From the NCBI RefSeq assembly GCF_014197915.1, contig NZ_JACIGK010000013.1, positions 62,001-126,000 on the forward strand: a DNA stretch of 64,000 bases, given 5' to 3'. Made by a program: the position numbers and the translations under genes. Below, one piece after another: positions 1 to 64,000 of the stretch (the first letter of the stretch is position 1; every line of letters begins with the position of its first letter). The stretch is from Roseospira visakhapatnamensis (GTDB lineage: Bacteria > Pseudomonadota > Alphaproteobacteria > Rhodospirillales > Rhodospirillaceae). Under the pieces are notes generated by a model. That model had not been told where the DNA came from. It searched no databases and was given only the letters and a program-made list of their open reading frames with translations.

Positions 1-1
1 C

Positions 2-319
2 TACGTGATCCCCAAGGAAGGCACGCTGATGTGGTTCGACACGCTGGCGGTGCCGGCCGACGCGCCCAATCCGGACGCGGCCCACGCCATGATCAATTAC
101 CTGCTGGAGCCCGAGGTCGCCGCCACGATCTCCAACTACGTGGCCTATGCCAGCGCCAACGACGCCGCCAAGCCCTTCCTGGATGACGAGATCCTGAACG
201 ACCCGCGCATCTACCCGCCCGACGACGTACTGGGGCGGCTGTTCCCGGACCGGGCCTCGTCGCAGACGGCGGACCGGATGCGCACCCGCCTGTGGAACCG
301 CTTCAAGACCGGGATCTGA
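2..319 (+). CDS. potF: Polyamine ABC transporter substrate-binding protein, C-terminal part
   Basis: The reading frame is open from the window edge, so this is the 3' end of a gene that starts upstream. The visible 105 residues read like the C-terminal lobe of PotF/PotD-type periplasmic spermidine/putrescine-binding proteins: a segment IPKEGTLMWFDTLAVPADAP, then a helix with INYLLEPEVAA and the typical SNYVAYASAN motif. The protein would deliver polyamine (or a related amine) to the permease encoded downstream. The pot ATPase gene follows after a 120-bp gap that contains a perfect hairpin. The exact substrate cannot be read from this fragment. Confidence 0.85.
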   Translation, partial: YVIPKEGTLMWFDTLAVPADAPNPDAAHAMINYLLEPEVAATISNYVAYASANDAAKPFLDDEILNDPRIYPPDDVLGRLFPDRASSQTADRMRTRLWNRFKTGI

Positions 320-370
320 CGGCACGCCGGATGGATCCCGGCGCCGCCCCAGCCACGGACGCAACGGGAC

Positions 371-394
371 ACCTCCCCCATTCATGGGGGAGGT
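371..394. repeat. Perfect 11-bp inverted repeat between potF and potG
   Basis: The arms at 371-381 and 384-394 (ACCTCCCCCAT and its exact complement) are separated by only two bases. The right arm is followed by a G-run. The element lies between the binding-protein gene and the ATPase gene. A hairpin here could stabilise the upstream message or lower downstream expression, as often happens between binding-protein and permease genes; that role is inferred. It may instead be a member of a dispersed intergenic palindrome family. Confidence 0.6.
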
Positions 395-439
395 CGGGAG
401 GGGGGCGAACCATGACACCGGCCGGAAGGGCGACGTGAC

Positions 440-1612
440 ATGATCGACACCGTCGTGCCCCAAGGCCCCGCCGCCCGGCCCGAGGGCAGCCGCCCGGGCG
501 CCATGCAGCGCCGGGCGGAGGCGCCCCCGATCATCGACATCCAGGACGTGGTCAAGACCTTCGGCGATTTCGTCGCCGTCGATCACGTCTCGCTGACCAT
601 CCGCGAGGGCGAGTTGTTCGCCCTGCTGGGGGGGTCGGGCTGTGGCAAGACCACGCTGCTGCGCATGCTGGCCGGGTTCGAGCAGCCCACCGCCGGGCGG
701 ATCCTGATCGGCGGCCAGGACATGACCAGGACGGCCCCCTACGACCGGCCCGTCAACATGATGTTCCAGAGCTACGCCCTGTTCCCGCACATGACGGTGG
801 AGGCCAACGTGGCCTTCGGCCTGCGCCAGGACGGCCGCCTGCCCCGGGCGCGGATCCGCGAGCGGGTACGCGAGATGCTGGACCTGGTGCAGTTGGCCCC
901 CTTCGCCAAGCGCAAGCCGCATCACCTGTCGGGCGGCCAGCGCCAGCGGGTCGCGCTCGCCCGGTCGCTGGCCAAGCATCCCAAGGTGCTGCTGCTGGAC
1001 GAGCCGCTGGCCGCGCTGGACAAGAAGCTGCGCGAGGAGACCCAACTGGAGCTGGTGTGCATCCAGGAACGCGTGGGCACCACCTTCGTGGTCGTCACCC
1101 ACGACCAGGAAGAGGCCATGACCATGGCCGACCGCGTGGCCATCATGGACACGGGCCGCATCGTCCAGGTGGACACCCCGCATGCCCTCTACGAGTATCC
1201 CAACACCCGCTTCGTGGCGGAGTTCTTCGGCACGGTGAACCTGTTCCAGGGCGTGCTGGTGGAGGACGAACCCGACCACGTGCTGATCCGCTCGGACGCC
1301 CTGGCGCGCCCGGTCTACGTGGGCCATGGCATCAGCGCCCGCGAGGCGGCCACCGTCTGGGTCGCCTTGCGGCCCGAGAAGATCGCCATTTCCAAGCAGG
1401 CACCCGACACCCCCCACAACTGGGACAGCGGCATCGTCGAGGACATCGTCTACCTGGGCGGCATCTCCACCTTCCACGTGCGCATGGACGGCGGCGCCCT
1501 GGCCCGGGTCACCATGCAGAACCTGGAGCGCATGGCGGCGCCGGAGATCACCTGGGACGACCGCGTGTACCTGTCGTGGCGTCACGACAACATCGTGGTG
1601 GTGACGTCGTGA
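440..1612 (+). CDS. potG: Polyamine ABC transporter ATP-binding protein
   Basis: This 390-residue ATPase energises the importer on the cytoplasmic side. Visible motifs are Walker A GGSGCGKT at residues 64-71, Q-loop Gln110, signature LSGGQ at 163-167, Walker B VLLLDEP at 183-189 and H-loop His221. The C-terminal ~130 residues form a TOBE-type domain (VALRPEKIAI), as in PotA/PotG. A GGAAGG ribosome-binding site precedes the chosen ATG; an internal ATG at residue 22 is possible because the first ~28 residues are a Pro/Arg-rich extension. The stop overlaps the next gene by four bases (GTGA), which suggests translational coupling. The PotG assignment over PotA rests on the downstream PotH/PotI-like permeases. 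Confidence 0.92.
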   Translation: MIDTVVPQGPAARPEGSRPGAMQRRAEAPPIIDIQDVVKTFGDFVAVDHVSLTIREGELFALLGGSGCGKTTLLRMLAGFEQPTAGRILIGGQDMTRTAPYDRPVNMMFQSYALFPHMTVEANVAFGLRQDGRLPRARIRERVREMLDLVQLAPFAKRKPHHLSGGQRQRVALARSLAKHPKVLLLDEPLAALDKKLREETQLELVCIQERVGTTFVVVTHDQEEAMTMADRVAIMDTGRIVQVDTPHALYEYPNTRFVAEFFGTVNLFQGVLVEDEPDHVLIRSDALARPVYVGHGISAREAATVWVALRPEKIAISKQAPDTPHNWDSGIVEDIVYLGGISTFHVRMDGGALARVTMQNLERMAAPEITWDDRVYLSWRHDNIVVVTS

Positions 1613-2619
1613 CCGGCGCGGCCGGCCCCGAAGCCCGCGAACAGGCCGAACGCACCTGGGCAAGCCCCGGGGCAAGCCCCGGGGGCCCGGACCGGGACCG
1701 GCCGCTGACCCCGATCCAGCGTCTGGTCGCGCGCTTCGGCCGGGGCCTGGTGATCGCCACACCCTATGGATGGCTGCTGCTGTTCTTCCTGCTGCCCTTC
1801 ATCATCGTCCTGAAGATCAGCTTCGCCGAGTTCCGCCTCGGCGTGCCCCCCTACACGCCACTGGTGACCTGGCTGGAGGGCGGCTACCTGCATCTCAAGC
1901 TGGCCCTGGGCAACTACCTGTTCCTGCTGGACGATCCGCTGTACATCACGGCCTACCTGACCTCCCTGAAGGTGGCCCTGGTGTCCACGGTCATCGCCCT
2001 GCTGATCGGCTACCCCATGGCCTACGCCATCGCCCGCTCGACGCCGCCGTGGCGGTCGGTGTTCCTGCTGCTGGTGATCCTGCCGTTCTGGACCTCGTTC
2101 CTGATCCGCGTCTATGCCTGGATCGGCATCCTCAAGAACAACGGCCTCATCAACAATGCCCTCATGGCGCTGGGCGTGATCGACGAACCGCTGCCGCTTC
2201 TCAACACCGAGGTCTCGCTCTACGTCGGCATCGTCTATTCCTACCTGCCGTTCATGGTCCTGCCGCTCTATGCGACGCTGGAGAAGCTGGACGTCTCCCT
2301 GCTGGAGGCCGCCGCCGACCTGGGCAGCCGGCCGTTCAAGACCTTCCTGACGGTGACCTTGCCGCTGTCCCTGCCGGGAATCGTCGCCGGATCCATGCTG
2401 GTGTTCATCCCGGCGGTGGGCGAGTTCGTCATCCCCGACCTTCTGGGCGGCGCCGACACCCTGATGATCGGCAAGGTCCTCTGGAGCGAGTTCTTCAGCA
2501 ACCGGGACTGGCCGGTGGCCTCGGCGGTGGCCATCGCCATGCTGGTCTTCCTGGTGGTGCCCATCGTCATCTTCCAGCACCACCAGCAGCAACACGCGGA
2601 CCGGACGGAGGCCGGGTAG
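1609..2619 (+). CDS. potH: Polyamine ABC transporter permease 1
   Basis: This is an inner-membrane permease of the BPD_transp_1 family, 336 residues. I chose the GTG at 1609 because it overlaps the potG stop as GTGA; upstream in-frame ATGs lie deep inside potG. After a ~45-residue hydrophilic N-terminus come about six membrane segments, the first around YGWLLLFFLLPFIIVLKI. The EAA loop that contacts the ATPase is seen as LEAAADLGSRPFKTFLTVTLP. The next gene starts one base after the stop, so the pair forms a heteromeric channel. The family handles spermidine, putrescine or related cations; the substrate is not proven here. Confidence 0.92.
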   Translation: MTGAAGPEAREQAERTWASPGASPGGPDRDRPLTPIQRLVARFGRGLVIATPYGWLLLFFLLPFIIVLKISFAEFRLGVPPYTPLVTWLEGGYLHLKLALGNYLFLLDDPLYITAYLTSLKVALVSTVIALLIGYPMAYAIARSTPPWRSVFLLLVILPFWTSFLIRVYAWIGILKNNGLINNALMALGVIDEPLPLLNTEVSLYVGIVYSYLPFMVLPLYATLEKLDVSLLEAAADLGSRPFKTFLTVTLPLSLPGIVAGSMLVFIPAVGEFVIPDLLGGADTLMIGKVLWSEFFSNRDWPVASAVAIAMLVFLVVPIVIFQHHQQQHADRTEAG

Positions 2620-2620
2620 G

Positions 2621-3487
2621 ATGCAGCGACGCTCCCCCTTCCTGATCGCGACCCTGGCCTTCGGCTTCGCGTTCCTTTACGGGCCGATCCTGCTGCTCAT
2701 CCTGTACTCCTTCAACGAAAGCCGGCTGGTCACGGTGTGGGGCGGGTTCTCGACAAAATGGTACGCCGAGCTGTTCCGGGACGAGCAGATCCTGGACGCC
2801 GCCCTGGTCAGCCTGCGCGTCGGCGTGTTCTCCGCCACCATCGCCACCGTGCTGGGCACCCTGTCGGCGCTGATGATGGTGCGCTTCGGGCGGTTCCGGG
2901 GTCGGCTGCTGTTCACCGGCATGATCACCGCGCCCCTGGTCATGCCCGAGGTCATCACCGGCCTGTCGCTGCTGTTGCTGTTCGTGGCGCTGGAAACCGC
3001 CATCGGCTGGCCCGCCGGGCGCGGCGTGGACACCATCACCATCGCCCACACCACCTTCTGCATGGCCTACGTCACCGTGGTGGTGCGGGCGCGTCTGGCC
3101 GGGCTCGACCGCAGCGTGGAGGAGGCGGCCATGGACCTGGGGGCGCGGCCCCTGAAGGCGTTCCTGGTGATCACCCTGCCCATGCTGATGCCGGCGCTGG
3201 TGTCCGGCTGGCTGCTGGGGTTCACCCTGTCCCTGGACGACCTGGTGATCGCCAGCTTCGTCGCCGGACCGTCGTCCACCACCCTGCCGATGGTGGTGTT
3301 CTCGTCGGTGCGCCTGGGCATCTCGCCCAAGATCAACGCCCTGGCCACGCTGCTGGTGATTCTGGCGACGGTCACGATCCTGATCGCCGCCTGGATCCTG
3401 TGGCGTCAGGAGCGCGAGCGCGACCGGGCCGTGAGTCAGGCCCTGGCGGAGGACAAGGGACGACACGCGACCGGGCGCCGCGCCTGA
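2621..3487 (+). CDS. potI: Polyamine ABC transporter permease 2
   Basis: This is the second membrane subunit, 288 residues, about six transmembrane segments. It begins with a hydrophobic stretch (ATLAFGFAFLYGPILLLILYS), and the family motif SFNESRLVTVWGGFSTKWY follows. The EAA loop reads VEEAAMDLGARPLKAFLVIT. It is the last gene of the potFGHI operon. The C-terminus is a charged tail rich in Arg and Glu. I see no clear terminator in the short gap before the convergent dehydrogenase. Confidence 0.92.
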   Translation: MQRRSPFLIATLAFGFAFLYGPILLLILYSFNESRLVTVWGGFSTKWYAELFRDEQILDAALVSLRVGVFSATIATVLGTLSALMMVRFGRFRGRLLFTGMITAPLVMPEVITGLSLLLLFVALETAIGWPAGRGVDTITIAHTTFCMAYVTVVVRARLAGLDRSVEEAAMDLGARPLKAFLVITLPMLMPALVSGWLLGFTLSLDDLVIASFVAGPSSTTLPMVVFSSVRLGISPKINALATLLVILATVTILIAAWILWRQERERDRAVSQALAEDKGRHATGRRA

Positions 3488-3556
3488 CGGCGCGCGCGCA
3501 TCCCTGGGCGTCGATCGCTCGCCGGACGGGGGCGCCCGGCCAGGCCCTCTCCCGGC

Positions 3557-4543
3557 CTACAGCAGATTCGGCAGCACCCGGTCCGGCGGACGATGGCCGT
3601 CGGCGAAGGTCTTGATGTTGATCAGCACCTTGTCGCCCATGTCGACACGCCCCTCGATGGTCGCCGAGCCCATGTGCGGGATCGCCACCACATTCGGGAA
3701 CCCCAGCAGCTTGGGGTTTACCGCCGGGGCGTGCTCGAACACGTCCAGGCCGGCGCCGGCCAGCGCGCCCGCGGCCAGCAAGCGCACCAGGGCATTCTCG
3801 TCGATCACCTCGCCGCGCGCGGTGTTGACGATATAGGCATGCGGTTGCATCAGCTTGAGACGCCGCGCCGACAACAGGTGATAGGTCGCCGGGGTGTGCG
3901 GGCAGTGCACCGAAATCACATCCACCCGGGCCAGCATCTGGTCCAGGCTCTCCCAGTACGTGGCTTCCAGCTCCGTCTCGATGCTCTCGTGCAGGCGATG
4001 GCGGTTGTGGTAGTGGATGGCCATGCCGAAGCCCTTGGCGCGCCGCGCCACCGCCTGGCCGATGCGGCCCATGCCCAGGATGCCCAGCCGCTTGCCCCAG
4101 ATGCGATGGCCCAGCATGTGGGTCGGCGACCAGCCGGCCCAGTCGCCGCTGTGCAACAGGCGCTCGCCCTCCACCAGCCGGCGCGGCACCGCCAGGATCA
4201 GCGCCATGGTCATGTCGGCGGTGTCCTCGGTCAGCACGTCGGGGGTGTTGGTCACGGTAACGCCGCGTTGGTGGGCGGTGGCCACGTCGATATGGTCCAC
4301 CCCGGTGCCGAAGTTGGCGATCAACCGCAGTTGGGCGCCGGCCTGGGAGAGGACGGAGGCATCGAGTCGATCGGTGACCGTCGGCACCAGGACGTCGGCC
4401 TCCGCCATGGCGGCCAACAGCTCGTCCCGAGAAAACGGGTGGTCGTCCTCGTTCAGCCGGACCTGAAACAATTCCGCCATGCGGGTTTCAATGACGTCAG
4501 GAAGCTTGCGGGTCACCACCACCAGGGGTTTGGGCTTGGGCAT
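3557..4543 (-). CDS. 2-hydroxyacid dehydrogenase (glyoxylate/hydroxypyruvate reductase type)
   Basis: This is a 328-residue NAD(P)-dependent D-2-hydroxyacid dehydrogenase, a cytosolic enzyme that reduces 2-oxoacids such as glyoxylate or hydroxypyruvate. The nucleotide-binding motif GILGMGRIGQAVARR lies near residues 155-169. The family signature NTARGEVIDENAL, the catalytic Arg region and the C-terminal His of AIPHMGSAT are present. The N-terminal VTVTNTPDVLTEDTADMT is characteristic of the GyaR/GhrB branch. It converges with potI and is divergent from the SH3-protein operon. Distinction from phosphoglycerate dehydrogenase is by length (no ACT domain) and motif style only. Confidence 0.9.
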   Translation of the reverse strand: MPKPKPLVVVTRKLPDVIETRMAELFQVRLNEDDHPFSRDELLAAMAEADVLVPTVTDRLDASVLSQAGAQLRLIANFGTGVDHIDVATAHQRGVTVTNTPDVLTEDTADMTMALILAVPRRLVEGERLLHSGDWAGWSPTHMLGHRIWGKRLGILGMGRIGQAVARRAKGFGMAIHYHNRHRLHESIETELEATYWESLDQMLARVDVISVHCPHTPATYHLLSARRLKLMQPHAYIVNTARGEVIDENALVRLLAAGALAGAGLDVFEHAPAVNPKLLGFPNVVAIPHMGSATIEGRVDMGDKVLINIKTFADGHRPPDRVLPNLL

Positions 4544-4925
4544 GCTGACAGTCCTCTCCCAGCGATCTCTCGGGTCTTAAGGCGAGCGGCGGCCTGCCCT
4601 GGTACCGGCACGAACCCTCCCTCCCTCGGCCCCCTGTGTACCGACTTCCCCGCCCGGATGTCCAGGGGGGGCGCATGCCTCCGGCCCCGGGAGCGGCGCT
4701 CCTCGGAGGACCGCACGGCGCTTGACCGCCGGTCGGCGGACAACCCTATAATACCAGCGGTAGGCGGGTGTGCTCCATCCGCCGCCGGGTGCCTTGCGGG
4801 GGCCCGGATGTCACCACCCGGCGTCGCGAGGCGGTGCCGGGGCTGCACTGGGCTTCACCGACCAGTCTCGCTGGTCCTTGGGTGGAGAGCCTTCCGGATC
4901 CATCACTGACTCGGGTGCGCGAGGA
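4544..4925. other. Intergenic region between divergent genes
   Basis: This 380-bp GC-rich gap should contain the divergent promoters of the dehydrogenase and the SH3-protein operon. I see no reading frame with convincing protein character. It holds a partial copy of the palindromic element described at 4752-4812. No convincing promoter boxes stand out. Confidence 0.5.
4752..4812 (+). repeat. Partial copy of the palindromic element at 7771-7951
   Basis: This ~60-bp stretch aligns with the reverse complement of 7890-7951. Both begin TACCAGCGG, share GTGTG, CATCCGCC, CCGGG, GCCTTGC and GCCCGGATG in the same order and spacing, and then diverge. The match covers one terminal repeat plus the two end hairpins of the longer element; the central 27-bp-arm palindrome is missing. 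It is therefore a truncated or diverged second copy in opposite orientation, 3 kb away. Confidence 0.7.
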
Positions 4926-5546
4926 ATGACCTGCCGATCATCGCGACGCGCCGCCGGCGGCGTGGCGCCGACCTTCGGAGGCGGCCGGCGGGCGGCGGCT
5001 GCGATGCTGCTGATCCTGGCCCTGGCGACGGCGCCCGCCCTGGCCCAGACGGCCGACCCGCCCCAGGACGTGGCCGGCGACGTGCCGGCGGCCGCCGACG
5101 GCGCGCCGATGGTCGGGGCCAGCGGACGTCCGCTGCCGCGCTTCGTGTCGCTGAAATCGGATCAAGTGAACCTGCGCACCGGACCCGGCACCCGGTATCC
5201 CGTGTCCTGGGTATACCAGCGCCGCCACCTGCCCATGGAGATCACCCAGGAAACCGAGGACTGGCGGCGTGTCCGCGATCCCGACGGCACCGAGGGCTGG
5301 GTGCATCGGGCGATGCTGTCGGGGCAGCGCATGGCGGTGGTCATGGGACAGACCAACCAGATCCTGCTACGCGGTCCGGACGCCACCGCGGACGGCATCG
5401 CCGAGGTGGAGCCCCGGGTGGTCGTCAAGCTGTTGCAATGCCCGCTGGAGCACGAGCACTGCCGGGTGGAGGCGGCGCGCTTCCAGGGCTGGCTGCCGCG
5501 CATGACGCTCTGGGGTGTCTATCCCGGGGAGTACGTGGACCGATGA
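4926..5546 (+). CDS. Exported SH3-domain protein
   Basis: This 206-residue protein has an N-terminal export signal: a basic stretch (RRAA...GGGRRAAA), a hydrophobic core MLLILALATAPA and a likely cleavage after ALA. The mature part holds a bacterial SH3-like domain (VNLRTGPGTRYPVSWVYQRR, then DWRRVRDPDGTEGWVHRAML) and a second, degenerate one ending WLPRMTLWGVYPGE. Such proteins bind peptidoglycan or act in the envelope; the role of this one is unknown. I chose ATG 4926 because the signal peptide directly follows; GAGGA sits immediately before it, an unusually short spacing. It overlaps the next gene as ATGA. Confidence 0.85.
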   Translation: MTCRSSRRAAGGVAPTFGGGRRAAAAMLLILALATAPALAQTADPPQDVAGDVPAAADGAPMVGASGRPLPRFVSLKSDQVNLRTGPGTRYPVSWVYQRRHLPMEITQETEDWRRVRDPDGTEGWVHRAMLSGQRMAVVMGQTNQILLRGPDATADGIAEVEPRVVVKLLQCPLEHEHCRVEAARFQGWLPRMTLWGVYPGEYVDR

Positions 5547-6856
5547 CCTCGCCAGGCACCGCGCGGCCCCGCCTGCTCCCGGCCGCCGCTTGGTGCCTCT
5601 ACGACTGGGCCAACTCGGCCTTTCCGACGGTCATCGCCACCTTTGTCTTTTCCGCCTACTTCACCAAGGCGGTGGCCGAGACGCCCGAGCAAGGCACCAC
5701 GCTCTGGGCCTGGGCGACGGCGCTGTCGGGGCTGCTGATCGCCCTCTTGAGCCCGCTGCTGGGGGCCATCGCCGATCGGGGTGGAGGCCGCAAGCCCTGG
5801 CTGGCGGTGTTCTCGGTGGTAACCATCGTCGCCTCCGGGCTGCTGTTCCTGATCGAACCCGATCCCGCCTTCGCCTTGCTGGCACTGGTGCTGGTGGTGA
5901 TCGCCAACACCGGGTTCGAGGTCGGCATCGTCTTCTACAACGCGCTGCTGCCGGACGTGGCGCCGCCCCGATGGCTGGGGCGGGTCTCGGGCTGGGCCTG
6001 GGGACTGGGCTACGCCGGCGGGCTGAGCGCGCTGGTGGTCGCCCTGTTCGGGCTGGTGCGGGCCGACCCGGCCCCCTTCGGACTGGACGGCGGCCCCGAT
6101 GCCCTGGAGCCGGTGCGCGCCACCGCCCTGCTGGTCGCCGTCTGGTACGCCGCCTTCGCCTGGCCGTTGTTCCTGTTCGTGCCCGACCGGTACCGCCCCG
6201 CCGCGCCGACCGCCATGTCGACCGCCGCCCGCGAGGGGCTCGCGACCCTGTGGCGGACGGTGCGCACCCTGCCCACCCGCGACCCCAACCTGCTGCGCTT
6301 TCTGATCGCGCGCATGCTCTATACCGACGGCCTCAACACCCTGTTCGCCTTCGGCGGCATCTACGCCGCCGGCACCTTCGGCATGAGCTTCGACGACATC
6401 ATCCTCTTCGGCATCGCCATGAACGTCGCCGCCGGCCTGGGCGCCACGGCCTTCGCCTGGGTGGACGACCGCATCGGCTCACGCAACACGGTGCTCATCG
6501 GGCTGACGGGCATGACCGCCTTCGGCACCGCCATCCTGCTGGTCGACTCCGCGCTCTGGTTCTGGGTGTTCGGCCTGTCGCTGGGCGTGTTCTTCGGCCC
6601 GGTGCAGGCGCCCAGCCGCACCCTGATGGCCCGGCTCGCCCCCGAGGACCTGCGCGCCGAGATGTTCGGCCTGTTCGCCCTGTCCGGCCGCATCACCGCC
6701 TTCCTGGGACCCTTGGTGCTGGGCTGGGTCGTGCTGCTGACCGGCAGCCAGCGCTGGGGCATGGCGTCGATCCTGCTGTTCCTGGTGCCCGGCCTGCTGC
6801 TGATGCTGACCGTCAAGGAGAGGCCGGTCGACAGCACGGCCGGCCCACCGTCGTGA
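5543..6856 (+). CDS. MFS transporter, UMF1/Atg22-like
   Basis: This 437-residue inner-membrane transporter has about twelve hydrophobic segments. The N-terminal WCLYDWANSAFPTVIATFVFSAYF is diagnostic of the UMF1 (Atg22-like) branch of the major facilitator superfamily; yeast Atg22 exports amino acids from the vacuole. Basic loops such as GGGRKPW follow the second helix region, and PDRYRP lies in the central loop. The ATG overlaps the previous stop (ATGA), and its own stop overlaps the next start (GTGA), so the three genes are translationally coupled. The substrate is not known. Confidence 0.88.
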   Translation: MTSPGTARPRLLPAAAWCLYDWANSAFPTVIATFVFSAYFTKAVAETPEQGTTLWAWATALSGLLIALLSPLLGAIADRGGGRKPWLAVFSVVTIVASGLLFLIEPDPAFALLALVLVVIANTGFEVGIVFYNALLPDVAPPRWLGRVSGWAWGLGYAGGLSALVVALFGLVRADPAPFGLDGGPDALEPVRATALLVAVWYAAFAWPLFLFVPDRYRPAAPTAMSTAAREGLATLWRTVRTLPTRDPNLLRFLIARMLYTDGLNTLFAFGGIYAAGTFGMSFDDIILFGIAMNVAAGLGATAFAWVDDRIGSRNTVLIGLTGMTAFGTAILLVDSALWFWVFGLSLGVFFGPVQAPSRTLMARLAPEDLRAEMFGLFALSGRITAFLGPLVLGWVVLLTGSQRWGMASILLFLVPGLLLMLTVKERPVDSTAGPPS

Positions 6857-7770
6857 TCGTCTCGGCCAGCTACCGCACCGACATCCCGGCGTTCTACGCC
6901 CGCTGGTTCCAGGCGCGGCTGGCGGCGGGGTGCGCGTGGGTGACCAATCCCTACGGTGGCCGGCCTGCACGGGTATCGCTGGCCCCGGGCGCGGTGGACG
7001 GCTGGGTGTTCTGGACTCGCAACCCCCTGCCCTTCGCCGATGCCCTGGAGGCCGTGGCGGCGCGCGGCGAGCCGTTCGTGGTGCAGATGACCGTTCTCGG
7101 CCACCCCCGCGCCCTGGACGTCGCGGTGATCCCGCCCGACCGCGCGCTGGCCGCCATGGCCGCCTTGCGGGACCGGTACGGCCCCCGGGCGGTGGTCTGG
7201 CGCCACGACCCGATCGTGTTCTCCAGCCTGACGCCGCCGGAGTGGCACCGGGCGGCTTTTGCCCGGCACGCCCGGGCGTTGCGGGGCGTGGTGGACGAGG
7301 TGGTGGTTTCCGTCTTGCAAGTCTACGCCAAGAGCCGCCGAACCCTGGACCACCGGGCCGCCCGGCACGGCTTCACCTGGCGCGATCCCCCCGACGATGA
7401 GAAACGCGCGCTGTTGGCCGATCTGGCGGCCACTGCCGCGACCGAGGGGATGCGGGTCTCGCTCTGCGGTCAGGCCGATCTGGGCCGGAACATGCCGGGC
7501 CTGGATCCCGCCGCCTGCGTGGACGCCGCCCGGCTGTCGGACATCGCCGGCCGGCCCATCGCCGCGCGTCCCCGGCCGCACCGCCCCTGTGGCTGCGCCG
7601 AAAGCCGCGACATCGGCGCCTACGACACCTGCCCGCACGGCTGCGCCTATTGCTACGCCACCCGCGACCAGGACCTGGCGAAACGGCGGCACGCGGCCCA
7701 CGATCCGGCCAGCGCCTTCCTGGACCGGCGCGATCCCCCACCCGAACCCGGCCCGCCGCGCCTGATCTGA
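6853..7770 (+). CDS. DUF1848 family protein
   Basis: This is a 305-residue protein of uncharacterised family DUF1848. Family-like features are the N-terminal SASYRTDIPAFYARWF, the WVFWTRNPLPF block, VWRHDPIVFSS, and a Cys-rich C-terminus CGCAESRDIGAYDTCPHGCAYCYA. The clustered cysteines suggest a metal or iron-sulfur site, but the arrangement is C-terminal, unlike a canonical radical SAM protein. GTG 6853 overlaps the transporter stop. Its TGA stop at 7768-7770 directly abuts the palindromic element and doubles as the left copy of that element's apparent target-site repeat. Confidence 0.85.
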   Translation: MIVSASYRTDIPAFYARWFQARLAAGCAWVTNPYGGRPARVSLAPGAVDGWVFWTRNPLPFADALEAVAARGEPFVVQMTVLGHPRALDVAVIPPDRALAAMAALRDRYGPRAVVWRHDPIVFSSLTPPEWHRAAFARHARALRGVVDEVVVSVLQVYAKSRRTLDHRAARHGFTWRDPPDDEKRALLADLAATAATEGMRVSLCGQADLGRNMPGLDPAACVDAARLSDIAGRPIAARPRPHRPCGCAESRDIGAYDTCPHGCAYCYATRDQDLAKRRHAAHDPASAFLDRRDPPPEPGPPRLI

Positions 7771-7951
7771 TACCAACGGTCATTGAGAATGACCGTAGCA
7801 GTCCGTGGCCGGCCCACTCCCCCACCCGGCCACCCCAAGTATACTGCTGTGGGTGGCCGGGTGGGGGAGTGGGCCGGTGCCAAGATCTGGACCATCCGGG
7901 CGCCTGCAAGGCGCCCGGGGGCGGATGAGTCACACTCATCCGCCGCTGGTA
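7771..7951 (+). mobile_element. Miniature palindromic element with terminal inverted repeats
   Basis: This 181-bp element starts TACCAACGG and ends with the complement of TACCAGCGG, i.e. near-perfect 9-bp terminal inverted repeats. TGA lies immediately outside both ends (7768-7770 and 7952-7954), compatible with a 3-bp target duplication. Inside are four perfect hairpins in a row: 9-bp arms at 7776-7784/7788-7796, 27-bp arms at 7809-7835/7851-7877, 9-bp arms at 7896-7904/7910-7918 and 11-bp arms at 7920-7930/7934-7944. No coding capacity is seen. It behaves like a MITE or a complex REP-type element. A partial copy lies at 4752-4812. Confidence 0.7.
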
Positions 7952-8060
7952 TGATTTCCTGTTGACAGTCGGGGCACGCACCCTTCCCGCCCCGCGTCGT
8001 TCGGACTACCATTTCCCGCGAGAGTGACCCAGGTTTCCTCAATCCAGGGAGGACCGTCCC

Positions 8061-8714
8061 ATGGCGGCGCGCATCATCACCGTAGCCCAGCAGAAGGGGG
8101 GCGCCGGCAAGACCACCCTCGCCGCTCACCTGGCCGTGGCCTGGGCGCGGCGCAAGATGAGCGTCGCGCTGGTGGACATCGATCCGCAACGCAGCCTCGC
8201 CGCCTGGCACGCGCTGCGCCGCGAGGCCCATCCCAACGGCGCCGACCTGCACCTGTCGGACGTGGCGGGCTGGCGGTTGGGGACGGAACTGGATCGCCTG
8301 CGCGGTCGCTTCGACATGGTGGTCGTCGACACGCCGCCCCATGCCGAGACCGAGGCCCGCGCCGCCGTGCGCGCCGGCGACATGGTGCTGCTGCCGGTGC
8401 AGCCAAGCCCCATGGACCTGTGGGCCACCCGGCCCACGGTGGACATGGCGGAGAAGGAAAAGACCACCGCCCTAATCGTGCTCAACCGCATGCCGCCACG
8501 CGGGCGCCTGCAAGAGGCGATGCTGGAGAAGCTGCTGGAGGAGGGCCTGCCCGTCGCCCACACGCGCCTGGGCAACCGGGTGGCCTTCGCCGCCAGCATG
8601 ATGGAGGGTAAGGGCGTGGTCGAGCATCAGCCCCGCTCCACGGCCGCCAGCGAGATCAACGCGCTGGCGACCGAGGTGATCGCCACCCTGAAGGGCCGCG
8701 ACAAGCGGCGGTGA
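8061..8714 (+). CDS. Orphan ParA-family ATPase
   Basis: This 217-residue P-loop ATPase carries the deviant Walker A KGGAGKTT (residues 12-19) of the ParA/MinD group, Walker A' VALVDIDPQRS and Walker B DMVVVDTPP. It is short and lacks an N-terminal helix-turn-helix, as in plasmid type Ib or cargo-positioning ParAs. No parB-like gene or parS-like repeat is adjacent, so a general chromosome-segregation role is doubtful; positioning of a protein cargo is possible. The start is supported by GGGAGG eight bases upstream. The C-terminus is basic (KGRDKRR). Confidence 0.88.
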   Translation: MAARIITVAQQKGGAGKTTLAAHLAVAWARRKMSVALVDIDPQRSLAAWHALRREAHPNGADLHLSDVAGWRLGTELDRLRGRFDMVVVDTPPHAETEARAAVRAGDMVLLPVQPSPMDLWATRPTVDMAEKEKTTALIVLNRMPPRGRLQEAMLEKLLEEGLPVAHTRLGNRVAFAASMMEGKGVVEHQPRSTAASEINALATEVIATLKGRDKRR

Positions 8715-8746
8715 ACACCGGGCGGCACCACCGGCGCCGACGGCGG

Positions 8747-9385
8747 TCAGCGCAGATAGGGGTTGGTCAGGCGCTCGTGCCCCAGGGTCGAGGTCGGCCC
8801 GTGCCCCGGCACGAAGGTCACATCATCTCCCAGCGGCAGCAGCCGTGTCTTGATGGCCTCGATCAGGGCCGGCGGATCGGAGCGCGGGAAGTCCGTCCGC
8901 CCCACCGATCCGGCGAACAACACGTCGCCGACGAACGCCACCCGCGCCTCTGGTTCGAAGAACACCACATGACCGGGCGTGTGCCCCGGGCAATGCAGGA
9001 CGTCCAGCGTCAGGCGACCCACCGTGACGGTCTCGCCCTGATCCAGCCAGCGGGTGGGGCGGACGGGTTCCGGTGTGTCCGGCCACCCGAAAAAGCGCGC
9101 CTGGGGTTGCAACTGATCGATCCAGAAGGCGTCCTCGCGGTGCGGCCCCTCGATGGGCACCCCCAGATCCCGGGCCAGCGCGCCGGCCCCGGCGATGTGG
9201 TCGATATGGCCGTGGGTCAGCAGGATCTTCTCCAGGGTGACGCCCTTGTCGGCGGCCACGGCGGTCAGGCGATCCACCTCGCCCCCGGGATCGACCAGGA
9301 CCCCGGTCATGGTCGCGTCGTCCCAGACGAGGGAACAGTTCTGCTGAAACGGGGTGACCGGGATGACGACGACGCCAAGGGCCAT
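8747..9385 (-). CDS. MBL-fold hydrolase, glyoxalase II-like
   Basis: This is a 212-residue metallo-beta-lactamase-fold enzyme. The metal-binding motif LTHGHIDHIAGA, then CPGHTPGH and FVGDVLFAGSVGRTD, and the final VPGHGPTSTLGHE supply the His/Asp ligands of a dinuclear site. This pattern is typical of glyoxalase-II-like thioester hydrolases (YcbL group). I chose the ATG at 9385 because AGGAAAGGA precedes it; an in-frame extension further upstream is Arg/Pro-rich and unlikely to be translated. It converges with parA. The substrate is not determined. Confidence 0.88.
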   Translation of the reverse strand: MALGVVVIPVTPFQQNCSLVWDDATMTGVLVDPGGEVDRLTAVAADKGVTLEKILLTHGHIDHIAGAGALARDLGVPIEGPHREDAFWIDQLQPQARFFGWPDTPEPVRPTRWLDQGETVTVGRLTLDVLHCPGHTPGHVVFFEPEARVAFVGDVLFAGSVGRTDFPRSDPPALIEAIKTRLLPLGDDVTFVPGHGPTSTLGHERLTNPYLR

Positions 9386-9635
9386 GGGGGTTCCTTTCCT
9401 CGTATCCGGTCGTCGGGCCCGCGGAATGGCGGCCCGCCAAGGCCCCTCTAGCGCGAGTATCGGCCGGGGGCAAGAGGGCGCGGACCCCGTGACAGGGCGC
9501 GAGACCAAACCCCCCTCATCCCTGCCATGAAAAGAGTTTGGTTGTGCGGGGCGCCGCCGGCCTCTACACGTCCGCAGTCTGGGGGGCTGGCCGATCCGTG
9601 TCCGGCGCCCCGGTCACCACCGGATCGCGCGCCCC

Positions 9636-10412
9636 ATGACAGTCCCCTCGCCCGCCCCCGCCAGCCCCGCCGACACGCCGCGCCTTTCGCGCCGGGCCGT
9701 GGCCCTGCGCGGCGTGCGCGCGGTGATGCCCATGATGCCGGGGGTCATCCCGTTCGCGCTGGTCTCGGCCTTCGCGGCGCGCGAGGCCGGCATGTCGCTG
9801 GTGGAGGCCATGGGCCTGGCCACCATCGTGTTCGCCGGCGCCTCGCAGATCGCCTTCGCCCAGTTGCTGGGCAGCGGCGCGGTGGCGCCGGTGATCCTGC
9901 TGACGGTGCTGGTCATCAACCTGCGCATGGTGATGTACAGCGCCACCCTGGCCCCGCACCTGCGCGGCGAGCCGGCCTGGCGGCGCGCCCTGGCCAGTTA
10001 CATCCTGACGGATCAAGCCTTCGCGCTGTCCGTCACGCGCTTCACCGAGGCCCCGGAGCAGCCGCATCGGGCGTGGTTCTTTTTCGGCACCGCCATCCCG
10101 CTGTGGGTGGTGTGGCAGGGGATGACGCTGGTCGGCCTGCTGGTGGGGGCGCGGGTGCCGCCGGAATGGGGACTGGAGTTCACCGTGCCGCTGGTGTTCC
10201 TGGTGCTGCTGGTGCCGGCTGTGCGCGACCGCCCGACGGGCGAGGCCGCCCTGGTTGGGGGTACGGTGGCGGTGCTGCTGGCCGGGCTGCCGTACAACCT
10301 GGGCCTGATCGTGGCGGCGGTGTCGGGCATCGCCTGGGGGGTGCACGCCGAACGGCGGCGGGCCCGGCGCGCCACCGCCCCCCACCCGCTCACCGGGAAG
10401 GGCGACGCGTGA
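9636..10412 (+). CDS. azlC: Branched-chain amino acid exporter, large subunit AzlC
   Basis: This 258-residue inner-membrane protein belongs to the AzlC family (LIV-E type). Family features are VMPMMPGVIPFALVSAFAAR near the N-terminus, FAGASQIAFAQLLGSGAV, and LVINLRMVMYSATLAPHLR followed by the acidic/aromatic segment ILTDQAFALSVTRF. With AzlD it exports branched-chain amino acids or related compounds. Its TGA overlaps the azlD ATG by one base. No strong ribosome-binding site precedes the chosen ATG. Confidence 0.92.
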   Translation: MTVPSPAPASPADTPRLSRRAVALRGVRAVMPMMPGVIPFALVSAFAAREAGMSLVEAMGLATIVFAGASQIAFAQLLGSGAVAPVILLTVLVINLRMVMYSATLAPHLRGEPAWRRALASYILTDQAFALSVTRFTEAPEQPHRAWFFFGTAIPLWVVWQGMTLVGLLVGARVPPEWGLEFTVPLVFLVLLVPAVRDRPTGEAALVGGTVAVLLAGLPYNLGLIVAAVSGIAWGVHAERRRARRATAPHPLTGKGDA

Positions 10413-10750
10413 TGTTCGACTCCCCCCTGTCCACGCCCGTCCTGTGGGGCCTGCTGCTCGCCTGCGGCCTGGGCACCTGGGTGCTGCGTGCGTCGTTCAT
10501 CCAGACCGCCGGGGCATGGAGCGTGCCCGACTGGCTCAGCCGCGCGTTGCGCTACGTGCCGCCGGCCGTGCTGGCGGCCCTGGTGACCCCCGCCCTGCTG
10601 CGCGCCGATGTGCTGTTCACCCCGGCGTGGTCGTGGCCCCAGCCCGCCGCCGGACTGGTGGCGGCGGCGGTGGCCGTGGCCAGCCGCCGGGTGGTGGTGA
10701 CCCTGGTGGCCGGCATGGTGGCCCTGTGGATCTTCTCGGCCCTGGCGTGA
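10412..10750 (+). CDS. azlD: Branched-chain amino acid exporter, small subunit AzlD
   Basis: This is a 112-residue hydrophobic protein with three to four membrane segments and the AzlD signatures TWVLRASFI near the N-terminus and ALRYVPPAVLAALVTPALL in the middle. It is the small partner of AzlC. The ATG at 10412 overlaps the azlC stop, so the two subunits are translationally coupled. The family size is about 100-110 residues, matching this gene. Confidence 0.92.
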   Translation: MFDSPLSTPVLWGLLLACGLGTWVLRASFIQTAGAWSVPDWLSRALRYVPPAVLAALVTPALLRADVLFTPAWSWPQPAAGLVAAAVAVASRRVVVTLVAGMVALWIFSALA

Positions 10751-10792
10751 TAGCTTGCGGCGACTCCATACGCCTACGTAGGTTTCGTTCTC

Positions 10793-11617
10793 ATGACACC
10801 AGATGCCGGGATCGTTTCCCTGGAAACCGAGGACCAGGTGCTGACCATCGACGGGGTTCGCCTGCCGGCCCGGTGGCTGCGCCCGGTCAGCGCCCCGGCG
10901 AATGCGCCGGTGCTGGTGTTCCTGCACGAGGGCCTGGGCAGCATCGGCCTATGGAAGGACTTTCCCGAGGCCCTGTGCCGGGTCACGGGCCTGCCCGGCT
11001 TCGTCTACGAGCGCCAGGGCCATGGCGGCGCCGATCCCCTGCCCCACGGACCGCGCCCGGTAGAATACCTGGAGGAGCAGGGCGAACGGGTGTTGCCGAA
11101 GGTCCTGGACGCGGCCGGGATCGAACACTTCATCCATGTGGGCCACTCCGACGGCGGCTCCATCGCCCTGCTGCACGCCGCCACGCGGCCGCCGGGACTC
11201 CGCGGCGTGGTCACGGAAGCCGCGCATGTGATGGTCGAGGACATCACCCTCGCCGGCATCCGCGCCGCCCGGGTCGCATACCAGGAGGGGGGATTGAAAC
11301 CGCGCCTGGAACGCTGGCACGGCCCCAACACGGAGGGTGTGTTCTGGGGCTGGAACGCGACATGGCTGGCCCCCCCCTTCGCCGCCTGGGACATGCGCGA
11401 CCGCCTGCCGTTCATCCACTGTCCGCTGCTGGTGGTGCAAGGGGCGGACGACGAGTACGGCTCCCCGGCCCAAGTGACGGCCATCGCCGAGGGCACGGGC
11501 GGTCCGGCCGTCCCGCTGCTGATTCCCGCCTGCGGCCACGTGCCCCATCACCAGGCGCGACCGACCGTGATCGAGGCCATCCGTGCCTTCCTCCAGGGTC
11601 CGCTGATGCGGGCATGA
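10793..11617 (+). CDS. Alpha/beta-fold hydrolase
   Basis: This 274-residue serine hydrolase has the oxyanion region VFLHEGLGS, the nucleophile elbow GHSDGG (Ser119), a candidate acid in VVQGADDEYG and the catalytic His in ACGHVPHHQ. The sequence FLHEGLGSIGLWKDFP is typical of a widespread proteobacterial subgroup without assigned substrate. It follows azlCD by 42 bp and may share its transcript. No signal peptide is visible, so it is probably cytosolic. Confidence 0.88.
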   Translation: MTPDAGIVSLETEDQVLTIDGVRLPARWLRPVSAPANAPVLVFLHEGLGSIGLWKDFPEALCRVTGLPGFVYERQGHGGADPLPHGPRPVEYLEEQGERVLPKVLDAAGIEHFIHVGHSDGGSIALLHAATRPPGLRGVVTEAAHVMVEDITLAGIRAARVAYQEGGLKPRLERWHGPNTEGVFWGWNATWLAPPFAAWDMRDRLPFIHCPLLVVQGADDEYGSPAQVTAIAEGTGGPAVPLLIPACGHVPHHQARPTVIEAIRAFLQGPLMRA

Positions 11618-11709
11618 CCATCATGCCGCCATAAAACTCAGCAGAGTGAAGCGGCTCCGGCGCCCGGGCGCCGGGTCGTGTTCATGACTGTCCGAGGGGA
11701 GACTCAACC

Positions 11710-11973
11710 ATGCTGTCGTTCCTGCTGAAGTTGGTGGGCGTCGTCGTCATCGTGCTGGTGGTGGCCCATGCCTACATGTTTTTCCGCTACGATTCGTTCG
11801 ACGCCTGCGAGGCGGCGACCACCAAGGTGATGCGCTCCGTCGCCAACGAGTCCACCGTCGAAGGCATGGCCGGCACGGCCATCGAGGAAGGGGCCGACCT
11901 GGCCCGCCAGCACGCGCAGCGCGGCCGGATGGGCTGTTATCGCGTCGTGTTCCTCGGCAACGGCGGGTCCTGA
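11710..11973 (+). CDS. Small membrane-anchored protein of unknown function
   Basis: This 87-residue protein starts with a single hydrophobic segment (FLLKLVGVVVIVLVVAHAYMFF). A soluble tail follows with two cysteines (FDACEAATT and MGCYRVVF) that could form a disulfide if the tail is periplasmic. A strong GAGGGGAGA ribosome-binding site precedes the ATG. It lies alone between the hydrolase and the convergent aminopeptidase. I do not recognise a family. Confidence 0.7.
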   Translation: MLSFLLKLVGVVVIVLVVAHAYMFFRYDSFDACEAATTKVMRSVANESTVEGMAGTAIEEGADLARQHAQRGRMGCYRVVFLGNGGS

Positions 11974-11988
11974 TCGGACCGGCCGAGG

Positions 11989-14079
11989 TCAACCCGCCGC
12001 TGGACCGCCGTCCAGCGGCGCGGTGGCCTCGGTCAGCCAGGCCCGCGTCGGATCGTCGACCAGGGGACCGATCTCGGCCCGCACGCGGGCATGGTAGGCA
12101 TCCACCCAATCACGCTCGGCCCCGGTCAGCAGCGCGGGGTCGATCAGACGCCGGTCGATGGGCGCCAGGGTCAGGGTTTCGAACCCCAACAGCGGGTGTT
12201 CGCCCTGGTCCGGCGTCGGCACAGGGGTGACCACCACCAGGGTCTCGATGCGAATGCCGAAGGCGCCGGTCTTGTAGTATCCGGGTTCGTTGGAAACGAT
12301 CATCCCCGGCTCCAGGGCCACGGTGGACGGCCGCTTGGAAATGCGCTGCGGCCCTTCATGGACGCCCAAGTGGCTACCGACGCCGTGCCCGGTGCCGTGC
12401 TCGAAATCGACGCCGTCGGCCCACAGGGCAAGCCGCGCCAACGTGTCCAGTTGGGTCCCCGTGGTGCCCCTGGGGAAGACGGCGGTGGCGATGGCGATGT
12501 GCCCCTTCAGCACCTGGGTGAAGCGGCGCGCCTGCTCGGCCGTGGGCGCGCCGACGGCCACGGTGCGGGTCACGTCGGTGGTGCCGTCCTGGTACTGGGC
12601 GCCACTGTCCACCAGGTAGAGCATGTCCGGCTCGATACGCCGGTCGGTCTCGGCCGTGACCCGGTAGTGGACCACCGCGCCATGCGGGCCGGCGCCGCTG
12701 ATGGTCTCGAAGCTGGGTCCGCGATAGCGCGCGCCCTCGGCGCGCAGGTCGCGAAGATGCGCGGCGGCCGAGCGCTCGGTCTGCCGGCCCGCCGGTCCCT
12801 CGGCGTCCAGCCAGCACAGGAAGCGGACCATGGCCACGCCATCGCGCCGGTGGGCAGCGCGCGCGCCGTCCAGTTCGGCGACGGTCTTGCGGGCCTTGGG
12901 GCGGGCGATGGGATCATCGTCCAGACGCACCCGGGCTCCGGCGGCGGTCAGGCGGAGATTGATCCACTGCGCGCACCCGTCCTTGTCCAGCAGCACCGAC
13001 CGCTTTTTCGCCCCCAGCGCGTCCAGCGCCGCCCCAAGCGCCCCCGGCTCACGCAGGGTCACGTCCGGGTCGAGGGACGCCCGGGCGGCGGCGGTCATCT
13101 TGCGGGCCTCCAGGAACAGGTCCACGCGCCCGCTGTCCCGAAGGATCGCGAACCCCAGCGGCACCGGCGAGAACGGCACATCCGCGCCCCGGATGTTCAG
13201 CAGCCAGGCCAGCGCCGCCGGATCGGTGATCACCGTGGCGGCCATGCCCTTCTGGCGCAACAGGCCGGCGATCTCGGCGCGCTTGTCGGCGCTCGGCCGC
13301 CCGGCCATCTCCAACGGATGGGGCACCACCGGTCCCAGCGGCGCGGGCGGGCGGGCCCGCCACAGAGTGTCGATGGGATTGACGGCCAGGGGTTCCAGCC
13401 GCGCCCCCGCCCGGGCACACACCGTCCCGTGACGCTCCACCTCGGCCGGCGTATGCAGCCAGGGATCGAACCCCAGGCGGTCGCCCGCGCGCAGGGCGGA
13501 TCCCAGCCACTCGCCCACCGACGTGCGGGCCAATGGCACCACCGACCAGCGACCGGTGTCCACCTGGTCCGCCGCCTGCAAGGTGTAGCGCCCGTCGACG
13601 AACACGGCGGCCTGATCCCGCAGCACCACCGCCAGCCCCGCCGAGCCGGTGAACCCGGTCAGCCAGGCCAGCCGCTCGGCATCGCCGGCCACGAACTCAC
13701 CCTGGTGGGCGTCGGCCCGGGGCACCAGCAGGCCATGCATCCCCATGCCGTCCAGCGCCCGGCGCAGACGCTTGAGGCGGCCGTCGACCGGGTCCTGCGT
13801 CGCGGTCGCCAGACGCGCCGCCATGGCCCGTCGCGCCGCGCGCACGATCCCGTCGAGGTCGGGATCCCGAGGCCCCGGGGTCACCAACTCCATCCAGGCA
13901 TCGTCCACCCCCGCCGGAGCGGCGGCGAGTCCGGCCATCAGCGCCCGCAGGTCATCCTTGTTTCGCCCTCCCTGCTCCCCCCCCCTCGGCAGCCGCGACC
14001 ACAGGGCGTCCAGGGCCGCCTCCACCTCGGTCTCCATCCGCGCCGGATCGGCGCCATCGTCCAGCAGCCCCTCGATCAC
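11989..14079 (-). CDS. Aminopeptidase P family (M24B) with an N-terminal extension
   Basis: This is a cytosolic Xaa-Pro aminopeptidase-type metalloprotease. The canonical creatinase fold begins at RLKRLRRALDGMGMHGLLVPRADAHQGEFV. The metal site is visible as LVDSGAQYQDGTTDVTRT, HGTGHGVGSHLGVHEGP and SNEPGYY, with a final Glu in the GIRIETLV region. Related enzymes are about 600 residues, but the frame here stays coding-like for another ~85 residues upstream. I chose GTG 14079 because GGAGG lies eight bases before it, giving 696 residues. A start at ATG 13824 would give the usual length. It lies downstream of fbpA on the same strand. Confidence 0.85.
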   Translation of the reverse strand: MIEGLLDDGADPARMETEVEAALDALWSRLPRGGEQGGRNKDDLRALMAGLAAAPAGVDDAWMELVTPGPRDPDLDGIVRAARRAMAARLATATQDPVDGRLKRLRRALDGMGMHGLLVPRADAHQGEFVAGDAERLAWLTGFTGSAGLAVVLRDQAAVFVDGRYTLQAADQVDTGRWSVVPLARTSVGEWLGSALRAGDRLGFDPWLHTPAEVERHGTVCARAGARLEPLAVNPIDTLWRARPPAPLGPVVPHPLEMAGRPSADKRAEIAGLLRQKGMAATVITDPAALAWLLNIRGADVPFSPVPLGFAILRDSGRVDLFLEARKMTAAARASLDPDVTLREPGALGAALDALGAKKRSVLLDKDGCAQWINLRLTAAGARVRLDDDPIARPKARKTVAELDGARAAHRRDGVAMVRFLCWLDAEGPAGRQTERSAAAHLRDLRAEGARYRGPSFETISGAGPHGAVVHYRVTAETDRRIEPDMLYLVDSGAQYQDGTTDVTRTVAVGAPTAEQARRFTQVLKGHIAIATAVFPRGTTGTQLDTLARLALWADGVDFEHGTGHGVGSHLGVHEGPQRISKRPSTVALEPGMIVSNEPGYYKTGAFGIRIETLVVVTPVPTPDQGEHPLLGFETLTLAPIDRRLIDPALLTGAERDWVDAYHARVRAEIGPLVDDPTRAWLTEATAPLDGGPAAG

Positions 14080-14233
14080 ACCGGGATCCTCCGCGTTGGG
14101 GAAAGTCCCCAAGGAACCGGGTCGACCGGCGAAAGTCCAGCCCCGAACGCCCCAACGCCGTGCGCCGCCCTCCCCCTTCACGGCCGCGCCCGCCGGCGTC
14201 GGACCACATGATGGCGCCCCACGGTCCATGGGA

Positions 14234-15274
14234 TCAGTTGTTGTATCCCACCTCGTTGACCATCATCAGCGCCCGGGCGCGGTGGCGAGCCACGGCGTCC
14301 ATGTCCACGGTGTCCATGCGGAACGTCCCCCATGACCGCAACAGGTCGGACCAGGGCACACGCGCCTTGATCGGGTACTCGTGGTTGATCTCGGCGTACA
14401 TCTGCTGGGCTTCGTCGGACACCAGGAACTCCAGAAGGCGAATCGCCATCGCGCGGTTCGGCGCGCTCCGGGTCATCGCCACCCCGGACAGGTTCATGTG
14501 CGTGCCCGCCCCGTCCTGGTCCGGAAACACGATGGTGACCGCCTCGGCCCATGCGCGCTGCTCCGGGTCCTCAAGCATCTTGCCCATGTAGTAGGTGTTG
14601 CCCAGCGCCAGGTCGCATTGCCCTTCCTTGATGGCCTTCACCTGGGCCCGGTCGTTGCCCTGCGGCTTGCGGGCCAGATTGGCCTTCACGCCCTCAAGCC
14701 AGGCGCGCGCGGCGGCCTCGCCTTTCTCGGCGATCATCGCCGCCAGCAGCGCGACCTGATAGGCATGGTCCCCCCGCCGGGTGCACACCCGGCCCTTCCA
14801 GCGCGGATCGGCCAGGTCGTCGTAGGTGGTGACCGCGCCTGGCGGTACCCGCTCGTTGGACGCGTAGATGACCCGCCCGCGCAGCGTCAGCCCGAACCAC
14901 TTGCCGTCCGGATGGCGGAAGCTGGCCGGAATGGCCGACTCCAGCGTCTCGTTCGACACCGGCTGGACCACGTCCAGGTCGACAAGGTCGGTCAGATGGC
15001 CGATATCGGCGGTGAACACCAGGTCGGCGGGGCTGTTGTCGCCCTCGGCCCGCAACCGCTCGATCAGGCCCTCCTTGGCGAACACCACGTTGACCGGAAT
15101 GCCGGTACGCTCTGTGAATGCATCGAACAGAGGCTGAATGAGGAACGCCTGGCGAGTGGAGTACACATTGACCTCCTCGCCGGCGCGCGAGGGACCAACG
15201 CCGAGACCAAGGGTCCCGACAAGCAGGGCCAGACCGAGGGCCAGGCGGCCGAGTCGAGGGAAGCGGACGCACAT
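14234..15274 (-). CDS. fbpA: Periplasmic Fe(3+)-binding protein of an ABC transporter
   Basis: This 346-residue exported binding protein has a signal peptide (LGRLALGLALLVGTLGLGVG, cleavage near SRAG) and the FbpA-type start of the mature domain EVNVYSTRQAFLIQPLFDAF. The iron-ligand region with adjacent tyrosines appears as LALGNTYYMGKML. Start ATG 15274 follows GGAG at good spacing. No FbpB/FbpC permease or ATPase gene is adjacent, so it must work with a transporter encoded elsewhere. A Fur-like box lies about 90 bp upstream, consistent with induction under iron limitation. Confidence 0.9.
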   Translation of the reverse strand: MCVRFPRLGRLALGLALLVGTLGLGVGPSRAGEEVNVYSTRQAFLIQPLFDAFTERTGIPVNVVFAKEGLIERLRAEGDNSPADLVFTADIGHLTDLVDLDVVQPVSNETLESAIPASFRHPDGKWFGLTLRGRVIYASNERVPPGAVTTYDDLADPRWKGRVCTRRGDHAYQVALLAAMIAEKGEAAARAWLEGVKANLARKPQGNDRAQVKAIKEGQCDLALGNTYYMGKMLEDPEQRAWAEAVTIVFPDQDGAGTHMNLSGVAMTRSAPNRAMAIRLLEFLVSDEAQQMYAEINHEYPIKARVPWSDLLRSWGTFRMDTVDMDAVARHRARALMMVNEVGYNN

Positions 15275-15363
15275 GGGGGGATCTCCGAACGGGTGGATGG
15301 ACATGGAAAGACCAGGGACATGGGTCGTGGGACGGTCAACTCCCATGGCCGACCCTGGCATAT

Positions 15364-15381
15364 TTGCGAATGCGTCTCAAT
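15364..15381. promoter_or_regulatory. Candidate Fur-family binding site upstream of fbpA
   Basis: The sequence TTGCGAATGCGTCTCAAT is close to the palindrome TTGAGAATGATTCTCAAT, a Fur-box-like form, with three mismatches. It sits in the only AT-rich stretch (about 15360-15425) between divergent fbpA and the aminotransferase gene. The position upstream of an iron-binding protein gene supports the call; the regulator (Fur, Irr or Mur type) cannot be told from sequence. Confidence 0.5.
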
Positions 15382-15600
15382 GCTATTTCAATACTTCCGA
15401 TAAATATATGGTTATTTTTCGCTCATATGGTGGTCCCGCGTTACAATGTGTCAATCTTGCTTGATTCGAGTGTCATCCTGGCTTGATTTCCGGGGCCATC
15501 GGGGTCTGAATACGGTGTCAGATACCGGGGACAGCGCCGGGGACTCTCCTCCCTGTTCCCCCCGACTCGCCCCTCCAGGTCCGGGATAAAGGATCGCGCA

Positions 15601-16992
15601 ATGACCTTGGCCGTGCGCCCGAACTCCACCGCGGCGCGAGATGTCCGCTCGCAACTGCACCCCTACACCAATCCGGTGGCACACGAGGCGCAGGGTCCGC
15701 AGATCATCACGCGCGGTGACGGCGTCTGGGTCGAGGACGAGGACGGCAAGCGCTACATTGAGGGACTGGCCGGCCTCTGGTGCACGGCGCTCGGCTTCAG
15801 CGCCGAAGACCGCCTGGCGCGCGCCGCCTACGACCAGATGAAGGCGCTGCCGTTCTATCATCCGTTCGGGCACAAGGCCCACGTGCCGGGGATCACCCTG
15901 GCGGAGCGGTTGCTGGACATGGCGCCGGTCCCCATGTCCAAGGTGTTCTTCTGCAGTTCCGGATCCGAGGCCAACGACACCGCCCTCAAACTGATTCGAT
16001 TCTACAACAACGCGCTCGGCCGGCCCGAGAAGAAAAAGGTCATCAGCCGCGTCAAGGCGTATCACGGCGTGACCCTGGCCACCGCCAGCCTCACCGGCCT
16101 GCCGTTCAATCATCGTGACTTCGACCTGCCGATCCCGGGCGTGCTGCACACCACCTGCCCGCATCACTACCGGTTCGCGGCCCCGGACGAGACCGAAGAG
16201 GACTTCGCCACCCGGTGCGCCGACGACCTGGAAGCGATGATCCAGGCCGAGGGGCCGGACACCATCGCCGCGTTCTTCGCCGAACCGGTGATGGGCGCGG
16301 GCGGGGTGATCGTGCCTCCGCCCACCTACTTCGAGAAGATCCAGGCCGTGTTGCGCCGCCACGACATTCTGTTCGTGGCCGACGAGGTGATCTGCGGTTT
16401 CGGCCGCACCGGCAACCCCTGGGGCTGCCAGACCTTCGGGCTGGAGCCCGACATGATCACCGTCGCCAAGCAGATGTCGTCGGGCTACATGCCCATCTCG
16501 GCGTTGCTGCTCAACGAGAAAATCTATGCCGCCGTCCGTGACAACGCGGGCCGCATCGGCATGCTGGGCCATGGGTACACCTACGGGGGGCACCCGGTCT
16601 CCTGCGCCGTGGCGCTGGAAGCCCTGGCGATCTATGCCGAGCGCGACCTGTTCACCCATGCCGCGACGGTCGGCCCCCATCTGCAGGCACGCCTGCGCAC
16701 CCTGGCCGACCATCCCCTGGTCGGCGAGGTGCGGGGCGTGGGCCTCATCGCCGGTGTGGAAATCGCCCGCGACAAGGCCAACCGCCAGCCGTTCGACCCT
16801 TCCCAGGGCGCGGGTCTCGCCCTGGGACGGTTCCTGCACAAGCACGGGGTCATCACCCGTGTTATCGGCGAAACCATGGCCTTCTCGCCGCCATTGATTA
16901 TTTCCATGGCGGAGATCGACACCATGGTGGACAGAGTGGCGTCCGCCCTGGACGACACCCTCGCGTGGTGCCGCGCCGAGGGGCTGCTGTAG
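15601..16992 (+). CDS. Class III pyridoxal-phosphate aminotransferase (omega-transaminase type)
   Basis: This 463-residue PLP enzyme has the cofactor motifs of class III aminotransferases: VFFCSSGSEANDTALK, the HGVTLATASLTG region, the Asp motif FVADEVICGFGRTG, and the Schiff-base lysine near residue 290 in ITVAKQMSSGYMPISA. The style resembles omega-amino acid:pyruvate, taurine:pyruvate or putrescine:pyruvate transaminases. A polyamine importer lies about 12 kb away, so polyamine catabolism is possible but unproven. AAAGGA precedes the ATG. It is transcribed divergently from fbpA. Confidence 0.88.
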   Translation: MTLAVRPNSTAARDVRSQLHPYTNPVAHEAQGPQIITRGDGVWVEDEDGKRYIEGLAGLWCTALGFSAEDRLARAAYDQMKALPFYHPFGHKAHVPGITLAERLLDMAPVPMSKVFFCSSGSEANDTALKLIRFYNNALGRPEKKKVISRVKAYHGVTLATASLTGLPFNHRDFDLPIPGVLHTTCPHHYRFAAPDETEEDFATRCADDLEAMIQAEGPDTIAAFFAEPVMGAGGVIVPPPTYFEKIQAVLRRHDILFVADEVICGFGRTGNPWGCQTFGLEPDMITVAKQMSSGYMPISALLLNEKIYAAVRDNAGRIGMLGHGYTYGGHPVSCAVALEALAIYAERDLFTHAATVGPHLQARLRTLADHPLVGEVRGVGLIAGVEIARDKANRQPFDPSQGAGLALGRFLHKHGVITRVIGETMAFSPPLIISMAEIDTMVDRVASALDDTLAWCRAEGLL

Positions 16993-17233
16993 CGGTTTTT
17001 CCGGCGGTCGTCCGGCCGCGCCATCAAGGGTTGAAGACGATCCCGGGGATCCGCCCGCATTGCCCCCCAACCCTTTGACCTCAAACCTGAACCCGGAGGT
17101 GTCCGCCGACCGCTTTGACCATCGTGCTCCCCCCCTGTCGTTGCCATCGTCATGAGGACCGGGTTAGTCTCTGAAGCGGGGGATTGGGTCGAAGCGTGGA
17201 TCGGGGCATCGTCTGATCGAGAGGACGTGACCC

Positions 17234-18451
17234 ATGGACTACAGAACTTTTTTCGCGGATCGTTTGCGTGGACTACGCGATGAGGGGCGGTACCGCGTGT
17301 TCTGCGACCTGGAACGTCAGGTCGGCAAGTTCCCGAAGGCCATCAACCATCGGGATGGGGACACCCATGAGGTCACCATCTGGTGTTCCAACGACTACAT
17401 GGGCATGGGCATGCATCCGGTGGTCACGGATGCGATCTCCGAGACGGTGCGTCGCAGCGGCGCCGGCGCCGGCGGCACCCGCAACATCTCCGGCACCACC
17501 CACTTCCATGTGCTGCTGGAACAGGAGCTGTCCTCCTGGCACAACAAGGACGCCGCCCTGCTGTTCACCAGCGGCTATGTGGCCAACCTGACCACGCTGA
17601 TGACCCTGGGCCAGCAGATTCCGGACCTGGTGATCTTCTCCGACGCCCTGAACCACAACAGCATGATCGAGGGCGTGCGCCATTCCCGCGCCCCCAAGCA
17701 GATCTTCCGGCACAACGACCCGGAGCATCTGGACGAACTGCTGTCCCAGTACGATCGCGACACGCCCAAGCTGGTGGCCTTCGAGTCCGTCTACTCCATG
17801 GACGGCGACATCGCCCCCATCGCCGAGATCTGCGACGTCGCCGAGAAGCACAACGCCCTGACCTTCCTCGATGAGGTCCATGCCGTCGGCATGTACGGCG
17901 AGCAGGGCTCCGGCGTCGCCGAGCGGGACGGCGTGGTGGACCGCATCGACATCATCCAGGCCACCATGGGCAAGGCCCTGGGCTGCATCGGCGGCTACAT
18001 CGCCGGCTCGGCCGACCTGGTGGACTTCGTGCGCAGCTTCGGCGCCGGCTTCATCTTTACCACCTCGCTGCCGCCGGGCGTGGCCGCCGGCGCCCTGGCC
18101 AGCATCCGCCACTTGCGCGCGCACAACGAGCTGCGCATCCGCCACCAGGAACGCGCCGCCACCTTGAAGCGCCGCCTGCGCGACCTCGGCCTGCCGGTGA
18201 TGGACTCGGTCAGCCACATCGTGCCGGTGCTGGTGGGCGATGCGTCGCTGTGCAAGCAGGCGTCCGACCTGCTGCTCACGCGGCACCACATCTATGTGCA
18301 GCCGATCAACTATCCCACGGTTCCCAAGGGCGCCGAACGGCTGCGCATCACGCCGACGCCCCTGCATGATGATGACCTGATGGATCATCTGGTCGCGTCG
18401 TTGCTGGACGTGTGGAGCACGCTGGGCATCACCACGCGGCAGGCCGCCTGA
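17234..18451 (+). CDS. hemA: 5-aminolevulinate synthase
   Basis: This 405-residue PLP enzyme condenses glycine with succinyl-CoA to 5-aminolevulinate, the first step of tetrapyrrole synthesis by the Shemin (C4) route found in alphaproteobacteria. Visible signatures are the N-terminal MDYRTFFADRLRGLRDEGRY, the glycine-rich RSGAGAGGTRNISGTTHFH, DEVHAVGMYG, and the catalytic lysine at about residue 247 in TMGKALGCIGGYIAG. Length matches the family. GAGAGGA precedes the ATG. A strong hairpin follows the stop, indicating a monocistronic unit. I see no TTGAT-N4-ATCAA FNR-type box in the 240-bp upstream gap. Confidence 0.97.
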   Translation: MDYRTFFADRLRGLRDEGRYRVFCDLERQVGKFPKAINHRDGDTHEVTIWCSNDYMGMGMHPVVTDAISETVRRSGAGAGGTRNISGTTHFHVLLEQELSSWHNKDAALLFTSGYVANLTTLMTLGQQIPDLVIFSDALNHNSMIEGVRHSRAPKQIFRHNDPEHLDELLSQYDRDTPKLVAFESVYSMDGDIAPIAEICDVAEKHNALTFLDEVHAVGMYGEQGSGVAERDGVVDRIDIIQATMGKALGCIGGYIAGSADLVDFVRSFGAGFIFTTSLPPGVAAGALASIRHLRAHNELRIRHQERAATLKRRLRDLGLPVMDSVSHIVPVLVGDASLCKQASDLLLTRHHIYVQPINYPTVPKGAERLRITPTPLHDDDLMDHLVASLLDVWSTLGITTRQAA

Positions 18452-18481
18452 GCGACTCGCACGATCGAGATCGAGACTCGC

Positions 18482-18524
18482 ACGAAACAGGACCCGTCAC
18501 GGCATGTGGCGGGTCCTGTTTCGT
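18482..18524 (+). terminator. Terminator hairpin after hemA
   Basis: A perfect 15-bp stem, ACGAAACAGGACCCG at 18482-18496 and its complement at 18510-18524, encloses a 13-base loop about 30 bases after the hemA stop. The descending arm ends in CTGTTTCGTTG, so the U-rich part lies within the stem end and just beyond. It probably ends the hemA transcript. Confidence 0.8.
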
Positions 18525-18657
18525 TGTGGTCACGGTGCCTGACACCGGTCACCGGCCGGAACCGGGACGATCATCGCCGCCCCCCCTGGCCACGCGCGGG
18601 CCGCGCCCCCACCTGAGCCCGGTGAATCGGGTTCCAGGTGAACAAGGAGTCGGCCCC

Positions 18658-19365
18658 ATGACGGACCTGTCCAACACCGTGATGGTCATCACCGGTGCCG
18701 CCGGCACCCTGGGCGCGGCGGTCGCCGAGGCATGCGAGGCCGCCGGCGCCACCACCGCGCTGGTGGATCGCGCCCCGGATCGCCTGCGCCAGACCCGCGA
18801 TGCCGGCGCGACCCGCCTGCTTCTGGAGGGCGTGGACCTGACGTCGGAGGGCGCCGCCCGCGACATGGTCACCGCCGTGATGGACCGCTTCGACCGGATC
18901 GACGCCCTGGTGCACACCGTGGGCGGCTTTCACGGCGGCGACACGGTGCAGGAGGACGACCTGTCCACCTGGGACGCCATGATGTCCCTGAACCTGCGCA
19001 CGGCCGTGATCGCCTGTCGCGCCGTTCTGCCGACGATGCGCGATCAGGGCGGCGGCGCGATCGTGACCGTGTCGGCGGGCGCGGCGTTGTCCGGGCGGGC
19101 CGGCCTGGCGGCCTACGGCGCGTCCAAGGCGGCCCTCTTGCGGCTGACGGAAAGCCTGTCGGAGGAGGTCAAGGCCGAGGGTATCCGCGTCAACGCCGTC
19201 CTGCCCAGCATCATCGACACCGCGCGGAACCGGCAGGCCATGCCGAACGCCGACCGGTCAACCTGGGTGGCGCCGGACGCCATCGCCGCCGTCATCGCCT
19301 TCCTCGTGTCCGACGCCGCCCGCGCCGTGACCGGGGTGGCGCTGCCGGTGACCGGGCGCGGATGA
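18658..19365 (+). CDS. Short-chain dehydrogenase/reductase
   Basis: This 235-residue NAD(P)-dependent SDR oxidoreductase shows the cofactor motif TGAAGTLG near residues 12-19, the structural HTVGG in place of the usual NNAG, the catalytic serine in TVSAGAAL and the YGASK catalytic Tyr/Lys. The C-terminal GVALPVTGRG is a typical SDR end. The start ATG 18658 has AAGGAG upstream; earlier in-frame codons overlap the hemA terminator. It sits between hemA and the sulfite-reduction operon without obvious functional link. The substrate is unknown. Confidence 0.87.
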   Translation: MTDLSNTVMVITGAAGTLGAAVAEACEAAGATTALVDRAPDRLRQTRDAGATRLLLEGVDLTSEGAARDMVTAVMDRFDRIDALVHTVGGFHGGDTVQEDDLSTWDAMMSLNLRTAVIACRAVLPTMRDQGGGAIVTVSAGAALSGRAGLAAYGASKAALLRLTESLSEEVKAEGIRVNAVLPSIIDTARNRQAMPNADRSTWVAPDAIAAVIAFLVSDAARAVTGVALPVTGRG

Positions 19366-19427
19366 CGCGGTCGGCCGGTGGCGGGGGAACACGGGTTCGG
19401 TGCAGGCGGACCGGGCGTGGGTCCGCC

Positions 19428-19513
19428 AAATAAAACATTTAACTTTTGTATTTTTACATTAAACACCATTTTCACTGTGTTAAAATATCGTTGACTCCAC
19501 ATTTTGAGTGTGG
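19428..19513 (+). promoter_or_regulatory. AT-rich promoter region with palindrome upstream of cysG
   Basis: An 85-bp AT-rich island in otherwise GC-rich DNA precedes the sulfite-reduction operon. It ends with the palindrome CCACATTTTGAGTGTGG (19497-19513), 5-bp half sites with a 7-bp spacer, immediately after TTGACT. A transcription factor site for sulfur control is plausible. Which regulator (CysB/Cbl-like LysR or other) is unknown; the half sites do not identify it. Confidence 0.45.
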
Positions 19514-19554
19514 AATGGTCGGGACGTGTTCATGCCGACCCCGGAAGACGCCCC

Positions 19555-20976
19555 ATGCTCGTGTCCCTGGACTTCACCAACCGCCCCGCCCTGGTTCTGG
19601 GGGACGGCGCCGCCGCCGCCGCCAAGGCGCGCCTGCTGACCGAGGCCGGCGCCCACGTGACCGTCGTCGCCGAGTCCCCGGCCGCCGACCTGATCGCCAT
19701 GGCCGACGCCGGGGCGCTGCGCCTGACGCGACGCGCCGCCGCGCCCTGCGACATGGTGGGCCGCGCCGTGGTCATCGTCGCGGTGGAGGACGACGCCGAG
19801 GCCCGCCGCCTGGTCGACTGGGCGCGCGCCGCCCGGGTCTGGGTCAACGCCGTGGACCGCCCCGCCCTGTCCGACTTCTCCGTGCCCGCCCTGGTCCGCC
19901 GGGGTCCCCTGGAGGTGGGCATCGCCAGCGGCGGCGCCGCGCCGGCGCTGGCGCGGCTGGTGCGCTCGCGCATCGAGGCCGCGCTGCCAGAGCGCCTGGG
20001 CGCGCTGACCCTGTTCGCCCGGCGCTTCCGCGATGCCGTCAAGGCCACGGTGCCCGCCGGCCGCTCGCGCCGCCTGCTGTGGGACCGGGTGTTCCAGGGC
20101 GACATCGGCGAGCGCGTGCTGGCCGGCGACGAGGCCGGCGCGGCCGAGCGCATGATCGCGCTGATCAACCGCCCGGCCGAGACCGAGGCCATCGCCGGAC
20201 CGGGCGTGGTGCATATCGTCGGCGCCGGGCCGGGCGACCCCGAGTTGCTGACCCTGAAGGCCCAGCGCCTTCTCCAGGCCGCCGATGTCGTGCTGTACGA
20301 CAGTCTGGTGGACCCGCGCGTTCTCGACCTGGCTCGCCGCGACGCCACCCGCATCCCGGTGGGCAAGCGGCGCGGTGCCCCCGGCGTGGGTCAGGCGGCG
20401 ATCCACGGCCTGATGATCGAGGCCGCCTCGGCCGGCCAGCGGGTGGTGCGCCTGAAAGGCGGCGACCCCCTGGTGTTCGGGCGCGGCGGCGAGGAAATGG
20501 CGGTGCTGGCGCGCGCCGGGATCGACGTCCACCTGACGCCGGGCATCACCGCCGCCCTCGGCTGCGCCGCCTCGGCCGGCATCCCCTTGACGCACCGGAA
20601 CCATGCCTCGGCCGTGACCCTGATGACCGGGCATGTCCAGGACGGCGACGACGACGTGGATCCGGCCGCCCTGGCCGGCGGCGACCGGACCCTAGCGGTC
20701 TACATGGGCCGGTCCCAGGCCCCCGGCCTGACACGGCGCCTGATCGACGCCGGCCTTACCGCCGACACCCCCGTCGCCGTGATCGAGAACGGCACCCGCC
20801 CGGACCAGCGGGTCCATGTCGGCCGGTTGATCGCCCTGCCCGCCCTGGCGGCGCGCACCGGCGCCGGACCGTCCCTGATCGTGATCGGCGACGTCGTCCG
20901 GCTGGCCCCGGCCTGGCGCGCGCGCACGCCCGACGTCTCCCACGCCCCTCCCACCCGTTCCATCGCGAGGATCTGA
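19555..20976 (+). CDS. cysG: Siroheme synthase (precorrin-2 dehydrogenase / uroporphyrinogen-III methyltransferase)
   Basis: This 473-residue bifunctional cytosolic enzyme makes siroheme from uroporphyrinogen III for the downstream sulfite reductase. The N-terminal ~210 residues are the NAD-dependent dehydrogenase/ferrochelatase part (LVLGDGAAAAAKARLLTEAG, then EVGIASGGAAPALARLVRSR). The rest is the SAM-dependent methyltransferase part: VHIVGAGPGDPELLTLKAQR, VRLKGGDPLVFGRGGEE and TPGITAALGCAASAGIPLTH. I chose ATG 19555 because GGAAGA lies before it and the fold begins there. DUF2849 follows after 4 bp. Confidence 0.94.
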   Translation: MLVSLDFTNRPALVLGDGAAAAAKARLLTEAGAHVTVVAESPAADLIAMADAGALRLTRRAAAPCDMVGRAVVIVAVEDDAEARRLVDWARAARVWVNAVDRPALSDFSVPALVRRGPLEVGIASGGAAPALARLVRSRIEAALPERLGALTLFARRFRDAVKATVPAGRSRRLLWDRVFQGDIGERVLAGDEAGAAERMIALINRPAETEAIAGPGVVHIVGAGPGDPELLTLKAQRLLQAADVVLYDSLVDPRVLDLARRDATRIPVGKRRGAPGVGQAAIHGLMIEAASAGQRVVRLKGGDPLVFGRGGEEMAVLARAGIDVHLTPGITAALGCAASAGIPLTHRNHASAVTLMTGHVQDGDDDVDPAALAGGDRTLAVYMGRSQAPGLTRRLIDAGLTADTPVAVIENGTRPDQRVHVGRLIALPALAARTGAGPSLIVIGDVVRLAPAWRARTPDVSHAPPTRSIARI

Positions 20977-20980
20977 CCCC

Positions 20981-21316
20981 ATGGCCCGCAAGCTTGCCGC
21001 CGATACCCCGCGCGTCGTCACCGCCAACCGTCTGGTGGACGGCGTGGTCGTCTACCGCACCGCGGGCGGCATCTGGTCGCCGCGTCTGCACCGCGCCCTG
21101 GTGGTCCGCGAGCAGGCCGCCGTCGACCGGCTGCTGGCGGTCTGTCGCGGCGACGTCACCGGCTGCGAGGTGGTGGACCTTCAGGTGATCCCGGTCCAGC
21201 CCGATCCGGCCGCCGGGCCGCGCGCGATCAGCCAGCGCGAGGCCATCCGCGCCGCCGGCCCGACCATCGCCCTGCCGGTGGACCGCCCGGTCCCCACCGC
21301 CGCCCCCCTGTTCTGA
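20981..21316 (+). CDS. DUF2849 protein of the sulfite-reduction operon
   Basis: This 111-residue soluble protein matches the small DUF2849 family found beside cysI in many alphaproteobacteria. The recognisable start is TPRVVTANRLVDGVVVYRT, followed by basic residues and an Ala/Asp-rich middle. It has no cysteine pair for an Fe-S cluster; a single Cys pair region (VCRGDVTGCEV) is not a standard motif. Position between cysG and cysI implies a role in siroheme insertion or electron delivery, but no function is established. Confidence 0.85.
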   Translation: MARKLAADTPRVVTANRLVDGVVVYRTAGGIWSPRLHRALVVREQAAVDRLLAVCRGDVTGCEVVDLQVIPVQPDPAAGPRAISQREAIRAAGPTIALPVDRPVPTAAPLF

Positions 21317-21336
21317 GCCCCCGCCGGGAGCCCCGC

Positions 21337-22989
21337 ATGTACCAGTACGACACCCATGACCAGGCCCTGGTCGATCAGCGCGTCGCCCAGTTCCGCGACC
21401 AGGTGGACCGCCGCCTGGCCGGGGAGCTGACCGAGGACCAGTTCAAGCCGCTGCGGCTGATGAACGGCCTGTACCTGCAACTGCACGCCTACATGCTTCG
21501 GGTGGCCATCCCCTACGGCACGCTGTCGGCGCCGCAGATGCGCGTGCTGGCGCACATCGCCCGCCGCTACGACCGGGGCTACGGCCATTTCACGACCCGC
21601 CAGAACATCCAGTACAACTGGATCCGGCTGGCCGACGCGCCCGACATCCTGGCCGACCTGGCCACGGTGGGGATGCACGCCATCCAGACCAGCGGCAACT
21701 GCATCCGCAACGTCACCGCCGACCCCTGGGCCGGGGTGGCCGCCGACGAGGTGGAGGATCCGCGCATCACCGCCGAGATCCTGCGCCAGTGGTCGACGCT
21801 GCACCCGGAGTTCAGCTTCCTCCCCCGCAAGTTCAAGATCGCCGTGACCGGCGCGGCCAGCGACCGCGCGGCGATCAAGGTGCATGACATCGGCCTGCGG
21901 CTGCACCGGGCCGAGGACGGGGCGATCGGCTACGAGGTGCTGGTGGGCGGCGGCCTGGGCCGCACGCCGGTGATCGGCAAGACCATCCGCGCCTTCGTGC
22001 CGCGTCAGGACCTGCTGAGCTACCTGGAAGCGATCCTGCGCGTCTACAACCTGCACGGCCGGCGCGACAACATCTACAAGGCGCGCATCAAGATCCTGGT
22101 GGACGCCCTGGGCATCGACGTCTTCCGCCAGCAGGTGGAGGCCGAGTGGGCCACCGTGCGCGAGGGCGCCCTCGCCCTGCCCGACGACGTCGTGGCGGCC
22201 ATCGCCGCCCACTTCGCGCCACCGGCCCATGAGGCCGGCGCGGGCAGCGTCGCCGACGCCATCGAGGCGGCCCCGGATCCGGCCCTGGCCCGCTGGATCC
22301 GCGCCAACGTGGCCCCTCACAAGGTGCCCGGATACGGCATCGTCAATGTCTCGCTGAAGGCCACGGACCAGCCCCCGGGCGATGCCACCGCCAGCCAGAT
22401 GGACCTGTTGGCCGACCTGGCGGACCGCTTCAGCCTGGGCGAGATCCGCGTCACCCGGGAACAGAATCTGGTGCTGCCCCACGTGCGCCTGGCCGACCTG
22501 CCGGCGCTGTGGGCGGCGCTGGACGCCGCCGGGCTGGGTACCCCCAACATCGGCCTGATCAGCGACATTATCGCCTGCCCGGGCCTGGACTACTGCGCGC
22601 TGGCCAACGCCCGTTCGATCCCCCTGGCCCAGGCGCTGACCCGGCGCTTCGCCGACATGGACCGGGCGCAGGAGGTGGGCGAACTGCACGTCAACATCTC
22701 CGGCTGCATCAACGCCTGCGCCCATCACCACGTCGGGCACATCGGCATCCTGGGCGTCGATCGGCGCGGCGAGGAGCTGTACCAGGTCACCCTGGGCGGC
22801 CGCGCCGACACCGACGCCACCCTGGGCACCGTGGTCGGCCCGGCGGTGAGCGCCGAGCGCGCCGTCGACCTGATCGCCGGCTTCGTCGAGACCTACCTTG
22901 CCATCCGCCACCCCGGCGAGCGCTTCATCGACACCGTGGCCCGCGTGGGAACAGCCCCGTTCAAGGAGACCTTCCATGCCGCTGCTTGA
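21337..22989 (+). CDS. cysI: Sulfite reductase hemoprotein (nitrite/sulfite reductase family)
   Basis: This 550-residue siroheme and [4Fe-4S] enzyme reduces sulfite to sulfide in the cytosol. Family motifs include RRYDRGYGHFTTRQNIQYNW, TSGNCIRNVTADP, and the cluster/siroheme cysteines in CPGLDYCALANAR and NISGCINACAHHHVG. The order of an N-terminal repeat and a C-terminal repeat fits the duplicated fold. No flavoprotein CysJ gene is nearby, so electrons probably come from ferredoxin. GGGAG precedes the ATG. The 3' end overlaps the DUF934 gene by 14 bases. Confidence 0.93.
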   Translation: MYQYDTHDQALVDQRVAQFRDQVDRRLAGELTEDQFKPLRLMNGLYLQLHAYMLRVAIPYGTLSAPQMRVLAHIARRYDRGYGHFTTRQNIQYNWIRLADAPDILADLATVGMHAIQTSGNCIRNVTADPWAGVAADEVEDPRITAEILRQWSTLHPEFSFLPRKFKIAVTGAASDRAAIKVHDIGLRLHRAEDGAIGYEVLVGGGLGRTPVIGKTIRAFVPRQDLLSYLEAILRVYNLHGRRDNIYKARIKILVDALGIDVFRQQVEAEWATVREGALALPDDVVAAIAAHFAPPAHEAGAGSVADAIEAAPDPALARWIRANVAPHKVPGYGIVNVSLKATDQPPGDATASQMDLLADLADRFSLGEIRVTREQNLVLPHVRLADLPALWAALDAAGLGTPNIGLISDIIACPGLDYCALANARSIPLAQALTRRFADMDRAQEVGELHVNISGCINACAHHHVGHIGILGVDRRGEELYQVTLGGRADTDATLGTVVGPAVSAERAVDLIAGFVETYLAIRHPGERFIDTVARVGTAPFKETFHAAA

Positions 22990-23506
22990 GGACGGCCGGT
23001 CGGTGGCCGATCCCTGGATCGCCGGGACCGACGGCCAACCCGTTCCGGACACCGGACCCGTGCTGGTGCCCCTGGAGCGCCTGCGGGCCGAAAACGCGGC
23101 CCTGACCGCGCGCGGCGCGCCCCTGGGCGTCGCCCTGCCCAATGATGCCGAGGTCTCGGACCTGATCGCGCTCCTGGACGGCGACGTCAACCGCCTGGAC
23201 CTGATCACCCTGACGCTGCCGGCGTTCAAGGACGGCCGCGCCTATTCCCAGGCCCGCCAGTTGCGCGAGACGCACGGCTACCGGGGCCGCCTGCGGGCCG
23301 TGGGCGAGGTGCTGCGCGACCAGCTGGCGTTCCTGGCCCGCTGTGGCGTCGACGCCGTCGAGATCGACCACCCGGACGCCGAAGCCCTGTGGCGCGCCGC
23401 CGTCGGCGAGATCGACGCGGTCTATCAGCCCACCGGCGACGGCCGCACCCCCATTCCGGCCTTGCGCCGGCACATCAGCCCCGCCCGCCGGGAGGACGCC
23501 GCATGA
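22976..23506 (+). CDS. DUF934 family protein
   Basis: This 176-residue protein of family DUF934 is regularly encoded with cysI and cysH in proteobacteria. Typical segments are a central LPNDAEVSDLIALLDG, LPAFKDGRAYSQARQLRETHGYRGRLRAVGEVLRDQLAFLARCG in pieces, and a C-terminal FYxP-like YQPTGDG. The start ATG 22976 lies inside the last codons of cysI, and the stop overlaps the cysH start, so expression is coupled. It is thought to support sulfite reduction, but the biochemical role is unproven. Confidence 0.9.
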   Translation: MPLLEDGRSVADPWIAGTDGQPVPDTGPVLVPLERLRAENAALTARGAPLGVALPNDAEVSDLIALLDGDVNRLDLITLTLPAFKDGRAYSQARQLRETHGYRGRLRAVGEVLRDQLAFLARCGVDAVEIDHPDAEALWRAAVGEIDAVYQPTGDGRTPIPALRRHISPARREDAA

Positions 23507-24270
23507 GCCCCACACCAATCCATGTGCCCCACCTTCGACCCGAGCCCGCGCCCGGACCCGCGCGGGAGGCGCTCCGCATGGCCGAAAGCCTTTCGGCCCC
23601 GGCGTTGCTGGAGCACGCGCTCCGTCGCTGGTTCCCCGGCGAGATCGCCGTGGTCTCCTCGTTCGGCACGGAATCGGCTGTGATGCTGCACATGGTGGCC
23701 CAGGTGAACCCGGCGACGCCGATCCTGTTCCTGGACACCGGCAAGCTGTTCGGCGAGACCCTGCGCTACCGCGACCAGCTCGTGGACCATCTGGGCTTGC
23801 GCGACGTGCGCGCCCTGCGCCCCGATCCCGACGATCTGGCCGAGGCCGACGCCGATGGCGCCCTGTGGGCGCGCGGCCCGGACGCCTGCTGCCACCACCG
23901 CAAGGTGGTGCCGCTGGAGCGCGGCCTGACCGGCTTCGCGGCCTGGATCAACGGCCGCAAGCGCCATCATGGGGGCCTGCGGCAAGGGCTCTCGTCGGTG
24001 GAGGTCGTGGACGGCCGCGTCAAGCTGAACCCCCTGGCCGGCTGGGGCCGCGCGGAGATCGAGCGCTACTTCGAGGCGCACGCCCTGCCGCGCCACCCGC
24101 TGGAGGCCGACGGCTTCGCCTCGGTGGGCTGCATGCCCTGCTCCGACCGCGTCGCGCCCGGCGAGGACGCGCGGGCCGGCCGCTGGCGGGGACGGGAGAA
24201 GACCGAGTGCGGCATTCACCGCGCCCCCCACAACCTGCGGCGGGAGGCAGCGGGGCAATCCCTGGGGTAG
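23503..24270 (+). CDS. cysH: Phosphoadenylyl/adenylyl-sulfate reductase
   Basis: This 255-residue cytosolic enzyme reduces activated sulfate to sulfite using thioredoxin. The nucleotide-binding region VVSSFGTESAVMLHMV and LDTGKLFGETL are present. Four cysteines form the [4Fe-4S] pattern of APS-type reductases: Cys129-Cys130 (DACCHHRK) and Cys210/Cys213 (GCMPCSD). The catalytic cysteine lies in ECGIH near residue 236. The cluster argues for adenylyl-sulfate rather than strict PAPS specificity. ATG 23503 overlaps the DUF934 stop. Its supply of sulfite feeds the cysI product upstream. Confidence 0.92.
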   Translation: MSPTPIHVPHLRPEPAPGPAREALRMAESLSAPALLEHALRRWFPGEIAVVSSFGTESAVMLHMVAQVNPATPILFLDTGKLFGETLRYRDQLVDHLGLRDVRALRPDPDDLAEADADGALWARGPDACCHHRKVVPLERGLTGFAAWINGRKRHHGGLRQGLSSVEVVDGRVKLNPLAGWGRAEIERYFEAHALPRHPLEADGFASVGCMPCSDRVAPGEDARAGRWRGREKTECGIHRAPHNLRREAAGQSLG

Positions 24271-24323
24271 GAGGCCGGTCCGCGATCGCCACCAACCCCG
24301 ACCGTCCATGACGTGACGACACC

Positions 24324-24361
24324 AAAAAGAACGGGCGGATGGCGTCACCAGCCACCCGCCC
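24324..24361 (-). terminator. Intrinsic terminator of nifJ
   Basis: On the minus strand a stem (arms 24333-24343 and 24351-24361, one internal mismatch, 7-base loop) is followed within four bases by a run of five T at 24324-24328. A second perfect 9-bp hairpin (24375-24383/24396-24404) lies between it and the nifJ stop, making a tandem hairpin 3' end. Confidence 0.8.
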
Positions 24362-24415
24362 GACATCCTGGCCACCCGACCCCACCGGTTCCGGCGGGGT
24401 CGGGCGCATCGGCGT

Positions 24416-27400
24416 TTACACCGTCTCCAGAAGGCCGTCCTTGGTGGCCTGAGCCTTGAAGGCCTCGATCTCCTTGCGGTGGCTCGCTTCCAGCCGCGCG
24501 AGGTCCTGACCGGCCAGCGCCTGGAGCAAACGCCAGTGCCGACGGCGCTCCTCGACCAGTTGCACGATCGGCGCCGACACCGGCAGGCGCACCAGGGTGT
24601 CCGCCTGGACGTCCCAGGTGAACGGCGTCTTGCCCACGCGCTCGTCCTCGGTCAGGTCGATGTACTCGTGCACCGGCACGCCGTCCACGGCGTCGGCCAG
24701 CGGCCGGGCCGAAACCTGCTTGCGGAAGCGGCCCTCCTGGCGGGCGAAGTCGGCGGGCGTCACCGGCACCTTCAGGGTCTGGGGCTGACCGTCGGCGTCG
24801 GTGTAGGTCAGGATATGGGTGGACCAGTCCCGATCCACATCCGGGTTGCCGGCCAGCGACAGACGCTCGGCCAGCGAGTCGCCGGCCTCGGGATCGTGCA
24901 CGAACACCGGGCACACACGCGCGCGCACCGCCAGGCGGGCATGCTCGCTGGCGACGGCGTCGCCGATGCCCTGTTCGCCCTGGCACGGCGTGTAGATATC
25001 CATGATCGCCGGGGACGAGGTGTGGGTGAGCGCCGCCAGGATGCTCTTCAGGAAGTGTGCCTGGAGACCGATGGCGGTCTGCACCACCATCACCCGGGGG
25101 TGGAAGACCGCCAACAGCGCCAGTTCCTTGCGCCCGTCCTCCTTGCCGGCGTGGGCCGCGCCCACCCGGGACAGGTCGGAGTCCTGCGCCGTCAGACTGG
25201 CCGTGGACGCCTGGCCGCCGGTGTTGGAGTAGGACCCGGTGTTGAGCACCACCATCTTGATGGGCGTGCGCGTGGCCAGCACTCGGGACAGGGCACCGAA
25301 GCCGATGTCGTAGGTGGCGCCGTCGCCGCCGACGCTGAAGACGGCGGGCATGCGCTGCCGCTCGGTGACCGAGAACCCGTCCCACCCGAAGTGACGGAAC
25401 AGCGTGTCATGCTCCGCCGGATCGTAGGCATCGGCCAGTTCCAGTTCGGCGATGCGCATGGCCTTGTATTCCACGGTGACGTCGGCGCTGACGCCCTCGA
25501 ACAGGCCCTTGGCCACCGCCGGCGTGTCCTGGAACAGGCTGTTGACCCAGGGATCGCGGTACTGGGTGAAGGGGAAGGTCGAGGAGTACACGCTGGAACA
25601 GCCGGTGGCGTTGGCGACCAGGTTGCTGGCCGGACCGTTGCCCGTGGGGCCGCACTCCAGGCGGTAGAGGGTGGTCTCCAGGGTACCCAGGGCGGACTCG
25701 ATGCGGGCGCGCCGTGCCGCGTCGTCGGCCGGCACCGTCTCCAGCTTGGCCGTCAGGCCATCGAGCAGGCCCTCGATCTCGGCGATCTGCGCCGTGCGCT
25801 CCTTCTGGTGCAGGGCGTGGCTGGCGGCCATCACCAGACGGATGGCGGTGGCCTCGCCGCAGCCGCGACAGGCGCCATGGCCGCCGGTGGTGGAGTAGTA
25901 GGTGTCCCGGTCCAGGATCAGGCGCTTGGCCTGCGCACCGGTCAGGGTCCCGGTGAAGCGCGACGCGGTGTTGGGCAGCTCGGCCCAGGTCTCGAACCGG
26001 TCGCGCAGCATCTCCACCAGCGGTTCGTCCTGTTCGCGCTGCTCCAGGGCGCCCGGGGCACAGACGGTCACGCATTCCAGGCAGCCGCTGCACTTCCAGG
26101 GATCCAGGGCGACCGAGAACAGACCGCCGGCGCCGGGCTTGCTGCGCTCGATCTGCGAGTAGAACACGGCCGTCTTGGACACCGGATAGGCGGCCAGGGC
26201 GTCCGTGACCCGGGCCACGGCATCGGCCAGCCCGGCGTCGGCCGGGATGACGGCGGCGGCGGCTTCCACGAACGCCACATCCAGCGCCTTGGGCTTGTTG
26301 CCGGCCGCCTTGAAGACGTCGCGGATGCCGGCGCACAGGGCGTCCATATGCTCGCTCAAGGCGATGGTTTCGGGCGCGGCGGGATCCAGCGCGCGCAGGC
26401 CCCGGGCCATCAGGTCCTCGATATCATGCACGGTGGCCGGCATGGCGGCGTCGGGGCAGACCAGGGTGCACTCCAGGCAGCCGGTGCACTTGTCGGCGTC
26501 GAACACCGGCACCTGGCGGCGGAACAGGCCCTTGTCCTTCATGGCGCCGCTGCCCGGCGGCACGAACAGGCCGGCGCCGGGCATCACCGGCGACTCACCG
26601 ATGGTGCCCTCGCGGAACGGACGCCCGGCCATGTCCTCGAAGTACGCGGGGTCGAACAGGGCGCTCGGCGAGCAGCCCCCACCCAGCCCGCACGGCAGCG
26701 CCGACAGCGCCACGGTGCGGGCGTCCGCCGCCTCGTTGGCCTGCTCGGCGTCCAGGAAGGCCGGCTCGTCGTAGGGCACCTCGACGGTCGCGGTCATGCC
26801 GTCGCGGATCACCGCCATGTTGCCCTCGACGACCGCCGCGCCCTTGCTGCCGAACTTCTTGACGATCTGTTCGCGGACCCGCTCCAGCAAGGTGGCCTCG
26901 TCGGCCCCATGGCTGACCCGCGCCTCATGGCCGCACAGGGCGCCGATGAAGGCGATGCCCATCATGCGGGTTTCCAGTTCGGCCGAGGGCGCGTGACGGC
27001 GCGCCACGGCGAAGGCGTCCACGACGTGGAAGTGAATGCCCTTGGCGCGGATGTCGCGGCGGGCGACGTCCGACAGGCCGCGCCAAACCTCAAGCGGCGA
27101 CAGGTTGGACTGAAGGATGAACGTGCCCCCCTTCACCAGGCCCCGCAGCGGGTTGGTGTGGGCGAAGACCTTGTGGTCCGGCGACAGGACGATCTCCACG
27201 TCCTCGATCTCGGCGTTGGTGATCTTCACCGGCTCGGGGCTGAGGGTGATGTAGTAGTTGGTGGGCGCGCCGCTCTTTTCCGAGCCGTACTTGGGCGCCG
27301 CCTTGGAATACAGGTCCAGCACGCCGGCCAGGATGTCGGTCAGCAGCTTGCCGGTGGCCACCGTGCCGTAGCCCCCCACCGAGTGGAAACGGATGCGGAA

Positions 27401-29023
27401 GGCGTCGTCCGGCAACAGGTGCGGGTTCTCGCCGGTGTCCAGGGCCATCATCTCGGTCTGCGGATAGGCGGCCTTGAGGCGCGCCTGGGCCTGCGCCAGA
27501 CGCTGCGGCGGGTTCTTGTAGAAGAACTGGGAGCCCAGGTAGACCAGGGGCGCGCGCTCGGGGGCGTCCATGGCATCGAAGGCGGCCACCAGGTGGCGCG
27601 GCTGCAGGTCATGGCCGCCGAGGCCGAAGATGGCGGTGGTCAGGCGCGGCGGCTCGGCCACCGCCGGGATGTCGGCGTGCTGGGCGCCATGGGCGTTCTC
27701 GCGCGCCTTGGCCAGCGCCCGGGTGACGAGGCCGGTCAGGGCGGTGACGTCGGACCGCTCCAGCACCATGACGCCGCGCTTGCCGGCCAGGGCGGCGGCG
27801 ATCTCGGCCTCCGGGAACGGCTGCAACAGCTTGACGGAGATGGAGCCGACCTTGCGGCCCTGCTTGCGCAGGTGATCGACCACGGCCTCGACGTCCTGGG
27901 TGACGGAGCCCAGGCCGATCAGCACGGTCTCGGCGTCATCGGCGCGGTAGCACATGATGGGGCCGTAGTGGCGGCCGGTCATCTCGCCATAGGCGGCCAT
28001 GGCGGCACGCGCCAGACGCGGCACATCGGCGGCGAAGTGGGTGAAGTGGTCGGCCGCGCCGGCCTGGAAATCCGGCTGGTTCTGCACCGGGCCGGTCAGG
28101 CCGGGGTTGTTGACGTCCACCAGGGCGGGGACGCGCTGGCGGGTGCCCTTCTCCCAGGCGTTCAGCCACTGGCGCCGCCAGCGGCCGCGCAGATCCTCGG
28201 GCAGGTGATCCAGGGTCCGGGACAGCAGGGCGCCCTGGGCATCGGTCTCGACGGCCTCGGCGTTGTCGGCCAGGAACGCCTCCAGCGCCGCCAGTCCCTC
28301 GGCCGACATGGCCTCGCGGTGCCGCTCCAGCCAGGCGGTCATCTGATGCACGCGACCCTTGGCGCCGAACAGGATCTCCTGTGCCACGGTGGGCGCCGGC
28401 ATGCGGCCGGCGGGATCGCCCAGGAAGGCCTTCAACAGGTCCGGTTCGGGGAGCACCGCCTCGCTCATCATGTGGCTGGTGGCGAATCCATCCATGGCGT
28501 TGGCCACCGGAATCAGCGAGTCGGCGGCGACCTTGTAGGCGATGGCGGCGAGGTCGGCGGCCTCCTGCGGCGTGGAACCGAACAGAATGGTGTAGCCCGA
28601 CGGCAGCAGGGCATAGACGTCGTCATGGCCGGCCATGACGTTCAGCGAGTGGCGGGACACCACCCGCGCCGCCACCTGCAGCACGAACCCGCCGACCTTC
28701 TTGCCCACGGTCACATAGTGGGATTCCAGGCCGTACAGGATGCCCTGGCTGGACGAGGCATTGGAGATGTACTTGCCGCCGGTCAGGGACGCGCCGAGCG
28801 CTCCGCTCTGCGCCGAGTGCTCGCCCTCGGGCTCGAAGAAGAACGGGTGATGGCCCCAGACGTTACAGCCACCCTTCGCCCGAAATTCCTCGTAGATCTC
28901 GGAAATCTCGGTCGAGGGCGTGATGGGATAGCCGATGACGCCACCACAGACATGGGACATGACATGGGCGACGGCCCCGTTGCCGTTGATGACGGTGGGG
29001 ATCCCTGGAAATGTCGTGCTCAT
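24416..29023 (-). CDS. nifJ: Extended pyruvate:ferredoxin/flavodoxin oxidoreductase (nifJ type)
   Basis: This 1535-residue single-chain 2-oxoacid oxidoreductase oxidises pyruvate (or a related 2-oxoacid) with CoA, passing electrons to ferredoxin or flavodoxin. The order fits PFOR: pyrimidine-domain start with GYPITPSTEISEIYEE, CoA-binding domain, gamma domain (FHSVGGYGTVATGKLL), two ferredoxin clusters at about 843-858 (CTGCLECTLVCPDA) and 976-992 (CSGCLECVTVCAPGA), and the thiamine-diphosphate domain from GGHGACRGCGEAT at ~1044 with GGDGATYDIGFG. Ordinary NifJ is near 1170-1200 residues. The extra ~350 lie after residue ~200, between the clusters and at the C-terminus. Confidence 0.9.
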   Translation of the reverse strand: MSTTFPGIPTVINGNGAVAHVMSHVCGGVIGYPITPSTEISEIYEEFRAKGGCNVWGHHPFFFEPEGEHSAQSGALGASLTGGKYISNASSSQGILYGLESHYVTVGKKVGGFVLQVAARVVSRHSLNVMAGHDDVYALLPSGYTILFGSTPQEAADLAAIAYKVAADSLIPVANAMDGFATSHMMSEAVLPEPDLLKAFLGDPAGRMPAPTVAQEILFGAKGRVHQMTAWLERHREAMSAEGLAALEAFLADNAEAVETDAQGALLSRTLDHLPEDLRGRWRRQWLNAWEKGTRQRVPALVDVNNPGLTGPVQNQPDFQAGAADHFTHFAADVPRLARAAMAAYGEMTGRHYGPIMCYRADDAETVLIGLGSVTQDVEAVVDHLRKQGRKVGSISVKLLQPFPEAEIAAALAGKRGVMVLERSDVTALTGLVTRALAKARENAHGAQHADIPAVAEPPRLTTAIFGLGGHDLQPRHLVAAFDAMDAPERAPLVYLGSQFFYKNPPQRLAQAQARLKAAYPQTEMMALDTGENPHLLPDDAFRIRFHSVGGYGTVATGKLLTDILAGVLDLYSKAAPKYGSEKSGAPTNYYITLSPEPVKITNAEIEDVEIVLSPDHKVFAHTNPLRGLVKGGTFILQSNLSPLEVWRGLSDVARRDIRAKGIHFHVVDAFAVARRHAPSAELETRMMGIAFIGALCGHEARVSHGADEATLLERVREQIVKKFGSKGAAVVEGNMAVIRDGMTATVEVPYDEPAFLDAEQANEAADARTVALSALPCGLGGGCSPSALFDPAYFEDMAGRPFREGTIGESPVMPGAGLFVPPGSGAMKDKGLFRRQVPVFDADKCTGCLECTLVCPDAAMPATVHDIEDLMARGLRALDPAAPETIALSEHMDALCAGIRDVFKAAGNKPKALDVAFVEAAAAVIPADAGLADAVARVTDALAAYPVSKTAVFYSQIERSKPGAGGLFSVALDPWKCSGCLECVTVCAPGALEQREQDEPLVEMLRDRFETWAELPNTASRFTGTLTGAQAKRLILDRDTYYSTTGGHGACRGCGEATAIRLVMAASHALHQKERTAQIAEIEGLLDGLTAKLETVPADDAARRARIESALGTLETTLYRLECGPTGNGPASNLVANATGCSSVYSSTFPFTQYRDPWVNSLFQDTPAVAKGLFEGVSADVTVEYKAMRIAELELADAYDPAEHDTLFRHFGWDGFSVTERQRMPAVFSVGGDGATYDIGFGALSRVLATRTPIKMVVLNTGSYSNTGGQASTASLTAQDSDLSRVGAAHAGKEDGRKELALLAVFHPRVMVVQTAIGLQAHFLKSILAALTHTSSPAIMDIYTPCQGEQGIGDAVASEHARLAVRARVCPVFVHDPEAGDSLAERLSLAGNPDVDRDWSTHILTYTDADGQPQTLKVPVTPADFARQEGRFRKQVSARPLADAVDGVPVHEYIDLTEDERVGKTPFTWDVQADTLVRLPVSAPIVQLVEERRRHWRLLQALAGQDLARLEASHRKEIEAFKAQATKDGLLETV

Positions 29024-30155
29024 CCTTGTCTATCCCATTTGGTTCAGGGGGCGGCGACTCGGCGGTCCGGTCCCGGCCCCGGCATGTGTGGTGCCCGATC
29101 GGCTGATGGTTGGTCGCGATCCAGCGCCCCGCCCCGGATGCCCGCAGGGGACATCATCACACCCGGACGCGTCATCCACAGGTGGCGCGGTCGGCGGGGA
29201 TGCTGCGATGCGAAATCATGATGTTACGTGTAGCCGAATGCCCCTGATAATAATAGTGTCGAATTTCGGCCGATCAGGAAGGATTTCTTCGTTATTGCGG
29301 CGCCATTGATCGACCTCGCCATCCTATAGGTGCGCCGCACCATTCCGGTATCGGGCCGACCCGCGTGAGCCACGGATCGCCCCGGCGCAACGGGTTGGCA
29401 TCGCCATGGTGACTCTTGGCCGGGTCACTTCGGGTCTTGTTGTTTGTGGTTCGAGTCGGCGACTCGATCAGGGTCCGCCTCTCGCGCGCCGACAACGGTC
29501 GTCCGGACGCCATCACGTCCCGTCGGTGCCCAGCGTCCAGTCCGCCCTCTGCCCTGGCGTCGGGTTGGACCGGCCGATCCTGCCATACTTCGCCCATACG
29601 AAGCGTCAGTGTACCCGATTCCATCCCTTTTTTGCGTACGCTCGTCGGGTCCGGGATGCAATGCGATTCGACTCCAGGGCGATTCGACTCCAGGGCGATT
29701 TGACTCCAGGGCGACTTGACTCTCGGGAGACGTGAGCTCTTCGGCGATTTCTCGGCTGTGCGTCTTCCGTCGGGGGCGCCCGGTGCCGCGGATCCGATCG
29801 GCGCGATCGTCGCCTCCCTTCACCCCTGGCACGTTCCATGCCAGCCGCCTTTGGTCGCGAGGGTCGGGCACGACACCCATCACCACCCGCGAAACGAAAG
29901 GGGCGGTGCCGGGACCACGTCGGCCATCCGACAAAGACCGTCGCGTCTCGTATCGGATGGTTCCGTTTCGAACACGCCGGCCGAACCGACAGGGGGCGGG
30001 ATCGGGGCCGCCGGATCATGTCCGGAGGAAGCCGCGCATGAGGCCGGCGTCGATCCCCCCTCACGCGCGCCGCCCCGTCCTACCGAGCTTTGACACCCGA
30101 GCCCCGGCGCGGGCACACTCCGCATCCGCACCCGCCCCGATCCAGGAGTCCCGCG
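29024..30155. other. 1.1-kb region without a recognisable gene
   Basis: No reading frame here looks like real protein; frames are Arg/Pro-rich. The nifJ-proximal part (about 29215-29310) is relatively AT-rich and probably holds the nifJ promoter. A perfect 8-bp palindrome, TCGAGTCG-G-CGACTCGA, lies at 29451-29467, and a 4 x 16-bp tandem repeat at 29663-29726. A 6-bp inverted repeat CTGGCA/TGCCAG lies at about 29826-29843. No tRNA fold was found. Confidence 0.6.
29663..29726 (+). repeat. Tandem repeat, 16 bp x 4
   Basis: The unit GCGATTCGACTCCAGG is present twice exactly (29663-29678, 29679-29694), then with one change (29695-29710) and with four changes (29711-29726). The copies degrade in order from left to right. 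The core CGACTC also occurs in the palindrome at 29451-29467. The repeat lies in a non-coding stretch between divergent nifJ and pncA; it may be a reiterated protein-binding site or a slippage product. Confidence 0.85.
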
Positions 30156-30788
30156 ATGCCCGCCCTTGCCGACGACACCGCCCTGGTCATCATCGACGTC
30201 CAGACCGACTTCTGCCCCGGTGGCGCCCTCGCCGTCGCCGACGGGGACGCGGTGGTGCCCATCCTCAACCGCCTGTCCGCCCTGTTCGGCACGGTGGTCC
30301 TGACGCAGGACTGGCACCCGGCGGGCCACGCCTCGTTCGCGTCGGGCCACCCGGGCGCGGCGCCGTTCTCCATGACCGCGATGCCCTACGGCCCGCAGGT
30401 GCTATGGCCGGACCACTGCGTCCAGGGCACGCCCGGCGCGGCCTTCCACCCCGACCTGGACGTGACCCGGGCGCAGATGATCGTGCGCAAGGGCTTCCGC
30501 CCGGACATCGATTCCTACTCGGCCTTTTTCGAAAACGACCGCGCGACCGCCACCGGCCTCGCCGGATACCTGGCGGATCGCGGCATCCGCCACGTCGTCC
30601 TGGGCGGCCTGGCGACCGACTTCTGCGTCCGCTACTCCGCCCTGGACGGGCGCGCGGTCGGCCTGGCCGTGACCCTGGTGGAGGACGCCTGCCGGGCCAT
30701 CGACCTGGACGGCTCGCGGGACGCGGCCATGGCCGAGATGCGCGGCGCGGGTGTCGCCATCGCCACCGCCGACGCTCTGGTCGGGTGA
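30156..30788 (+). CDS. pncA: Nicotinamidase
   Basis: This 210-residue cytosolic amidohydrolase converts nicotinamide to nicotinate for NAD salvage. The catalytic triad is Asp14 (VIIDVQTDFCPGG), Lys112 (VRKGF) and Cys157 (GLATDFCVRY). Metal ligands Asp52, His54 and His58 are in TQDWHPAGHASF. The blocks MPYGPQVLWPDHCVQGT and DSYSAFFEND are typical of PncA. I chose ATG 30156 because CAGGAG lies eight bases before it. nadE lies 28 kb away in the window. The GNAT gene follows after two bases. Confidence 0.95.
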   Translation: MPALADDTALVIIDVQTDFCPGGALAVADGDAVVPILNRLSALFGTVVLTQDWHPAGHASFASGHPGAAPFSMTAMPYGPQVLWPDHCVQGTPGAAFHPDLDVTRAQMIVRKGFRPDIDSYSAFFENDRATATGLAGYLADRGIRHVVLGGLATDFCVRYSALDGRAVGLAVTLVEDACRAIDLDGSRDAAMAEMRGAGVAIATADALVG

Positions 30789-30790
30789 TC

Positions 30791-31324
30791 ATGACCGAGA
30801 CGCCCAGGCACGACGGCCCGTTCGAGATCATCGCGCCGTGCGCGACCGATGCTCCCGAGGTGTCGGTGCTGTGGTGTGCGTCGATCGAACGCCTGTGTGT
30901 GCGGGATCACCAGGGGCGCCCGGACATCCTGCGAGCCTGGACCGAAAACAAGACTCCAGAGCATCTGTCGGCTGCCTTTACCGATCCCACGCTGACGTGG
31001 CGGGCGGCGCGGCACGGCCCATCCGGCGCGATCGCCGGCGTGGGCCTGCTGGGTCCGGAGGGCATCATCCGTGCCGTCTATGTTCATCCAGCGTTCGTCG
31101 GCCAGGGTGTCGGCGGCCTGTTGCTCCAGATCCTGGAACGGGCCGCGATCGCCGCCGGCCATGACGCGGTGACCCTGGAGAGCACCGAGACAGGCCACGG
31201 CTTCTACCAGGCCCATGGCTACGTTCAGACCGGGCCGGCGGTCGGGTGTTTCGGTGTGCCGGCCCGGCCGATGCGCAAAGCGCTGAGCCCGACCGACCCT
31301 CAGTCTGGCCGATCGGCCTCGTAG
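30791..31324 (+). CDS. GNAT-family N-acetyltransferase
   Basis: This 177-residue acyltransferase has the GNAT acetyl-CoA loop in VHPAFVGQGVGGLLLQILE, preceded by the beta strand IIRAVYVHP and followed by VTLESTETGHGFYQAHGYVQTG. These blocks match small-molecule acetyltransferases of the YafP/ElaA-like kind. It starts two bases after pncA and is probably co-transcribed. The last 25 bases overlap the 3' end of the convergent AhpD-like gene. The substrate is unknown. Confidence 0.88.
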   Translation: MTETPRHDGPFEIIAPCATDAPEVSVLWCASIERLCVRDHQGRPDILRAWTENKTPEHLSAAFTDPTLTWRAARHGPSGAIAGVGLLGPEGIIRAVYVHPAFVGQGVGGLLLQILERAAIAAGHDAVTLESTETGHGFYQAHGYVQTGPAVGCFGVPARPMRKALSPTDPQSGRSAS

Positions 31325-31710
31325 ACCGCGTCCACCGGAATGTGCAGGCCGTTCAACAGGGCGTTCAGGCGCGAGGCGGTCCCCACAACCCGCAGCAGGT
31401 CGGCGTGTTCGGCCTCGGTCATGCCCTTGGCCCGGGCCGCCGCCGTGTGCGAGTGGGTGCAGTAGTCGCAGCCGTTGGCGATGGAGACGGCCACATAGAC
31501 CATCTCCTTGGTCTTCGGGTCCAGCGCCGAGGGCGTGGCCATCACCGCCTTGATGTCCGCCCACACCTGCTCCAGCAGCGCCGGGTCGAAGGCCAGATAG
31601 CGCCAGACGTTGTTGATGAAGTCCGTGCCTCGAGTGGCGCGGATGTCATCGAAGACCGCCTTGACGCGCGGATCGCGCTCGGGGTCTTCGGGCGGACGGA
31701 CAGTGGCCAT
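31300..31710 (-). CDS. Carboxymuconolactone decarboxylase / AhpD-like protein
   Basis: This 136-residue protein belongs to the AhpD-like alpha-helical family. The redox motif CDYCTHSHTAAA (CxxC followed by His) suggests a thiol peroxidase or disulfide reductase activity rather than a true decarboxylase. I chose ATG 31710 because GGAG lies nine bases upstream; an ATG five codons earlier lacks such a site. It lies downstream of pheT on the same strand with a 50-bp gap. Confidence 0.9.
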   Translation of the reverse strand: MATVRPPEDPERDPRVKAVFDDIRATRGTDFINNVWRYLAFDPALLEQVWADIKAVMATPSALDPKTKEMVYVAVSIANGCDYCTHSHTAAARAKGMTEAEHADLLRVVGTASRLNALLNGLHIPVDAVYEADRPD

Positions 31711-31761
31711 GAGGGGATCTCCCATGATCGAAGGACGGCGGTCGGGCGGTGGGACCGCCCC

Positions 31762-34170
31762 CTATCCGCGTAGTTCCGCGCCGGTGGCCTTGGCGACGGC
31801 GGCCACGACCTTCTTGCCCGCGGCCTCGATCTCGTCGTCGGTCAGGGTGCGGTCGCGGGGCTGCAAGGTGACGCACAGAGCGACGGACTTGCGCCCGGGC
31901 TCCAGCCGTTCGCCCTGGTAGACGTCGAACACCGACACGTCGGCGATCAGGGTCTTGTCGGCGCCCCTGGCGGCGCGCACCAGGGCCTGGGCGGCAACGT
32001 CCTCGTCCATCAGGAAGGCGAAATCGCGCTCCACCGGCTGGAAGGCGCTGGCCTTCAGCAGCGGCCGGGCCTTGGTGGGCCGGGCCTTGGGCTCGGGCAC
32101 GGCCTCCAGGAACACCTCGAACGCGGTCATCGGCCCCTTCACGTCCAGCGTCTTGAGCACGCCGGGATGCAGGTCGCCGAACCAGGCCAGCACCGTCGGT
32201 CCCAGCTTCAACGCGCCGGACCGTCCCGGATGGTACCAGGCCGGCGCCTCCGCCACGCATTGCAGGCTGGCCACCGGCGCGCCCGCCGCCTCCAGCGCGG
32301 CCAGGGCGTCGGCCTTGGCGTCGAAGGCGTCCACGGCGCGCGGCGCCACGTCCCAGTGACGCGGGCCGCTGACCCCGGCGCGCAGGCCGGCGGCGACCAT
32401 GGCCTGCTCGCCCGGCTCACCGCCGTGGAACTGCGGCCCCACCTCGAACAGCGCAGCGTTGGGGATACCGCGATCGGCGTTGCGCTGCGCCGCCGTCGCC
32501 AGATTGGGCAGCATCGACGGCCGCATGGCGTCCAACTCGCTGCTGATGGGATTGGCCAGGTCCAGCGCCGGCTGGCCGCCCCCGAACGCCGCCGCGTGGC
32601 CCCTGGGCAAGAACGACCAGGTCACGCATTCGTCCAGGCCGCGCGCGGCCAGCGTCCGCCGGGTGGCCACGCGCCGGACCTGCGCCCCGGTCAGCACCGG
32701 CTTGGGCATGGGATCACGGGGCAGCGACACGGTGGAAATGCGGTCGAACCCGTAGACGCGGGCCACCTCCTCCACCAAGTCGTGCTCGCCGGTGATGTCC
32801 ATCCGCCAAGAGGGCACGATCACGGTCAGCGCGCCATCCTCGTTCTCGGCCAGGACCTCGCAGCCGAGGTCCTCGAGGATCCGCCGGCACTCGGCCCCGG
32901 TCACCGACAGCCCGCACAGCCGCCGCACCCGCATGGGATTCAGCGACACCTCGGTGCGCCAGGCCGGCACGGCGCCCTCGATCACCAGATGCGACGCCTC
33001 ACCGCCACACCAGTCCAGGATCAAGCGCGTGCCCATCTCGGCGCCCATGATGGCGCTTTCCGGGTCCACGCCACGCTCGAACCGGTAGCGGGCATCGCTC
33101 TCCAGCCCCAAGCGGCGGCCGGTGGCGGCGACGCGGCGAGCGTCGAACAGGGCGCTCTCCAGGAAGACATTGACGGTCTCCCCGGTGCAACCGCTGTGCA
33201 GGCCGCCCATGACACCACCAAGGGCCTGGGGACCGGCGTCGTCGGCGATGACCACGTCGGCGGACGTCAGCGAGTACGTCTTCTCGTCCAGCGCCACCAT
33301 GGTCTCGCCGGACCGCGCGAAGCGGGGATGCATGTCGCCGGTCAGCCTGTCGGCGTCGAACACATGCAGCGGCCGGCCGAACTGCAAGGAGATGAGGTTG
33401 GTCACATCCACCAGCGCCGAGATGGGCCGCAGGCCGACGGCCGTCAGCCGGTCCTTGACCCACTGCGGGCTCTCGCCGTTCGTCACGCCCCGGATGAAGC
33501 GCCCCACGAACAGCGGACAGGCCTCGCGATCGGCCTTGTCAAAGCCATGGCTGATCCGCACCGGGCTGTCGAAGGTTCCGGGCACGGGCTCGACGGTCAG
33601 CGGTTTCAGGGTGCCCAGGCCGGAGGCCGCGAGATCCCGGGCCACACCGCGCACCCCCAGGCAGTCGGCCCGGTTGGGGGTGATGGCGATGTCGATGACC
33701 GGGTCCAGCGGCAGCACGTCGGCGACACTCATGCCCAGGGGCGCGTCGGCGGGCAGTTCGATGATGCCGCTGTGATCGTCTCCCAGGCCCAGTTCCCGGG
33801 ACGAACACAGCATGCCCTCGCTGTCCACGCCCCGGATGCGGCCGGTCTTCAGCACCTGGCCGCTCTCGGGGATGGTCATGCCCGGGCGCGCCAGCACCCC
33901 CTTGAGGCCGGCGCGGGCGTTGGGCGCCCCGCAGACGATGCGCAGGTCCCGGCCGCCATCGCCGGTGCGCACGGTGCACACCTTCAGCCGGTCGGCGTCG
34001 GGATGCTTCTCGGCGGTCACCACCTCGGCCACCGTGAACGGCGCGAGCACGGTGCGCAGGTCGGTGACCTCCTCCACCTCCAGGCCCAGCATGGTGAGGC
34101 GGTCGGCGATGGCCTCCAGCGGCGCGTCGGTTTCCAGATGCTCCTTGAGCCAGGACAGGGTGAACTTCAT
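31762..34170 (-). CDS. pheT: Phenylalanyl-tRNA synthetase beta subunit
   Basis: This 802-residue subunit forms the alpha2-beta2 enzyme that charges tRNA-Phe. Order: N-terminal [14 protein letters not shown], a tRNA-binding OB fold ([20 protein letters not shown]), B3/B4 editing domain ([17 protein letters not shown] region), B5, the catalytic-like module and a C-terminal anticodon-binding ferredoxin-fold domain ([16 protein letters not shown]). ATG 34170 overlaps the pheS stop by four bases, so subunits are coupled. Length is typical. An in-frame extension upstream lies inside pheS and is not used. Confidence 0.96.
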
Positions 34171-35243
34171 CGGGCCAGCCCTCCATGCAACGTCGGCACG
34201 TCGAGCGCCGCGAACCCGTAATGGCGCAACCACCGAAGATCGGAGTCGAAGAAGGTCCGCAGGTCGGGAATGCCGTACTTCAGCATGGCGATGCGTTCCA
34301 GGCCGACGCCGAAGGCGAAGCCCTGCACCTCCTCCGGGTCCAGCCCACAGGCGCGCAACACATTGGGATGCACCATCCCGCACCCCAGGATCTCCAGCCA
34401 GTCGTCGCCGACGCCGATGCGCAGTTCGCCACCCTTGCGGGAACAGCGAATGTCCACCTCCGCGGAGGGCTCCGTGAACGGAAAGAACGACGGCCGGAAG
34501 CGCATGGGGACGTCATCGACCTCGAAGTACGCCTGCACGAACTCTTGCAGGCAGCCCTTCAGGTGCCCCATGTGCGTGGTCTGGTCGAGCACCAGACCCT
34601 CGAACTGATGGAACATGGGCGTGTGCGTCATGTCGGAATCGCTGCGGTAGGTGCGCCCCGGCGCCAGGATACGGATCGGCGGCGCCTGGTTGAGCATGGT
34701 GCGCACCTGCACCGGAGAAGTGTGGGTGCGGAGCACGTGACGCGTGCCATCCGCCCGCTCCGGCAGGAAGAAGGTGTCGTGCATCTCCCGCGCCGGATGG
34801 CCGGGCGGAAAGTTCAGGGCGGTGAAGTTGTGGAAGTCATCCTCGATGTCCGGTCCCTCGGCCACCGCGAAGCCCATCTGTCCGAAGATGGCCACGACCT
34901 CGTCCCAGGTCTGGCTGATGGGATGGACGGCCCCGCTCCGCGCCGGCCGCGCGGGCAGTGTGACATCGACGCGCTCGCGGCCCAGGCGGGCCTCCAGCTC
35001 GGCCGCCTCCAGGGCGGCGCGGCGGCCCTCGATGGTCTGGACGATGGCGTCCTTGACCCGGTTCATCTGCTGTCCGGCCGCCTTGCGGGTTTCCGGATCC
35101 ATGCCGCCCAGGGACTTCATCAGGGCGGTGACGCGCCCCTTCTTGCCAAGGGCCGCGACACGGGTCTCCTCCAGGGCGGCCAGGTCGGGCGCGGCGGCGA
35201 TGGCGGCGACCACCTCGGCGCGCAATGTCTCCAGGTCTTCCAT
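34167..35243 (-). CDS. pheS: Phenylalanyl-tRNA synthetase alpha subunit
   Basis: This 358-residue catalytic subunit is a class II synthetase. An N-terminal coiled coil ([23 protein letters not shown] in part) is followed by motif 1 in [19 protein letters not shown], motif 2 in [14 protein letters not shown] and [17 protein letters not shown], and motif 3 in [16 protein letters not shown]. The start is the ATG at 35243, at the family's usual N-terminus. It is followed by pheT with an ATGA overlap and preceded by rplT after a 250-bp gap that holds a hairpin. Confidence 0.96.
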
Positions 35244-35399
35244 GGATACTCCCGTCAACGGCGATAGGGGTGCGGGGGATACGGGTCGCGCGAGACCCGG
35301 ACCCGGGCGTCGGATAGCACTCGGCCCTCGCCGAGAACAAGGCGCGGCGCCGAGCCGTGCCGCGCCCTTCGCATGAGAGAGATGCATCGGACGCATGAA

Positions 35400-35423
35400 G
35401 GCCGCCTCGTCACCGGGGCGGCC
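35400..35423 (-). terminator. Hairpin between rplT and pheS, possible attenuator
   Basis: GGCCGCC at 35400-35406 pairs with GGCGGCC at 35417-35423. On the minus strand it is followed by TTCATGCG, with no long U-run. It may reduce read-through from rplT into pheST or act in an attenuator. I found no Phe-rich leader peptide near it, so classic phe attenuation is not supported. Confidence 0.4.
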
Positions 35424-35491
35424 CTCGCGAAACGGCGGGCGACCCTGGCCCCGTCACGACAGGGCCGGGCTGCTCCGAAGGGGGGACTGCG

Positions 35492-35848
35492 TCAGTCGCG
35501 CGCCGCCTGGGCCTGCTCACACAGCTTGCCAAACGCGTCCGGCTCGTGCACCGCCAGGTCGGCCAGAACCTTGCGGTCGAGATCGATGCCGGCCTTCTTG
35601 AGACCGTCGATCAAGCGGCTGTAGGTCATGCCATGCTGGCGCGCGCCGGCATTGATGCGCTGGATCCACAGGCTGCGGAAGTCACGCTTCTTCTGGCGGC
35701 GGTCGCGATAGGCGTACTGAAGGCCCTTTTCGACCTTCTCGATGGCGATGCGGTAGTTGGTGGAATGGCGGCCGCGGTAGCCCTTGGCCAGCTTCAGGAT
35801 CTTCTTGTGGCGGGCATGGCTGGTGGTGCCGCCCTTGACGCGGGACAT
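35492..35848 (-). CDS. rplT: 50S ribosomal protein L20
   Basis: This 118-residue basic protein matches L20 throughout: [48 protein letters not shown] and [27 protein letters not shown] in consecutive parts. It binds 23S rRNA early in 50S assembly and in many bacteria represses its own operon. CAGGAG precedes the ATG. It lies between rpmI and pheST on the minus strand. Confidence 0.97.
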
Positions 35849-35926
35849 GGCGCTCTACTCCTGACGAAACGAACAAACCGGAACGGGACCGAGGCGCGGG
35901 GCGCCGTCGGTCGGATCAACGCGCGC

Positions 35927-36130
35927 TTAGCGGCCGTACGGCAGGAAGTTGCGCTTGATGATGGTCGTGTCCGCGTCGCACAGAATCATCGTGCCGCGCG
36001 CCTGCCGCTTCATCTTCTGCGGCTTGTTGCGGAGCATGTGCCGCTTGTAGGCCACATTGGCCCGCACCTTGCCGGTGCCGGTCAGCCGAAAGCGCTTCTT
36101 CGCCGCGCTCTTGGTCTTCATCTTGGGCAT
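35927..36130 (-). CDS. rpmI: 50S ribosomal protein L35
   Basis: This 67-residue basic protein matches L35: MPKMKTKSAAKKRFRLTGTG at the N-terminus, then KRHMLRNKPQKMKRQARG. It is the first gene of the rpmI-rplT-pheST transcript. The usual infC neighbour is absent: the next gene upstream is a divergent histidine kinase. A sigma70-like promoter lies about 170 bp upstream, so the message has a long leader that could carry L20 autoregulation. Confidence 0.96.
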   Translation of the reverse strand: MPKMKTKSAAKKRFRLTGTGKVRANVAYKRHMLRNKPQKMKRQARGTMILCDADTTIIKRNFLPYGR

Positions 36131-36706
36131 TTGATTGGTCCTTGTGCGGGCCGGGCCGACTCGCGGCGCGCTCCAGAGACCGCGCCCCGTCACCCGGCGG
36201 GGAGTTCCTGAAACGGTCGGGCATGCCCTGGCGCGCCTCCCGGTGGGACCCGGGTGCGAACGCGCCGCGCCACGCCGTTCCTTGACGGTGAAGCCTGGGC
36301 TTATAGCGGCTCGCGGGATGGGACGCAAGGCCAACACGGCGGCCGCGACGCAAGGCGCCAGCGGGTCAGGCTCCATGGATCCCTGTTGTTTCCCCGTCCG
36401 CCGGCATGCGGGGCCATCCTGCCACCGGATGTGGGTCCGCCCCTCGCGAGAGCGCCGTATTCTTAGGGATAAAAGCACTATAAGTTGAATAAATTTTCCT
36501 GAGTTATGCGCAAGACGTTAAGGATCCTGGTTCGAATAACAGGCAATCGCCGTCCAGTAACCCAGGGGATCGGGCCTACGCCAGTGCTAAGACAATGGTC
36601 AATCTCCCCCGACCATGGTTAGACTTCGCGATCCGGCCGACCCCGCCCCAGGACATCATCGGCGTGCTCGCCCGGTCCACCCCACACCCGGACCCCAGGC
36701 TCGACC
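36131..36706. other. Intergenic region upstream of rpmI and the histidine kinase
   Basis: This 575-bp gap carries the rpmI promoter and leader (to about 36330), then an AT-richer stretch around 36465-36540 that may hold promoters for the divergent histidine kinase. No infC gene, tRNA or other reading frame of credible protein character is present. Confidence 0.6.
36300..36328 (-). promoter_or_regulatory. Sigma70-like promoter of rpmI-rplT-pheST
   Basis: On the minus strand TTGCGT (36328-36323) and TATAAG (36305-36300) are separated by exactly 17 bases. Transcription would start near 36293, leaving a leader of about 160 bases before rpmI. The segment GAGCCGCTATAAG also occurs upstream of ftsK at 63635-63623. 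Confidence 0.65.
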
Positions 36707-39700
36707 GTGAAGACCACCCGTCGCCTCGTCTCCGTCACCAGCCTGGCCATCATCGTCGTCGCGGCGCTGGTCTTCGGCGTCGCGCATCGCGTCTTCGGTC
36801 TGGCCGACCTTGGCGACGCCGCCCGCGCGCAGGCCGAGGTGATGGCGCAGGCCCTGATCAACATGCTGGAGATGGACCTCCCGCACCTTCCGGATCTGGC
36901 GGACACCGACCGGCACACCTTGTTGAGCAGCCCGGTGATCCACGCCCTTCAGGGCAAGGTGACGCGCCTGGTCGACGACCTGCCGGTCGCCGAGATCCGC
37001 GTGCTGGACCGTCAGGGCCGAATCCTGGCCTCGGTCGACCAGCAAGAGATCGGCATGCCCATCGCCACCCGCGCCGGCCTGAGCGAAGCCCTGTCCGGGC
37101 AAACGTGGCATGAAGGCGGCGGTGGGCCGGACGGCACCCAGCCGCTGGGGCCGCTGACCGGACCCACGCGCCATGCGGTGCGGGTTCCCTTGCGCGCGCC
37201 CGACGGCGCCGTGATCGGCGTCCTCGGCCTGTCCCTGGATACGCGGGCAATGCTGGCCGACGTGACGCGCCGCCACGGCGCGTTCCTGCTGGCCGGCACC
37301 TCCGTCCTGGGCCTGATCTACCTGATGCTCCATGTGGCCGTGCGTCGTGCGTCCCTGCTGGTGGACCAGGAACAGGCGCGGGTCCGCGCGGAGCAGGCCC
37401 GTGTCCGCGCCGAGGTGGAGCGGCGCCGCAGCATCGCCGCCGAACTGGCGGACCGCGAGCGCCTGTTGCGTATCGTGACCGACAGCCTGCCGGCGCTGTT
37501 GACCTACGTCGACCGGGACCTTCGGTACCGGTTCAACAACGCGCGCTATGAGGACTGGTACGGCGTCCCGCGCACGGACATTCCCGGACGCCGGGTCCCG
37601 GAGTTGATAGGAGAACGCAACTTCGCGGCCCTGCGCGACCAGATCGACCGGGTCCTGGCCGGCGAGGCCCTCACCTTCGAGGCCACATTGGAAACCCTCG
37701 GCGGGCCGCGTCATGTCCGGCTGGACTTCACCCCGGACCGTGACGAGACCGGCGCCGTGCGCGGATACGTGTCGCTGGCCAACGATATCTCGGACCTGAA
37801 GGGCCTGGAGCGAAAGCTTCGCGAGACGCAGGCCCGCACCGAACACCTGGTGGAGGTGCGCACACGAGAACTTCAGGCCAGCGAACAGCGGTTCCGCGAT
37901 TTCGCCGAGGCCAGTTCCGACTGGTTCTGGGAATGCGACTCCGACCTGCGCATGGCCTGGGTTTCGCTGGATCGCCGCACCTCCGACATGTCGGGAATTG
38001 ATCTGGCGCAGTCCATGGGACGGACCCGGCACGAGATCGTCGCCCGCGGCGACCCGGCGCTGGCCGATCGCCACCAGGACGACCTGCTGGCCCGGCGCCC
38101 GTTCCGCGACCTGGAGTACGCCTGGACGGACACGCGGACGGGCCAGCGCCTGGCCGTCAAGACCTCCGGCAAGCCCATCTTCGACGATGATGGACGGTTT
38201 CTGGGCTATCGGGGCGTCGCCGCCGACGTCACCGCCCAGAAGGCCACCGAGGCCCGCGCCCAGCAGGCGGAAACCCACCTGATGGCGGCCCTGGACAGCA
38301 TCGCCGACGGATTGACCTTGTGGGACGCCAATGACCGGCTGGTTCTGAAGAACACGGCGTCGCTGCCCGGATTCTCCAAGCTCGACGCCTGGCTGATCCC
38401 CGGCAACACGTTCGAGGACGTCATCAACGCCTCGCCCCTGTTGCCCGCCATGACCATGTACCTGGACGGCGAACGGATCACCGGCGACACCGATGCCCTG
38501 AGAGAGCGTCGCCTCGAGGCCCACCGAAGGACCGCCTGTGTGATGGAGTTGCACGATCCGGCCAACGATTTCTGGCTGATGATCACCGAACGGCGCACCC
38601 AGGACGGTGGCACGGCCACCCTGTTCACCGACATCACCCACCGCAAGCGCACCGAACTGGCGCTGCGCAAGAGCGCGACGGGACTGCGGGAGTTGCATCG
38701 CATCACCGCCGACCCGCGACGGGACGCGCGAGCCCAGGTATCCGCGATGCTGCGGTTCGGCGCCGAGCATTTCGGACTCGGGGGCGGCGCGCTGATGCGG
38801 GTCCGGGGCCAGGCGCTGGTGGTGGACGACAGCGTTCACCCCGGCTGGGGACCACCCCCGGGCGCGGTGCTGCCGCTACAAGGCTCGCCGCTGGAAGCCG
38901 CCCTGAAGGGCGAGGAACCCCTGGTGGTCCAGGACGGGCGCGACCTGTTCCGACCGGCCGCGATGTCGGCCCATGGCGACACCCGGCCCATCACCGCGCT
39001 TGTGGCCGAACGCCTGGAGGTGATGGGCCATACGCTGATCCTGGCGTTCTTCTCGCCGGCGCCCGGCATGCCGACCTTCGGCACCACCGAGCAGGAACTC
39101 CTGAAGCTGATGGCCCAGTGGGTCGCGGGCCTCCTGTCACGGGACCGGAGCGCCGAGGAACTGCGTCTGGCCAAGGAGCAGGCCGAAACCGCCAACCGCA
39201 CCAAGAGCGAGTTCCTGGCCAACATGAGTCATGAACTGCGCACGCCATTGAACGCCATCATCGGCTTCTCCGATGTGATGCTGCAGGAGGTGCTGGGACC
39301 CATCCCCAATCCCACCTACAAGGACTACCTGGGCGACATCCATGCCTCCGGACGGCATCTGCTGGACATCATCAACGACATCCTCGACGTCTCCAAGATC
39401 GAGGCCGGGCGCCTGGATCTGGTCGAGGAACCGGCCAGCGTCGCCGACCTCCTGGATGCCTCCGTGCGTCTGATCCGCGAACGCGCCGATCTGGCCGGCA
39501 TCACCCTCGACGTCGCCGACCTGGCGGCGCTGCCGCCGATTCACGCGGACGGACGCCGCATCAAACAGGTGCTGCTCAACCTGCTGTCCAACGCCGTGAA
39601 GTTCACGCCACGCGGCGGCCGCATCACGGTCACCGGCCGTGTGCGATCCGACCGATCGATGATGCTGACCGTCTCCGACACGGGGATCGGCATGGCGCCG

Positions 39701-39976
39701 GACGAGGTCGCCCTCGCCCTGACACCCTTCGGACAGGTGGAGACCGGCCTCACCCGCCGTCAGGAGGGCACCGGCCTGGGGTTGCCGCTGTCGCGGGCGC
39801 TGATGACCCTGCACGGCGGCGCCCTGACCATCGAGAGCGAGAAAGGCCGGGGCACGCGCGTGATCCTGACGCTGCCCGCCGATCGGCTGTGGCCGACCGG
39901 TCCGCATCAACGGCCGGCGTCCCGCAATTTGGACACATTCAAGGAAAAACATGGTGGGCGTGGCGAGCGCGCGTGA
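36707..39976 (+). CDS. Membrane PAS/GAF sensor histidine kinase
   Basis: This 1089-residue sensor kinase has an N-terminal membrane segment (~9-28), a ~160-residue periplasmic sensor, a second membrane segment (~192-212), a coiled linker, PAS domains at ~250-365, ~392-515 and ~525-650, a GAF-like domain ~660-810, HisKA with the phosphorylated His842 ([20 protein letters not shown]), and HATPase with N box ~955-963 and DTGIGM at 991-996. The middle PAS is the PAS-7 style ([19 protein letters not shown]). The start is a GTG just before the first membrane segment. No response regulator gene is adjacent, so it is an orphan. The signal is unknown. Confidence 0.92.
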
Positions 39977-40042
39977 GACCGCAGGTCCCGGCCAGGCCGG
40001 GGTGGCGCACGGTTCCGGCCCCACCCTTCCCACTCCTTGATT

Positions 40043-40074
40043 CGCCCACTCCGAGTCCCGCCCACTCCGAGTCC
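40043..40074 (+). repeat. Direct repeat, 16 bp x 2
   Basis: Two exact tandem copies of CGCCCACTCCGAGTCC lie in the 110-bp gap between the histidine kinase and msrP, 12 bp before the msrP ATG. They could be paired regulator sites or a duplication. The region upstream also contains a related CCCACTCCTTG. Confidence 0.7.
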
Positions 40075-40086
40075 CGAGGTCCAGCC

Positions 40087-41049
40087 ATGCTGATCCGGTT
40101 TCGCGACCCCACCGCGCCCCGCCCCTCGGAGATCACGCCCGAGGCCACATGGCACGATCGCCGCCGGTTCCTGGCGGGTGGCGCCGGTCTGGCCCTGGCC
40201 GGACTTATGGGGGCGGCACCGCGCGCGGCCGGCGCCGCGTCCCCGGACGCGTTCGCGCCACTGCCGCCGGCGCGGCCGAGCGCGCTGTCCACCGCCGAGG
40301 ACCCCAACTCCTTCAAGCAGATCACCACCTACAACAACTTCTATGAGTTCGGCACCGGCAAGGACGACCCGGCCCACGCCGCCAAGGCGCTGGTCACGGA
40401 CCCGTGGACCGTTCGGGTGGACGGCGCCTGCGCCAAGCCCGGAACCTTGGATGCCGGGACCCTGACCACCCGCTCCGACCTGGAAGAGCGGATCTATCGC
40501 CTGCGTTGCGTCGAGGCATGGTCCATGGTGGTGCCCTGGGTGGGGATCCCGCTGTCCACCGTGCTGTCACGATTCGAGCCCACCGGCGACGCCCGCTACG
40601 TGGCCTTCGAGACGCTGCACGATCCCCGCCAGATGCCGGGACAGCGCAGCCGCGTGCTCGACTGGCCATATCGCGAGGGCCTGCGCCTCGACGAGGCCCT
40701 GCATCCCCTGACCATCCTGGCGGTGGGCCTTTACGGCCGGGTGATGCCCAACCAGAACGGCGCGCCGGTCCGCCTGGTGGTGCCCTGGAAGTACGGCTTC
40801 AAGTCCATCAAGTCGATCGTGCGCATCACCTTCACCCCCGACGAACCGCCCACGAGTTGGAACCAGTCGGCGGCCCATGAGTACGGCTTTTATGCCAACG
40901 TCAATCCGACGGTGGACCATCCCCGCTGGAGTCAGGCGCGCGAGCGGCGCATCGGCGAGTGGGGCCGGCGCGACACGCTGATGTTCAACGGCTACGCCGA
41001 GCAGGTGGCGTCGCTGTACGCCGGGATGGACTTGCGGAAGCGGTTCTGA
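40087..41049 (+). CDS. msrP: Protein-methionine-sulfoxide reductase catalytic subunit MsrP
   Basis: This 320-residue periplasmic molybdopterin enzyme repairs oxidised methionines in envelope proteins. A twin-arginine signal is visible ([19 protein letters not shown]). The mature part has the family block [21 protein letters not shown] and the molybdenum-ligating Cys141 in [15 protein letters not shown]. The C-terminus ([19 protein letters not shown]) is typical. msrQ follows after two bases. The pair uses quinone-pool electrons. Confidence 0.95.
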
Positions 41050-41051
41050 CC

Positions 41052-41726
41052 GTGGCCGATCCGACTCATGACCCCGCCATGACCGTCGCCCCATCCGCGT
41101 CCACACGCCCGCGCGTCCGGTCTCCCTCCGGCGGGCGCCGGCGGGACCGCGTCTGGCGGGTCGGCGTGTTCCTGGCCTGCGCCCTGCCGCTGCTGACCCT
41201 GGCGGCCTGGACGGTCACCGGCGACCTGGGCGTCAATCCCATCGAGACCATCGTGCGCCACCTGGGCGACTGGGCCTTACGGCTGCTGGTGCTGACCCTG
41301 GCGCTGACGCCGCTTCGGCATCTGACCGGGTCCACGCGCTGGGTGCGCCACCGCCGCATGGTCGGCCTGTGGGCCTTCGCCTATGCCGTCCTGCACGTGA
41401 GCGCCTATGCGGTGCTGGACGTCGGCCTGCACGGCCCGACGCTGATCGACGACCTGACCAAGCGCCCCTACATCATGGTCGGCATGGGCGCGCTACTGAC
41501 GCTGATTCCCCTGGCGGTCACCTCCACCCAAGGCATGGTGCGCCGCCTGGGGGGCCGGGCCTGGCGACGCCTGCACCGGCTGGTCTACCTGGCAGGGATC
41601 CTGGCCGCGACCCACTACCTGATGATGGTCAAGGCGGACATCACCGACCCGATGGTCTACATCTTCCTGCTGGTGGTGCTTCTGGGGGCCCGCGTCACGC
41701 GCTGGCTGACCGGCCGTCCGGTGTAA
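41052..41726 (+). CDS. msrQ: Heme-binding membrane subunit MsrQ
   Basis: This 224-residue inner-membrane b-type cytochrome passes electrons from quinol to MsrP. Membrane helices carry heme-ligand histidines in FAYAVLHVSAYAVLD, RLHRLVYLAGILAATHY and the RHRRMVGLWAF region. The family motif GDLGVNPIETIVRHLGDWALR is present. I chose GTG 41052, two bases after the msrP stop; ATG 41079 is an alternative start that loses nine residues of a non-conserved N-terminus. Confidence 0.93.
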   Translation: MADPTHDPAMTVAPSASTRPRVRSPSGGRRRDRVWRVGVFLACALPLLTLAAWTVTGDLGVNPIETIVRHLGDWALRLLVLTLALTPLRHLTGSTRWVRHRRMVGLWAFAYAVLHVSAYAVLDVGLHGPTLIDDLTKRPYIMVGMGALLTLIPLAVTSTQGMVRRLGGRAWRRLHRLVYLAGILAATHYLMMVKADITDPMVYIFLLVVLLGARVTRWLTGRPV

Positions 41727-41751
41727 CGGCACCGGCCACTGCCCCGCCCCG

Positions 41752-42537
41752 CTACCCGCCGCTGGGCACCACGACCACCTCGCCACCCTCGCCGAAGCTT
41801 TGCACCAGGCTACCCACCACCAGGTACCAGCCGTCCACCAGCACGAAGAACACCAGCTTGAAGGGCAAGGCCAGCATCATCGGTGGCAGCATCATCATGC
41901 CCATCGACATGAGCACCGAGGCGATCACCATGTCGATGACGATGAACGGCACGTAGATCAGGAAGCCGATCTCGAAGGCGCGCCGCAACTCGCTGATCAT
42001 GAAGGCCGGCACCACGGCGAGCAGCGAGGCGTCCTCCGACGAGGTCTCGACCGGGGCCTCCGACAGGGTCAGCATCAGTTCGAGGTCCTTGCCCCGGGTG
42101 TGGCGCAGCATGAAGGCCCGGAACGGCTCGACCGCCCGTTCGAACGCCTCCAGCTCCTCGACCTGCTCGTTGATCAGGGGCGCGATGCCCGCCTCCCAGG
42201 ACTGCTGGACCGTGGGCGCCATGATGAACGCCGTCATGAACATGGACAGGCTGATCAGGACCATGTTGGGCGGCGTGGACTGCGTGCCCATGGCGTGACG
42301 CAGGATCGAGAAGACCACCACAAGACGCGTGAACGAGGTGGCCATCAACAAGATGCTGGGGGCCACGGACAGCACGGTGATCAGCGCCACCATCTGGATG
42401 ATGCGCCCGGTGACCGTGCCCTCGCCGCCGCCCAGGTCGAGGCTGAAGGTCTGCGCGAGGGCCGGCCCGGCCAGCATGACCAGCGCCCCGGCCGCCGCCA
42501 TCGCCACCAGGACCCGGATCGCGTGCGTGGTCCTCAT
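41752..42537 (-). CDS. fliP: Flagellar type III export protein FliP
   Basis: This 261-residue core protein of the flagellar export gate has a cleavable signal (LVAMAAAGALVMLAGPALA) and the four-helix FliP pattern. Signatures are LSVAPSILLMATSFTRLVVVFSILR in parts, PPNMVLISLSMFMTAFIM, AFMISELRRAFEIGF and VIDMVIASVLMSMGMMMLPP. I chose ATG 42537, four bases after the fliO stop; ATG 42558 would overlap fliO. No other flagellar genes are in the window, so this is an isolated fliOP pair or the end of a split cluster. Confidence 0.94.
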   Translation of the reverse strand: MRTTHAIRVLVAMAAAGALVMLAGPALAQTFSLDLGGGEGTVTGRIIQMVALITVLSVAPSILLMATSFTRLVVVFSILRHAMGTQSTPPNMVLISLSMFMTAFIMAPTVQQSWEAGIAPLINEQVEELEAFERAVEPFRAFMLRHTRGKDLELMLTLSEAPVETSSEDASLLAVVPAFMISELRRAFEIGFLIYVPFIVIDMVIASVLMSMGMMMLPPMMLALPFKLVFFVLVDGWYLVVGSLVQSFGEGGEVVVVPSGG

Positions 42538-42541
42538 GGTA

Positions 42542-42925
42542 TCACCGCCTCGTCTCATCGCCGGCCGCGCCGTCCTTCGCCGTGCCGCCCCGGCGCTTCA
42601 GGACCGACCGGAACGATCCCGGCGCCAGCGGTTCCGCCGGCGGGTCGGTGTCCGGCGGCACGGGAATGTCCTGTTCCACGACCACGTCGTTCAGGCCCCC
42701 CACCAGCAACAGGTGTTCGGTTTCGTCGCGCCGCACCAGCACCAGCCGGCGGCGGGTATCGACCACCGTCGCCTCGACCACCCGCAGGCGTCGCGCGCGC
42801 CCCCCGGCGGCGGCGGGCACGCCCAGGCGCGCGCCCCAGCGCCGCAGGCCCACCGCCAGCAGCAGGATCAACCCGATCACCAGGACCAGGGAGAGCACCA
42901 GGCGTATGTAGCTGTCGATGTCCAT
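42542..42925 (-). CDS. fliO: Flagellar biosynthetic protein FliO
   Basis: This 127-residue protein fits FliO: a short N-terminus, one membrane segment (LVLSLVLVIGLILLLAVGLRR in part), then a small cytoplasmic beta domain (RLRVVEATVVDTRRRLVLVRRDETEH) and a Pro/acidic tail. FliO helps assemble FliP. It is placed directly before fliP on the same strand, which supports the call for a poorly conserved protein. Confidence 0.88.
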   Translation of the reverse strand: MDIDSYIRLVLSLVLVIGLILLLAVGLRRWGARLGVPAAAGGRARRLRVVEATVVDTRRRLVLVRRDETEHLLLVGGLNDVVVEQDIPVPPDTDPPAEPLAPGSFRSVLKRRGGTAKDGAAGDETRR

Positions 42926-43033
42926 GGACCGCGGATCCCGGCGAGGTGGGGCAGGAGGGCCACGGCCACGGAACCGCCCGACGACGGACCTGGATAGCAC
43001 CGCATCGCCTAACTTTGGCTTAATGGCGACCCC

Positions 43034-43762
43034 ATGCCGGCGCCCGTGCCCCGCCGGCGTCCCAAGCCCTGTTTCCCTCGGCCGGGCTTTTGGGCTAGAT
43101 TGCGGCTCGTCCGCTCCCCCGAGGGCAGAACACCGTCCCCGGATCAGGCCGGGACACCCTCGCCACCCCTCACCTCGCCACGGATCCCTCCCCTGCGCGA
43201 AGCCAAGACACACCGGGACGCCTGGCTTGACGCCGCCTTCGCCATGCTGGCCGAGGGCGGCGTGGACAATGTTCGCGTCGAGCCGCTGGCGCGACGTCTG
43301 AAGGTGACCAAGGGGGGGTTCTACTGGCACTTCAAGGACCGCGCCGACCTGCTGGCGGTGATGCTGGTCCGCTGGCGCGACGGACGCGCCGAGGTCATCA
43401 CCCGACATGCCCAACCGGGGCCGGACGAAACCGCCGAAGACGTGCTGCGGCGCCTCCTGGCGCGCTACCTGAACCACCCCAACCCGCGTGGCGCGGCCAT
43501 CGAGATGGGAGTGCGTGACTGGGCGCGTCACGACGCCGAGGCCGCCGAGGCCGTGGCCGCCGTGGATCACGAGCGCCTGAGCCGTGTGGTGCCGCTGTTC
43601 GAGGCCCTCGGCCTGGACGTCGACGAGGCGCAGGCCCGCGCCCGCCTGTTCTACGCCTATGTGTTCGGTCAGAACCTGCTGTCGCCCAGCACCAACGCCG
43701 CCGAGGCCGAGCGCCAGAAAGATAGGATCACCGCGATCCTGCTGGGGGGGTGTGGCCGGTGA
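43034..43762 (+). CDS. TetR/AcrR family transcriptional regulator
   Basis: The DNA-binding helix-turn-helix is clear in LDAAFAMLAEGGVDNVRVEPLARRLKVTKGGFYWHFKDRADLLAVML (read in segments), followed by a helical ligand-binding domain. Counting from the ATG at 43034 gives 242 residues, but the first ~50 are Pro/Arg-rich and not typical; a later non-ATG start would give the usual ~190. Divergent fliO and the downstream convergent lipoprotein gene do not reveal its target. Confidence 0.85.
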   Translation: MPAPVPRRRPKPCFPRPGFWARLRLVRSPEGRTPSPDQAGTPSPPLTSPRIPPLREAKTHRDAWLDAAFAMLAEGGVDNVRVEPLARRLKVTKGGFYWHFKDRADLLAVMLVRWRDGRAEVITRHAQPGPDETAEDVLRRLLARYLNHPNPRGAAIEMGVRDWARHDAEAAEAVAAVDHERLSRVVPLFEALGLDVDEAQARARLFYAYVFGQNLLSPSTNAAEAERQKDRITAILLGGCGR

Positions 43763-43820
43763 CCGGCGCGGCGCGGGTGGACACGTCCCGCCCGCCGAGG
43801 ATATCGCCACCCGCGCCCGG

Positions 43821-45965
43821 TCAGGGTTCGCCGACCCCCAGGGGGCGCACTTCGATGCGCAAGGGGCCGCCGGTGCCGGCCTCGACCGCCGCCGCGTCCA
43901 GGCGCGCCAGGACCTCGACGGCCTGATCCACGCCCTCGGCCCGGGCGCGCGCCAGCCAGGGCCGCGCGGCCCGGGGATCGGCCATCGTGCCCCGGCCCTC
44001 GGCCAGCGCCCGCCCGACCTTGTAGGCAGCCCAGGCGTTGCCGGCCTCGGCGCCCAGCCGGTAGAACGCCAGCGCCCGGACGGGATCGCGCGGGACTCCC
44101 AGGCCCCGTTCGTACAGGCTGGCGATGGCGCCATGGGCGGCCGGGACGCCCTGGGCGGCGGCCCGGCGGTACCAGGCCAGGGCCGCCCGCGGATCGCCGT
44201 GCAGACCGGCGGCCCCCTTTTCCGCGACCCGTCCGGCCTCATAGAGCGCCTGGTCGTGCCCCATCGCGGCGGCCCGTGAGAAGTGCTCGAAGGCCCGGTG
44301 GATCGCTCCAACCCCCTGCCCCCGGGCCACCGTCATGCGCCCCAGCGCCGTGTGCGCCTGGGCCAGGTCCCGGGATGCCGCGACCCCGTACCACCGCCAG
44401 GCCCGCGCCGGATCCGGCGGCATCGCGGCACCGGCGCCCCGTTCGTACAGACGCGCCAGATCAAGCGCGGCCCAGGCATGGCCGCCGGCCGCCGCCCGCT
44501 CCAGCAACGCCCGGGCCGCGCCGGGATCGGCCGCGCCACCCTGGCCGCGCGCCAGCAACCGCGCGAGGTCGGTGGCCGCCTGGGCCGCCGCCAGCCCGGA
44601 TCCATGCTCGACGGCATGGCGCAGCCACTGGCGCGCCCGCGCCGGGTCCGCCGCCATCACCCCGGGCACGCCGTCCCGCGCCAGCCGCGCGAGGTCGATG
44701 GCCGCCGGCACATGGTGCTCCGCCTCGGCCCGCAACAGGGCGATGGCCCGCGCCACCGACGCCGGGTCACCGCGCGCCACCAGCAGCCGCGCGGCCTCCA
44801 CGGCGGCCTGGGCGTGCCCCTGGGCGGCGGCCTTGACGAACCAGTCCAGAGCATCGCCGGCGCGCCCCTGATCCCGCAGCAGGAGCCCCATGGCCCGGGT
44901 GGCCTCGCCGTGGCCGGCCTCGGCGGCGGCGCGCAGGTGGGCGACGGCCGCCGCCGGATCGGGCGGCATCTCGCCGGACCGGCCCTCGGCCAGCAGCTTT
45001 CCCAGCGCCGTGTGCGCCCGCGCCCGGCCGGCCTCCGCCCCGCGCTCCAGAACGCGGCGCGCCCGGATCACGCCTCCCGGCAACGGCGGTTCGGCGTCCG
45101 CGTCCAGCAGGGCGAGCCCCAGGTCCACCAGCACATGGGCCGGCGCCTGGCGTTCGATCCGGTCCAGCAGCGCCTCGGCCCCGGCCCGGTCCACGGGCCG
45201 TCCCAGACCGGGCGTCAGCATCAGGCGGGCCAGGGGCAGGGCGGCGGCGATCTCGCCGTCGTCCAGGGCCTCGGCCAACAGCACGGCGGCGCGGTCGGGG
45301 TCGTGGCGACCGTGATCCTCGTCCAGCAGCGCCTCGCCCAGGCGCAGCCGGGCCAGCGGCTCGCCATCGTCGGCCGCCGCCTCCAGCAGCACCCACCCCT
45401 CGGCCCCGGCGGCCACCGCCCCGGGGCGGCCCTCCCGATCCCTGGCCCGGCGCAGCAGCAGCGTTCCCAGGTCGGCCCGCGCCCGGGGCACGTCGTCCGC
45501 CACCGCCTGCCGGAGATAGCGCTCCGCCGTCGCCGGATCGCGGTCGATCCCGCCCCAGCCGTACAGAAGCGACATGCCCACGTAGTGCGCCGCCGGCGCG
45601 TAACCCGCCGCCGCCGCGCGCCGCGCGAGCGCCAGCGCCGCCTCCTGGTCGCGCGGCCCCAGCAGGTCGGAGCCGTGCACATGCGCAAGCTGATACTGCG
45701 CCTTCACATGGCCGGCGGCGGCGGCCCTGGTCCAGGCATCGACGGCGGCCGTCATGTCGCCGTGCAGCTTGTGCCGCGAGCCCTGAAGGTAGTGGTACCC
45801 CGACAAACCCCGCGCCACGAAGCCGTCCGGCGCCCCGGAACATCCGGCCAGGATGAGAACGGCCAGAACGGGGGCCAGCGCGCGCCCGATCGCCCCCGGA
45901 CGTTCGACCTGGGTCGCCGTCGGGATGGCCAGACCCGCACACCTCCCTCGCGGGACGCCGCGCAT
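43821..45965 (-). CDS. Sel1-repeat lipoprotein
   Basis: This 714-residue protein has a lipoprotein signal: basic start, hydrophobic core and lipobox LAGC followed by SGAPDG. The rest is a solenoid of about seventeen Sel1/TPR-like repeats of ~36 residues with the pattern AxxWLRxAAxxGHxxAxxxLGxLYExG, for example ALAWYRRAAAQGVPAAHGAI and ALLERAAAGGHAWAALDLAR. The start ATG 45965 has GAGGGGG upstream. It is divergent from the large glycan operon, with a shared ~100-bp promoter region. Periplasmic Sel1 proteins such as AlgK scaffold polysaccharide export; the same here is only an inference. Confidence 0.88.
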   Translation of the reverse strand: MRGVPRGRCAGLAIPTATQVERPGAIGRALAPVLAVLILAGCSGAPDGFVARGLSGYHYLQGSRHKLHGDMTAAVDAWTRAAAAGHVKAQYQLAHVHGSDLLGPRDQEAALALARRAAAAGYAPAAHYVGMSLLYGWGGIDRDPATAERYLRQAVADDVPRARADLGTLLLRRARDREGRPGAVAAGAEGWVLLEAAADDGEPLARLRLGEALLDEDHGRHDPDRAAVLLAEALDDGEIAAALPLARLMLTPGLGRPVDRAGAEALLDRIERQAPAHVLVDLGLALLDADAEPPLPGGVIRARRVLERGAEAGRARAHTALGKLLAEGRSGEMPPDPAAAVAHLRAAAEAGHGEATRAMGLLLRDQGRAGDALDWFVKAAAQGHAQAAVEAARLLVARGDPASVARAIALLRAEAEHHVPAAIDLARLARDGVPGVMAADPARARQWLRHAVEHGSGLAAAQAATDLARLLARGQGGAADPGAARALLERAAAGGHAWAALDLARLYERGAGAAMPPDPARAWRWYGVAASRDLAQAHTALGRMTVARGQGVGAIHRAFEHFSRAAAMGHDQALYEAGRVAEKGAAGLHGDPRAALAWYRRAAAQGVPAAHGAIASLYERGLGVPRDPVRALAFYRLGAEAGNAWAAYKVGRALAEGRGTMADPRAARPWLARARAEGVDQAVEVLARLDAAAVEAGTGGPLRIEVRPLGVGEP

Positions 45966-46066
45966 GATCGCCCCCTCACCGATCGTCATAATACGTGCAA
46001 AACCCTGGCCTCTGCACTCAATGTTCGGGTATACCATTGCGGACGGGAAGAGACCAGGGCGAAGCC

Positions 46067-49000
46067 ATGACGGGCGCGGCGGCGGCACGGAAGACGGATC
46101 TGGTCGACGCCCTGGAGGCGGAGGAACGGGCCCTGATCCGTCGCCACCCCCTGCCGGCGCCCATCTTCCTGCCCACCGACCGCCAGCCCCTGGCCGATCG
46201 CGTGGCGGGCTTGCGTCGGGTGCTCGCCCTGTACGAGGGTCGCTGGGCCGCCGAGCACCGCTCCCGCCTGGCCGCCTTGCGCGACCGCCACAAGGGCCGG
46301 CGCATCTTCATCCTGGGCAACGGCCCCAGCCTGGGCCGGGTGGACCTGGACACCCTGGCCGGCGAGATCACCGTGGGCGTCAACGGCCTGTTCCTGGCCT
46401 TTCCGGAAACGCGGTTCCGACCCACGTACCATGTGGTCGAGGACCACCTGGTCGCCGAGGACCGGGCCGCCGAGATCAACGCCCTGCCGCCGGGCATCAC
46501 TCGACTGTTTCCCATCAACCTCGCCTATGTCCTGGACGAGGGACCGGGTGTCGTCTGGTTCGACCACCGGCCCCGGCCGGGCTATCCGGACCGCTTCGAT
46601 GTCTCCCTGGACGCGCTGGCGGTCACCTACGCCGGCTGCACGGTGGCCTTCACCTGCCTCCAGCTCGCGGTCTTCCTGGGCGCGCGGGAGATCGTGCTCC
46701 TGGGGATCGACCTGGACTATCGCCTGCCCGCCGACGTGACCCGCCAGAAGCCCCACGGCGGGGGAGTCGGCGTCCTGGACATGGCCAGCGACGACCCAAA
46801 CCACTTCCACCCCGACTACTTCGGCAAGGGCAAGCGCTGGCACGATCCCCAGGTGGACAACATGGGCCGGGCCTTCGCCAGCGCCCGGGACGTGCTGGGC
46901 GCCATGGGCGTGCGGCTGATCAACGCCACCCCGGGCGGGCGCCTGGACCTGGTGCCGCGCCGCCCGCTGGCGGCGGTGCTGGCGGGCGAGAGCGCGCCGC
47001 CGCCGCGCCTGCTGGTGCTGGACCTGACCCCGGTAGGCGGGCTGTCGGCCAGCGGCCAGATGAAAGCCGCCCTGATGGCGCCCTGGCGGGGCGGACGGCT
47101 GATGGCCGTCTGTCCGGAGGCCGCGCCGGACCGTTTCGTGGTCCATCATCCCGACGGACGCGTCGAGGCGGACGTGGATGCCGGCACCGCCGCCGCGCGG
47201 GCGCGGGCCTTCGCCCCCGAGGCGGTGTACTACCGCCCACAACCGTCGCGCGGCCACCTCCACCCCCTCGCCCTGGACCTGATCCACCATGGCCGGTGGC
47301 CCTTGATCCTGCATCTGCTGGACGACTGGCCGGCGCTGCTGGCCCGGACCGATCCCCTCGCCCACGGGGTCTGGGACCAGGACCTGCGCTGGCTGGCCAG
47401 GCGGGCGGGCGTGCGCCTGGGCATCGGCGACAGCATGGCCTCAACCCTCTCGGACCGCTACGGTGGCGGCACCTGGCAGGCGCTGGCCAACGGCATCGAC
47501 CCGACCGACTGGCCCGACCGCGACAGCCCGGCGGGCGCCGGCTGCCCCACCCGGTCCTTCGACCTCGTGTACGCCGGGTCCCTGTCGGCCACCATGAACC
47601 GCGACGCGGTGGCCGCCGTGGCGCGCGCGGTGGATGCGCTGAACCGATCACCGGACGGGCCGCGCATGGCCCTGACGCTGTGGGTGCTTCCCCCCTGGAC
47701 CAAGGCCGCCCGCGACCTGGCCGAGGGCCTGTCGGGCGTCGCGGTCAGTATCGCCGACGATCCCGACCCGGCGGCCTATCGCGCCCGGCTGCGCCGCGCC
47801 GACGGGGTACTGCTGGCCGTCGGGTTCGAGCCGGACAGCCGTCGGCATACGCGCCACTCGATCGCCAACACCCTCCCCGAGGCCCTGGCCAGTGGCGCCG
47901 CCATACTGGCCCACGGCCCGGAGGAGCAGGCGACCCTGGCCACGCTGGCGGCGGCGGGCGACGTCGCCATGCTGGTCACCGAGCCCGATCCGGCGGCCCT
48001 CGGGACCGCCCTCGCGCGGCTTGCCGGCGACCCGGCCCTGGCGGCGCGCCTGGGCGCGCGCGGGCGAGCATACGCGCTCAATGCCTTCGCCCTGGCGCCG
48101 CGCCAACGCCGCCTGGAGGCCCTTGTGCGCACGGCCGCCGCCGAACGCTCCGTGATCTCCGCCGATCACTCGCGCGCCGATGGCGCCCGCCTGGACGAAT
48201 CGGCCCTGTTGCTGGCCCTGGCCCGCTTCCAGACCACCGCCCCCGGGCGCCTGGTGGACGTGGGCGCGCATCGGGGCGGCTTTCTGGCCCCCTTCGCCGA
48301 GGCCGGCTGGTCGGTGCTGGCGCTGGAGCCCGAGGCCGCCAACCACGCCGCCCTGGCCGGCCGCGCCGCCGCCTGGCCGCTGGTGACGGTGGAGCGCCTG
48401 GCGCTGTCCGATGCCCCGGCCGAGGGTGCCGCCCTGTTCACCGCGCCGGACAGCACGGGCGTCGCCGCCCTGTCGCCCTTCCTGGACAGCCACCGGGAGA
48501 CCGACCGGGTGCGCGTGGACACCCTGACCGACGTCCTCGACCGTCACGGCCTCGACACCGTCGACGTGCTGAAGGTGGACACCGAGGGCTGGGACCTGCG
48601 GGTGCTGCTGGGCCTGGACTGGGGCCGCTGGCGCCCGCGCCTGGTGATGGTGGAGTTCGAGAACGCCAAGACCCTGCGGCTGGGCCACTCCATGGGCGAT
48701 CTGGTGGCCCTGCTGGAGGGGCGCGGCTATGTCGTCTGGGTCAGCGAATGGCATCCGGTGCTGCGCTACGGCAGCCGCCACGACTGGCGCCGCCTGACCG
48801 GCTGGCCACCGGGCGACGACGAGCCGCTGCACGATCCGGACGGCTGGGGCAACCTGATCGCCCTGGACCCGGAGGCCGGCCTCCCGAACGATGACGCGCT
48901 GGCGGCCATGGCGCGCGCGGCCCTGACGGTGGCCCCCCGCGATGCACCCGAGCCAGCCACCCCGCCCCGCCCGGCGGCGCGACCGGCGCCGTCCGCCCCC

Positions 49001-50677
49001 GACCCGGCGCCACCCCCCGCCCCCCCGCCGCCGGCGCCACCGCGCGACAGCCGGCTCGCGCGCGGACTGCGCCTGGCCCGGGCCATGCTGGCGATGCTCA
49101 GCGGCTGGCGGGCGCCCGTGGCCCTGGGCTTGCTGGCCCTGGCCGCCGCCCTGCCCTGGCTGCCGGCGCCGGGATCCTCTCTGGGACTGCTCCTGCTGAC
49201 CGCCGGGCTGCTGGCTCTGGCGGCCTACGCCCCGGTGCGCGCCCTGCGCCTGGCCGCCGAGGCCGAGGATATCCGCAAACACGCCCTGGAAGCCCGCTTC
49301 AAGCGCCACATCGGCTGGGTGCGCGGCGACATGGCGGCCCTGGGCGATGACCTCGCGGCCCGCCTGCGCACGCTCGACGCGGACGCCGCGGCCCTGCGCG
49401 CCGCCCTCGGCGAGGAACACAGCGCCCGCGTGGCCGCCGCGACCGCCCAGGAAACGGCGCTGACCCGGCGCCTGGACGACACCGCCGCGACCCTGGACCG
49501 GACCGCCACGGATCTCGCCGAAACAACGCGACGGCTGGCCTTGGCGGACACCCGGGTCGCGGCGCATGGACAAGCGCTGGACCGGCTGTCGGCCGACCTC
49601 GCCACCCGCGCCGACACCCTGGCCGATCGCCTCGCGCGCGATACCCGAGGGCTGGCCGAGACCGTGGCGGAACTGCGCGCCGACCTGTCCCGGGAGAACG
49701 CCGCCCGTGATGCCGCCTGGCAGGCCGCCGTGGACGACGCCGAGCGGACGGCGGCCCGGGCCGACCGTGCCCTGTCCGCCACGCTGACCCAGCGCCTCGC
49801 CGAGGACCGCCAGCGCGCCGCCGCCTCCCTCGCGCACCTGCGCGGGGGGCTGGGCGAGCCGCCGCCGGGCCATCGCCTGGACACACTGGAAGACCGCCTG
49901 ATCCGCGCCGGCGCCCTGGGCGCCGACCGCTTCCAGCCCTTCGCCCGCGCCCTGACCGACGCCGACATGGACCGCCTGCGGACTCGATGGCCGCCGACCC
50001 TGGGCCTGCCGGCGCTGGACCCCCGCGCCCTCGGGCATCTGGCCGACCGCCTGCTCGCGCTGGAGCGCCAGGGCGGCGGGCGGCTGGCCTGCTCCCTGCC
50101 GGCGGCGCTGCTGCGGGCACTGGCGGCCCGCGCGGCACCCGGGGCGGACACCTTGAGGGCGCTGGAGGTGGGGGTGCTGTTCGGCCTCGGCCTGGGCGTG
50201 CTGGCGGTCGCCATCGAGGATCAGCCGGGCCGCCGCCCCCGCCTGCTGGGCATCGATCCCCTGGACGGCGGCGCCTATGGCGCACCCGACGATCCCGTCA
50301 CCGGCGCCCGCGTGACCCCGGCGCGGGTGCGGCGCATCCTGGCGCGCCTGGGCCTGCCGCGCCGCGCGGTCACCCTGATCCGCCGGTCCAGCGCCGACCC
50401 GCTGGCCGTGGCCCGCGCCCGCCGCTGGGCGGGACCGGCGGGCCTGGGCCTGCTGATCCTGGACGGCCGCCACGACCACGCCGGCCTGACCGCCGACTGG
50501 ACCCATTACGCCCCCCTGCTGCGCCCCGGCGGGCTGGCCCTGATCGACGACCACGGCGCCGCCGCCTGGCCCGATGTGGCGCCCTTCGTCGCCCACGTGG
50601 CCGCGCGCACCCCGGGCGTCACCCTGCTGGGCGACGACTGGGGCACGGCGGTCCTGCGCCGGGATGCCATCCGATGA
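46067..50677 (+). CDS. Four-module glycan enzyme: MptE/DUF115-like, glycosyltransferase, FkbM methyltransferase, membrane-coiled-coil, C-terminal methyltransferase
   Basis: This is a 1536-residue fusion. Residues ~75-290 resemble the DUF115/MptE-like domain of motility-associated glycosylation factors (FILGNGPSLGRVD). Residues ~313-690 read as a GT4-like glycosyltransferase (DLVYAGSLSATMNR, NTLPEALASGAAILAHG). Residues ~728-935 are an FkbM-type methyltransferase (LVDVGAHRGGFLAPF, VLKVDTEGWDLRVLLGLDW). A Pro-rich linker (~955-993) leads to one or two membrane segments (~1015-1055), an Ala/Arg/Asp-rich coiled coil (~1060-1260) and a class I methyltransferase (~1360-1536; LEVGVLFGLGLGVLA, LLGIDPLDGG, LLILDGRHDHAG). 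ATG 46067 begins just before the conserved part. The stop overlaps the next gene as ATGA. Confidence 0.85.
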   Translation: MTGAAAARKTDLVDALEAEERALIRRHPLPAPIFLPTDRQPLADRVAGLRRVLALYEGRWAAEHRSRLAALRDRHKGRRIFILGNGPSLGRVDLDTLAGEITVGVNGLFLAFPETRFRPTYHVVEDHLVAEDRAAEINALPPGITRLFPINLAYVLDEGPGVVWFDHRPRPGYPDRFDVSLDALAVTYAGCTVAFTCLQLAVFLGAREIVLLGIDLDYRLPADVTRQKPHGGGVGVLDMASDDPNHFHPDYFGKGKRWHDPQVDNMGRAFASARDVLGAMGVRLINATPGGRLDLVPRRPLAAVLAGESAPPPRLLVLDLTPVGGLSASGQMKAALMAPWRGGRLMAVCPEAAPDRFVVHHPDGRVEADVDAGTAAARARAFAPEAVYYRPQPSRGHLHPLALDLIHHGRWPLILHLLDDWPALLARTDPLAHGVWDQDLRWLARRAGVRLGIGDSMASTLSDRYGGGTWQALANGIDPTDWPDRDSPAGAGCPTRSFDLVYAGSLSATMNRDAVAAVARAVDALNRSPDGPRMALTLWVLPPWTKAARDLAEGLSGVAVSIADDPDPAAYRARLRRADGVLLAVGFEPDSRRHTRHSIANTLPEALASGAAILAHGPEEQATLATLAAAGDVAMLVTEPDPAALGTALARLAGDPALAARLGARGRAYALNAFALAPRQRRLEALVRTAAAERSVISADHSRADGARLDESALLLALARFQTTAPGRLVDVGAHRGGFLAPFAEAGWSVLALEPEAANHAALAGRAAAWPLVTVERLALSDAPAEGAALFTAPDSTGVAALSPFLDSHRETDRVRVDTLTDVLDRHGLDTVDVLKVDTEGWDLRVLLGLDWGRWRPRLVMVEFENAKTLRLGHSMGDLVALLEGRGYVVWVSEWHPVLRYGSRHDWRRLTGWPPGDDEPLHDPDGWGNLIALDPEAGLPNDDALAAMARAALTVAPRDAPEPATPPRPAARPAPSAPDPAPPPAPPPPAPPRDSRLARGLRLARAMLAMLSGWRAPVALGLLALAAALPWLPAPGSSLGLLLLTAGLLALAAYAPVRALRLAAEAEDIRKHALEARFKRHIGWVRGDMAALGDDLAARLRTLDADAAALRAALGEEHSARVAAATAQETALTRRLDDTAATLDRTATDLAETTRRLALADTRVAAHGQALDRLSADLATRADTLADRLARDTRGLAETVAELRADLSRENAARDAAWQAAVDDAERTAARADRALSATLTQRLAEDRQRAAASLAHLRGGLGEPPPGHRLDTLEDRLIRAGALGADRFQPFARALTDADMDRLRTRWPPTLGLPALDPRALGHLADRLLALERQGGGRLACSLPAALLRALAARAAPGADTLRALEVGVLFGLGLGVLAVAIEDQPGRRPRLLGIDPLDGGAYGAPDDPVTGARVTPARVRRILARLGLPRRAVTLIRRSSADPLAVARARRWAGPAGLGLLILDGRHDHAGLTADWTHYAPLLRPGGLALIDDHGAAAWPDVAPFVAHVAARTPGVTLLGDDWGTAVLRRDAIR

Positions 50678-51585
50678 CCCGCGCGCCCCAACACCACGGT
50701 CCCCAGGGCCGTCCTCTCCAAGGCCGTCCTGTCGAGCCCATCGGTCCGAGGGGGCGACGGCTGGCGGTGATCCTGCCGTCGCTGCTGTGCCAGTATGACT
50801 GCCCCTATTGCCGCATCAAGGCCAAGCGCCGCCAGCCCGGTGAGCGCCCCCTGTCCGACTGGCGCGACGCCCTCATGGCCATCGGCGTGCCGCTGGTCCA
50901 CGTGGCGGGGGGCGAACCGACGGTCCTGAAGGGCTTCGCCGACTTCGTGCTGGGCTATCCGGCGCCGCTGCGCATGACCACCAACCTGTGGCGCCCGCCC
51001 GAGGACTGGCCGCCCGGCTTCTGGGAGCGGTTCGAGTACGTCACCCTATCCTTTCACCCGGACCATACGGATTTCGCCGGCTTCGCGGATCGGGCCGCCC
51101 GCCTGCGCGCGCTGTTCGACCGCCGGCCGGCGCTGCGCCCGCGCCTGACCTGCACCATCGTCGCCGATCCCCGCTGGATCGACGCCCTGCCCGGCTGGAT
51201 TGCCCGCCTGCGTGCCCTGGGGCTGGAGGCCCGGGGGCAATACCTGAACCGGCCGGCCGGCGACCCGGCGCCCACCTACACGGCCCGTGAGCTGGCGCGC
51301 CTGCGGGCCAGCGGCATCCCCATGAGCCATGACCGGGCCGGCCAGGACGTCCACGCCACCAACCACCCCAAGCTGTGTGACGCCGGGCGGTTCTATTGCC
51401 ATATCGACCCCATGGGCGCCGCCTGGCGCTGCTCCCGCGACCGACTGTCGCTGGGCACCCTGTTCGACGGCACCTTCGCCTGGCGGACCGGCGAGAGCCG
51501 CTGCGACACCGCCTGCACCGAGGCCTGCGACCGCGCCTTCGCCCGCAGGCGCGCCCTGGCCACGCCGGAGGTCGCGGCGGAATGA
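50674..51585 (+). CDS. Radical SAM protein in a glycan operon
   Basis: This 303-residue radical SAM enzyme has the CxxxCxxC cluster at Cys39, Cys43 and Cys46 (LLCQYDCPYCRIKAK), the GGEP motif in VHVAGGEPTVLKGF, and a Cys-rich C-terminus (LCDAGRFYCHIDP, AWRCSRD, CDTACTEACDRAF) suggestive of a SPASM-like auxiliary Fe-S site. It is coupled by ATGA overlaps to the giant glycan enzyme before it and to the GT2 after it. Its substrate is unknown; modification of a sugar or of a carrier/peptide is possible. Confidence 0.88.
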   Translation: MTRAPQHHGPQGRPLQGRPVEPIGPRGRRLAVILPSLLCQYDCPYCRIKAKRRQPGERPLSDWRDALMAIGVPLVHVAGGEPTVLKGFADFVLGYPAPLRMTTNLWRPPEDWPPGFWERFEYVTLSFHPDHTDFAGFADRAARLRALFDRRPALRPRLTCTIVADPRWIDALPGWIARLRALGLEARGQYLNRPAGDPAPTYTARELARLRASGIPMSHDRAGQDVHATNHPKLCDAGRFYCHIDPMGAAWRCSRDRLSLGTLFDGTFAWRTGESRCDTACTEACDRAFARRRALATPEVAAE

Positions 51586-52598
51586 CGACAACGCCATGGG
51601 TCCGGGTGGTCGTGGTCACCATGACCGAAGGACCGTTGCTGGGACGGTGCCTGGGCGCCCTGCTGGCTCAGACGGACCCGGCGTTCGAGGTGGTGGTGGT
51701 GGCCAACGGCGCCGACCCGGCGATCCTCGACCCCGTGCTGCCCGACGACCCCCGCGTCCATGTGCTCCGCCTGCCCACCAACATCGGCTATTCCGCCGCG
51801 AACAACGTCGGCGCCAACCATGAGACCGGGCGCCCGCCCCCGGCCTTCATCGCCACCCTGAACCCGGACGCCTTCCCGGACCCCGACTGGCTGGTGGCGT
51901 TGAAGACCGCCGTTCGCCGCCATTCAGAAGCCAGCGCCTTCGCCAGCCTTCAGGTGCTGGATCGCGCCCCGGCCCTGTGTGACGGCCTGGGCGACGAGAT
52001 GGCGCCGGTCTGCCTGGTTTGGCGCGGCGGCATCCGCCACCCGGTGCCGCCCCGGGACCGGCTGGTGGAGGGACCGTGCTTCTCCGCCTGCGCCGCCGCC
52101 GCGCTGTATCGCCGCGCCGCCTGGGACACCGTGGGCGGCTTCGACGGCGCGTTCTTCTGCTACCTGGATGACGTGGATCTGTGCTTTCGCCTGCGCCTGC
52201 GGGGCGGGTCGGTGGTGTTCGTGCCCGGTGCCCGGGTCCACCACGTGGGCTCCGCCACCAATGGCGAGGACAGCGACTTCATCCGCTTTCACACGGCGCG
52301 CAACCGCCTCTGGCTGTACGTGAAGGCCATGCCCGGGCCGCTGTTCTGGGGGATGCTGCCGGCGTTCGTGGCGACGGGTCTGCTGCTGCTGGCGCGGGGC
52401 ATGGCGCGCGGGCGGGGGCGGATCGAGGTACGCGGACTGGTCGCCGGGCTGGCCGGCCTGCCCCGGGTCTGGCGCCAGCGCCGGGCCGTCCAGCGCGCCC
52501 GAACCGCGCCATGGTGGCGGCTGGCGGCGGCCATGACCTGGGACCCGCGCCGCTTTCTGGCCCGCGCGCCGCGCCGCGACCGGATCCGCCCACCATGA
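51582..52598 (+). CDS. Family 2 glycosyltransferase
   Basis: This 338-residue GT-A-fold glycosyltransferase resembles rhamnosyl-type GT2 enzymes. The start VRVVVVTMTEGPLLGRCLGAL, NIGYSAANNVGA, the DxD-like LNPDAFPDPDW, and the acceptor-region YLDDVDLCFRLRLRGG are visible. A hydrophobic stretch (LFWGMLPAFVATGLLLLARG) near residues 250-270 suggests membrane association. The ATG overlaps the radical SAM stop and the end overlaps the double GT4 start, so four genes are translationally coupled. Confidence 0.9.
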   Translation: MTTTPWVRVVVVTMTEGPLLGRCLGALLAQTDPAFEVVVVANGADPAILDPVLPDDPRVHVLRLPTNIGYSAANNVGANHETGRPPPAFIATLNPDAFPDPDWLVALKTAVRRHSEASAFASLQVLDRAPALCDGLGDEMAPVCLVWRGGIRHPVPPRDRLVEGPCFSACAAAALYRRAAWDTVGGFDGAFFCYLDDVDLCFRLRLRGGSVVFVPGARVHHVGSATNGEDSDFIRFHTARNRLWLYVKAMPGPLFWGMLPAFVATGLLLLARGMARGRGRIEVRGLVAGLAGLPRVWRQRRAVQRARTAPWWRLAAAMTWDPRRFLARAPRRDRIRPP

Positions 52599-55378
52599 GC
52601 CGCCCCCTGATCCTGGGCCGGGATATCCACCACCGGCCCGGCGACCCGCGCGACTGGGCCTTGCGGCTGCCGCCGGGGAACCGGCTGGAAGCCCCGGGAG
52701 AGGAGCGGTCGCTGACGGCCTCGGTGCTCTGGGCGGCGCTGCGCCAGGGGGTGCGGACGGTGGCCGTGCGTGACGCGGGCGGCGGCTGGCGGGAGACCAC
52801 GCCGGCCGTCCTGCTTCTGGCGCGCCTGCGGCGGCGGCTGGCGGCCGTGGCCCCGGAGGCGGCGGACCGGGCTTGGGCGCGGGTGCTGGCGACGCCCCTG
52901 CCACCGGCCGGACGCGCCGAGGGACCGCTGGTGCTGGCGCTGCCCTCGCTGGCCGGCAACGGCGCGGAGCGTCAGGCCCTGGCGCTGATCGCCGGGTTGC
53001 GGGCGCGCGGCTGGCCGGTGCACGTGCTGGTCAAGCATCTCCACGACCGGCCGGGCGCAGCGGCGTTGCGACCCGACGTCGAGCGTTTGGGCGTGCTGGT
53101 GCACGTCTGGACGGACCCGCCCCCCCAGGACACGCCCGCGCTGGCCGCCCTGGAGCGCGCCACGGCCGGCCTGCCCGATGCCCTGGCGGCGGACCTGCTG
53201 GGGCTCGCCGGCTGGATCGCCGCCCTAAGGCCGCGCGCCGTGCACGGCTGGCTGGAGGGCACGGCGATCCTGGCGGCCACGGCGGCGGCGGTGCTGGGCG
53301 TGCCGCGCGCGGTGGCGGGCCTGCGCAACCTGGCCCCGGACCGCATGGCGCATCCCCTCGCCCGCGCGCTGCGGCCCGGGCTGACCCGGCTTTCCGGTCA
53401 TCCGGCGGTGACCGTCACCGGCAACAGCCGCGCGGTGGCCGAGGATCATGTCCGCTGGACCGGGATCACCCCCCCCATGGTCCTTCCCAACGGGGTCGCG
53501 CCCATGCCGCCCGGGCCTCCGCACCCCGATCGCCCGCCCCTGGTGCTGGGGGTGTTTCGCCTGGTGGCGCACAAACGCCCCCTGCTGTGGCTGGAGGCGG
53601 CGGCGCGCGTGCGGGCGGCGCGACCGGAGGTCCGGTTTCGCCTGCTGGGCGATGGGCCGCTAGCCGAGGCGATCACGGCGCACGCCCGGGCTCTCGGGGT
53701 GCCACTGGAGCACCCGGGATGGGTCACCGACGTCACGCCGTACTGGGCCGAGGCGGCGGTGCTGCTGCATGTCTCGGCCGCCGAGGGCCTACCCAACGCC
53801 ATCCTGGAGGCCCTGGCCGCCGGCGTGCCGGTGGTCGCGGCGCCGGCCGGGGGCGTGGCCGAGGCGCTGGGCCATCCGCCCGTGACTCCGCCGACCCCGG
53901 AGGCCCTGGCCGCGCAGGTGGTCACACTGCTGGATGATCCCGCCCGCCGCGAGACCCTGGCGGATGCCGGCCGCTCGCGCGCCCGCCGATTCTCGGTCGC
54001 CGCCATGGTCGCGCGTCATGAGCGCCTGTACGACACGCCGCCCGCGTCCTCGCCCGAGGACCGCCGCCATGCGCTGGCCGCGCGCCTGCGACCATCCGGG
54101 CTGGCGCGGTCGCTGGGCACCCTGGGCCGCCTGGCCCTGGCCGGAGAGGGCCACGAGATCGCGGCCCGGATAGCGGGCCTTATCGCGCGCCCGGCGCGCC
54201 CCCGGGCGGCCCGAAAGCCCACCGCGGCACCACCACCGACAATCGCGGCCGTCCCTCCAAACTCCCCGCGCCTCGCCTGGGTGGGCGAAACCCTGGATCG
54301 CGATGGCGCCCCGCTGAGCCTGCGCGACCTGGTCGCGGGCCTGACGATGCGGGGCGCGGTCACACCGTCCGTGGGGCTGGTGCTGCGCGATGGACCGCTG
54401 CGGGCCACCTGGACCGCCGCCGGCTGGCCGTTGCGGGTGGTGCCGGGGCACCCGCCCCTGACGGCCGGCGCGCTGGACCGGCATACGGACACCCTGGCCC
54501 AGGCCCTCACAGGCGCCCGCGCCGAGGCCGTGCTGGTCAACGGCCTGCGCGCCTTCGCGGGGGTGGAGGCGGCGGCGCGCGCCGGCCGGCCGTGCCTGTG
54601 GGTGATCCGCGAGCCCGGACCCGAGGCCCTGGCCGACCTGTCCCGATCGGTCCAGGCCCGCGCGCTCGATGCCTTCGCCCTCGCCGGCCGCGTGGTGTTC
54701 GTCTCCGGCGCGACGGCCGCCGCCTGGGCACCGTGGTGCCCGGCCGCGCGGGCCATGGTGATCCCCAACGCCCTGCCGCCCCTGTCCGCGCCCGGGCCGG
54801 ATCGCGCCGCCGTTCGGGCGGCGCTGGGCTGGCCGGCCGACGCCTGGGGCGTGCTGGCCACCGGCACCCTGTGCCCGCGCAAGGACCCCCTGACCCTGAT
54901 CGCCGCCCTGCCGTTATTGCCCGATGCCCTGCAAGCCCGCCTGCGGGTGGTCTGGGCGGGACGGGACGAGGCGGGATACGCACACCGGGCACGGCGGGCG
55001 ATCCGGGATCTGCCAGAGCCCTTGCGCGCGGCCGTCGCCCTGGCGGGCGAGCACGCCGACCTGTCCCCCCTGTGGGCCGCCGCCGACGTGGCCGTCTGTG
55101 TGAGCCGCGCCGAGGCCGCGCCCCGGGTGGTGCTGGAGGCGCGGCGCGCCGGCCTGCCCCTGGTGGCGACGGCGGTGGGCGGGGTGGCCGACCAGGCGGC
55201 CTCCTGGCCGTCCACCTGGCTGGTGCCGCCGGCCGATCCCCCGGCCCTGGCCCGCGCCCTGACCGCCGCCTGGCACGCGGGGAGGCGTCCGACACCGCCG
55301 GGCGACGAGGCCGCCCGGTTCCGGGCGTTGGTGCGCGCCTATGCGGCCGCCCTTCGCGCCCCAGGCATCGCCCCGTGA
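52595..55378 (+). CDS. Tandem double GT4 glycosyltransferase
   Basis: This 927-residue protein has a short N-terminal cap and two GT-B (family 4) units. The first (~110-480) shows LPSLAGNGAERQALALIAGL, VTGNSRAVAEDHVRW, VFRLVAHKRPLLWLEAAARV and the donor site SAAEGLPNAILEALAAGVPVV. A Pro/Ala linker follows, then the second unit (~555-925) with WVGETLDRDGAPLSLRDLVAGL, VSGATAAAW, GTLCPRKDPLTLIAALP and SRAEAAPRVVLEARRAGLPLV. Both donor-binding Glu motifs are intact, so two sugar additions per chain are possible. Coupled to the gene before and after by ATGA/GTGA overlaps. Confidence 0.9.
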   Translation: MSRPLILGRDIHHRPGDPRDWALRLPPGNRLEAPGEERSLTASVLWAALRQGVRTVAVRDAGGGWRETTPAVLLLARLRRRLAAVAPEAADRAWARVLATPLPPAGRAEGPLVLALPSLAGNGAERQALALIAGLRARGWPVHVLVKHLHDRPGAAALRPDVERLGVLVHVWTDPPPQDTPALAALERATAGLPDALAADLLGLAGWIAALRPRAVHGWLEGTAILAATAAAVLGVPRAVAGLRNLAPDRMAHPLARALRPGLTRLSGHPAVTVTGNSRAVAEDHVRWTGITPPMVLPNGVAPMPPGPPHPDRPPLVLGVFRLVAHKRPLLWLEAAARVRAARPEVRFRLLGDGPLAEAITAHARALGVPLEHPGWVTDVTPYWAEAAVLLHVSAAEGLPNAILEALAAGVPVVAAPAGGVAEALGHPPVTPPTPEALAAQVVTLLDDPARRETLADAGRSRARRFSVAAMVARHERLYDTPPASSPEDRRHALAARLRPSGLARSLGTLGRLALAGEGHEIAARIAGLIARPARPRAARKPTAAPPPTIAAVPPNSPRLAWVGETLDRDGAPLSLRDLVAGLTMRGAVTPSVGLVLRDGPLRATWTAAGWPLRVVPGHPPLTAGALDRHTDTLAQALTGARAEAVLVNGLRAFAGVEAAARAGRPCLWVIREPGPEALADLSRSVQARALDAFALAGRVVFVSGATAAAWAPWCPAARAMVIPNALPPLSAPGPDRAAVRAALGWPADAWGVLATGTLCPRKDPLTLIAALPLLPDALQARLRVVWAGRDEAGYAHRARRAIRDLPEPLRAAVALAGEHADLSPLWAAADVAVCVSRAEAAPRVVLEARRAGLPLVATAVGGVADQAASWPSTWLVPPADPPALARALTAAWHAGRRPTPPGDEAARFRALVRAYAAALRAPGIAP

Positions 55379-55767
55379 CCGGCCGCGCGATCCGCGCGCG
55401 GCTGGCGGCGCTGGGCGCCCTGGCCCTGGCGGGGCTGGCCATGGGACGGCTGGGGTGGGCCGTGGCCGGACCGGAGCCCTTGCGCACCCAGGCCGAGGCC
55501 CACTTCCGCGCGGCCGTGACCGGCGGCGAGTCGGGCCGCCTGCACGCCGCCGCCGACGCCTGGAAGGACGCGCTGGCCTGGTCGCCCGCCGACCCCTTCG
55601 CCTGGACCGGGCTGGCCTGGGCGGAGGCCCTGCGGGGCGCCCCGGCGCCCTATGTGGCCCGGCTCATGGCGCGCTCGGCGATGCTGTCGCCGCATGTGCC
55701 GGCGCTGCGCCGCGCCCGGCACCGCTGGTCGGCGAGGACCCCGCCCCCAGCAGCACCAGGATGGTGA
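55375..55767 (+). CDS. Small membrane-anchored TPR-like protein
   Basis: This 130-residue protein starts at a GTG overlapping the preceding stop (GTGA). It has one N-terminal membrane segment (LAALGALALAGLAMGRLGWAV in part) and then two TPR-like helical pairs (AEAHFRAAVTGGESGRLHAAADAWKDALAW, split here, and DPFAWTGLAWAEAL). No family is recognised. It closes the glycan operon. Its last ~100 bases overlap the 3' end of the convergent O-antigen-ligase-like gene. Confidence 0.65.
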   Translation: MTGRAIRARLAALGALALAGLAMGRLGWAVAGPEPLRTQAEAHFRAAVTGGESGRLHAAADAWKDALAWSPADPFAWTGLAWAEALRGAPAPYVARLMARSAMLSPHVPALRRARHRWSARTPPPAAPGW

Positions 55768-56989
55768 CCGCCACCGCCGGCATGTGCAGGGAAAAGTCCA
55801 GCAGGCCATGCAACCCGACCACCACCGCCGCCGCCACGGCCAGCCGCGCCAGCGGATCGCCGGAGGCCCGCGCGCCTGCCCAACTCCCCAGGGCCAGGGC
55901 GACAAACGCCGCCATCAGCGCCAGGGCAGCCGGGATCCCCAGGTCCGCCGCCAGTTCCAGGGGCACCGAATGGGCTTGCAGGACAAGGTGATCCGCGAGC
56001 GAGTCGTCGCGGAGGCGATGATAGAGCACCGGAAAGGTGCCCAGGCCATGGCCGGTCCAGGGCGCCTCCAGGATCGCCGCGCCGGTCACCCGATACAGAT
56101 CCCACCGAAGGTCCCCGACCAGATGGGCCGGATCGAGGCGCTCCAGCCACCGGCCGCGCCCCGTGGCCAGCAGCAGCAGCGGCAGCCACGGCACCAGGGC
56201 CGCGCCCGCCAGCAGGCGCCGCCAGGGACGGCCCCAACCCGGCGGGCGGGCCAGGACCAGCACCGCCAGCCCGGCCAGCACGCTCGCCAGGCCCCAGCGC
56301 GACTCGGTGAACACCACGGCCACCATCCCCAGGGCAACCACGGCCCCCCACAGCCGGCGCCCCCATCGGGTTTCGGCCTCGCCGGCCGCCAGCGCCGCCG
56401 CCGCCACGCCGATCCCCGCATAGACCGCATAGGCGTTGCGGTTCACAAAGGTGGCCGTGGCCACGTCGTGGTACGTCCACTTCTCGATCCACCCGATGGT
56501 CTGCGTCCCGCTGACCAGCACCGCCAGGGCATAGGCCGCCAAGACGGCGCCCGTGGTCGCCAGCACGCGGACCAGCCCCCGACGGACAACCGGATCGGGC
56601 CCGACCAGCACCGCCCCCAGCCACGCGGCGGTGGCGTAGCCGGCAAGGCGGACCGCGCCCTCGGCCGTGGCCCAGGGGTCCAGCGACACCGATCCCCAGG
56701 GCACGCGCCCGGTCAGGGCCGCCAAGTCCCGCCAGTGCGCCCACGACGCGCCCAGCCCCGGCGCCGCCTGGACCAGCGCCCACGCCAGGACCCCGCCGAA
56801 CCCGGCCAGGGCCAGGCACTGCGCCCCGGACCACGGTCGCCGACGGTCCGGATCCCGCCACAGGGTCCAGGCGGCCAGAACGAACACCCCCGCCAGCAGC
56901 AGCGCCCACGACCAGGGCCGGTTGCTGGCCAGGGGCAAGGGCGCCCAGGCCAGCAGCACGCACAGGACGAGGACGGGTCTCGACACCAT
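55664..56989 (-). CDS. O-antigen ligase / Wzy-type polytopic membrane protein
   Basis: This 441-residue inner-membrane protein has about eleven to twelve hydrophobic segments and a larger periplasmic loop. Signatures of the O-antigen ligase (Wzy_C) family are FVNRNAYAVYAGIG, FTESRWGLASVLAG, TGHGLGTFPVLYHRLR and AHSVPLELAADLGIPAALAL, with a conserved His near the loop. It would ligate or polymerise glycan chains made by the convergent operon. Its C-terminus beyond LLGAGSSPT is low-complexity and overlaps the gene on the other strand, so the true end could lie earlier. Confidence 0.88.
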   Translation of the reverse strand: MVSRPVLVLCVLLAWAPLPLASNRPWSWALLLAGVFVLAAWTLWRDPDRRRPWSGAQCLALAGFGGVLAWALVQAAPGLGASWAHWRDLAALTGRVPWGSVSLDPWATAEGAVRLAGYATAAWLGAVLVGPDPVVRRGLVRVLATTGAVLAAYALAVLVSGTQTIGWIEKWTYHDVATATFVNRNAYAVYAGIGVAAAALAAGEAETRWGRRLWGAVVALGMVAVVFTESRWGLASVLAGLAVLVLARPPGWGRPWRRLLAGAALVPWLPLLLLATGRGRWLERLDPAHLVGDLRWDLYRVTGAAILEAPWTGHGLGTFPVLYHRLRDDSLADHLVLQAHSVPLELAADLGIPAALALMAAFVALALGSWAGARASGDPLARLAVAAAVVVGLHGLLDFSLHMPAVAVTILVLLGAGSSPTSGAGRGAAPAHAATASPSAP

Positions 56990-57221
56990 TGCCGGCGCTC
57001 CGGATCCGTGGAACCATGGGATACGTGTGGAAAGGCTATCACGACACGCAAGTCTCGTCGCCAGGGTCGACCGGCTGTGGCGCGCGGTATCCCGGCAAAC
57101 CTTAAGACATTATCAGCATCTTTTTGTTTTCATGAGACTTTGGCTGGTCCAGGACGGACGCGGTGCAGGGCGAGACGGCGGATGCGGCGTCGGGCCCCGC
57201 AACCACCACGGGGGCACAGGC

Positions 57222-58286
57222 ATGGGGGACGGCGGCGATATCCGCGCCGGACAGGGGGACGCGGCCCGAACCCGGTGGTCCGGCCGGGCACCCTTGGCCG
57301 CGACCTGGGGTCTGGCGCTGGCGCTCGCCGTGGTCGGCGCGGGGCTGATCGCGCGCCCGGCCTGGAGCCAGCAGGTCTATTCCTTCGCCGACATCATGGC
57401 GGCCCTGACCGTGCGCCTGCCCGTCGGGCAGACGATCCCCGACGTGCAACCCCTGACCTTGCAGGAGGCGGTCCGCTCCCTGACCCTGGAGCAGGCCCCG
57501 CGCCATCCGGCCAACGTGGCGCGAATCGCCGGGGTCATGGCGCAGGTGCGGCGCGACGACGTCACCCGGCGGGCCGTCCATGGCGGCATCGCCGCCGCGC
57601 TGGACTCCCTGGTGGCCAGCGGGCGGCTGGCGCCCCTGGGCCGGGACCTGATGATGGAACAGGTGGGGATCGCCCTGGGCCTCGCGGGGCCGCCCGCGCT
57701 GTCGTCACCATCACCGGCATCGCCCTCCTCGACGTCACCGGCGCGCCCGCCCGTGACACCGGGCGCGATCCCTCCGGCCGCCGACTCCGGACCGCTTCCG
57801 CCCCCGGATCCGCCGCTCATCACCGCCCCCGTGTCGCGCATACCCGCGCCCGCCGTCACTACCACGCCGGAGGCCCCGCCGCCCCGGGCGGCACCGGTGC
57901 CGCCGGCCACCACGGCGACCCTTCCCCCGGCACATCTGGCGCCTCCAAGCCCGCCGCCGATGCCGTCCAACACCCCCGCGACCGCCCCGTCGCCCTATCC
58001 GGCGCCACCGGGAACGGCCCCGGGGCCGCCCGGCGGCGCGCCGCCCTATGCGTCGGCGACCCCGTCGCCCTATCATCCGGCCCCGCCGTATCCGCCGACG
58101 TACGCCACCCCGGCGCCATCGCCCTACCCCGCGCCCGGCACGGTCCCGGCCCCCACCCCCTGGCAGGGCCTCGGCCCCCAGCCGGGACAGGCGCTGTTTC
58201 CCTCGACGATCACGCCGGGCACGCTGATGGACCTGCCACCCGAGGTCACCGCGCCCCCCGCCACGGTCGCAGACAGCGGCAGTTGA
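57222..58286 (+). CDS. Secreted Pro/Ala-rich protein of unknown function
   Basis: This 354-residue protein has an export signal (LAATWGLALALAVVGAGLIA, cleavage near AWSQQ). A ~130-residue helical domain follows (VYSFADIMAALTVRLPVGQT, MAQVRRDDVTRRAVHGGIAA), then a ~180-residue Pro/Ala/Ser/Thr-rich tail with recurring SPYP and PAPSPYP units. It ends with a short ordered segment (LFPSTITPGTLMDLPPEVT). Such tails often span the envelope or wall. I do not recognise a family. The ATG at 57222 is chosen because the signal follows; an earlier start 30 codons upstream is possible. Confidence 0.7.
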   Translation: MGDGGDIRAGQGDAARTRWSGRAPLAATWGLALALAVVGAGLIARPAWSQQVYSFADIMAALTVRLPVGQTIPDVQPLTLQEAVRSLTLEQAPRHPANVARIAGVMAQVRRDDVTRRAVHGGIAAALDSLVASGRLAPLGRDLMMEQVGIALGLAGPPALSSPSPASPSSTSPARPPVTPGAIPPAADSGPLPPPDPPLITAPVSRIPAPAVTTTPEAPPPRAAPVPPATTATLPPAHLAPPSPPPMPSNTPATAPSPYPAPPGTAPGPPGGAPPYASATPSPYHPAPPYPPTYATPAPSPYPAPGTVPAPTPWQGLGPQPGQALFPSTITPGTLMDLPPEVTAPPATVADSGS

Positions 58287-58406
58287 TCCCGCGCCGGCCA
58301 TCCCCTTGTTGAAAAAATGGCTCTGGCGGCGCCGGAAACGGATGCCGTATGACTCGGGACGGCCCGGGGACCATCCCCCGGAGCTTCTCCCGGCGCGAAG
58401 GAGCCG

Positions 58407-60101
58407 ATGTCCATGACCGACCACGCGGACCGCTTGATCATCGCCCTGGCCCAGATCAATCCCACGGTCGGCGACATCCCCGGCAACGCCGACCGCATCC
58501 GCGCCGCCCGCGCCCGGGCGGCGGCCGAGGACGCCGACCTCGTGGTGTTCCCGGAACTGTCGGTCTGCGGCTATCCGCCCGAGGATCTGGTGCTGCGCAA
58601 CGCGTTCCTGGACACGGTGCAGGCGGCTTTGCTGGCCCTGGCGGCGGAGACGGCCGACGGCGGCCCGGCGCTGCTGGTGGGCGCGCCCTGGCGCTTCACG
58701 GACCTGGACGACGACCGCCGCAAGCTGGGCAATGCCGCCCTGCTGCTGGACCGGGGCGAGATCCACTTCGTCGGCCTGAAGCATCTGCTGCCGAACTACG
58801 GAGTGTTCGACGAGGTGCGGGTGTTCTCGCGCGGGCCGCTGCCCGACGTGGTTCCGGTCAAGGGGACGCGGCTGGGCATCATGGTCTGCGAGGACATGTG
58901 GGATCCGCGCGTGTCCGCGCACCTGGCGGCCCAGGGCGCGGAACTGCTGGTGGTCATCAACGGGTCCCCCTACGAGGTCGAGAAGCCCAACCAGCGCCTG
59001 GACCACGCCCTGCCCCGGGTGGCGGAAACGGGCCTGCCATTGGTCTATGTCAACCAGGTGGGCGGACAGGACGAACTGGTGTTCGACGGCGACTCGTTCA
59101 TCGTCGCCGCCGACGGAACCCTCGCCGGCCGCCTGCCGGCCTGGCGCGAGGCCGTGGTGTCGACCGCCTGGATGCGCGCGGGCGACGGCCCGTGGCTGTG
59201 CGCCAATGCCCCGCTTGAACCGCGCGCCAGTTTCGAGGAAAGCCTCTATCGCGCCATGGTGCTGGGCTTGGCGGACTACGTGACCAAGAACGGATTCCCC
59301 GGCGTGATCCTGGGCCTGTCGGGTGGCATCGACAGCGCCTTGTCGGCGGCGGTGGCGGTCGACGCCCTGGGGCCGGAGCGGGTGTGGTGCGTCATGATGC
59401 CGTCGCGGCACACCTCCGGCCACAGCCTGGAGGACGCCGAGGGCGTCGCCCGCCTGCTGGGCGCGCGCTACGACACCGTGCCCATCACCCAGGCCATGAA
59501 CGCCTTCGACGGCATGCTGTGCGACCTGTTCGCCGGCCGTCACGCGGACGTGACCGAGGAGAACATCCAGTCGCGCCTGCGCGGCATGACGCTCATGGCG
59601 CTGTCCAACAAGTTCGGCCCCATGGTGCTATCCACGGGCAACAAGTCGGAAATGAGCGTCGGCTACGCCACCCTGTATGGCGACATGTGCGGCGGATACT
59701 CGGTGTTGAAGGACGTCTACAAGACCACGGTCGTTCAGGTCAGCCGCTGGCGCAACGACCACGGCCGGCCCGAGGGCCTGCTGGGACCGGACGGCCCGGT
59801 GATGCCCGAGCGGGTCATCACCAAGCCTCCCACGGCCGAGTTGCGCCCGGACCAGAAGGACGAGGACAGCCTGCCGCCGTACGGCGTGCTGGACGGCATC
59901 CTGCATGGCCTGATCGAGAACGAGCAGGGGGTGGCCGACCTGATCGCCGAGGGCCGCGACCCCGAGATCGTGCATCGGGTCTGGCGGCTCCTGAACGTGG
60001 CCGAGTACAAGCGCCGCCAGGCGCCTCCGGGCGTCAAGATCAGCCTGCGGGCCTTCGGCCGCGACCGGCGCTATCCCATCACCAACCGCTTCCCGGGATA
60101 G
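58407..60101 (+). CDS. nadE: Glutamine-dependent NAD+ synthetase
   Basis: This 564-residue cytosolic enzyme converts nicotinate adenine dinucleotide to NAD+, using glutamine-derived ammonia. The N-terminal nitrilase-type glutaminase has its triad at Glu50 (VVFPELSVCGYP), Lys125 (LKHLLPNYG) and Cys161 (IMVCEDMWDP). The C-terminal synthetase has the ATP-PPase loop LGLSGGIDSAL at about 305-310 and STGNKSEMSVGYATLYGDM. GAAGGAG precedes the ATG. It completes NAD salvage with pncA in the same window. The next features downstream are on the other strand. Confidence 0.96.
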   Translation: MSMTDHADRLIIALAQINPTVGDIPGNADRIRAARARAAAEDADLVVFPELSVCGYPPEDLVLRNAFLDTVQAALLALAAETADGGPALLVGAPWRFTDLDDDRRKLGNAALLLDRGEIHFVGLKHLLPNYGVFDEVRVFSRGPLPDVVPVKGTRLGIMVCEDMWDPRVSAHLAAQGAELLVVINGSPYEVEKPNQRLDHALPRVAETGLPLVYVNQVGGQDELVFDGDSFIVAADGTLAGRLPAWREAVVSTAWMRAGDGPWLCANAPLEPRASFEESLYRAMVLGLADYVTKNGFPGVILGLSGGIDSALSAAVAVDALGPERVWCVMMPSRHTSGHSLEDAEGVARLLGARYDTVPITQAMNAFDGMLCDLFAGRHADVTEENIQSRLRGMTLMALSNKFGPMVLSTGNKSEMSVGYATLYGDMCGGYSVLKDVYKTTVVQVSRWRNDHGRPEGLLGPDGPVMPERVITKPPTAELRPDQKDEDSLPPYGVLDGILHGLIENEQGVADLIAEGRDPEIVHRVWRLLNVAEYKRRQAPPGVKISLRAFGRDRRYPITNRFPG

Positions 60102-60119
60102 GTCCCGTCCCTCGCGCGC

Positions 60120-60350
60120 AAAAAAGAACCGGCGGCCCGAGGGGAGGGGCCGCCGGTTGATGTTCGACAGTCCGGCTGTGGAGGGGTCGTGATCCGTGGC
60201 TGAGGCGGATCACGGTGCCGGACCCTGAGGGTCAACAGATCTGGCTGTCAGGATCGCGTGCTCGTGGAGGAGACTTGATCTGAAGGGTTGCCATGAGGTC
60301 CATTGATGGCGGGCCGTGTCGTGCCCACCGTTGATATCCCGACTATCGTA
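60120..60350 (-). ncRNA. Small RNA candidate 1 of a tandem pair
   Basis: On the minus strand an intrinsic terminator (12-bp perfect stem, arms 60127-60138 and 60147-60158, loop CTCCCCTC, six T at 60125-60120) ends a ~230-base unit. No reading frame fits. It shares with the unit at 60518-60765 an identical 16-mer GGGCACGACACGGCCC (60326-60311), a GTCTCCTCCAC-like block (about 60274-60264), a CCCCTCCAC block (60186-60178), CAGCCACG between stem arms and the same terminator. A 9-bp hairpin (60188-60196/60206-60214) precedes the CCCCTCC linker. CCUCC and CUCCCC motifs are anti-Shine-Dalgarno-like. The 5' end is estimated. Confidence 0.6.
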
Positions 60351-60517
60351 CTCGGGCACTTACCGGAGTCCTACCGGATTATGAAAAGTCTGTCATAGTT
60401 CTAATGCGCAGCGGTGACCAGCGCCGGCGCCGGATGTGGCGCTTCCCTGACGTCGCCCCCCGCTGCCCAGCCGCCCGGCCGCCGCGACCACGCCGACGCC
60501 TCCACGCTCGCCACAGC

Positions 60518-60765
60518 AAAACAGAAAACCGGCGGCCCGAGGGGAGGGGCCGCCGGTTTTCTGAATTGGAACCCAATCGTGGAGGGGATCGCGACACGTG
60601 GCTGAAGCGCATCGCAGGGTGGGATGGGGTTCGCGGAGGGTCGGATTGGCTGACGATGCTCGAAGGGCTGGAAGACGGTGGCCGTGTGGAGGGACTGTCC
60701 TCGGATCGGTTGGCGCGAAGGGGCTGGGGCCGTGTCGTGCCCGCTGTTTGATGATGAGAGAATGA
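60518..60765 (-). ncRNA. Small RNA candidate 2 of a tandem pair
   Basis: This is the paralogue of the unit at 60120-60350. Its terminator has a perfect 17-bp stem (60522-60538 and 60547-60563) with the same 8-base loop CTCCCCTC, followed on the minus strand by TTTT. It has the same 16-mer GGGCACGACACGGCCC at 60742-60727, GTCCCTCCAC at about 60695-60686 and CCCCTCCAC at 60587-60579, in the same order and similar spacing. The internal hairpin is less perfect than in copy 1. It lies between ftsK and copy 1. The 5' end is an estimate; a weak promoter-like TTGCGG lies near 60780. Confidence 0.6.
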
Positions 60766-60888
60766 CAGACCTCACCTTGCCGCAAGCCTGCGGGCACATG
60801 AACCGTTTGTCATTCTTCCGGGCGGCCCTGGCGAGGCGGCGACGCCCACCCGGGACGGCATGATCTCCCTCAAGACATGGTCTCCCTC

Positions 60889-60930
60889 AAAAAAAACCGC
60901 CGTTCCCGGGAGGCAACTCGGGAACGGCGG
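60889..60930 (-). terminator. Intrinsic terminator downstream of ftsK
   Basis: On the minus strand a perfect 12-bp stem (60919-60930 and 60897-60908) with loop AGTTGCCTCC is followed directly by eight T (60896-60889). It is about 190 bases after the ftsK stop, so the ftsK message has a long 3' untranslated region. The loop again contains CCTCC, like the two small RNA candidates downstream. Confidence 0.85.
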
Positions 60931-61121
60931 CAAGGGGCGCCTCGGGCGCCATCCTTGACGGTGGCGGACCCCGCGACGATACAGATCTGACGGTCCGTCC
61001 GGCCCCCCGACCCGCAGGCCGTGCGGCGCGGGCTCAGGGCACCAGACTCACCTTCCTGCGAGGTCCGGTCCTTCCCGGACGGCATGCGAGGGCGCATCCG
61101 GACCAGGGCGGCGGGTGTCGA

Positions 61122-63536
61122 TCAGGCGGCCTCCTCCGGCAACAGCACCTCGCGCTTGCCCACATGGTTGGCGCGGCCCACCATGCCTTCCTTCTCCATG
61201 CGTTCGATGATGCGCGCGGCGCGGTTGTAGCCGATCTGAAGATGGCGCTGGACGAAACTGGTGGACGCCTTGCGTTCCCGGGCCACCAGGGCCACGGCCC
61301 GATCGAACAAGGGGTCGTGGCCGGTCGCGGCCGCGCCGCCGCCGCCCTCGGCGCCCTCGCCGGCCGTGTCCTCGTCGTCCACGGTGACCGCGTCCACATA
61401 GTCGGGACCGCCCCCCTGCCCCCGCAGATGATCGCAGATGCGCTCCACCTCCTCGTCGGACACGAATGGTCCGTGCACGCGGGTAATGCGGCCGCCGGCG
61501 GCCATGTAGAGCATGTCGCCCTGACCCAGAAGCTGCTCGGCGCCCTGCTCGCCCAGCACGGTGCGGCTGTCGATCTTGCTGGTCACCTGGAAGCTGACGC
61601 GGGTCGGGAAGTTGGCCTTGATGGTGCCGGTGATGACGTCGACGGAGGGGCGCTGCGTGGCCATGATCAGGTGGATCCCGGCGGCCCGGGCCATCTGCGC
61701 GAGTCGCTGGATGGCGGCCTCCACCTCCTTGCCGGCGACCAGCATCAGGTCGGCCATCTCGTCGACGACGATCACCAGGTTGGGCAGGGGCCGCAGGTCC
61801 ATGGCCTGCTGTTCGTAGACCGGCTCGCCGGTCTCGGGATCGAAGCCGGTCTGCACCGTGCGCACCACGGGACCGCCCTCGGCGAGCGCCTTCTCGACCT
61901 TCTGGTTGAAGCCCTGAATATTGCGCACGCCCATCTGGCTCATGGCCCGATAGCGGTTCTCCATCTCCTTGACCGCCCACTTGAGCGCCACCACCGCCTT
62001 GCCGGGATCGGTGACCACGGGGGTCAGCAGATGGGGGATGGCGTCGTAGGCGGACAGTTCCAGCATCTTGGGGTCGATCAGGATCAGGCGGCAGCGTTCC
62101 GGCGGCAGCCGGTACAGCAGCGACAGGATCATGGCGTTGACGGCCACCGACTTGCCCGAACCGGTGGTGCCGGCGATCAGCATATGCGGCATGCGCGACA
62201 GGTCGGCGAAGACGGGGCCGCCGCCGATGTCGCGACCCAGGGCCAGGGTCAGCGCCAGGTCCCCCTTGGCGAAGCCCTCGGTGGCCAGCAGTTCCCGCAG
62301 GTTCACGCCCTGGCGGCGCGCGTTGGGAAGCTCGATGCCGATGACGCTCTTGCCGGGGATGACGGCGATGCGCACCGACACCGCGCTCATGGCGCGGGCG
62401 ATGTCGTCGGCCAGGCCGATGATGCGCGCGGTCTTGATGCCCGGCGCCGGCTCCAGTTCGTACAGGGTGACCACCGGGCCGGGGCGCACGCGTACGATCT
62501 CGCCCTTGATCCCGTAGTCGCTCAGCACGCCCTCCAGCAGGCGGGCGTTGTTGGCCAGCGCCTCCTCGTTGATGCGGCGCTGGGTCTCGGTGGCGCGCGG
62601 CGGACTGAGCAGGTCCAGCGGCGGCAACGGGCCCCCTTCGGCATCCTCCGCCGGATCCGGAAACAGGCTGCCCTGGCGGGCGCGCAGGGTCTCGCGGGCG
62701 CCCTGGGCCGCCGGCGGACGAGCGGGCGCCTCGACGACGGCGCGCCGGGCGCGTCCGGACGCGGGAGCCGCCGGCGCCGGATCGGACAGCATGACAGGCG
62801 GCGCGGCGGGCTCGTCCTCCAGGACGGGTTCGTGGCGCAGGCGCGCCAGACCGGACCGCGCCAGGGCGGACAGACCGGCCGCCAGGGCGATGGGCGCCCA
62901 CAGGGCGGCGAGCAGCCGCCGGCCCGTGGCCAGCAGACCGGCGCGGGCCTCGCGGAGATGGCCCCAGCGCAGCCCCAGGGCGACGATGGCCAGCCAGGCG
63001 CCCAGAACGCCGGCCACCGCCGCCGGCACCAGATCCCAGGAACCGTCGGGCGCGACCTCGGCCAGGCCGTGCAGGCTCCAGGCCAGCAGCACGCTCCCCA
63101 GGATCCCCCCGGGGCCGGCATGGGTGGGCCAGGTGGTCGCCGGCGACAGGCCCGCCACGGCAAGCGCCAGCAGGGGCAGCGCGAGAGCGAGGATCGCCGG
63201 ACGCCACGGGGAACCCTTGATCGGGTCGCCGGTCAGCAGCCGCAGGCTCCATACGCCCAGGGCCAGCACCGCCAGCACCGCCCCCAGGCCCAGCGTCTGC
63301 CAGGCCAGGTCGGCCAGCACGGCGCCGGCGGGGCCCATCATGTTCAACGGGCGCTCGGGGCTGGCCACGTTCCAGGAAGGATCGGTGGGATAGTGGGTCA
63401 GGAGGGCCGCCGCCGTGCCCATGGCGACGCCCAGCGTCACCAGGCCGAGCGCGCGACGCCCGCCGCATGCCAGGGCCCGGGCGAGATCGGGTGGCAGGAA
63501 TGGTGTCCGGTGCCGGGCCACGGCGCTTTTCGTCAT
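61122..63536 (-). CDS. ftsK: DNA translocase FtsK
   Basis: This 804-residue septum-linked DNA pump resolves and segregates chromosome termini at division. The N-terminal ~210 residues hold four membrane segments. A Pro/Ala-rich linker follows, then the motor with Walker [16 protein letters not shown], Walker [14 protein letters not shown] and [16 protein letters not shown]. The C-terminal gamma winged helix ([26 protein letters not shown] in parts) would read KOPS sequences. The short linker is typical of alphaproteobacteria. The start ATG at 63536 agrees with the family. An AT-rich promoter region lies upstream. Confidence 0.96.
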
Positions 63537-63622
63537 GGGTGCGCGCCCTTTTTGCCCATACCGCGACCACCGTCGGGACCGGGCCGTCTCTTGGCGTTCA
63601 TATTAAGAAGTTTTTACAATGT

Positions 63623-63635
63623 CTTATAGCGGCTC
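63623..63635 (-). promoter_or_regulatory. Promoter-like element upstream of ftsK
   Basis: On the minus strand GAGCCGCTATAAG matches 13 bases exactly with the -10 region of the rpmI promoter at 36312-36300. TATAAG lies about 90 bases before the ftsK ATG, in an AT-rich stretch. The upstream -35 region is weak. Confidence 0.45.
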
Positions 63636-63636
63636 T

Positions 63637-63897
63637 TTTCATTCGTTTCTGAAGAATACCCATGTTCGGCGTCGGGAGCAAGAGCCGTGAGTCGCCGACC
63701 CGCCCCGACTCGCCCCTCGGCGGGCGGCACGGATCGCCGGGCCGCGCTTGCCCGCGACGCGGCGTTCGGCGACAATCCGCCCGGTCGGGGGGCTTGGTGG
63801 CCGGCGGGCCGAGCGGCCGGGACGGCGGACGTCCGGGGTCGCGAGGTGATCGGATACGGCAATCGGACACCGGGGCGCACGGCTGAACGAGGGAGTG
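63637..63897. other. Intergenic region at the right edge
   Basis: Between the ftsK promoter region and the next gene start I see no credible gene. Frames here are Arg/Pro/Gly-rich. Nothing else stands out. Confidence 0.5.
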
Positions 63898-64000
63898 ATG
63901 AGACAGGCCAAGCCATCGAAGCGGCCTCTCGTCGCGGATGACGACGAGGGCAACAAGGAAGCGCTGGGATGCCTGGTGGCCCTTGCGCTCCTGGCCATGA
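63898..64000 (+). CDS. Start of an unidentified gene, truncated by the window edge
   Basis: An ATG with GAGG five bases upstream begins a frame that stays open to the end: MRQAKPSKRPLVADDDEGNK, then EALGCLVALALLAM. The basic/acidic head followed by a hydrophobic run suggests a membrane or exported protein. Too short to identify. Confidence 0.5.
   Translation, partial: MRQAKPSKRPLVADDDEGNKEALGCLVALALLAM

Follow-up and report, generated by a model that had tools for sequence, protein, structure and literature searches.

Tandem predicted sRNA genes between nadE and an FtsK-type gene of Roseospira visakhapatnamensis as candidate members of a genus-wide RNA family behind one promoter box

The intergenic gap between nadE and an FtsK-type gene of the purple marine bacterium Roseospira visakhapatnamensis houses two minus-strand units, A and B, which are alike in their elements, in the order of these elements, in structure and in the terminator loop. 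Do these units form a pair of regulatory RNAs, as the original prediction from the sequence suggested, or are they parts of a larger system? The window analyzed is a stretch of 64,000 nt (G000:C13:62001-126000, plus strand), where G000 denotes this genome; G001 to G005 are the other Roseospira genomes. The NAD+ synthase gene nadE (58407-60101, plus strand) matches the model NF010588 with 768 bits against a cut-off of 479, and the FtsK-type gene (61122-63536, minus strand) matches NF007615 with 577.5 bits, which is under the cut-off of 1566. A tRNA and tmRNA search of the window found none.

Parts and structure of the two units

The two units and their surroundings contain the following features, with the start sites of A and B taken from the −10 pattern alone:

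60889-60931, minus strand: hairpin followed by eight T after ftsK, between ftsK and unit A; from sequence reading, absent from the terminator-scan list
60775-60813, minus strand: promoter box of unit A, from six upstream regions aligned without gaps; match to promoter model R2 with E = 3.1e-12 (A in the training set)
60759-60764, minus strand: −10-like hexamer CATTCT of unit A, predicted from columns 54-59 of promoter alignment A3
60518-60752, minus strand: predicted sRNA A, about 235 nt; putative start 7 bases past the −10 hexamer, end at the terminator
60727-60742, minus strand: identical 16-mer GGGCACGACACGGCCC, copy A, close to the 5′ end; by reading and script
60686-60693, minus strand: CCCUCCAC block (DNA CCCTCCAC), copy A; by reading and script
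60590-60616, minus strand: hairpin with loop CUUCAGCCA, copy A; predicted fold and pair comparison
60579-60587, minus strand: CCCCUCCAC (DNA CCCCTCCAC), copy A, single-stranded in the predicted fold
60522-60563, minus strand: terminator A, 17-pair stem, loop CUCCCCUC; terminator scan
60358-60396, minus strand: promoter box of unit B, from six upstream regions aligned without gaps; R2 match with E = 9.9e-12 (B in the training set)
60342-60347, minus strand: −10-like hexamer GATAGT of unit B, predicted from the promoter alignment
60120-60335, minus strand: predicted sRNA B, about 216 nt; putative start, end at the terminator
60311-60326, minus strand: identical 16-mer GGGCACGACACGGCCC, copy B; by reading and script
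60264-60271, minus strand: UCCUCCAC block (DNA TCCTCCAC), copy B; by reading and script
60188-60214, minus strand: hairpin with loop CCUCAGCCA, copy B; predicted fold and pair comparison
60178-60186, minus strand: CCCCUCCAC (DNA CCCCTCCAC), copy B, single-stranded in the predicted fold
60127-60158, minus strand: terminator B, 12-pair stem, loop CUCCCCUC; terminator scan

The shared elements named in the original prediction, that is, the 16-mer, the C-rich blocks and the terminator loop, were all located by reading and by script. The copies of GGGCACGACACGGCCC in A and B are the only two on the minus strand of the window, and the terminator loop CTCCCCTC is identical at 60539-60546 (A) and 60139-60146 (B). 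A terminator scan of 2,201 bases returned three sites, one of them nested inside another, compared with a mean of 0.9 for shuffled sequence. When the region 60115-60420 was compared with its own genome by blastn, it matched A with E = 5.6e-11 (77% over 98 bases). The paralogy of A and B extends upstream of 60765, up to the promoter box.

The predicted folds of A and B each beat 200 of 200 shuffles (z of −5.20 and −4.64). The best-conserved structure is the inner 27-base hairpin just 5′ of CCCCUCCAC, which carries CYUCAGCCACG and is not named in the original prediction. Between A and B, two of its nine pairs are changed on both sides and two on one side, and none is broken; together with the terminators, whose stems have 17 pairs in A and 12 in B, these changes bear out the compensated stem differences noted at the outset.

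Around nadE in G001 to G005, no UCAGCCACG was found in up to 1,500 bases on each side (about 190 bases after nadE in G002), and the DNA 3′ of nadE in G003, G004 and G005 contains no A/B-like unit. Conservation, therefore, does not extend to the position beside nadE.

The promoter box and the RNA family in Roseospira

From the 3′ halves of A and B, a covariance model (R1) was built and run over 60 genomes. It gave a match at E ≤ 10 in 36 of the 60, and terminator look-alikes made up most of the ten alignments shown. Two alignments from G004 showed UCAGCCAC, and the best foreign match (G004:C146, E = 1.8e-5) had two UCAGCCACG hairpins as well as the 15-mer CATTCTCTCATCATC of the promoter region of A. 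Six upstream regions (A, B, two from G004, and one each from G005 and G002) align without gaps over 76 columns. Their common layout is ATKAM-N6-KTMAT, followed by a G-rich, CGG-like part, GYHA and a −10-like hexamer with A in the second and T in the last position. The promoter box common to A and B comprises 39 bp, and 10 bases separate its end from the −10 hexamer downstream. No good −35 element was seen in the aligned promoters and, therefore, the promoter is probably activator-dependent.

A sequence-only promoter model (R2) was then trained on A, B and the four relatives. These six sequences match R2 by construction because they are in the training set; the degP and regulator matches described below are outside it. 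In searches of more than 40 genomes, stricter filters applied, and weak matches were lost. R2 found matches in all six Roseospira genomes, with up to seven sites per genome at E ≤ 0.01. Thirty stretches were scored, and 390 bases were inspected from each site; the 30 distinct promoter sites in the six genomes were turned into a weight matrix (L223, with E = 8e-4, is counted among these sites and is absent from the unit table). Some of the sites are arranged in tandem arrays, namely three on G003:C35, three plus a weaker fourth on G003:C4, and four on G002:C35.

In 28 of the 31 listed units, which are about 76 to 362 nt long, a terminator was found by script; L209, L230 and L233, for which the script found none, are outside all counts given for 28 units. 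The motif UCAGCCACG is present in 23 of the 31 units, once in 12 of them, twice in seven, three times in two and four times in two, and is missing from the remaining eight. A and B have one UCAGCCA hairpin apiece, and the units of G005 and the short RNAs have none. Thus, with up to seven promoter sites per relative genome at that threshold and a varying number of hairpins, the "regulatory pair" of the original prediction was too small a description, while its claim of tandem paralogous sRNA genes is backed by the structure, the promoter boxes, the terminators and the genus-wide family. A and B seem to be part of an undescribed family of RNAs that occurs in multiple copies and is built on one repeated hairpin.

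The 40 places at which the hairpin occurs represent 34 distinct 45-mers and 26 distinct 19-mers. Across the distinct hairpins, the loop reads CYUCAGCCA, with two cases of TYUCAGCCA. Among the 26 distinct 19-mers, UCAGCCA and the two closing pairs are invariant, and the two pairs after these change in ways that mostly preserve pairing; the third pair is broken in two and the fourth in seven of the 26. The covariation score of the hairpin, computed from these 19-mers, is 0.468, compared with 0.105 for shuffled and at most 0.097 for slid controls, and there are 21 doubly changed cells compared with 6.9 ± 2.3 in shuffled data. In G000 to G005, CGCYTCAGCCACG was counted 2, 3, 4, 18, 17 and 1 times, and its reversed control 1, 0, 0, 3, 1 and 2 times; in the other 54 genomes, the counts were 40 and 46, respectively. 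The enrichment is clear in G001 to G004; G000 has the motif in A and B only, and G005 shows no enrichment. At the level of sequence, the hairpin family is restricted to the genus among these 60 genomes.

Two further kinds of putative RNA lie behind the same box. A second, short type of about 76 nt with the terminator loop UCCCCC was found in G000, G001, G002 and G004 (for example, L227 at G000:C24:35935-35995, and also L210, L221, L224 and L233), and a relative of this type in G005 adjoins a degP gene. A third type has a long C-rich body (L207, L209, L229, L230 and L231); two of these, L209 and L231, present the loop UCAGCCAC on another stem, GGAC/GUCC.

C-rich motifs, possible targets and the box outside the genus

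CCUCC occurs 47 times in the 28 units, compared with 21.0 ± 4.4 times in shuffled sequences, an enrichment that is inflated by the kinship of the units; at least one CCUCC is present in 22 of the 28. The complementary GGAGG does not occur in these units, compared with 5.9 occurrences after shuffling. Because CCUCC is enriched and GGAGG is absent, an anti-Shine-Dalgarno role is plausible. In addition, the terminator loops of many units are C-rich, and these features are consistent with sRNAs that would cover ribosome-binding sites. The homologues in the relatives have both the CCUCC motifs and the covariation in the hairpin, in line with the original prediction.

Porin mRNAs were examined as possible targets at nine of the ten porin loci, the partial locus L331 being left out. 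Among 47 sRNA-porin pairs, three had z ≤ −2 where about one is expected, which is not clearly above chance; B accounts for two of these, one with each of the two porins in its own genome. B holds CCAGAUCUGUU (60234-60244), a perfect 11-nt complement to the leader of porin L326 (G000:C24:70906-72063). The porins of the genus (L322 to L330) have nearly alike starts (GAGAGGAG followed by ATG, with signal peptides of the MKK-LFG-TAL type) and differing leaders.

For the hairpin loop, inspection by eye of this genome, with guessed gene starts, gave no clear case of a 10-nt loop complement at a start codon; therefore, a simple antisense action of the loop is not favoured. As another possible loop partner, we considered the D-arm of tRNA-Ser. 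GTGGCTGARG occurs at 21 places, two of which are A and B themselves; the other 19 loci were scanned, none contained a tRNA gene, and this candidate was rejected.

The box was also searched for in 225 genomes of the order, each at least 90% complete. At E ≤ 0.003, R2 matched in 13 of these genomes, that is, in five Roseospira and eight others, and all eight non-genus matches are located upstream of degP/HtrA (five) or of response-regulator operons (three). DegP/HtrA-type proteases follow the box in G207, G045, G241, G053 and G134. In G170 and G179, the box is followed by a response regulator and a kinase, and in G035 by a PepSY-domain gene and a response regulator, inside which the sequenced stretch examined ends. 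In smaller searches, the box sites of G042, G017 and G034 precede degP, and that of G020 (E = 0.03) precedes a regulator/kinase operon. Among the eight non-genus matches at E ≤ 0.03 in a search of 73 genomes of the family, those of G035, G017 and G034 fit the degP/regulator pattern, the degP site of G034 falling in the weaker range of E from 0.0073 to 0.03. In the same range, G076 has a cut-off frame that by eye resembles the N-terminus of DegP and has no Pfam match, and neither a degP nor a regulator gene was seen for G085, G090, G011 and G031. The loci with the box before degP/HtrA-type and CusR-like regulator genes are L214, L219, L225, L240, L353, L354, L355 and L358; L235, L237, L356 and L357.

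The regulators encoded behind the box share 68-74% identity with an OmpR-family, CusR/CopR-like regulator of R. visakhapatnamensis (G000:C6:29629-30297), which is followed by a histidine kinase gene and scores 265.9 bits, under the curated cut-off of 279.2 for the heavy-metal regulator family. An orthologue is present in five of the six Roseospira genomes and was not found in G005, which is 88% complete. The layout of the box, ATGAC-N6-GTCAT, presumably resembles that of the CusR box. Across several genera, the box looks like the mark of an order-wide envelope-stress regulon. Within Roseospira, the box did not serve as a protease promoter at any of 25 Trypsin_2 loci; the sole match among them, L275, is the box of the short sRNA beside degP in G005. 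Among the regulator loci of the genus, only that of G000 has a box, which is partial, reversed and weak (score 8.1). A matrix score of at least 8 was reached at 18 of 2.03 million scanned positions, seven of which are sRNA sites.

Envelope-stress siblings and alternative readings

The reading that we rank first, and which we hold with about even confidence, places A and B in an envelope-stress two-component regulon as trans-acting sibling sRNAs that repress envelope mRNAs by C-rich pairing. Each sRNA gene would be expressed from a regulated promoter of its own and end in an intrinsic terminator, and A and B would be two members of a multi-copy Roseospira family that shares one box and has mostly one to four UCAGCCA hairpins. 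The box would be the operator of the CusR/CopR-like regulator, whose relatives elsewhere in the order sit, like degP, behind the same box. Envelope or metal stress may lead this regulator to bind the box in Roseospira and to switch the sRNAs on, presumably acting as an activator rather than as a repressor. The sRNAs, transcribed from the predicted start sites, would in turn block the translation of mRNAs, most likely those for envelope proteins, with exposed CCUCC and UCCCC stretches pairing with ribosome-binding sites. The eight non-genus matches at E ≤ 0.003, all of them before degP-type genes or regulator operons, speak for the regulon. The thinner evidence within Roseospira itself, the mixed matches at weaker E, the score of the regulator under its cut-off and the porin result speak against it.

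The wiring closest to this proposal is that of OmrA and OmrB of E. coli, an analogy for which no sequence relation is claimed. According to PMC12559287, these are tandem siblings in one intergenic region that are induced by an OmpR-family regulator and repress outer-membrane proteins. A and B are likewise tandem sibling genes, each with a terminator and a promoter with a predicted start; unlike the Omr pair, the Roseospira RNAs have several copies per genome, a repeated internal hairpin, C-rich motifs and a CusR/CopR-like candidate regulator. NmsR_A and NmsR_B of Neisseria are also tandem siblings with anti-Shine-Dalgarno motifs and about 70% identity (PMC5362039), but they belong to another phylum class, have no repeated hairpin and are RelA-controlled. 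SisA-D (alpha-R8) of Caulobacter are sibling sRNAs that share a 10-mer core (PMC12559287) and lack a common promoter motif, whereas what unites the Roseospira family is its promoter box; moreover, SisA-D neighbour an FGase gene, and A and B neighbour nadE and the FtsK gene.

Ranked second is a decoy function, in which the UCAGCCA hairpins would bind a protein or another RNA that the family titrates, the C-rich stretches being secondary; we regard this as possible though unlikely. It would agree with a loop that is invariant while the stems covary, with hairpin numbers from zero to four within one regulon, with the concentration of the motif in these units and with the missing antisense partner of the loop. 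However, A and B each have a single hairpin, the G005 units and the short RNAs have none, no protein partner is known, and the CCUCC enrichment and the C-rich terminator loops are left unexplained. A specific form, in which genus-specific, fast-duplicating hairpin RNAs titrate an alphaproteobacterial protein that recognises CYUCAGCCA and are induced by the degP-linked envelope-stress two-component system, we judge rather unlikely. The CsrB/RsmZ sponges present one loop motif on a variable number of hairpins and titrate CsrA. Together with alpha-r14, CsrB-type RNAs are the closest in architecture; 23 of the 31 units have one to four hairpins with one loop (A and B one each). The loop motif of the sponges is GGA, in contrast to CYUCAGCCA; A has a single GGA and B has three, all located outside the UCAGCCA loop.

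Returning to antisense siblings, one may ask whether they belong to a known alphaproteobacterial anti-Shine-Dalgarno family, alpha-r14/NfeR1 or CcsR/cuckoo, which the original prediction had offered as examples. CcsR1-4 (cuckoo) are tandem homologous sRNAs with CCUCC-type motifs from a photosynthetic alphaproteobacterium; A and B differ from them in lacking CCUCCUCCC and in their neighbours. Alpha-r14 RNAs, as described in PMC10746234 and PMC3927594, have three hairpins, each with CCUCCUCCC unpaired, and vary in their stems while the C-rich anti-Shine-Dalgarno motif is kept. The family described here resembles them as a set of candidate alphaproteobacterial sRNAs with several hairpins, varying stems and a kept motif, but the invariant loop is CYUCAGCCA, not CCUCCUCCC. 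With Rfam 15, no match reached the gathering score in the window or in 12 related loci. In a permissive scan, ar14 (RF02344) was the best alphaproteobacterial name for both units, and the whole model was matched; however, A and B scored 24.4 and 21.3 bits, less than half of the gathering score of 58.8, and for CcsR1 (RF02791) 13.4 and 12.6 bits against 65.3. Furthermore, none of the 28 units checked, A and B included, contains CCUCCUCCC (a CCTCCTCCC count of 0 in each). Membership in either family is very improbable and, on these comparisons, mostly refuted. MicroRNA and other names in the permissive scan, all below gathering, were dismissed.

A coding role, with the units as short mRNAs that specify small proteins, is more improbable still. 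Most units do hold open frames, of up to 77 codons, and minus-strand frames of 77, 132 and 134 aa, all extending past A, overlap this unit. However, the longest sense frames within the predicted transcripts, 30 codons in A and 36 in B, are dissimilar, as originally claimed; most unit frames are open at the terminator, two units are without any frame, and the changes track base pairing and not codons. No minus-strand frame of at least 60 aa lies wholly inside B. Equally improbable are REP-like repeats lying between genes by chance. One palindrome does occur in multiple copies and tandem arrays, but 36 of its 42 places in G001 to G004 are within box-bearing loci, the rate elsewhere equals that of the reversed control, and the array copies retain box, body and terminator as a set.

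In the open-access literature, which leaves subscription papers mostly outside the search, we found no paper on an sRNA in Roseospira and none that brings together four of the subjects degP, CusR, alphaproteobacteria, operator and sRNA. In enteric bacteria, sigma-E and OmpR have RNA arms. The family in Roseospira would add an RNA arm attached to the degP/two-component box that is found across the order. It would also be a concrete case of the multiplication of bacterial sRNA genes with one operator and one invariant hairpin loop, in which the number of hairpins and the number of gene copies change between close species. The invariant loop may serve as a ready bait for a new class of targets or a new RNA-binding protein and, if the decoy reading were true, the family would be comparable to CsrB, with a new protein as its partner.
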